A stretch of 24,717 nucleotides of DNA. Origin: a virus. The position numbers were made by a program, and so were the translations under genes. Below, one piece after another: positions 1-24,717 of the stretch. The stretch is from the IMG/VR virus record IMGVR_UViG_3300007960_000175, positions 1-24,717 of that record. One strand, given 5' to 3'. The notes beneath the pieces are model-generated. The model saw only the letters and a list, made by a program, of their open reading frames with translations. It ran no database searches and had not been told where the DNA came from. How positions within the stretch are numbered: the first letter of the stretch is position 1; each line of letters begins with the position of its first letter.

Positions 1-72
1 AATGGTTGCGGGCATGGATTTCATTACGTTGATACATCAGAAAATTTGAATATTAAGGAGGAGGAAGAATGA
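1..72 (+). CDS. C-terminal fragment of a small protein cut by the window edge
   Basis: An open frame runs from the first base to a TGA at 70-72. The visible 23 residues include a Cys-Gly-His near the edge and end Lys-Glu-Glu-Glu-Glu. The Glu codons double as the AAGGAGGAGGAAGAA ribosome-binding stretch of the next gene, whose ATG overlaps this stop by four bases. That arrangement recurs at several certain junctions in this window, which is the main reason to accept the fragment. The function cannot be judged from so little sequence. Confidence 0.6.
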   Translation, partial: NGCGHGFHYVDTSENLNIKEEEE

Positions 73-308
73 ATTATAAGTGTAAGAATTGCGGAAGCAA
101 AGATTTTACTTTTGAGCGAAAGACCATTGAATGGTCCTCGATTACTTCTTTTTATGAAGATGCATATGGTAATCTTTACGTTGACGAGCATGATTATTTT
201 GATGGTCACGTTACTGATGAAGCAGGAGTCATTGTCTGTGATGAATGTAATTCAGAATGGCTCGAACATGATAGCAAGGACCACTTGATTAAGGAGGAAG
301 AAGAATGA
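69..308 (+). CDS. small zinc-ribbon protein
   Basis: This is a 79-residue protein with two CxxC pairs, CKNC at residues 5-8 and CDEC near residues 57-60, spaced as in a zinc ribbon. The middle is acidic and aromatic. The ATG at 69 follows AAGGAGGAGG at a good distance and overlaps the upstream stop, so the start is well supported. The protein ends in four Glu, and those codons form the ribosome-binding site of the next gene. It could bind nucleic acid or a protein partner; no specific function is recognisable. Confidence 0.8.
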   Translation: MNYKCKNCGSKDFTFERKTIEWSSITSFYEDAYGNLYVDEHDYFDGHVTDEAGVIVCDECNSEWLEHDSKDHLIKEEEE

Positions 309-649
309 ACGAATTTGAATACAATTTGAAAGAACAAGAAGAACGCCGAATGCGTCACAGGATTTATGCGAATGCAGAACGTCCTCATTTTGTAATTAGG
401 TCTTTTGATGTAACTTCTTCTTGGGAACCTCTTCAGATTGAGGGTCAATTCATTGACGGTAATTACTTTTACTACCGATATCGTGATGGTTCTCTTTACA
501 TGGAAGTTAATCGCCAACCGCTTGATGATACCATTTACTTCGAGCGAAAGAATGTTTTCTTTGGAATGAATGACCTCAGTCTTAATGACGCTCTTAACCA
601 TATCAGGCGTTTTTGGAGTCGCTTTGACCGTCAGAACGAGGAGGAATGA
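305..649 (+). CDS. hypothetical protein
   Basis: This 114-residue protein starts at an ATG that overlaps the previous stop (ATGA) behind AAGGAGGAAGAA. The N-terminal 20 residues are highly charged. The middle has alternating hydrophobic and aromatic residues typical of beta strands, followed by a helical C-terminus rich in Arg and Asn. It has no Cys pairs, signal peptide or membrane segment. It ends Asn-Glu-Glu-Glu, coupled to the next small gene. I do not recognise the family. Confidence 0.75.
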   Translation: MNEFEYNLKEQEERRMRHRIYANAERPHFVIRSFDVTSSWEPLQIEGQFIDGNYFYYRYRDGSLYMEVNRQPLDDTIYFERKNVFFGMNDLSLNDALNHIRRFWSRFDRQNEEE

Positions 650-792
650 TTATGTGTATCGTTTTAGATAACTGTGATTACCGTTTTAGTGTAAGGCCTG
701 TCCGTGTCGTTGATAAAAACGGTAGGTTTATGACCTATCGCTCAGAGCGGTTATACAGGTGTAGGTTTTGTTTTCGTTTGAAGGAGGATTAA
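646..792 (+). CDS. very small cysteine-containing protein (48 aa)
   Basis: ATG at 646 overlaps the preceding TGA and lies directly behind GAGGAGGA; an in-frame ATG at 652 is an alternative start. The 48-residue product is basic and has Cys at 4 and 10 plus a CRFC pair at 39-42, so it may bind zinc. Its last codons (Leu-Lys-Glu-Asp) contain the AAGGAGG that serves the MazG-like gene at 795. The frame fills what would otherwise be a gap between two coupled genes. Function unknown. Confidence 0.65.
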   Translation: MIMCIVLDNCDYRFSVRPVRVVDKNGRFMTYRSERLYRCRFCFRLKED

Positions 793-794
793 GT

Positions 795-1127
795 ATGAGC
801 GAAGCATTTGAAGAAGTATGGAATTATGTTGCTAAAAAGGTATGGATGAATGCAGTAAAGCATGGTTTTTGGGATGATGCCCGAAACGATGGTGAATCTA
901 TTGCACTAATCCATTCTGAATTATCGGAAGCCCTTGAAGCGATGCGACAGGGTAATCCGTCTTCAGACAAGATTATTGAGTTTTCTGCGGTTGAAGAAGA
1001 ATTGGCCGACGTAGTTATCCGTATTATGGACTACTCGATGGGCAATGATTTGGATATTGCAGGAGCGATTATAGCCAAGATTGGTTATAACAAGGACCGT
1101 GAGTTTATGCACGGTAAAGCGTTTTAG
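795..1127 (+). CDS. MazG-like nucleotide pyrophosphohydrolase
   Basis: The 110-residue all-alpha protein has a MazG-type metal-binding layout: a SELSEALEA helix at residues 41-49 and EEELADVVIRIMD at 67-79, where the ExxD pair (Glu69, Asp72) would bind magnesium. Members of this superfamily hydrolyse NTPs or dNTPs to monophosphates and are common in phage nucleotide-metabolism modules. That fits the downstream ribonucleotide reductase and deaminase. The start was chosen at ATG 795 because AAGGAGG lies seven bases upstream. The size suits single-domain viral MazG proteins. The exact substrate cannot be read from sequence. Confidence 0.82.
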   Translation: MSEAFEEVWNYVAKKVWMNAVKHGFWDDARNDGESIALIHSELSEALEAMRQGNPSSDKIIEFSAVEEELADVVIRIMDYSMGNDLDIAGAIIAKIGYNKDREFMHGKAF

Positions 1128-1360
1128 TCGCGGGGTATGGTTCGACCCTAAGACACGGCGGTTTGACGAGTAAAAATTAGTTAGTGGTTGTCGCCCAAAA
1201 GAACTATGTTGTGTGGTTCGTATTCACCATTTAGGCTAGTTTTCCGCTATCGGGAGTTTGTCGAAGTAAAAAGAACAAATTTTGTTATCTCCTTGGTTAA
1301 TCGAATGACAAGGGTTATATTTTGCGCCCTGTTCTTCTCCCACCCTTTCGAGGGATTATT
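1128..1360 (+). other. gene-free stretch of 233 bases
   Basis: No frame of convincing length or with a ribosome-binding site exists here, which is unusual in a region where genes otherwise overlap. It holds a 5-bp inverted repeat (1291-1295 with 1309-1313) and a TATA-like element just downstream of it. The first 40 bases could be read as an out-of-frame extension of the MazG-like gene, but I see no start signal. Most likely it is a promoter region or an untranslated structured RNA. Confidence 0.6.
1309..1360 (+). promoter_or_regulatory. candidate archaeal promoter (TATA-like box) before 1361
   Basis: TTATATTTT at 1315-1323 resembles an archaeal TATA box, with purine-rich CAAGGG immediately upstream where a BRE would lie. 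Archaeal transcription usually starts about 25 bases downstream, here near 1345. That would leave a short leader carrying GAGGG at 1350-1354 and the ATG at 1361. It lies in the longest gene-free stretch of the window. No experimental support; such short AT motifs also occur by chance. Confidence 0.4.
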
Positions 1361-1573
1361 ATGAAATTACTAGAAAAATTTAGAATGGCTTTATCTTTGA
1401 AGCCGGAGGATATTATACCTCCTAAAAGATGTTTGAAGTGTGGTCTTAAGGCTACACACGAAGCATGGCTAAATCTTCACAAATTAGGTGAAGAAGAAGT
1501 CATTAATGAAATTCACTATTACCTATGTCGAGGTTGTTTTAATGAAGCGAATGAAGGATATTATCCCAATTAG
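1361..1573 (+). CDS. small zinc-ribbon protein
   Basis: The 70-residue product has an amphipathic N-terminal helix and two CxxC pairs, CLKC near residues 24-27 and CRGC near 57-60, separated by a helical, acidic stretch. The ATG at 1361 was preferred over an in-frame TTG at 1322 because GAGGG precedes it at suitable spacing and the TTG would lie inside the proposed promoter. It is the first gene after the gene-free stretch and overlaps the next gene by 32 bases. Its role is unknown; zinc binding is inferred. Confidence 0.7.
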   Translation: MKLLEKFRMALSLKPEDIIPPKRCLKCGLKATHEAWLNLHKLGEEEVINEIHYYLCRGCFNEANEGYYPN

Positions 1574-1715
1574 TCAGCACTATATTTGGAAGCCTGATTA
1601 TCTTAACCGTCCTGTTGAAGAAGAGATGAGAAGGCGTGAGTGTTTCCGTTTTCACTATCGAGCCGGAAAAACTTATTTCCAAGCGGAAAAATTAGCAAGG
1701 AGAGGAATTAAATGA
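1542..1715 (+). CDS. small basic hypothetical protein
   Basis: Start ATG 1542 sits eight bases after GAGG (1530-1533), giving a 57-residue basic protein that overlaps the end of the previous gene. An in-frame ATG at 1551 is possible. The C-terminal half is rich in Arg, Lys and Gln and probably helical, so nucleic-acid binding is possible. It is followed without a gap by the gene at 1712, whose start overlaps this stop. I do not recognise a family. Confidence 0.6.
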   Translation: MKRMKDIIPISQHYIWKPDYLNRPVEEEMRRRECFRFHYRAGKTYFQAEKLARRGIK

Positions 1716-1903
1716 TGACAAGAAAGGATTTTAGAATTTTTGCAGAAGAATTTGGATATACACATCGGAATCAGATTGGTGGTAGTCTTACCCATCAGCA
1801 AGAAATTATGTTTGAAGCATTTTTTAATGCTTGTAGGAAAATTAATCCTAGGTTTGATGAAGAAGTTTGGATGGAATATTTTTGGAAGGAGGTGTTTCCA
1901 TGA
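1712..1903 (+). CDS. small hypothetical protein
   Basis: A 63-residue acidic, aromatic and probably helical protein. The start overlaps the previous stop, with AAGGAGAGG upstream; ATG 1715 is an equally placed alternative. Its stretch FAEEFGYTHRN followed by SLTHQQ resembles small phage proteins with no assigned function. The last codons overlap the next start by four bases (ATGA at 1900). No Cys or membrane segment. Confidence 0.65.
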   Translation: MMTRKDFRIFAEEFGYTHRNQIGGSLTHQQEIMFEAFFNACRKINPRFDEEVWMEYFWKEVFP

Positions 1904-2094
1904 ATAAAGATAAAATCATGTGGTGGCTTGCCGAACAGGTGACAATACAACTTTTCTTTGACTTTAACAACAAGCCATTCAAGTATTTCAAACCCGTTGA
2001 TTTTGATATTGACGAGGAAGAATGGAAAAAAACCATGCGTGAAGTGTATATTCATCACGAAAAAATTAATAGGTATTGGGAGGAAGAAGAATGA
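1900..2094 (+). CDS. small acidic hypothetical protein ending in four Glu
   Basis: The ATG at 1900 follows GGAAGGAGGTG and overlaps the preceding TGA, giving 64 residues. The N-terminus is hydrophobic and aromatic (MWWLAEQ) but too short and mixed to be a clear membrane anchor. The C-terminus ends WEEEE; these codons contain GGGAGGAAGAAGA, which is the ribosome-binding site of the gene at 2091. Function unknown. Confidence 0.7.
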   Translation: MNKDKIMWWLAEQVTIQLFFDFNNKPFKYFKPVDFDIDEEEWKKTMREVYIHHEKINRYWEEEE

Positions 2095-2738
2095 ATATTT
2101 TTGCACTAAGCAGTAGTCCAATTGAAGCCGCACATCAAATGTGTGATAAGCACGTAGTCAAGATGCCGACAGAAACCTGTCAAATGCTACATACTAACTA
2201 CATTTATTGGCTTTACGTTGAGGAAAACAATAAGGAGCCTTCATTGGCTAACTTGAAGACTTTCCATGCCTCACACAAGGGCAAACTGATGAAGCCCGCG
2301 ATGCTAAACCACCCCTCAACCCAATGGGCGCGAGAATCTTTCGCTAACTTTTGTTGGCTTTTCGACCACGGTATCGCTCTTTGCGAAGAATATACTCATC
2401 GTTATGGTAAGCGACATGGTTCTCACGACCGTATCCTTGAAATGAGTATTCTCGTTGATAAGGTCCGTGGTCAAGATGAATTGACTCCCATTACTATTGC
2501 TATGGACGACAAGTATCGTCTTGATGGTGTGCTTTACATGCAAAATCCTCATGTTTCTGAATGGGATTTTGTTATTGACTCTTACCGAAACTACTATCTT
2601 CAAGGTAAGTGGGAGTTTGCCCGTTGGACAAATCGTAAGTCACCTGATTGGTGGCCTGATAACCAATACGTTATCAAAAAGAATGAACAAATCCGTGCGT
2701 TCAATGAACGCTACGGTGCTAATATGACATTTGTGTGA
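2091..2738 (+). CDS. conserved viral protein with CDKHVVKM motif
   Basis: The 215-residue protein opens with a strand and then CDKHVVKM at residues 18-25. It has a central helical part and ends with an aromatic and basic segment (FARWTNRKSPDWW). From memory this N-terminal CDKHVVKM signature and the C-terminal W-rich segment mark a family widespread in phages and large DNA viruses without an experimentally secure function; Cys18, Asp19, Lys20 and His21 look catalytic or metal-binding. Some database entries connect similar proteins with DNA glycosylases, but I cannot confirm that here. The ATG overlaps the previous stop and follows GGGAGGAAGAAGA. Confidence 0.7.
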   Translation: MNIFALSSSPIEAAHQMCDKHVVKMPTETCQMLHTNYIYWLYVEENNKEPSLANLKTFHASHKGKLMKPAMLNHPSTQWARESFANFCWLFDHGIALCEEYTHRYGKRHGSHDRILEMSILVDKVRGQDELTPITIAMDDKYRLDGVLYMQNPHVSEWDFVIDSYRNYYLQGKWEFARWTNRKSPDWWPDNQYVIKKNEQIRAFNERYGANMTFV

Positions 2739-2742
2739 TAGT

Positions 2743-2853
2743 ATGAAACGCTGTCCTAAGTGTCAAAGGGTGTTTAAGGCACTACACCCTGAAAAACAAG
2801 TGTGCCTTAAATGTTATAAAAATATGTATAGGAGAAATAACAATGATGTTTAA
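2743..2853 (+). CDS. 36-residue zinc-ribbon protein
   Basis: The frame encodes a minimal zinc ribbon: CPKC at residues 4-7 and CLKC at 21-24, with a basic rest. It starts four bases after the previous stop and overlaps the next gene by 11 bases. The TGTGTGATAG before its ATG offers only a weak ribosome-binding match, so translation may depend on termination of the upstream gene. The Cys spacing makes it unlikely to be a chance frame. Confidence 0.6.
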   Translation: MKRCPKCQRVFKALHPEKQVCLKCYKNMYRRNNNDV

Positions 2854-3157
2854 TATAAATTGTAACGCATGTGATAATAACCGATATAAAATTGTTCCAT
2901 CTTCTTGGGATGATGATATTCCAATGCGAGTTGAATGCACAGACTGTAAGGTAAATGACATGGTTCTTAGTCAAATGGCTATGCAAATGTCTGAATTAAT
3001 TGCAAAGACTTCTCGTGAGAAACTCGCTTGGATTATTTCTGAGGCTCTAATCAACAAGCATTGTAATGATGAGCAGGTTCTTCAATACATTGAAGGGCTT
3101 CTTCACACCAAGAACAATGTTGAATTAGTAACTTTCGCGGAGGTTTATCTTTCGTGA
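2843..3157 (+). CDS. zinc-ribbon plus helical protein
   Basis: This 104-residue protein has CNAC (residues 7-10) and CTDC (32-35) forming an N-terminal zinc ribbon, then about 65 mostly helical residues. AGGAG at 2830-2834 lies eight bases before ATG 2843; ATG 2846 is a second in-frame choice. It is the last protein gene before two tRNA genes. The layout (ribbon plus helical bundle) suits a nucleic-acid or polymerase-associated factor, but no family is recognised. Confidence 0.7.
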   Translation: MMFNINCNACDNNRYKIVPSSWDDDIPMRVECTDCKVNDMVLSQMAMQMSELIAKTSREKLAWIISEALINKHCNDEQVLQYIEGLLHTKNNVELVTFAEVYLS

Positions 3158-3166
3158 ACAACATAG

Positions 3167-3238
3167 GGACGTGTGGTGTAATGGATATCATTTTGGCCTT
3201 CTAAGCCGAAGATGGGGGTTCGATTCCCTCCACGTCTG
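3167..3238 (+). tRNA. tRNA-Arg (anticodon UCU)
   Basis: A full cloverleaf can be drawn over 72 bases. The acceptor GGACGTG pairs with CACGTCT (a terminal G-U pair). The D arm is short. The anticodon stem TTGGC/GCCGA encloses CTTCTAA with anticodon TCT at 3200-3202. The T arm GGGGG/CCCTC has loop TTCGATT. The 3' CCA is not encoded. It would read AGA and AGG codons, both of which are used in the genes here. It lies between protein genes on the same strand and is followed 13 bases later by a second tRNA. Confidence 0.93.
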
Positions 3239-3251
3239 CCTATGTTTAAAA

Positions 3252-3326
3252 GGACTCGTAGCACAGTTTGGTTAGTGCATCCGGCTCATAACCGGACGGT
3301 CATGGGTTCAAATCCCATCGAGTCCA
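3252..3326 (+). tRNA. tRNA with anticodon CAU (Ile-AUA type or elongator Met)
   Basis: The acceptor GGACTCG pairs perfectly with CGAGTCC (discriminator A). The D stem GCAC/GTGC, anticodon stem TCCGG/CCGGA with loop CTCATAA (CAT at 3287-3289) and T arm TGGG/CCCA around TTCAAAT all form. CCA is not encoded. A G-C first pair argues against an archaeal initiator tRNA, which usually begins A-U. The loop and stem look like archaeal tRNA-Ile2, whose C34 is modified to read AUA, but elongator Met cannot be excluded by eye. Together with the Arg-UCU gene this would supplement codons often rare in hosts. Confidence 0.9.
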
Positions 3327-3349
3327 CCTATTTTTAAGGAATGATTACT

Positions 3350-3439
3350 ATGAAACTATTTTGGTGGTGTTTGCTTGCGGCAATTATTGTTGGTCCGTGG
3401 GCGATTTTAGCATTTATGTTTATGGGTGATGAAGAATGA
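3350..3439 (+). CDS. 29-residue single-pass membrane peptide
   Basis: The frame encodes Met-Lys followed by about 22 hydrophobic residues and an acidic end (GDEE), a typical tiny membrane peptide. TAAGGA lies nine bases upstream of ATG 3350; an in-frame ATG at 3341 sits too close to that site. The TGA overlaps the next start (ATGA at 3436). Small membrane peptides in viruses can act in lysis or membrane remodelling, but nothing here assigns this one. Confidence 0.6.
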   Translation: MKLFWWCLLAAIIVGPWAILAFMFMGDEE

Positions 3440-3684
3440 TTGTAAATGAAAAGAAAAAACCTGTTGAATTTCGTCGTGTGTTTGATGATGAGTTACCGCC
3501 CATCATCATTACTATGAATGACAATGATGAACCAAAGATGGTGTTGAATATGCACCACCGTATTTGGATTAGTCTGCATCGAAAGACGATTGCAGGTATT
3601 ATCAACGTTTTCCCGGAGAAGATTGATGAAATCCTTGATGATTTCCTCGGAGAACAACGTTCTAACGAAAAGATGGATTGGTGA
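3436..3684 (+). CDS. hypothetical protein
   Basis: An 82-residue protein with a basic N-terminus, a probable beta-rich middle and a helical acidic C-terminus. The start overlaps the previous stop in an ATGA; the upstream GGTGATGAAGA gives a moderate ribosome-binding match. No Cys pairs, membrane segments or known motif. Its end overlaps the possible GTG start of the next gene. Confidence 0.65.
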   Translation: MIVNEKKKPVEFRRVFDDELPPIIITMNDNDEPKMVLNMHHRIWISLHRKTIAGIINVFPEKIDEILDDFLGEQRSNEKMDW

Positions 3685-3689
3685 ATAAT

Positions 3690-4190
3690 ATGAATGATGA
3701 AGAAATTCAAATCGAAATGGAACTGCTTCCTGAAGAGTATGACCCTGTGGTGAAACTCTTGGAATTGCCCGATACTTGTTTCAAGTGTGAAGGTCCGGTG
3801 GATGACAACCTTTGTTGGCCCAATTACAATGAGGCCCACACCATTGAATCTTCAATGGGCTATGGCTCAAAGTGGGACACTCGCGGTTTCAGGATTGCAA
3901 TTTGTGACCGTTGTATCGCAAATGGTGTTCTCAAAGGCACTCTTCGTTTGATGCACGGTGAACGTGTTTGGAAGGATGGTGTCGGTCATTTCTTTGAAGA
4001 CCGAGTTTTCGGAACATTGACAGAAGACCTCAAACACGCACAATGGATTCTTGACTTGATGAAGGCTGAAGAAAAGTGGGAAGAATACGTTGATGGTTTT
4101 TTGTATGCACAGGCAGAAGTGTATGAAGAATACGGTGATGAAATCCCTGAATGGATTTTGTTTGAAATGAATCGAGGTGAAGAAGAATGA
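3690..4190 (+). CDS. acidic protein with CxxC pairs
   Basis: From ATG 3690 the product is 166 residues. CFKC occurs near residues 30-33 and CDRC near 72-75, suggesting a zinc-binding module in the first half; the second half is strongly acidic and helical. GGTGA at 3680-3684 is the best ribosome-binding match and favours ATG 3690 over the upstream in-frame GTG 3681. The protein ends RGEEE, whose codons lead into the overlapping start of the next gene. I do not recognise the family. Confidence 0.72.
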   Translation: MNDEEIQIEMELLPEEYDPVVKLLELPDTCFKCEGPVDDNLCWPNYNEAHTIESSMGYGSKWDTRGFRIAICDRCIANGVLKGTLRLMHGERVWKDGVGHFFEDRVFGTLTEDLKHAQWILDLMKAEEKWEEYVDGFLYAQAEVYEEYGDEIPEWILFEMNRGEEE

Positions 4191-5422
4191 ATTTGAGGAA
4201 ACTTGGAACAGGACATTGGGACCGTAAACTCATTGAGAGAATGCTTGAGAATTCGTTTTCTGACAACATTGATGATGCTTTGAAAGAATGGATGGCTACC
4301 GGAAATTGTTGGTGGCCTTCTCTTGCATCCAATACTCCTGATTGGGTTTCTAACCATCAGAACGGTGTTGGTTATTGTCTTTGTGGACATACCATCTATT
4401 ACCACTTTGAAATCACCAATACAGAAACAGGAGTAACTGAATGTGTAGGTTCAGACCACATCAACGCTTACATGATTGCCCGTAACATTTCTAATGAATT
4501 GGGGCTTCCTGTTGATTCTATCACCGAAGCCCAAATCAATGATTGGGTGAAGGTTCGTGTAAAGAACATGAAGGCTGACGCTTGGTGGGAAGAAAACGGT
4601 GAATGGTTCAATGGAATGTTAGAAGGTTTGCGTGAAGTTGACCGTTATTTCAACTATCAATTCAGCGGTCGAATCTTTTACGAACCAAAATACCAATGGA
4701 ATGTTAGGGCAACAAAGCCAAGAAAGAAGTCAGAAGGTAAGTTTGGCGACCCGAACTATCAAATGGCGTCTGTCTTTTGGCGTTGGGATGATGAGCGAAA
4801 TAGCCGCGCTCAAATCAATGGTAGTGGTTATCCGAATGATTCTCTTCTTGCTGATATCGTTGCTCTATCTTTTAGAAAGGAAGAGTATGCAAAGTATGCT
4901 AAGGCTCAAGAAGAGAAAAAGGAGCGTCGTCTTGCTGAGATTCAATTAGAGCGACTTAGGCATGAAAGGGAATTGGCTGAACGACGAGTCCTTGAAGCCA
5001 ATCGAAAGATTGAACACGGAAGGTCTTTGGCCGTTGATATTGACTTGATGGTTTCTAACGATGCCTTTAGGAGAAATTGTCGTTTTTATGGACTTGAAAG
5101 AATACGTTCTATTCATGCCTACAATTATGAGACTATGGTGGCTCTTAAACAATTTGCTTTAAAATTGTCGGATTCGGTTACTCTTTCTGAGTATGAAATC
5201 AGTCGTCTTGGTCAAATCTATGCAGATGATAAAAGGGTAACTGAAAAACAAATCAAGTTTATTGAAGATTTAGGAGGTGAAGCAGTTGGGCCTATGACCC
5301 GATATGAGGCATCGCAACTCATTAAGTCTTTATTGGCTCAACGTGACGGCGGGGATGAACAGGCCGACACCTTGAATCAGGCTTATAGCCCAAGCGCACA
5401 TCAACAGAACAGGAGCGAATGA
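4187..5422 (+). CDS. zinc-finger protein with coiled coil and DUF3072-like C-terminus
   Basis: A 411-residue protein. Residues about 63-95 contain YCLCGH followed by beta-rich sequence and ECVGSDHI, which resembles a small Zn-binding module (CxCGH plus a later Cys/His) seen in many phage proteins. Residues about 225-275 form a charged coiled coil. The C-terminal stretch beginning VTEKQIKFIEDLGG and ending in a short Ala/Ser helix resembles the DUF3072-type helical module found in phage and bacterial nucleic-acid proteins. A DNA-transaction role is plausible but not demonstrable. It starts at an ATGA overlap and ends overlapping the Ubl gene. Confidence 0.75.
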   Translation: MNLRKLGTGHWDRKLIERMLENSFSDNIDDALKEWMATGNCWWPSLASNTPDWVSNHQNGVGYCLCGHTIYYHFEITNTETGVTECVGSDHINAYMIARNISNELGLPVDSITEAQINDWVKVRVKNMKADAWWEENGEWFNGMLEGLREVDRYFNYQFSGRIFYEPKYQWNVRATKPRKKSEGKFGDPNYQMASVFWRWDDERNSRAQINGSGYPNDSLLADIVALSFRKEEYAKYAKAQEEKKERRLAEIQLERLRHERELAERRVLEANRKIEHGRSLAVDIDLMVSNDAFRRNCRFYGLERIRSIHAYNYETMVALKQFALKLSDSVTLSEYEISRLGQIYADDKRVTEKQIKFIEDLGGEAVGPMTRYEASQLIKSLLAQRDGGDEQADTLNQAYSPSAHQQNRSE

Positions 5423-5631
5423 CTATGATTCGACTACGCATTCTTAACGATACAGGACACACCGAGGTTATGCTTTCGGCTGAAGAAATCATTGAGCAAA
5501 TTGATACTCACCCTACTCATTGGTTGTTTATCAACGGTGAAATGGTTAGCCGTGAAGACGTGGCAACTATCAATTGGGACACAATTGAGAATGTTGACCT
5601 AACTCCAGCAATTGTTGGAGGTGCGTTCTGA
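5419..5631 (+). CDS. ubiquitin-like protein with C-terminal GG-AF
   Basis: This 70-residue protein fits the beta-grasp order: strand MIRLRILN, strand HTEVMLS, helix EEIIEQID, strand HWLFINGEMV, a loop with INWDTIENVD, and a last strand LTPAIVGG. WLFINGEMV lines up by eye with RLIFAGKQL of ubiquitin, and the INWDTIENVDLTPAIVGG segment with its last strand and Gly-Gly end. Gly67-Gly68 is followed by Ala-Phe, so a protease would have to trim two residues before activation. E1-like and JAMM genes lie 6-7 kb downstream. AGGAG at 5411 suits ATG 5425 (nine bases) better than ATG 5419 (three), so the first two residues are uncertain. The twin hairpins that follow suggest it ends a transcript. Confidence 0.72.
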   Translation: MTMIRLRILNDTGHTEVMLSAEEIIEQIDTHPTHWLFINGEMVSREDVATINWDTIENVDLTPAIVGGAF

Positions 5632-5661
5632 AGTAGTGTAAAACGCTTGGGCTACGCATTA

Positions 5662-5697
5662 GGGGGGAAGGGAAATCATCCCCTTTCCCTTCCCCCC
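5662..5697 (+). terminator. perfect 14-bp G/C-rich hairpin
   Basis: The arms at 5662-5675 and 5684-5697 are perfect reverse complements of 14 bases, one purine-only and the other pyrimidine-only, around an 8-base loop. No T-run follows directly. It lies 30 bases after the Ubl stop and six bases before a second hairpin. It may stall polymerase, protect a 3' end or bind a protein. Confidence 0.75.
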
Positions 5698-5702
5698 ACC
5701 TT

Positions 5703-5737
5703 AGGAGGTTAGTCGAAAGACTAGCCTCCTTTTTTTT
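5703..5737 (+). terminator. intrinsic-type terminator hairpin with T-tract
   Basis: A 12-bp stem (5703-5714 with 5719-5730, one G-U pair) closes a GAAA tetraloop and is followed by T8 at 5730-5737. This is the textbook form of a bacterial intrinsic terminator; archaeal RNA polymerase also stops at T-tracts. Its left arm contains AGGAGG, so in RNA the hairpin would hide a Shine-Dalgarno-like sequence. It separates the Ubl gene block from the RNR block. Confidence 0.85.
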
Positions 5738-5747
5738 ATTGAGAAAC

Positions 5748-6125
5748 ATGGATTTAATCTCAACAATCTCCGAAGGTGCTATGAAACTGATGTTCAACCT
5801 CAATGGTTGGAACTTAACTACACCTTTCGTCCATAATGGCGTTGCATACGTCAAACCAGACTTTTATCCCGATAGATTCATCATTGGTGTTTCTAAGAGG
5901 GGATACATTTATGCCTCCGGTGAGTCTCGCATACTTTACCGAGGGACCACTTTCACTTCCATTGAAGAATTGTTAAATCAATATACCAAATCAGCATTGA
6001 ATGATTTCAATGAATGGAAATTTCTTGAAGAAAAAGAATGGGTTATTACCCGTGATGGTCAAGAGTTTTTATATTCTTTCACTACATTAGATAAACTACC
6101 TAAAGCAAGTAAATTGAGGTGCTGA
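5748..6125 (+). CDS. hypothetical protein after the terminator
   Basis: A protein of about 125 residues, predicted to be mixed beta and alpha, with Tyr- and Phe-rich strands. The start is uncertain. ATG 5748 has no ribosome-binding match; ATG 5781 has AAGGTG only two bases upstream; ATG 5790 has it 11 bases upstream. As the first gene after the T-tract it might be read from a short-leader or leaderless message. I see no recognisable motif; it precedes the ribonucleotide reductase by three bases. Confidence 0.65.
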   Translation: MDLISTISEGAMKLMFNLNGWNLTTPFVHNGVAYVKPDFYPDRFIIGVSKRGYIYASGESRILYRGTTFTSIEELLNQYTKSALNDFNEWKFLEEKEWVITRDGQEFLYSFTTLDKLPKASKLRC

Positions 6126-6128
6126 AAC

Positions 6129-7982
6129 ATGAACACAGAAATTTTGTCGGACATTACCGTGCATATGAAATACGCTAAATACAACGCCGACCTACTAAGA
6201 CGAGAAACTTGGGACGAAATTGTTGACCGTAACAAATCAATGCACATTAAAACTTATCCACAACTTCAGGAGGAAATTGAAAATGTATATGAACAATATG
6301 TCAGAACAAAGCGAATCCTCCCGTCAATGCGTTCTATGCAATTTGGCGGTAAGTCTATCGAGATTAGCCCGAATCGTGTGTATAATTGTGCTTATATGCC
6401 TATTGATTCCCATCTTTCTTTTTCTGAGGCTATGTTTTTACTTCTCGGTGGGACGGGGGTGGGATATTCAGTCCAACGTCACCATATCGAACAATTACCA
6501 GAAATTCGTCATCCCAAAGCCGATAGGCAGCGTCGTCATCTTATTGCTGATTCTATTGAAGGTTGGGCTGATGCAGTAAAGGTTCTGATGGAATCTTATA
6601 TTGGAACACGGACTTCAACTCCTGTGTTTGATTATTCTGATATTAGACCTAAGGGTTCTCTTTTGAAGACTTCTGGTGGAAAAGCGCCGGGGCCTCAACC
6701 TCTTCGTGAATGTCTTGTTAAGGTTGAAGGTATTCTTCAAAACATTACAGATGGCGAAAAGTTGAGTCCTATCCAAGCACACGATATTATGTGCCATATT
6801 GCTGATGCTGTATTAGCCGGTGGTATTCGTCGCGCTGCAATGATTAGCCTTTTCTCAGCAGATGATACATCTATGATTGCCTGCAAATCAGGCAATTGGT
6901 GGGAAAACAATCCTCAACGCGGTCGTGCAAACAACTCTGCGGTTATTATGCGACACCGAGTTACGAAGGAGTTTTTCATGGACCTTTGGAAGCGTATTCA
7001 AGCAAGTGGTTCAGGAGAACCGGGAATTTATTTTAGTAACGACAAAGATTGGGGAACCAATCCTTGTTGTGAAATTGCTCTCAGGCCGTATCAATTCTGT
7101 AATCTAACAGAAGTAAATGCTTCTGATGTTGAAGACCAAAGAGATTTAGAAGGTCGTGTAAAAGCCGCCGCTTTCCTCGGAACACTTCAGGCAGGATATA
7201 CTGATTTCCACTACCTTCGTGAGATTTGGCGTAAGACAAGTGAGAAGGACGCTCTCTTAGGTGTTTCTATGACGGGTATTGCTTCTAACCGTGCCGAGCA
7301 TTTGGACCTTGAGATGGCCGCATTTGCCGCCAAATTAGAGAACAGTCGTGTAGCAAAACTCATCGGAATCAATGAGGCTGCGCGTGTAACTTGTGTTAAA
7401 CCTGCGGGAACAACTTCTCTTGTTCTTGGAACTTCTTCCGGTATTCACGCATGGCATGATGAATACTACATTCGTCGCATCCGTGTAGGAAAGAACGAAG
7501 CAATCTATGGTTATCTTCTTGAAAACCATCCTGAGTTGGTTGAAGATGAATTCTTTAACCCTACAGAACAGGCAGTAATTTCTGTGCCTCAGAAGGCCCC
7601 TGAAGGCGCAATCACTCGTAGTGAGAATGTATTTCAACTTCTTGAGAGAATCAAGAACTTTAGCATTCGATGGGTTAGCAACGGGCATCGTGAAGGTTCT
7701 AACACTCACAATGTTTCTGCTACTGTTTCCATTAAAGAAGATGAATGGGATAATGTAGGAGAATGGATGTGGATGAATAGACATTATTACAACGGTCTTT
7801 CTGTTCTTCCCTTTGATGGTGGGACATACACACAGGCTCCATTTGAAACGTGTGATAAGAAAACATACGAAGAATTGTCGAAGGCTCTCAAAGGTATTGA
7901 CCTAACAAGAGTGATTGAATCAACAGATGAAACTAATCTGTCCGGTGAAATTGCTTGTGCCGGTGGTCTTTGCGAGATTTGA
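6129..7982 (+). CDS. nrdJ: class II (adenosylcobalamin-dependent) ribonucleotide reductase
   Basis: At 617 residues this matches the monomeric class II enzymes (RTPR type), which reduce ribonucleoside triphosphates using coenzyme B12 as radical source. RILPSMRSMQFGG and YNCAY (Cys87) lie in the N-terminal part of the barrel. NPCCEI at 311-316 supplies the radical Asn-x-Cys-x-Glu (Asn311, Cys313, Glu315), and FCNLTEVN contains Cys324, partner of Cys87. The end CAGGLCEI carries the shuttle thiols Cys610 and Cys615. It is somewhat shorter than bacterial RTPR (over 700 residues). GAGGTGC precedes the ATG. With MazG and a deaminase it forms the dNTP-supply group. Oxygen-independent use of B12 implies the host can obtain cobalamin. 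Confidence 0.93.
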   Translation: MNTEILSDITVHMKYAKYNADLLRRETWDEIVDRNKSMHIKTYPQLQEEIENVYEQYVRTKRILPSMRSMQFGGKSIEISPNRVYNCAYMPIDSHLSFSEAMFLLLGGTGVGYSVQRHHIEQLPEIRHPKADRQRRHLIADSIEGWADAVKVLMESYIGTRTSTPVFDYSDIRPKGSLLKTSGGKAPGPQPLRECLVKVEGILQNITDGEKLSPIQAHDIMCHIADAVLAGGIRRAAMISLFSADDTSMIACKSGNWWENNPQRGRANNSAVIMRHRVTKEFFMDLWKRIQASGSGEPGIYFSNDKDWGTNPCCEIALRPYQFCNLTEVNASDVEDQRDLEGRVKAAAFLGTLQAGYTDFHYLREIWRKTSEKDALLGVSMTGIASNRAEHLDLEMAAFAAKLENSRVAKLIGINEAARVTCVKPAGTTSLVLGTSSGIHAWHDEYYIRRIRVGKNEAIYGYLLENHPELVEDEFFNPTEQAVISVPQKAPEGAITRSENVFQLLERIKNFSIRWVSNGHREGSNTHNVSATVSIKEDEWDNVGEWMWMNRHYYNGLSVLPFDGGTYTQAPFETCDKKTYEELSKALKGIDLTRVIESTDETNLSGEIACAGGLCEI

Positions 7983-7992
7983 GGTGATAATC

Positions 7993-8367
7993 ATGTTGTT
8001 CTCTTCTATGGAAGAGATGCAACTAGTTATTTTATCGTTAATCAAACAGGGCGAGTTGCCCTATTCAAAAAAGAAATTGTTGGTTGCATTTAATGCGAGT
8101 AAAGAATACTCTGATGAGAAAGACCAAATTTATAGAGTTTGGAAATCTCTTGAGCGTGAGTTGTGGAAAAATAAAACTGCTATTGATGAAGGCTTTCATA
8201 CTTTCATTCGACGTAAGATTGTCGAAATCAATGAAGCCTACAAGTATCATGATAAAAATTGCAAATCAAAATGTGAATTGTGCGAGGTTTTAGAATGTGT
8301 AAAAGAACTAGAATGTTTGGAGTCGCTCGAAAGAAAGCCAAAGATTGCGACTACATCTATAAGTTAG
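7993..8367 (+). CDS. hypothetical helical protein with Cys-rich tail
   Basis: From ATG 7993 (GAGGTGAT five bases upstream) the product is 124 residues, mostly helical and charged. Near the C-terminus Cys residues occur in the pattern C-x3-C-x2-C then C and C further on, so a zinc site is possible. It lies between the RNR and the deaminase and overlaps the latter by 73 bases in another frame. I do not recognise it; its position alone suggests a link with nucleotide metabolism. Confidence 0.65.
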   Translation: MLFSSMEEMQLVILSLIKQGELPYSKKKLLVAFNASKEYSDEKDQIYRVWKSLERELWKNKTAIDEGFHTFIRRKIVEINEAYKYHDKNCKSKCELCEVLECVKELECLESLERKPKIATTSIS

Positions 8368-8615
8368 GTGCAGTTATTGTTCATGGCGGAAAAATTCTTT
8401 CTATTGCGAGTAATACTCCAAATGGTCATGCTGAAGTCAATGCTATTAAACAGGCTTCTAAAACTGAAGGAGCAGATATTTACGTTGTTCGCCATACCCC
8501 CACAGGTTTGGCTATGTCGAAACCATGTAATGATTGCATGGTTGCAATACGTTCTGCGGGAATCCGTAGGATTTATTATACGTCCCGTAGTGGGCATCAT
8601 AAGGTGATGGTATGA
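8295..8615 (+). CDS. zinc-dependent deaminase, dCMP/cytidine type
   Basis: The 106-residue product has the two zinc-site signatures of the cytidine/dCMP deaminase fold: HAE at residues 45-47 (within NGHAEVNAI) and PCNDC at 77-81 (Cys78, Cys81). Glu47 would act as proton shuttle. Hydrolytic deamination of dCMP to dUMP would feed dTMP synthesis and fits the adjacent RNR and MazG; a nucleoside, RNA or tRNA substrate is not excluded. It is compact, near the lower size limit for the family. GAGG at 8284 lies before ATG 8295. The gene overlaps its upstream neighbour and ends in an ATGA overlap with the next. Confidence 0.82.
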   Translation: MCKRTRMFGVARKKAKDCDYIYKLGAVIVHGGKILSIASNTPNGHAEVNAIKQASKTEGADIYVVRHTPTGLAMSKPCNDCMVAIRSAGIRRIYYTSRSGHHKVMV

Positions 8616-8779
8616 CTGACTTTGACCCCGAATATACTAAAAACACAAGAGGCTACAAGAATAGAGTCGCTACACGTTGTCGTGTTTGCGGTGGACAACT
8701 TCTGATGGCAGAAGAAATTAAGATAGAAATGCACGAACATTGTGCAATGAAAGAAGATACAAATACATATTTGATGTGA
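8612..8779 (+). CDS. 55-residue zinc-finger protein
   Basis: Start ATG 8612 overlaps the deaminase stop, with AAGGTGAT upstream. The protein has CRVC at residues 23-26 and HEHC at 41-44, a C2HC-type site typical of small treble-clef fingers. The N-terminus is polar and acidic and probably unstructured. Its compactness and Cys/His pattern make it a credible gene. The partner is unknown; nucleic acid is likely. Confidence 0.68.
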   Translation: MTDFDPEYTKNTRGYKNRVATRCRVCGGQLLMAEEIKIEMHEHCAMKEDTNTYLM

Positions 8780-8783
8780 TATT

Positions 8784-9869
8784 ATGACATATAAAATTGC
8801 AAAAGAACATGATTTTAGCGACTATTATCAAACATACCTTCACCTTGAAGGGTGGGGTGAGATATCAAGTCGTATTCATTTTGATAGAAGTCACAAAGAC
8901 CCTATTCATCATGCTATTGTTTCAGATTTGAAGGAGACTCTTGGTTCTAGGAAATATAGTAAGTTGCGTGGCTCTTCTCAAGTAATGACTATTGGGGTAT
9001 TACCTATAATTATCGGTAAAAATGGGAATCGTTATTCTCTTAACGGTCAATATCTAAACTTGGCTCAAATCTGCAACGCGCTTGCTAGAGTTATCTATAA
9101 GAGTTGTTTTACAGATAGCCAAATGGAACTCATGAAGGTTCTCATGAATTACATGAATATGCCTGAGAATGTAAGGTATGTTTTGGAAAATCGTTTCCCA
9201 TACTTCTTTTATGAAAACTTCACTAAAATTCAAGTGCGTTTGCAGGTCGCCCAAATTGGTGATGATTTACTTGCAATTGAGATTAGTGATGGAGTATGGG
9301 GTGAAATTTCCTTCAAGGACATGAATACATTCGCTAATTCTTACGTCAATGGTAAGAACCGTGGTTCTTGGAAAATGCTCTCACCGTATGATTTATATTC
9401 CCGTCTTCTGAGTAGGGAACCGTCGCCTTCCGACCTGAAGGTTATGACCGAGTTTTTGAAGCAGAATCGTCAGCAAGACATTGTTGAACAAAGAGCGCAA
9501 GAATTGATGAATGACTTGGCTAGGCAATATCCAGACCAAATTAAATTGGGAATTGAAGATAAACTAATAGTTATGTATGTTCGTGGTCGTGGATATGATT
9601 GGAAACTAACGGAGCGAACATATAAGAATGAAATTCAAAATGTTAGCACCTTTGTTTATCAACCGAAATCAGGAGATGATACAGAAGCAAATTGGCGGGG
9701 TCCTATTTGTATTGATAATATGGCTCGTGGCTCTTCCGTTGGCGACCAATTTGCAGCAAGAGCATTAGCCCTCATCAACGACACCATGACAACATCTAGA
9801 GTTAGCACAATTGCAAGTTATTTGAATGCTAAACCAAATGAATATAGGATTGATTGGGATGAAGTGTGA
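8784..9869 (+). CDS. 361-residue protein, possible E2/UBC-like C-terminal domain
   Basis: I do not recognise the whole protein. Residues 1-150 are mixed alpha/beta; 210-245 form a charged helix. From about 252 a strand-rich part leads to NWRGPICID at 303-311 and then a long helix. In E2 conjugating enzymes a strand pair ends in a G-x-ICLD-type element holding the catalytic Cys, followed by a helix, so Cys309 could be an E2-like cysteine. No HPN motif is visible and the domain size is not clear, so this is a suggestion only. It is encoded between the Ubl and E1-like genes. The ATG follows TGATATT with a weak ribosome-binding match, four bases after the upstream stop. Confidence 0.7.
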   Translation: MTYKIAKEHDFSDYYQTYLHLEGWGEISSRIHFDRSHKDPIHHAIVSDLKETLGSRKYSKLRGSSQVMTIGVLPIIIGKNGNRYSLNGQYLNLAQICNALARVIYKSCFTDSQMELMKVLMNYMNMPENVRYVLENRFPYFFYENFTKIQVRLQVAQIGDDLLAIEISDGVWGEISFKDMNTFANSYVNGKNRGSWKMLSPYDLYSRLLSREPSPSDLKVMTEFLKQNRQQDIVEQRAQELMNDLARQYPDQIKLGIEDKLIVMYVRGRGYDWKLTERTYKNEIQNVSTFVYQPKSGDDTEANWRGPICIDNMARGSSVGDQFAARALALINDTMTTSRVSTIASYLNAKPNEYRIDWDEV

Positions 9870-10698
9870 TGAATGTGGTTCAAGAGAGAATACCTTCGAT
9901 GAGATTCTTGGCGAGCGAGTTTGTTCAGACTGTGGACTAGTTTTAGTCCAAGAAATGTTTGAAGAAACTGTATCAGCCAAGATGAGCGATGGGTCTTTCA
10001 GAACAAAGGACCATTCTCTTGGTTCTGTAACTTCTTTTCGTTCTTCTGCTCAACGACATTCAACGACTTCCCATGAGAGAACACTTGAAAACGGATATCG
10101 TATGGTCCGTATGGTGTTTAATTCTCTTGGGCTTGTCTTTGATTTGAATGAAAGAATGGAACAGGTATATCGTGATTTATATTCTAAAGGTATTTTTCGA
10201 GGTGCAACTTTAGAAACAAGAGCAACTGCAGTTGTTTATTTCTGTCTAAAGGAAAACAGAACACCTGTTCCTCTTGATATTGTTTGTGGCGAGTTTGATA
10301 TTCAGTCTAAACTAGTTAAAAAATTAGTCAGAAAGATATCTAAGATTTACCAAAACGTAGTCATTCGAAACGATGATGGTTCTTTTGAGATTCAAAGAAT
10401 CTGCACTTTGTTGACAAATGACCCTGCTTTTTTGGGGCATTGTTTGCAGACATATGAATTCTTTGAGAAAGTAATGGTTCAATCTCTAGAAAATAAACGA
10501 AAAACACACAACTCAGCGATTGTGTTTCTAACTGCCAAGATTCACAACTACCCATTTACTTCTAAGTCTATTGCTAATACTGATGGAGTAAATGTATCGT
10601 CTAATGGAATATTAGTCACAGGCAGAAGGCTTCTTTCTTTGATTGGCCTTAAAAGAATCGAAGAAATAATTGGAAAAGATTTGGAGAAATTATTATGA
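9859..10698 (+). CDS. tfb: transcription initiation factor B (TFB/TFIIB homologue)
   Basis: This is a 279-residue TFB, close to the usual archaeal length of about 300. An N-terminal zinc ribbon (Cys3, Cys6, Cys22, Cys25, including CSDCGLVL) is followed by a B-finger-like linker at about 33-70 and two cyclin-like repeats (about 75-180 and 190-275). TFB bridges the TATA-TBP complex and RNA polymerase, so a viral copy could redirect host polymerase to viral promoters. The second cyclin repeat seems divergent at its DNA-contacting C-terminus. ATG 9859 was chosen because upstream frame positions lie in the previous gene; AGGA is ten bases before it. It overlaps the preceding gene by 11 bases. Confidence 0.93.
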   Translation: MKCDECGSRENTFDEILGERVCSDCGLVLVQEMFEETVSAKMSDGSFRTKDHSLGSVTSFRSSAQRHSTTSHERTLENGYRMVRMVFNSLGLVFDLNERMEQVYRDLYSKGIFRGATLETRATAVVYFCLKENRTPVPLDIVCGEFDIQSKLVKKLVRKISKIYQNVVIRNDDGSFEIQRICTLLTNDPAFLGHCLQTYEFFEKVMVQSLENKRKTHNSAIVFLTAKIHNYPFTSKSIANTDGVNVSSNGILVTGRRLLSLIGLKRIEEIIGKDLEKLL

Positions 10699-10862
10699 CA
10701 AATGAATGTGAACATGAATGGAAATATGTGGATTCATATCCTGTTGAAGATTGGATAGGATATGGTATTGATGCCGTATTGATTGAATATGGAATAGCCG
10801 AGTATTATTGCCCAAAATGTCATGAAACAATGGAACTAGAAATTCAGGAGGAAGACGAATGA
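10695..10862 (+). CDS. 55-residue acidic zinc-binding protein
   Basis: The ATG overlaps the TFB stop; GGAGAAATTATT upstream contains a ribosome-binding match. The product is acidic and has Cys5 and His7 plus CPKC at 39-42, a likely zinc site. The final codons (QEEDE) contain CAGGAGGAAGA, the ribosome-binding site of the next gene, which starts at 10859 inside this stop. Function unknown. Confidence 0.68.
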   Translation: MTNECEHEWKYVDSYPVEDWIGYGIDAVLIEYGIAEYYCPKCHETMELEIQEEDE

Positions 10863-11209
10863 AAGAAACTATTGAAATTAATATCCCATGTGGAAAACAT
10901 GGATTGTTTATTAATGTTAGCGAAGATACACACAAATACTGTGAAGAATGTATAGTTGAAAGAATCCAAAAAAATATCGAGGGGTATTCTTTGGACACAA
11001 TCGCAAGATGGATTTATAAGAATTCAACAATTACAAATAATTGGTGGACAGTTTATAGGTATGCTCAACTTTATCAAATAGAAGAGATGGATGGAGTTAT
11101 CTTTAATCCGGAGTTTTATGCTCCTATTCTCGAGGATAAAAAGGAAAGACTAGAACGATTAGAAAAGGGAGAATATCTAACAAAAGAATATCATAAGGAG
11201 GAATTTTGA
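10859..11209 (+). CDS. hypothetical protein with Cys/His site
   Basis: The 116-residue product has an N-terminal CGKH (residues 11-14) and CEEC (28-31) that can make a zinc ribbon, then a Trp- and Tyr-rich middle, and a charged helical end. It starts in an ATGA overlap behind CAGGAGGAAGA and ends directly against the E1-like gene, supplying AAGGAGG for it. Because it is cotranslated with the E1-like gene it is a candidate accessory factor, but no family is recognised. Confidence 0.72.
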   Translation: MKETIEINIPCGKHGLFINVSEDTHKYCEECIVERIQKNIEGYSLDTIARWIYKNSTITNNWWTVYRYAQLYQIEEMDGVIFNPEFYAPILEDKKERLERLEKGEYLTKEYHKEEF

Positions 11210-11764
11210 ATGAAGAAAATTTTAGTAATTGGAGCAGGCGGCATTGGAAGTTTTCTAATCCCGCTTTTAGACAGACTTGGAACGTATGCGATTACATCGG
11301 CTGACCCTGATAAGGTAGAAGAAAAGAACCTACTTTATCAGAATTATCTTCCTTTGCACGTTGGATATAATAAGTCATTGTGTATGAGGGACCAACATAA
11401 CAATGTTGAAGCAAGCCCCTACCCTATTCTAACTGAAAAACAAATGGAAGGCTATGACCTCGTTGTGTCTTGTGTTGATAATCTTGGAGTTAGGCGAACC
11501 CTTTACAACACCTCCTTTAAATGGTTGGACCTTCGCGCACAGGGTAGGAATGCTGCACTTATCTCAAACAAAGCAGACCCAGCACTTTACGACACATTAC
11601 TCGCAGGCCCAGAAGGTTCTTTTTCATGCCAAGCAGGAGATTGGGACGGTTCAGCAGCAGAAGTGAATCTAATGAACGTAATGATTGCAGGAGCGGGCGC
11701 ACAATGGATTCAGAAGTATTTCAATGGTGAAGAAACCAAGTCGTTTATGACATTTAATATTTGA
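11210..11764 (+). CDS. E1/ThiF-like adenylating enzyme
   Basis: The 184-residue protein is a compact Rossmann-type E1-like domain. IGAGGIGS at residues 7-14 is the ATP-binding loop. ADPDKVEEKNL at 31-41 matches the acidic strand plus NL segment of the family, and SCVDN at 87-91 matches its later Asp-Asn element. Cys140 in GSFSCQAG, followed by a helix with Asn153, is a candidate thiolating cysteine, similar to the position in ThiF proteins of bacterial Ubl systems. The usual Arg after NL is Tyr43 here, and no zinc CxxC pairs are seen, unlike MoeB. It would adenylate the C-terminus of a Ubl; the protein at 5419-5631 is the obvious partner. AAGGAGG is eight bases before the ATG. Confidence 0.87.
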   Translation: MKKILVIGAGGIGSFLIPLLDRLGTYAITSADPDKVEEKNLLYQNYLPLHVGYNKSLCMRDQHNNVEASPYPILTEKQMEGYDLVVSCVDNLGVRRTLYNTSFKWLDLRAQGRNAALISNKADPALYDTLLAGPEGSFSCQAGDWDGSAAEVNLMNVMIAGAGAQWIQKYFNGEETKSFMTFNI

Positions 11765-11773
11765 GGCGATAAT

Positions 11774-11887
11774 ATGAAAAACGAAAAAAGATTTTGCAGA
11801 AACTGTGGAAGAGGAATGTGCAGAAATAAGCCAGATTCTAGATGCACACATTGCAAACGTTTTGGAGGGAAACAAAATGAACAATGA
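11774..11887 (+). CDS. 37-residue Cys-rich zinc-finger peptide
   Basis: The frame has five Cys and one His: CRNC at 8-11, Cys16, and CTHC at 24-27, among Arg and Lys, so it probably folds around zinc. GAGGCGATA lies before ATG 11774. It overlaps the gene at 11877 by 11 bases. It lies between the E1-like enzyme and the HTH protein. Such small basic fingers often bind RNA or DNA; nothing more can be said. Confidence 0.65.
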   Translation: MKNEKRFCRNCGRGMCRNKPDSRCTHCKRFGGKQNEQ

Positions 11888-12629
11888 CATTTATCAGTAT
11901 GTGAAAATTAGAAGAGACAATGGGATGCATTGGGGAGAAATTTCTCGATTGCTCTATTTAACCTTCAATGTAAGATACTCGGTAATGAATCTTAAAATGG
12001 ATTACCAAAACCACGGAAGTGAAACTATGAAGAGAAGATATGTAAAACTTGATGAATATAAGAATTTCATCTTAGAAAGTAAAAAAGAGGGAATGTCCTA
12101 TAAAGATATTGCAGATGCAATTGAAGCAATTGAAGGACAACGCCCATCAGATAGTGGAATCAGAAGATTGGTAAAACTTGCAGCAACGACTGAAACTGTT
12201 CTTCTAGAAGAACCCGTTGAAGCCAAAATCGTATTGTCTGATTTCAATGACTTAGAAGAAAGTGAAAAGGAATACGCAAACACACGTTGTCGTTGGTCCT
12301 ATCAGGACGAATTGATGGTGCTTGTTGACTTTTACAATCTTTCAGTTGATGAGGCGCGTGAGAAGTTTCAGCGTCCATATTACGCGATTGCTAAGAGACT
12401 TGAACAAATCAACGACCTTACAGAACCCTATCATTCTGAACTGCTTATGGAGGCCGCTCGCATCATTGAAACACGGAAGGCATCAGTCGTCAATGAGGCC
12501 CCTATGACCCGTAGAGAACGCCGCAGAATGCGCCGAATCGCACGGAAGGCAGCAAGGGTCCAGAAGCGTTTAGACCGCCTCTCGACGCGCTATGGGGTGC
12601 GTTTTGAAGAAGTCAAGGATAGTGAATAA
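11877..12629 (+). CDS. HTH-containing basic DNA-binding protein
   Basis: A 250-residue protein chosen from ATG 11877, which follows GGAGGG at six to seven bases. At least two helix-turn-helix-like units are visible: MSYKDIADAIEA near residue 70 and a MYB/SANT-like WSYQDELMVLVDFYN with YAIAKRLEQI near 140-180. The first 40 residues could hold a third. The C-terminus (about 210-245) is an Arg/Lys-rich helix that could contact DNA or RNA. It is likely a viral transcription regulator or genome-binding protein; the target is not deducible. GC content rises in its 3' half compared with its neighbours. Confidence 0.75.
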   Translation: MNNDIYQYVKIRRDNGMHWGEISRLLYLTFNVRYSVMNLKMDYQNHGSETMKRRYVKLDEYKNFILESKKEGMSYKDIADAIEAIEGQRPSDSGIRRLVKLAATTETVLLEEPVEAKIVLSDFNDLEESEKEYANTRCRWSYQDELMVLVDFYNLSVDEAREKFQRPYYAIAKRLEQINDLTEPYHSELLMEAARIIETRKASVVNEAPMTRRERRRMRRIARKAARVQKRLDRLSTRYGVRFEEVKDSE

Positions 12630-12630
12630 A

Positions 12631-13179
12631 ATGGGAAAGATTAAAGATTGGGCATTGAGCCGAGGACTGTTTGATATGATTAAAGATGATTCTCGTGATG
12701 ACTCTCAAGTTTCTGCTTGGGAGGAAGAAATGGAGATTGCAGACTTTATTCTCCAATCAACGTTTAGGGAATGTTCAGAAGACGACACAGAATTTTTCTG
12801 TTCTGAACTAAACGAAGCAATTTGGGAATTATCAACAGGACTATTCGGTGGAAACGAAGTCCAAGTGGTTATTGACGGAAACAACCAATTATTCTGGTCT
12901 GTCGGTAATCCGGGCTATGTGGATTTTCCTGCACCACCTATCGGTATGAAATTACCGATTAAGTGTTGGATTCACACACACCCGTTTGGCTCGGCATATT
13001 TTTCAGGAACAGATTGGGGAACAATCAACACTTGGCGTCCTTATCTCAATCGTGCTGAGGTTTTGGGTAATAATCAAATCGGTATTTGGGCCGGTGAAAA
13101 AGGTGAGGTTTATACTCACGTCAGTCTAACTGAGGACTATAACTTAGTAAAGAAAGTAATTGGAGTTGAAGAAGAATGA
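12631..13179 (+). CDS. JAMM/MPN+ metalloprotease (deubiquitinase-like)
   Basis: The 182-residue protein has a complete JAMM zinc signature: His115-x-His117, seven residues, Ser125, two residues, Asp128 (within IHTHPFGSAYFSGTD). A catalytic Glu probably lies upstream at Glu59, Glu62 or Glu66. JAMM proteases cleave isopeptide or peptide bonds after the Gly-Gly of ubiquitin-like proteins; in prokaryotic systems they also mature Ubl precursors. Here the Ubl at 5419-5631 needs removal of Ala-Phe, making that a natural substrate. The N-terminal 60 residues are acidic and helical, with no NlpC/P60 domain as in lambda gpK. The protein ends GVEEE with a coupled start downstream. Confidence 0.86.
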   Translation: MGKIKDWALSRGLFDMIKDDSRDDSQVSAWEEEMEIADFILQSTFRECSEDDTEFFCSELNEAIWELSTGLFGGNEVQVVIDGNNQLFWSVGNPGYVDFPAPPIGMKLPIKCWIHTHPFGSAYFSGTDWGTINTWRPYLNRAEVLGNNQIGIWAGEKGEVYTHVSLTEDYNLVKKVIGVEEE

Positions 13180-13559
13180 AGAAATTTGAAAGAAAGCAAC
13201 AGGAAAGTAAGTTTGGTTTTAACATTGATTATAGTAAACCTGCCGGTCCTCCTGTAACAAGGAGAAACTGTGCGGTTCAAACTGTAATCCACAAAGACGG
13301 AACACAAGAACTTGTGCCGGTGATGCCGATTCTTGTTCGTGAACGTCTTGCTGAACATCAAAGGAACCACCCAAACGATATTCCTAAGAAGTCCACAGGA
13401 AAAATGCGTATTCACGGTAATGCTCGTAATGATGCTAAGTCTGGAAAGCGCGACCGTAAGTTGGCGGAGTTTTATAAGACTCACGTTTATACTTGGGTTA
13501 CTCCAACAAAGCGGGCTTGGGTAAAGGCTGCAACAAATGATGTGGAGGAAGAAGAGTGA
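13176..13559 (+). CDS. basic hypothetical protein upstream of GroES
   Basis: A 127-residue protein, strongly basic except for the VEEEE end, with several low-complexity stretches and few hydrophobic clusters. It may be partly disordered and bind nucleic acid. It overlaps the JAMM gene by four bases and the GroES-like gene by four, with its Glu codons forming GGAGGAAGAAGAG. I recognise no family. Confidence 0.7.
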   Translation: MKKFERKQQESKFGFNIDYSKPAGPPVTRRNCAVQTVIHKDGTQELVPVMPILVRERLAEHQRNHPNDIPKKSTGKMRIHGNARNDAKSGKRDRKLAEFYKTHVYTWVTPTKRAWVKAATNDVEEEE

Positions 13560-13786
13560 GGCCATTTGGCAAGTATGTAGTAATTCGCTTATTGAAGAGT
13601 CAATCTTCATCAGGCATCGTCGCTAATCATGCTAATATCGGAAAAATCCTCGCGGCAACAGAGTTCAATAATTCTGTTGGTGAAACTGTTTTATTCTCTT
13701 CTCGTAAGGAATATGAACAGCGTGGTGATATTGTGTTTGTTCCGTCTGAAGATATTCTCTGTGTATTGGATGAAGGTGATTACTGA
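13556..13786 (+). CDS. GroES-like co-chaperonin
   Basis: The 76-residue product follows the Cpn10 pattern: RPFGKYVVIRLL at the start, a short mobile loop with SSSGIV, the NIGKILAATEF strand, GETVLFSSRKEYE and a C-terminal SEDILCVLD. GroES is about 95 residues, so the loop and roof are shortened, as in other viral co-chaperonins. It would cap the GroEL-like ring made by the gene at 14245, five coupled genes later. The start is GTG, overlapping the previous stop behind GGAGGAAGAA. No ATG is available nearby. Confidence 0.82.
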   Translation: MRPFGKYVVIRLLKSQSSSGIVANHANIGKILAATEFNNSVGETVLFSSRKEYEQRGDIVFVPSEDILCVLDEGDY

Positions 13787-13869
13787 TGTGTGGAGCAATC
13801 CCTGTTCAATGTTCATCCTGCGGCCAATGGTGGAGAATTGTGCCATGTAACTGTGAGGGAAAACAATGA
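13786..13869 (+). CDS. 27-residue Cys-rich peptide
   Basis: The ATG shares one base with the GroES stop (TGATG) and the stop overlaps the next ATG. The peptide holds five Cys, including CSSC at 9-12 and CNC at 21-23, enough for a zinc knuckle. Tight coupling on both sides supports translation, but such a short frame could be chance. No function assigned. Confidence 0.5.
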   Translation: MCGAIPVQCSSCGQWWRIVPCNCEGKQ

Positions 13870-14024
13870 AGACTATTTGTGCTTGTTGCGATATTGTTGC
13901 TAAGTTTGTATATGAAGACTTAGCAACAGGTCCACAATCGTTCTGTTCTGAGCGTTGTTTTTGTATCTATACGGCTCTTCCGTATAAGGGTGAAGGATAT
14001 TACACAGGAGAGTGTGAAGTTTGA
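13866..14024 (+). CDS. 52-residue Cys-rich protein
   Basis: The frame has CACC at residues 5-8 and Cys at 27, 31, 33 and 50, suggesting a zinc-binding fold such as a small treble clef. GTGAGGGAAAACA precedes its ATG, which overlaps the preceding stop. It ends four bases into the next gene's TTG start. It lies inside the GroES-GroEL cluster, but nothing ties it directly to chaperone function. Confidence 0.6.
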   Translation: MKTICACCDIVAKFVYEDLATGPQSFCSERCFCIYTALPYKGEGYYTGECEV

Positions 14025-14248
14025 AATTTATTTTTAGGTTAAAAAAAGCAATTGCTAGAATTTTGATTGGATATTTTATTATCGTTAATAGTCAATTTTC
14101 TGTAGAAGCATATTCGGACTTTTCCGCTACTGAGCATATCACTTTAAATACTGTTAGGCTTGGTTGGGTAATTATAGGTGTTGCTATTTTTGATTTTATA
14201 CTTACCCCTATTTTAGAATCCCTTGTTTTTAAGGAGGAAGAAGAATGA
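14021..14248 (+). CDS. small membrane protein between GroES and GroEL
   Basis: A 75-residue product starting at TTG 14021, with AGGAG about ten bases upstream. Residues about 11-27 and 45-65 are hydrophobic enough to span a membrane, with basic residues first, so a two-span protein with both ends inside is likely. It ends KEEEE, the codons being the GroEL ribosome-binding site. Membrane association inside a chaperonin operon is unusual; the role is not known. Confidence 0.65.
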   Translation: MKFIFRLKKAIARILIGYFIIVNSQFSVEAYSDFSATEHITLNTVRLGWVIIGVAIFDFILTPILESLVFKEEEE

Positions 14249-15750
14249 TTACTTATGAAACTGAAGTGAAAGAGAAACTAATGAAAGGTATTAACATCGT
14301 TGCTGATGCAGTATCGCCTACACTTGGCCCACAAGCCAAAACAGCGATTTTGCAAGGAAACCCGCCCGTCATTATCAATGATGGTGTTACTATCACAAAG
14401 TATGTTTCTCACGAAGACCCGTATGTTCAAATGGGTATTCAAATGGTTCAAAATCTTGCGGCTCAGGCTCAAGATAAATCAGGTGATGGAACGACAACTG
14501 CGTGTATTCTAGCAAGAGAAATCTGTAAAGGTATCTTTGAAGTTTATGATGAGATTCGAAACATTCGTGAATTTCAAAAGAAGTTAGACGAAGTGCAAAC
14601 CTATGTCCTAACTCAAATTCTTGAGAAGTCAAATCCGATTGAAGAAGATGAAGTTTATGAAGTTGCTTTCATTTCCTCTAACAATGACGCTCATGTTGCT
14701 GAATTGATTACTGAAGCGGTGAAGAAAGTAGGAAAAGATGGCGTGATTACAGTTGAAGAAGGACGAACACACGAAACACGTCTTCTTCTCCGTGAAGGTG
14801 TTAGACTCGATGAAGGTTATATGAGTCATCTTATGGCTAACAACGAAAACGGAACTTGTGAGTTTGAGAATCCTCTAATCTTTATGTCTAACTTGGCCTT
14901 TAGGAACTTCCAAGACCTCATGCCTATGCTTGAAATTGCTGCTAATCAATCTCGACCTCTCCTTATCATGTGTAAGGGAATAGAAGGTTCAGCAATGAAC
15001 AACTTGATTATGAATATCCTTCAAAAGACTGTTCAGGTAGCCGCCATTCTTTCACCAAACTTCGGTGATGCTCAACTTGACGAATTGGCTGACCTTCAAT
15101 CATTGGTTGGTGGTCGAATCTTTAATTCCGAAAGCAAAGACGACGCATCCTTAGTTTCTATTGATGAGTTTGGTTCATGTGAACGGTTGATTGTCGGCAA
15201 GGAATACACAACTATCATTGGTGGTGAAGGAGATGTTGAAGACAGAATCGCTATTCTTCGAGCATTGGCTGAAGATATGAAGGGCTACGATAAGAACAGG
15301 ATTAAATCGCGTATTGCTCGCCTGAAGGGTGGTGTCGCTACAATTCAAGTCGGTGCTTCCTCAACTATGGAAATGCGTGAAACAAAAGAAAGGCTTGATG
15401 ATGCTCTAAACGCAACACGCGCCGCTCTTGCTGAAGGAATTGTTCTCGGTGGCGGTATGACCTATGCAGAAATTGGCTTTTCTTTGGATGCCTCTAACGT
15501 AGTCGAGCGAATTATTCGGTCTGCTTTGCTCACGCCTCTTTTGGTGCTTATGCAAAACTCGCTTGTTACTGATGTATCGCCAATGAACGCCTTCGATGAT
15601 GGCGGCTTTAACGCTCTTACAGGTGAGTTTGGGACATTGGAGAATGTTTATGACCCTGCTCGCGTTGCGCGTGAATCTTTCTTGGCTGCTATGTCCATTG
15701 GTAGGTTATTCCTTACTACTTCTGTGGCGGTGTTGGTTGATGGTGAGTAA
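14245..15750 (+). CDS. groEL: group I chaperonin (GroEL/Hsp60-like)
   Basis: The 501-residue protein follows group I chaperonins throughout: ADAVSPTLGP at 20-29, ND46G, GDGTTTA at 80-86, GGVATIQVGA at 362-371, RLDDALNATRAAL at 383-395 with the catalytic Asp386 equivalent of Asp398, and LGGG at 401-404. GroEL is about 548 residues; the end lacks the Gly-Gly-Met tail. Archaeal thermosomes (group II) differ in these segments and have a built-in lid, so a bacterial-type ring plus a GroES-like cap is notable. It may fold a viral structural protein, as gp31 with GroEL does for T4. It starts at an ATGA overlap behind AAGGAGGAAGAA. Confidence 0.92.
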   Translation: MITYETEVKEKLMKGINIVADAVSPTLGPQAKTAILQGNPPVIINDGVTITKYVSHEDPYVQMGIQMVQNLAAQAQDKSGDGTTTACILAREICKGIFEVYDEIRNIREFQKKLDEVQTYVLTQILEKSNPIEEDEVYEVAFISSNNDAHVAELITEAVKKVGKDGVITVEEGRTHETRLLLREGVRLDEGYMSHLMANNENGTCEFENPLIFMSNLAFRNFQDLMPMLEIAANQSRPLLIMCKGIEGSAMNNLIMNILQKTVQVAAILSPNFGDAQLDELADLQSLVGGRIFNSESKDDASLVSIDEFGSCERLIVGKEYTTIIGGEGDVEDRIAILRALAEDMKGYDKNRIKSRIARLKGGVATIQVGASSTMEMRETKERLDDALNATRAALAEGIVLGGGMTYAEIGFSLDASNVVERIIRSALLTPLLVLMQNSLVTDVSPMNAFDDGGFNALTGEFGTLENVYDPARVARESFLAAMSIGRLFLTTSVAVLVDGE

Positions 15751-16135
15751 TAGAGCAATAACAGTAAACTTGCCTGCACCACATGATGCAGAAATAATTT
15801 GTCCTATTTGCGAAGGAAATCGCTGTAAGGTTTGCAATAAAACAGGAAAGATTACCTTTACTCTAAGCCCAAAGATTCCAATTCAAAGAGCCCACATTAT
15901 CAAATATGTTCACGATAATTTGAATGATGTGGCTTTTGAATTAACTCGAATGTATGGACTTGTTCCAGATATTGAGACAAAGGAAGTAGTTCAAGTAGGA
16001 GATGGGCAGTTTGAAATTGTTCAAGTATCTTCTATTGGTGGTTCTTGTTGGATTGCTAACAGGTTAGACGAATTGGAAGCACCACGCTATTTTAGGACAT
16101 GGAAAGACCTTGAGAAATTCAAGGAGGAAATTTGA
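15740..16135 (+). CDS. protein with DnaJ-like Cys motif
   Basis: Starting at ATG 15740 (GTG 15743 possible) the product is 131 residues. Residues about 23-36 contain CPICEGNRCKVCNKTG, matching one CxxCxGxG-type zinc element of the DnaJ Cys-rich domain; DnaJ itself has four, so this is only a partial likeness. The rest is mixed alpha/beta with no J domain. It overlaps the GroEL-like stop by 11 bases. It could be a zinc protein helping the chaperonin or something unrelated. The ribosome-binding match is weak. Confidence 0.7.
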   Translation: MVSNRAITVNLPAPHDAEIICPICEGNRCKVCNKTGKITFTLSPKIPIQRAHIIKYVHDNLNDVAFELTRMYGLVPDIETKEVVQVGDGQFEIVQVSSIGGSCWIANRLDELEAPRYFRTWKDLEKFKEEI

Positions 16136-16341
16136 TGACAAGCGATGATTTTGAAATGATTGGGAGTATTCCCAGAAACTCCACCGATGTAGTAAAGGTC
16201 CGAAAGGGAAATTACTATAATATTGATGTAATTGATATTCGGTGGTTTAAAGACGATAAGATTTCCCGTAAAGGTATTCGTCTTAACCGGACAGAAGCCC
16301 GTATGCTTCTAAACCTTCTAAGGAGGGAACTAGATGATTAA
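16135..16341 (+). CDS. PC4/SUB1-like ssDNA-binding protein
   Basis: The 68-residue product has the PC4 element order: beta strands around KVRKGNYYNIDVIDIRWF and RKGIRLN, followed by an amphipathic helix ARMLLNLLRREL. PC4-fold proteins bind ssDNA as dimers and act in transcription and repair, and they occur in phages and archaea. The match is by pattern only. The preferred start is ATG 16135, seven bases after AAGGAGG; the preceding TTG is less likely. A link with the TFB at 9859 is attractive but unproven. Confidence 0.6.
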   Translation: MTSDDFEMIGSIPRNSTDVVKVRKGNYYNIDVIDIRWFKDDKISRKGIRLNRTEARMLLNLLRRELDD

Positions 16342-16606
16342 GCAAAGAATTAGTGAAATTCAGGCTAAAAAGGCTGTAAGAAATGCAAATAAAAATAGGC
16401 AGTATGGACACGGAGCAATCCCAAGATTTGTTAAACGAGCATCAGAAATCGTAGATTTATTTGCTAAGATTGTTGAAAAGAATATGGAAGTCCCTGCCGG
16501 TCAGGGTCTTCGTGGCTCACGGGTTCAACCATATAATGTTGATATTGCATATGTGCAAGCATATGACGCACTACGCCGTGTATTAGAAGGAGAGGAAGAA
16601 GAATGA
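16334..16606 (+). CDS. hypothetical basic protein ending in four Glu
   Basis: A 90-residue protein with a Lys/Arg/Asn-rich first third and a helical second half; the end EGEEEE carries the coupled ribosome-binding site GGAGAGGAAGAAGA. ATG 16334 lies eight bases after AGGAGG and overlaps the previous gene. No Cys, membrane segment or recognisable motif. Confidence 0.68.
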   Translation: MIKQRISEIQAKKAVRNANKNRQYGHGAIPRFVKRASEIVDLFAKIVEKNMEVPAGQGLRGSRVQPYNVDIAYVQAYDALRRVLEGEEEE

Positions 16607-16971
16607 ACACTAACAAACTTTATTTGGTGACTAAGAACGATAAGCAATATGCTTCTTGGGCAAAGCAAATGGGAAACAAACTAGGAAAGAATACTCTTTT
16701 GTTTGACCATTTTCAATCCCAAGTTGGTGAAATGAGATATGCAAATGAATTGGCTAAGGCTAGTTTCATTTGTTATTGGGAAATCCAAACGAGTAATAGC
16801 CTTGCGCGTCTTGCTCCTGCAATAACTCAAGCAACTCTCATTCAAATGACCCATCGTTTCTTAGAACAAGAAAAGTTTGAAGAAGTGGAAGTTACTTCCC
16901 AACTCATTTCTAACTTTTTGCGACTACTTGGGAGGCTTGATGATGAAGTATCAGAAGATGAAGAAGAGTGA
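16603..16971 (+). CDS. hypothetical protein
   Basis: This 122-residue product has a short strand near the start (KLYLVTK) and is otherwise mainly helical, with a Glu-rich C-terminal tail (DEEE). It starts at an ATGA overlap. A GTG overlapping its own stop leads nowhere (three codons), so this tail is not used for coupling in the same way. Function unknown. Confidence 0.7.
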   Translation: MNTNKLYLVTKNDKQYASWAKQMGNKLGKNTLLFDHFQSQVGEMRYANELAKASFICYWEIQTSNSLARLAPAITQATLIQMTHRFLEQEKFEEVEVTSQLISNFLRLLGRLDDEVSEDEEE

Positions 16972-17191
16972 ATGGTTAATTTTGGCTAAAATCTTACACT
17001 ATGAATACGTGGCTAAATCTATTACAGGCCGAGATACAATGTGTGAAATGATTAGAAACTTAATTTATACAGTAAATACAGAGGTGAATTTTAATGACAT
17101 GGAAAATGATGTGCAATCTGCTGGAAGCGACGGACAATCTGCTACCAAGCAAACAAATCTCAATGATTTCAAGAGAAATGGGGAATTTTGA
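16943..17191 (+). CDS. small hypothetical protein overlapping the ligase start
   Basis: From ATG 16943 (GGAGG seven bases upstream; ATG 16940 and 16958 are other options) the frame gives 82 residues, basic and helical at first and then polar and Ser/Asn/Gln-rich. It overlaps the previous gene by 29 bases and the DNA ligase gene by 98 bases. The polar tail coincides with that overlap, so the tail may be poorly constrained. Function unknown. Confidence 0.5.
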   Translation: MKYQKMKKSEWLILAKILHYEYVAKSITGRDTMCEMIRNLIYTVNTEVNFNDMENDVQSAGSDGQSATKQTNLNDFKRNGEF

Positions 17192-18620
17192 AAACAAGAG
17201 TAGTCTTTTGGCTATTCTTGCTATGGAATACCCGTCAAACAACATAGGACTTGCGAGGGCAAAGAAGTGGGTAGCAAACGTATTTGATATCCACGATGAA
17301 GAGATTGATGGAGATTATGTTGTCTATGAAGACATGGGCGACGTGGTTTATTTCTTAGATTCTTCAGCAGAATCAAACGGAGAAACTTCAATCAATACTA
17401 TTCTTCGTATTCTTGGCTCTGATTGCTCAGGTGTAGGTTCAGATTCTTACAGGGTATTTGAAGGTTTAATGAATTCCCTTTCTTCTCTTGAGCGGAAGTG
17501 GTTCATGCGTTATTGGCTACGAACCCCTCGTAATGGTATTAACAAGGGAAATGTAGTTAAGATGCTAGCAAAGCATTTTAATAAGAAGGTAACTGATGTG
17601 AAGAAGCACGTTTCTTTTAACACTATTGAGAATGTTTGTCAATACTATATGGGTAATATGGAACCCCCTATGGTTCTGAATCACGGAACATTTGTTGCTC
17701 CTATGTTAGCAAAATCTGTTCCTCTTAACAAGTGGCCTAAGAATAAAATTGTGGATTACAAGTATGACGGTAATCGTTACCAAATTCATAAGAAAGGAGA
17801 CAATGTAATTATCTTCAACCGCAAGGGTTCAATTACTACACAACAATATCCTGATGTTGTTGAGATTATTCGTGCTTATGATTGTGATAACGCTATCTTT
17901 GACGGTGAAATCTATCCGGTGAACACAGATGGTTCACCTGCGCCACATCAGAACTTAGGAACCCGCGTTCATTCTAAGGACCATGCAGAAGCGGTTAGAA
18001 GATGCCCTGTGGCTTGGGTAATCTTCGATTGCTTGAAGATGAACGGTGAAGTCGTAATGGACCGCACATACACGCATAGGCTTCAGGTTATGCAAGGCTT
18101 AGGCAACCAAGCCCACCGACAACTTGAGGGAGATGCAATCGCTTTCTATCATCAGGCAATTAATGACGGTTTCGAGGGCATTATCGTAAAAGATGCGAAT
18201 GCCAAATATCAGCCCGGAAAACGTTCTGTTTCTTGGGTTAAACATAAACCACCACGAATAGAGTTAGATGTTGTAATTGTTGCAGGTGCATATGGTGAAG
18301 GAAAACGCTCAGGTGTGTTTGGAACCTATGAGATTGCAGTTAAGTCAGGTGGTTTATATATTGTGGTCGGTTCGGTTGGAACCGGCTTCTCAGATGCAGA
18401 TTTGATTAGATTAACTAATGATTTGCGTAAGAACATCGAATCAGTAAAGAATGGAAAGTATCAATTCCTTCCGAGAATCGTTCTCGAAGTTAGTGCTGAT
18501 TTGATTACTCGTGATGCTAAAGGAAACATTGGTCTTCGATTTCCTAGAGTAACGAGAATCCGTGATGATAAGTTTCCTCAGGACATTAATACAATTGAAG
18601 ACGTTATGGAGATGATGTGA
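17094..18620 (+). CDS. lig: ATP-dependent DNA ligase
   Basis: The 508-residue ligase is of the archaeal/eukaryotic LIG1 type. Motif I is KYDGNR with AMP-accepting Lys223; motif III FDGEI lies at 269-273, IIIa WVIFDC at 308-313, IV EGIIVKD at 361-367 and V WVKHK at 381-385. The N-terminal 200 residues form the DNA-binding domain and the C-terminal 120 an OB fold. It would seal nicks during viral replication. Archaeal ligases are about 560-600 residues, so this one is compact. ATG 17094 is favoured by GAGGTGA six bases upstream; later in-frame ATGs at 17163 or 17178 cannot be excluded because of the overlap with the preceding gene. Confidence 0.94.
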   Translation: MTWKMMCNLLEATDNLLPSKQISMISREMGNFENKSSLLAILAMEYPSNNIGLARAKKWVANVFDIHDEEIDGDYVVYEDMGDVVYFLDSSAESNGETSINTILRILGSDCSGVGSDSYRVFEGLMNSLSSLERKWFMRYWLRTPRNGINKGNVVKMLAKHFNKKVTDVKKHVSFNTIENVCQYYMGNMEPPMVLNHGTFVAPMLAKSVPLNKWPKNKIVDYKYDGNRYQIHKKGDNVIIFNRKGSITTQQYPDVVEIIRAYDCDNAIFDGEIYPVNTDGSPAPHQNLGTRVHSKDHAEAVRRCPVAWVIFDCLKMNGEVVMDRTYTHRLQVMQGLGNQAHRQLEGDAIAFYHQAINDGFEGIIVKDANAKYQPGKRSVSWVKHKPPRIELDVVIVAGAYGEGKRSGVFGTYEIAVKSGGLYIVVGSVGTGFSDADLIRLTNDLRKNIESVKNGKYQFLPRIVLEVSADLITRDAKGNIGLRFPRVTRIRDDKFPQDINTIEDVMEMM

Positions 18621-18949
18621 TGACTAGAACATATAAATACTTTTTAGATAACCAAAGTGCAGCAATGGAAATTGAAAAGATGAAGAAGGATGAAGTAGGT
18701 AAGGCTATCAAAATTACCTATGATAGAATTCGTTCTCAATTCTATATTCTCCGTAATCTTCATTCTCGCTTGGGTGATATCAGGAATGCACCTCCTACAG
18801 ATTCAAAGAGGAAAATTGCAAAACTCTTGAAAATCAAGTCAACCAATAACCGTGAAGAGAGATTGATGGCTATTATTGACGCGGCAAGGACTTTCATTGA
18901 AACAGACAATTTTGATGCAGCAAAAGCGATTTTGAAACAGGAGGTTTAA
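18620..18949 (+). CDS. hypothetical helical protein
   Basis: The 109-residue product is nearly all helical and basic. ATG 18620 shares one base with the ligase stop and has GGAG about eight bases upstream; a GTG at 18617 is the alternative. It has no Cys or recognisable motif. Its position between the ligase and histone-fold genes suggests a DNA-related function without proving one. Confidence 0.7.
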   Translation: MTRTYKYFLDNQSAAMEIEKMKKDEVGKAIKITYDRIRSQFYILRNLHSRLGDIRNAPPTDSKRKIAKLLKIKSTNNREERLMAIIDAARTFIETDNFDAAKAILKQEV

Positions 18950-18951
18950 AC

Positions 18952-19407
18952 ATGATTAAAGAAGGACAGTTTACTATTATTGAAGGAAAAACCTTTCAAG
19001 TCGTTAGAATTGAAGATGAATTTGCCTATCTTCACAACGTCGAAACCTATATGGGTCGCCCAAGAAAGATGCTTCTGAGCCGAGTCCCATACTTCGATGA
19101 GAGCGGGCAACTGATTGTTCCAGAAATCAAGAAAACGCAGATTCCTAGGAGGAAACTAATTTCAAAAATAAATATTAGAGAGATTGCTAAAGAGAAAACA
19201 GATAAACAGGTTTCAAAGAAAGCAATAATGTTTATTGAAGAGCAGGTCCGTTTCTTGTGTGAATATCTTATTATCAATGCCGATGAAACTGCTGATAAAC
19301 ATAATCATACAAGAATTGGACCTGAACACGTTAGTCACGTCCAATTTCCTGAACTCAATACTGAAGTATGCATTGACCACAAAAAATATATTGAGGATGG
19401 TCTTTGA
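18952..19407 (+). CDS. histone-fold protein with extra N-terminal domain
   Basis: Residues about 72-130 fit the histone fold of archaeal histones: helix NIREIAKEKT, then VSKKA matching the VSDDA of HMfB, then a long helix 92-117, then TRIGPEHV matching TIKAEDI. The alignment with HMfB from VS to the end needs almost no gap (one residue). The N-terminal 65 residues are beta-rich, perhaps SH3-like, followed by a basic IPRRKLISK linker. Histone folds dimerise and wrap DNA; transcription factors use them too. A virus could use it to package or mask its genome or to interfere with host chromatin. GGAGGTTT lies just before the ATG. Confidence 0.72.
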   Translation: MIKEGQFTIIEGKTFQVVRIEDEFAYLHNVETYMGRPRKMLLSRVPYFDESGQLIVPEIKKTQIPRRKLISKINIREIAKEKTDKQVSKKAIMFIEEQVRFLCEYLIINADETADKHNHTRIGPEHVSHVQFPELNTEVCIDHKKYIEDGL

Positions 19408-19764
19408 ATGTATCAAGATAGCCTCATCCAAGAATGGTTAACCCGCTTTGATGATTTAACATCGTTTAGTTTTATGGTTTATTTTGAATTAGATGAACCA
19501 ACTTTACAGTTTTTAGCAAAGGGTTTAGTGGCGAGGTTGAATTTTATTGGTGATGAAGGTCTTTTTGCTGTTGTTCATGACACAGTTGATGAAGAACTAG
19601 CAAAGGCATTAGGGACATATAGAGGAACATCCTTTACTATTATTTTTCCGGGAATGTGTGAAGATTTAGAACCATTGATTGAAGACACTATTTTGGAAGG
19701 ACTCAAATTTATTAGAGTTAAGGCTGAGTATTTAGGTATTACAAAGGTGAATGATTATGTATAA
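19408..19764 (+). CDS. hypothetical protein
   Basis: A 118-residue acidic, mixed alpha/beta protein. The ATG directly follows the histone-fold stop, with GAGGATGG upstream. It has a hydrophobic strand SFTIIFPGM near residue 75. No motif was recognised, and it lacks the features of an E2 enzyme even though it has one Cys. It overlaps the next gene by eight bases. Confidence 0.7.
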   Translation: MYQDSLIQEWLTRFDDLTSFSFMVYFELDEPTLQFLAKGLVARLNFIGDEGLFAVVHDTVDEELAKALGTYRGTSFTIIFPGMCEDLEPLIEDTILEGLKFIRVKAEYLGITKVNDYV

Positions 19765-20152
19765 TAGAGATATGCTTACAGGTATCTATCTTGCTCATTC
19801 TAAGATTGATTTTCACATTGAGCATTCTAACACAGTTAGCATTGGCTACACAGTTAGAATCCGTGTAAATCTTAGAGCCGAGTTAGATTTCTTGGAAGGA
19901 GTAAAGCGAAGCCTTTTTCAACATGGAATTGAAAGTGTTCTAAAAGAAAAGGAAAACAAGACACGTCCCAAGCCAATTCTAAAAATTGGTGGGATTAAGA
20001 ATCTGTATCTTCTTACAGAGATGGTATCAGATTTACCTGATTCTAAAAATGAATGGTCAAACTTTAGAAAGGCCGTTGAAATTATCAGTAACAAAGAGCA
20101 TTTAGAATTGGAAGGAATTGAAAAATTAATGGAACTCAAAGGTGTGCTATAA
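19757..20152 (+). CDS. degenerate LAGLIDADG-fold protein
   Basis: The 131-residue product follows the order of a single LAGLIDADG domain: N-terminal helix, GYTVRIRVNLRAELDFLEGV strand-helix, LKIGGIKNLYLL, and an end with KNEWSNFRKAVEII, then KEHLELEGIEKL, which is typical of the family's C-terminus. The LAGLIDADG helix itself is replaced by TGIYLAHSKIDF without the acidic catalytic residue, so endonuclease activity is unlikely. It may be a domesticated DNA-binding protein. ATG 19757 is preferred because AAGGTGA lies six bases upstream. Confidence 0.6.
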   Translation: MYNRDMLTGIYLAHSKIDFHIEHSNTVSIGYTVRIRVNLRAELDFLEGVKRSLFQHGIESVLKEKENKTRPKPILKIGGIKNLYLLTEMVSDLPDSKNEWSNFRKAVEIISNKEHLELEGIEKLMELKGVL

Positions 20153-20997
20153 TGGGATTAACTAATTTGAATAAAAAGAGAGCAATTCTAATTACCGGAA
20201 AACCCGGAACAGGAAAATCAACAAAGGCTCTCACGTTTTGTGAAGACCCCTTGATTTTGTTTGCTAACGAAGCAGATACGACTGACTTGGGTTCATTCCC
20301 AACAGATAGAGGTATTGTGATTGAAGATGTTCACCATAAGCCGAACAAGGAAGACATTCTGTATATCTTGAGGAATTACAAGGGCCAAGTAGTTTTGACT
20401 TCTATTAACGAGAAGTCGGTTCCTCAAGAAATCAAGAATATGTGTGAAATTAAGAGAGCAGGTAGTGTGAATTACCTTCGTGATTCAATCATGGGAATTG
20501 CACCTCGTAGTGATGCTCCTTCAATGACTGAGTTAGATACGTTCTCTCTTGTTCAAATGTATCTAAAAGAAACTAATAGAGATAGGGTTGCTGATGCTCT
20601 TATCTTTAACAAGCCATCAGATACTCAAATTGTTTCTTGGCTTGTTGAAAATATGCACCCTAACAGATTAATTTTTGTTGATGGTGTAGTGAAGAGAAGG
20701 TGGTCTTCTGATTATTTTTATCAGATGCTCGCTTATGCTCATCAAGGTAATTCATTCGGGAGAGTATCAATGCCTAAGAGTAATACTTACTCGAAGGTTC
20801 CACCAATTTGTCGTAAACTCGGAGTTAAGAATGAAAGACTTCTTCGACAACTTCTTAAAGATGAAGAGTTTGTTAATATGGCAAAGAAGAAATTAAACAA
20901 CGCTGAATGTCGAATTTTAGGCATCGGTGAAAAGAAACGAAGAAAGAAAACGGACCCCGTTGTTTATGACGTGGGTTCATTAGAATTATTTATGTGA
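20152..20997 (+). CDS. AAA+ ATPase, probable clamp-loader large-subunit-like protein
   Basis: The 281-residue protein has a Walker A motif GKPGTGKS at 16-23 and a Walker-B-like IVIEDVHH at 55-62, then a helical middle and a very basic stretch KKRRKK before the end. The last residues, GSLELFM, resemble a PCNA-interacting (PIP) motif, which archaeal RFC large subunits carry at their C-terminus. It is encoded two genes before the RFC small subunit. A different AAA+ role is possible, as the sensor and arginine-finger positions are not clear. The ATG follows AAAGGTG and overlaps the previous stop. Confidence 0.7.
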   Translation: MGLTNLNKKRAILITGKPGTGKSTKALTFCEDPLILFANEADTTDLGSFPTDRGIVIEDVHHKPNKEDILYILRNYKGQVVLTSINEKSVPQEIKNMCEIKRAGSVNYLRDSIMGIAPRSDAPSMTELDTFSLVQMYLKETNRDRVADALIFNKPSDTQIVSWLVENMHPNRLIFVDGVVKRRWSSDYFYQMLAYAHQGNSFGRVSMPKSNTYSKVPPICRKLGVKNERLLRQLLKDEEFVNMAKKKLNNAECRILGIGEKKRRKKTDPVVYDVGSLELFM

Positions 20998-21002
20998 TTA
21001 TT

Positions 21003-21302
21003 ATGGGAACTAAAGTAAGTAAATTTAAAAAACGCAAAACACTTAACAAAGCATTTGATATTGTTAATGCTAGCGAAAGCCCTCTACTATGTAGAGAAAT
21101 AGTAGAGAAAATTGAAGATGATTCTATTACGGTAGGAAGATTGTCGCAATGGCTTAAAGCAGATAAAAGATTCAAAAAAACAATGACTAGAATTTATGTT
21201 CCTGCTGATACACTTAACCAATATTATAGTGGAGGACATATATATGAATACACAATTTTCAATGAAGGAGAAGATTTAAATGTTGTGGACAGAAAAGTAT
21301 AG
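21003..21302 (+). CDS. small winged-helix-like protein
   Basis: The 99-residue product is basic at the N-terminus and has a pattern like a winged helix: AFDIVNASESPLLCREIVEKI, LSQWLKADKRFKK and a strand TRIYVP. It may bind DNA or be a clamp-loader partner. GTG 20994 is an alternative start; neither has a strong ribosome-binding site, which suggests coupling to the gene upstream. It overlaps the RFC small-subunit start by 23 bases. Confidence 0.65.
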   Translation: MGTKVSKFKKRKTLNKAFDIVNASESPLLCREIVEKIEDDSITVGRLSQWLKADKRFKKTMTRIYVPADTLNQYYSGGHIYEYTIFNEGEDLNVVDRKV

Positions 21303-22188
21303 ACCAAAAAGAATCGGAGATGTAATCGGGCAAGAACACTTCACAATGGACGCTATGTCTTGGCTTGAAGAAAAGAATATGCCTAACGTATTAGCATACG
21401 GAAATCCCGGTAATGGAAAAACGGCTGCAATGATTGCTCTTGGGCGTTCTATTCTAGGAGATGAATTTGATGAAAACTTCTTTGAAATCAATGCGTCTGA
21501 TGACCGAAGATTGGAAACTGTTAGAACAACCATCAAAAACATTGCTCAAAGTGGAGTTATTGGTAATGCTCCTTTCCGTATCATTTTACTTGATGAAATG
21601 GATGGTATGACTTCAGATGCACAAAATGCTTTGAAGCGTATCATGGAAAGATATGCTAACAACGTAAGGTTTATGATTACTTGCAACGATAAGAGCAAGA
21701 TTATTTTTGCTCTTCAGAGTCGGTGTGCTAATTACCATTTTAAGCCTCTGAGCAATGAAGTAATCTTGGAAGTAATCCAAGGAATCCTTCAAGAAGAAGG
21801 AGTAGAGCGTTTTTCTAACGATGAACTCATCGCCTTTATAGCCTCCGCGTCCCTCGACTTAAGGAGGGTCATTACTGAAGTCCAAGCGGCTAAGTCAAGT
21901 AATACCACGTTGAAGAAGCAAATTGAAATGAGCCTTGAAGAGTATTCAAAAGGGCTAGATATTCTAATCAACAATAAAAATAACGCAATTGCTTACTTTC
22001 AGAAATTGCTTATTGATGGGAGGACTATAAAGGAAATCTGTATCGGGTTACACGATGCAGTAATCAACTCGAATGGACTTGATGCCAATATCAAGTTCAA
22101 ATTCTTAAGAACAATTGGCGAAACAGAATGGCGGTCCACAACCATGACACCGAAAGTATTACTTTCATGGATGGTTGGACAACTTTAA
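21280..22188 (+). CDS. rfcS: replication factor C small subunit (clamp loader)
   Basis: A 302-residue RFC small subunit. It opens WTEKYRPKRIGDVIGQ, the RFC box of archaeal RfcS. Walker A GNPGNGKT lies at 41-48, NASDDR at 71-76, Walker B ILLDEMD at 102-108 (family usually LLDEAD) and the SRC arginine finger at 147-149. RfcS usually has about 315-330 residues. It loads the sliding clamp and would pair with the AAA+ protein at 20152. GGAG is placed well upstream of the ATG. The two extra RFC subunits of a host complex may be supplied by more copies of this one. Confidence 0.94.
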   Translation: MLWTEKYRPKRIGDVIGQEHFTMDAMSWLEEKNMPNVLAYGNPGNGKTAAMIALGRSILGDEFDENFFEINASDDRRLETVRTTIKNIAQSGVIGNAPFRIILLDEMDGMTSDAQNALKRIMERYANNVRFMITCNDKSKIIFALQSRCANYHFKPLSNEVILEVIQGILQEEGVERFSNDELIAFIASASLDLRRVITEVQAAKSSNTTLKKQIEMSLEEYSKGLDILINNKNNAIAYFQKLLIDGRTIKEICIGLHDAVINSNGLDANIKFKFLRTIGETEWRSTTMTPKVLLSWMVGQL

Positions 22189-22210
22189 AAACACAAAGGA
22201 AGTGAATAAA

Positions 22211-23419
22211 ATGAATGAAGAAATGAAGACTGAAATTGAGAAGTCCCTTCAATATATTGGGATGACTCAGGAAGAAGCAGAACAGAAATACGAAGAAATC
22301 TGTTCTGAAAACGGTATTGAAGCAGGCAACCAAATTGGAAAGGCCCTTTGGCGTTCCTATGTTGCCCAACACCGCCGTTCTCAGAACAAGCCAACAACCA
22401 ATGATGGAGGAAGCCTCGCAAAGAAGGCTTTTGGTTTCTTTATTGCTCTTGACGCACCACGCGATATGATGGCTTGGCGACGTAGTAAGGCAATTGAAGA
22501 GTTTAAGCGAGATGCAGACAATGCTCTAGAAAAGGGTATTGTCGCAATCGCTTCTCAGAATGCACTTGGAAAGTGGGTTGTTTCCCGTTATAACCGTAAT
22601 GAATATCAGGAGAAGACAGTTGCAAACTTGCCGAATGGTGCTGAAGAAGGTGAAGATGGACAATACTTCATCCCTCTTGATGATACCGAGCGATACATGA
22701 ATGGTGGTGAAAACAAGGGATATGGGAAGCCTCTTCCTGTGGAACAATACCGCCGACAAGGGCTGTTCTATGGTTCATCTGATGGAGGCGAAATGAAGAT
22801 TTGGCCGTTCTCTTACAAGAACCAACCCTCAGTTGAGTTTGAACCTAATACTTTTGAATGGGTTCATTTCCTTGCTATCCCCAACGAAAACGGAAACCTG
22901 TATGGTATGACCGATGTTACGAAGAATTCGCTTATTCTGAACGCATCACTTGACCCAGAAAACACAGATTACCGCGATATGTCGAGTTTTAACTTTGAGG
23001 ATTTCTTCGTTTCAAATCTTGAAAGCCACCTCGTTCCTCTCGTTGAGTTGGATGATGTTCACATTAAGCGTCAAACACTTGCATACAACGACCGTTTCAT
23101 CGTTACTGATGGTGTAGTGTGCAACATGAACATGACCCCAACATCAAACGGAAACCGCATTCTGAACATTACTGACCTGAATGCTGAGTTTGACTATGAT
23201 GAAGGAAACGGTGTTGTAACCTGTTGGATTCCGTCGCATATCGAGATTGATTTCGGTATCGGTTCATCTGTAATCGTTATCGGAAACACTTCTCAGCGAA
23301 CAGTTGATGGCGAAACGGAACCTGCAACAATCAACGTAACGGGACTTTATGTCCTTGACCGTAAGGGTTCGGCAGTTGAGGTGACTCAAGCAGTTGAAGA
23401 AGACTACGATTGGTTCTGA
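22211..23419 (+). CDS. RPA-like single-stranded-DNA-binding protein
   Basis: The 402-residue product has a helical acidic N-terminus (1-60), a middle region with Trp and Tyr residues, and a C-terminal OB-fold-like segment (about 295-385: RFIVTDGVV, RILNITDLN, GSSVIVIGNTSQ, INVTGLYVLD). The last residues, EEDYDWF, form an acidic aromatic tail of the kind SSB proteins use to recruit partners. It lies between the clamp loader and a recombinase. The single visible OB fold and the large central part are not typical of a known RPA, so the exact family is uncertain. ATG 22211 follows GGAAGTG. Confidence 0.72.
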   Translation: MNEEMKTEIEKSLQYIGMTQEEAEQKYEEICSENGIEAGNQIGKALWRSYVAQHRRSQNKPTTNDGGSLAKKAFGFFIALDAPRDMMAWRRSKAIEEFKRDADNALEKGIVAIASQNALGKWVVSRYNRNEYQEKTVANLPNGAEEGEDGQYFIPLDDTERYMNGGENKGYGKPLPVEQYRRQGLFYGSSDGGEMKIWPFSYKNQPSVEFEPNTFEWVHFLAIPNENGNLYGMTDVTKNSLILNASLDPENTDYRDMSSFNFEDFFVSNLESHLVPLVELDDVHIKRQTLAYNDRFIVTDGVVCNMNMTPTSNGNRILNITDLNAEFDYDEGNGVVTCWIPSHIEIDFGIGSSVIVIGNTSQRTVDGETEPATINVTGLYVLDRKGSAVEVTQAVEEDYDWF

Positions 23420-23476
23420 GAATCAATCGTTGTGTAGTCGTTGGCGTTAATGACGGCCAAAAGGGTGCGAAGCCTT

Positions 23477-23490
23477 TCCCTTTGGAGGGA
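23477..23490 (+). promoter_or_regulatory. small hairpin overlapping the ribosome-binding site of 23497
   Basis: TCCCT (23477-23481) and AGGGA (23486-23490) pair around TTGG, and the right arm is part of the GGAGGGA Shine-Dalgarno site. When folded it could lower translation of the downstream gene. It is short and could be chance. Upstream, AAAGGG (23459-23464) can also pair with CCCTTT, giving an alternative fold. Confidence 0.3.
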
Positions 23491-23496
23491 GTTTAT

Positions 23497-23757
23497 ATGT
23501 TACTAGAAAATAGATACGTTATGTTAAAGAATAATTACATTGTGGATTTAATCACAGTTGATTTTATCACTTTTAAGGAAAACGAAAAAGTGGAGAATGA
23601 ATTTTGGATTAAGTTTCACATTGGAACGAAAGAATGCCGATATAGGACAACTACCAGAAATGAAGTTGCCGATATCATTAATACATGGTCCACCGTGCAT
23701 GGTAAAAATATTTCAATAGATGAATCAGAATTAGGCGGTGCTAATGAATGGGATTGA
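23497..23757 (+). CDS. hypothetical small protein
   Basis: ATG 23497 lies six bases after GGAGGGA (23484-23490); an in-frame upstream extension is unlikely because it would cross the preceding gene's stop region. The 86-residue product has several beta strands and one helix. ELGGANEWD at the end contains Gly-Gly but no preceding strand, so it is not a Ubl. It overlaps the recombinase gene by ten bases. Function unknown. Confidence 0.65.
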   Translation: MLLENRYVMLKNNYIVDLITVDFITFKENEKVENEFWIKFHIGTKECRYRTTTRNEVADIINTWSTVHGKNISIDESELGGANEWD

Positions 23758-24536
23758 CTGATAGAAAAACAACAGATGCTTCTGTTTCCTTCAAAGAACG
23801 TCTTGAAGCACATAAGGCAAAAGCAAGAGAAACCCGACAATCAAGGTTATGTTTAGGTATTTGGGGAGAACCCAAAACAGGAAAAACGGGTCTTGCATTG
23901 GATTTTCCAGACCGAGATATTTATGTCTTGGATTGGGATATGGGTGTTGAGTCAACTTGGATTGAACATCACAACGCTACTGATAGAATTACTGTTTATT
24001 GCCCTATCGAGATGAACAAAGACAATGTAGTGGATATTACTGCTTCTGAAAATAATTCACATGATTTTGTGAAGTATGTTCGTGAAGAAATGGAAGCCGG
24101 TAAAAATCCAATTTTTGTTATTGACGGTGTTGATTCTTGGTTTGAGTCGTGTATTTTAAAGGTAAATCCAAACCCTACTGTTGTTACGAAAATTATGCCT
24201 TTTCAATATGGTGCTAGAAATAAAACATTTGAGCATTTGATGATGGCTATTTATCGTCTGCCTTGCGATGTAATTTATATTACCCACGAAAATGAAAAGT
24301 ATGTGGATAATTCTCCGGTAGGAGTTGTCGCAAATTGGCGTGATTGGGGCGGCAAACTTGAGCAAGAAATTCATTGCTATCGAAAGAAGTTTAAGAATGA
24401 ATTGCAGTATGTTGCTGAATTGGTTGGAAGTAGGACCAACGGTAATCTTGTTGGAACAAAGTTTGTTATTAGGGAAGGCGAACCACCGAACATTAAGTGG
24501 AACGGCATTCCTGAATTGCGTGAACGTAAGATTTGA
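23748..24536 (+). CDS. Sak4-like RecA-fold recombinase/ATPase
   Basis: The 262-residue protein has a P-loop GEPKTGKT at 40-47 and a Walker-B strand PIFVIDGVDSW at 121-131, arranged as in the short Rad51/RecA-like Sak4 (AAA_24) proteins of phages. These assist ssDNA annealing and recombination and usually sit beside an SSB, as here beside the RPA-like gene. It lacks the helix-hairpin-helix domain of archaeal RadA. ATG 23748 overlaps the previous gene; GGCGGTG is nine bases upstream. Confidence 0.82.
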   Translation: MGLTDRKTTDASVSFKERLEAHKAKARETRQSRLCLGIWGEPKTGKTGLALDFPDRDIYVLDWDMGVESTWIEHHNATDRITVYCPIEMNKDNVVDITASENNSHDFVKYVREEMEAGKNPIFVIDGVDSWFESCILKVNPNPTVVTKIMPFQYGARNKTFEHLMMAIYRLPCDVIYITHENEKYVDNSPVGVVANWRDWGGKLEQEIHCYRKKFKNELQYVAELVGSRTNGNLVGTKFVIREGEPPNIKWNGIPELRERKI

Positions 24537-24544
24537 GGGATATT

Positions 24545-24717
24545 ATGAAAGTAAATGTAAATTCAAATACACTTAAGAATGCTTTGGAGAAGATTCAAGT
24601 AAAGGGGAAGTATGTAAATAAGGGTGGACTCTCTTCAGGAAAACTAGATGATGTTTTCTATATGAAGGCAGAGAATGATACTCTTACCCTCTTTTCTGGA
24701 AATCCAACAATGGTTGT
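24545..24717 (+). CDS. N-terminus of a sliding-clamp-like protein, cut by the window edge
   Basis: About 57 residues are visible. The start MKVNVNSNTLKNALEKI, a flexible stretch and then FYMKAENDTLTLFSGNP fit the beginning of a DNA clamp fold (strand, helix, two strands) and most resemble the DnaN layout; PCNA is also possible. The position after the clamp loader, RPA-like and recombinase genes supports it. GAGGGA six bases upstream supports ATG 24545. The identity cannot be settled from a fragment. Confidence 0.5.
   Translation, partial: MKVNVNSNTLKNALEKIQVKGKYVNKGGLSSGKLDDVFYMKAENDTLTLFSGNPTMV

Follow-up and report, generated by a model that had tools for sequence, protein, structure and literature searches.

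The locus described here raises the question of what a pair of adjacent hairpins, the second followed by a run of T, is doing behind a short gene of a marine virus whose host is very probably an archaeon. The window, the whole 24,717-nucleotide stretch of IMG/VR virus record IMGVR_UViG_3300007960_000175 that was analysed, was first annotated from its letters alone, and the initial annotation had read the pair as a bacterial-style terminator at a gene block boundary. Our reading is that the two hairpins are probably a tandem RNA element which ends the transcript of the upstream gene in part and not fully.

The hairpin pair and the virus that carries it

The features concerned, in order along the window, are as follows.

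5425..5631, + strand: upstream gene for a 68-aa protein, a predicted ubiquitin-like (UBL) beta-grasp with the C-terminus PAIVGG-AF
5662-5697, + strand: hairpin H1, a 14-bp perfect Watson-Crick purine/pyrimidine stem, GGGGGGAAGGGAAA / TTTCCCTTCCCCCC, with the loop TCATCCCC
5698-5702, + strand: spacer ACCTT, five bases from H1 to H2
5703-5730, + strand: hairpin H2, 12 pairs (one of them a U.G wobble) with the loop GAAA
5730-5737, + strand: T-run of eight (T8), directly after H2
5748..6125, + strand: downstream p128 family gene (128 aa), its start picked from the alignment of relatives
6129..7982, + strand: class II ribonucleotide reductase (PF02867, PF21995; phrog_367, E 3.5e-128)

H1 and H2 span the bases 31 to 99 3' of the UBL stop codon. 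Two adjacent hairpins with a T-run are present as first described, and the 14-bp stem of H1 is indeed perfect and split into purines and pyrimidines; the gap between the stems, given before as six bases, is five. For H2 the 12 pairs, the GAAA loop and the T8 stand, with two corrections: one pair is a wobble (T5709.G5724), which leaves the minus strand with 11 pairs and one mismatch, and the first T (5730) pairs with A5703, so that seven T are unpaired. The term gene block boundary holds with a reservation: both neighbours are on the + strand, the ATG at 5748 following ten bases past the T-run. Intrinsic terminators have a GC-rich stem of at least about 7 bp behind a stop codon, which both H1 and H2 provide, and a U-run directly after the stem, which follows H2 and not H1, the latter having no T-run of its own.

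The region 5640-5760 folded at -50.7 kcal/mol, compared with -32.0 +/- 3.4 kcal/mol in 200 dinucleotide shuffles (z -5.6; none of the 200 as low). Perfect stems of at least 12 bp with a loop of 3 to 8 occurred 0.01 times per shuffle of the whole window and 14-bp stems never (100 dinucleotide shuffles), a count that bears on H1 only, H2 being excluded by its wobble. The number of candidate sites is ordinary: a simple terminator scan of 4000-8000 gave 5 sites against 3.1 +/- 1.5 in shuffles, and H2 had the longest stem in that scan (12 pairs; next 9). The tandem pair, which the initial annotation had proposed to look for elsewhere in the genome, is present in a single copy in the window, with no repeat. 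A search of the window at the Rfam gathering score returned two tRNAs, nothing else and no known regulatory RNA. Adjacent tRNA genes for Arg (TCT) and Met (CAT) were seen at 3167-3328.

The 68-aa protein had 23 invariant columns in an alignment of 33 sequences including the window. Its AlphaFold2 model (pLDDT 89) was compared by Foldseek, in which ubiquitin and NEDD8 came top and MoaD-/ThiS-type proteins were among the 50 matches listed, at E 5e-3 to 5e-2; none of those 50 reached E <= 0.001. The C-terminus of the family carries an invariant GG at or near the end, with an exact GG ending in some relatives (L006, L124, L128). The start of p128 is most likely ATG 5748, according to the alignment; the 20 bases upstream of it have no match of at least four letters to AGGAGGTGATC, and the same is true of 5 of the 26 starts inspected.

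The window also encodes a TFIIB-type zinc ribbon protein (PF08271; phmmer to TFIIB chains, E 9.5e-5), a chaperonin and an ATP-dependent DNA ligase. The full TFIIB cyclin fold (PF00382) had no match in the window. The chaperonin (14245-15750) was nearest to GroEL of Vibrio phages, with 37.8% identity, in a comparison that covered a phage collection. In the nearest relative, the 92-kb genome G001, PolB is encoded in two ORFs, a ligase domain lies in a structural-block ORF, the capsid protein is of SU10 type, and an AAA clamp loader has a weak match to Rep_fac_C (E 0.0017) with RFC small subunits of haloviruses as its best matches; an ORF presumed to encode the sliding clamp had no match in Pfam. 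In a collection of 50,697 phage records the major capsid candidate of G001 had 11 matches (E <= 1e-5), and all 11 are archaeal viruses, some of them duplicate records of one virus. The ORFs of G001 of at least 150 aa form two convergent blocks on opposite strands, with one switch.

In the ICTV profiles of two families of the order Magrovirales, Aoguangviridae and Apasviridae, viruses of marine archaea have genomes of 90-110 kb, with split PolB, RFC, TFB, ligase and GroEL in the replication block and morphogenesis genes on the opposite strand (PMC10768690, PMC12999244). In these profiles Aoguangviridae carry GroEL and magroviruses are known solely from metagenomes. The genes of G001 and of the window and the two-strand plan of G001 agree with the profile descriptions, the phage collection having yielded no named magrovirus genome for comparison, and the capsid candidate of G001 is related to those of archaeal tailed viruses. 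Judged by gene content, the window represents part of a genome of magrovirus type, a group of archaeal tailed viruses. The capsid matches of G001 and its two-block plan, as in the Magrovirales profiles, make an archaeal host of the window virus very probable; the phage-like GroEL of the window and the missing match to the full TFIIB domain are the points that speak against certainty.

The UBL gene end and the block junction in relatives

To collect relatives, viral contigs were scanned with three queries, namely the reductase and the 68-aa and 128-aa proteins, and of the 138 relatives that the UBL alignment brought up 80 were kept. L131, L150, L153 and L155, whose UBL ends did not match the pattern used, were left out of the counts (two of the four have a hairpin with a T-run and two a long stem of the ORF-start type described below). 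The resulting 80 loci are the window, 76 of the 80 kept relatives and L006, L008 and L009. They are represented by 48 loci including the window, chosen at less than 90% identity over the 150 bases behind the 68-aa gene. The controls were the ends of 445 further + strand ORFs from these loci, mechanical ORFs of at least 60 aa and not proven genes. One IMG/VR contig, 3300021958_000021 (184 kb), carries two different UBL loci (L115 and L139) about 93 kb apart; it is about twice the usual genome size and perhaps represents two joined genomes. The UBL gene is also found on contigs NZTP01000027.1 (L242) and NZTP01000030.1 (L243) of an Altibacter MAG (isolate EAC109), which are probably misbinned viral contigs.

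A hairpin of -15 kcal/mol or better was found within 130 nt of the UBL stop in 43 of the 48 representatives, compared with 14 of the 445 control ends; at -20 kcal/mol or better the counts were 42/48 and 2/445. The median best hairpin was -25.6 kcal/mol over all 48 loci and -8.6 kcal/mol over the 445 controls. At least five T (T5+) stood beside a hairpin of -12 kcal/mol or better at 29 of the 48 UBL ends (25 with a narrower T-run window) and at none of the 445 control ends. The loci with hairpins weaker than -15 kcal/mol were L098, L100, L123, L132 and L152. In L123 a larger, branched hairpin is followed by T7, and L142 has T8; both T-runs were missed by the T5+ rule. When these two are subtracted from the 19 loci without T5+ by the rule, 17 are left: five belong to the ORF-start type, and the other 12 (for example L120, L124, L127 and L135) show the hairpin only. 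A pure terminator does not explain these 12 hairpin-only loci.

The hairpin is kept where the next gene is p128, reductase (L158), MxLF (L087, L120, L135) or a gene outside these three kinds (L118, L124, L127, L161, L162), and it therefore belongs to the 3' end of the UBL gene. Judged by its sequence, the hairpin pair is neither a product of chance nor a local peculiarity. Loci of the ORF-start type (L095, L098, L100, L132, L152) have a long rod-like stem in which the opening codons of the following ORF are included, and L095 is of this type although it counts among the 43. Termination within such a stem would be harmful, which argues against the terminator reading at these loci. The ORF-start stem covers the first ~27 codons of an MPLF-type ORF directly after UBL, also in L150 and L153. 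It begins about 40 bases past the UBL stop and has -34 to -43 kcal/mol, with letters that vary among genomes; in the five loci named its z was -5 to -9 against letter shuffles.

Seven of the nine larger relatives (G001-G005, G007 and G008; G006 and G009 left out) were scanned over their full length. In 7/7 a hairpin with a T-run lies where the replication and structural blocks converge. In six genomes the junction hairpin is behind a gene with a similar-looking C-terminus, as compared by eye. The junction hairpin of G008 (38169-38221), with T-runs on both strands, was found in a looser scan only and is absent from the T-run hairpins of the strict scan. The end of a convergent gene block is a place where terminators are needed. 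To judge from their genes, the two blocks would be an early and a late one.

The strict scan (-15 kcal/mol or better, T5+) gave 1-6 sites per genome in the seven magrovirus-type genomes. It gave no site in phage T4 (a 50-kb stretch) and one each in HVTV-1 (100 kb) and vir335 (50 kb), the last two both with 58% GC. These counts, from a scan uncalibrated on known terminators, make the density of hairpins with T-runs a weak measure for comparing virus groups, and we did not adopt it. Strong hairpins were also seen after ORFs that resemble each other by eye at G001 7555-7589 (L209; 182 aa; no T-run) and at G008 72741-72772 (L227; 165 aa; T8), possibly a third conserved site.

The main rival to termination is stabilisation without it. 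The hairpins would then be an mRNA 3'-end stabiliser or processing site, blocking 3'-5' exonucleases or being cut nearby, with no true termination. Such a role fits the hairpin being kept more often than the T-run, with the 12 representatives that lack T5+, and it fits the other strong structure behind the UBL stop in L098, L100, L132 and L152 (in form also in L095) and in two of the four dropped loci. What the sequences compared share most widely is a strong structure after UBL. We nevertheless regard this explanation as rather unlikely, for it leaves unexplained both the T5-8 directly after the stem in 29/48 loci and the junction hairpin with its T-run in all seven genomes.

Spacing, coding-strand polarity and covariation

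The T-run is 4-14 bases from the next ATG in 27 of 31 loci, and in 16 of the 31 the distance is exactly 5. In 14 of the 25 relatives' hairpins examined the sequence is T5-6, GGGTG (or CGGGTG) and ATG. Examples with GGGTG are L091, L093, L101 and L112, and CAGTG and GAGTG were seen in the same five-base joint; the GGTG in it is possibly Shine-Dalgarno-like. An archaeal promoter (TATA box and BRE) does not fit into the 4-14 bases behind the T-run, so p128 and the reductase should be transcribed by read-through or from a start that lies 5' of the hairpin. From this spacing we infer that the element would be partial, or leaky.

A start upstream of the hairpin could also make the hairpin an attenuator: if the stretch from the UBL stop to the hairpin held a promoter, the hairpin and U-run would lie in the p128-reductase leader and decide on completion of the transcript. 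The U-run ending exactly 5 bases before ATG in about half of the loci suggests such a link to the downstream start. This explanation is improbable, given that the hairpin is kept when the downstream gene is swapped, that the -60 region has no common TATA-like element (by eye only) and that the Rfam result for the window is limited to the two tRNAs. We also considered a promoter within the hairpin loop, as AT-rich loops (TTTAAT) lie about 30 bases before the ATG in some relatives (by eye). The AT-rich loop is absent from the window, L083, L084, L128, L133 and L140, and the idea was dropped.

The initial annotation had proposed covariation of the stems in related genomes as a check, and had named stems not preserved in relatives as the outcome that would count against it. 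The stems are preserved, with covariation. In an alignment of 16 relatives, in which L125 and L090 were included despite their poorer fit, 94.6% of the stem cells were paired and 9 of 15 stem pairs had changed on both sides. Double-change cells numbered 43 compared with 15.1 in shuffles (0/500 reached 43), and the covariation score was 0.458 compared with 0.209 (0/500). When the partners were slid by 1-3 columns, pairing over the whole structure was 48.5-59.1%, compared with 93.4% in the true register. Two of the five covariation measures did not exceed shuffles, namely how many pairs had changed in both partners (9 vs 7.8; 119 of 500 shuffles reached it) and how many further pair types occurred (23 vs 20.8; 70 of 500). 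The outer GGGG/CCCC was invariant in this alignment. For another, smaller hairpin (GGGTGATGnnACCC), whose loop contains the start codon, 89% of the cells were paired and no pair had changed on both sides, and RNAalifold draws a different fold; we make no claim for it.

The strand on which the element acts was judged from the best hairpin per strand in all 48 loci. There were 116 G.U pairs on the coding strand vs 23 on the other, a bias that strand-biased C-to-T mutation may have inflated; such one-strand mutation bias hardly accounts for the double changes. By locus, 40 leaned to +, 3 to - and 5 were ties, related loci not being independent. The fold was stronger on the coding strand in 44/48 loci (mean -24.4 vs -16.7 kcal/mol), and T5+ stood beside the hairpin on + in 29 loci and on - in 0. 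This unselected test is preferred to an earlier one of 43 loci picked by + strand energy, which gave 106 vs 11. Because the G.U wobbles fit mainly the coding strand and a DNA element would be indifferent to strand, the element acts as RNA.

These data bear directly on a DNA-level element such as a cruciform, a replication origin or a packaging or protein-binding site, for which the perfect inverted repeat of H1 with its purine/pyrimidine split might speak. Such an element is very improbable, as one RNA strand is favoured in G.U pairs, equal pairing on both strands was not found, and the stem letters vary with pairing kept, except for the invariant outer GGGG/CCCC.

At the matching site of the nearest relative (L083 in G001) there are two hairpins, GGGGAAAGAAGAC/GTCTTCTTTCCCC and GGGGAGGGAATAGCC/GGCTTTCCTTCCCC, six bases apart (TCCATT) and followed by T7. 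Their stem letters differ from those of the window, with the fold kept, and CATCCC is common to the first loops of both. Only three of the 48 loci, the window, L083 and L135, have two strong hairpins in a space of 170 bases, L135 without a T-run. Since the window and L083 are the only two of 48 with both doubling and a T-run, this combination is a habit of a small branch. The suggestion that H1 could mark a separate regulatory or protein-binding site found no support of its own; the strand test and the counterpart of H1 in L083, with other stem letters, disfavour it.

It had also been proposed that H2 hides AGGAGG; that H2 thereby sequesters a Shine-Dalgarno sequence and controls translation of the next gene is hardly credible, for although AGGAGG is the 5' arm of H2 and AGGAGG or AGGAG precedes other genes of the window, it is the 5' arm in 0/25 relatives' hairpins (all begin with GGGG) and not in L083 either, and in the window 40 bases, the 3' arm of H2 among them, separate it from the ATG.

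The proposed element and known termination systems

The best reading of the element is a putative leaky intrinsic terminator or 3'-end-forming hairpin. That many relatives keep the stem while much of its lettering changes suggests that the hairpins help to end or protect transcripts in archaea, which are not regarded as needing them. In the proposed course of events, the archaeal host RNA polymerase would transcribe the UBL gene, and H1 and then H2 would fold behind it. The U-run would weaken the RNA:DNA hybrid, and much of the polymerase would be released there, the stem shielding the 3' end so formed. Polymerase that continued past the element would go on to transcribe the 128-aa gene and the reductase, so that the element would set a high UBL:reductase ratio. 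The central claim of the initial annotation, a terminator of bacterial shape in a probable archaeal virus, is supported by the anatomy, the covarying conservation and the seven junctions; that it would also act as a terminator is our proposal.

For most of the archaeal terminators mapped to date a U-tract is enough (PMC8716108), and in known archaeal terminators a U-run suffices (PMC7289017). At a Pyrococcus terminator a hairpin made no difference (PMC2253867), and a stem-loop helped termination in Methanothermobacter (Santangelo and Reeve 2006, as cited in PMC2253867). In Haloferax, hairpins were reported upstream of 503 termination sites, and a hairpin (S12) tested in a reporter terminated 59% of transcripts, with read-through (PMC7237163). 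Zenkin suggested that stem-dependent termination may be ancestral (PMC4075513).

Like bacterial intrinsic (Rho-independent) terminators, the element has a GC-rich hairpin with a U-run, coding-strand polarity and a place at gene ends and convergent junctions. Unlike them, it belongs to a virus of archaeal type, with a non-bacterial host polymerase, its T-run mostly lies 4-14 bases before the next start (27/31), and about a third of the representatives have no U-run. Two adjacent hairpins behind a stop codon are also known among bacterial single and double-adjacent hairpin terminators (PMC8355165). These differ in host domain, and here the tandem with a T-run is confined to two of the 48 loci.

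The element shares with archaeal oligo(dT) or aCPSF1/FttA-assisted termination a U-run of 5-8 on the non-template strand at a gene end, but such termination needs no hairpin (PMC8716108, PMC2253867), whereas of the two features the hairpin is the more widely kept at the present loci. Set against the archaeal U-tract rule (4-7 or more U, no hairpin required), the U-run is present and the hairpin is nonetheless conserved. The closest archaeal likenesses are Haloferax volcanii S12 and Methanothermobacter, in which an RNA stem aids termination by the archaeal polymerase, with read-through (PMC7237163, PMC2253867). The S12 hairpin is in a coding region (PMC7237163), whereas the present one covaries at a fixed locus over many viruses. 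A search of the literature, in which subscription journals were mostly outside, found no published account of magrovirus terminators. No literature on transcription termination in Poseidoniales was found, and none on hairpin or Rho-independent terminators conserved in archaeal viruses as here, the latter judged mostly by title.

A stronger claim, which we put forward tentatively as a possibility, is that the archaeal polymerase performs hairpin-dependent intrinsic termination at dedicated magrovirus sites, the stem, and not the U-run alone, driving release, and the stems kept and re-lettered after the UBL gene and at the convergent junction tuning gene dosage. If this is true, hairpin-dependent termination would be a working mechanism outside bacteria. 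In the reports cited above, the response of archaeal polymerase to RNA stems differs by system, with none in Pyrococcus and some in Methanothermobacter and Haloferax. A set of covarying hairpins with U-runs, at the same two places in many genomes, would offer natural variants for testing that response. For viruses known from metagenomes alone, the element would also serve as a regulatory landmark.
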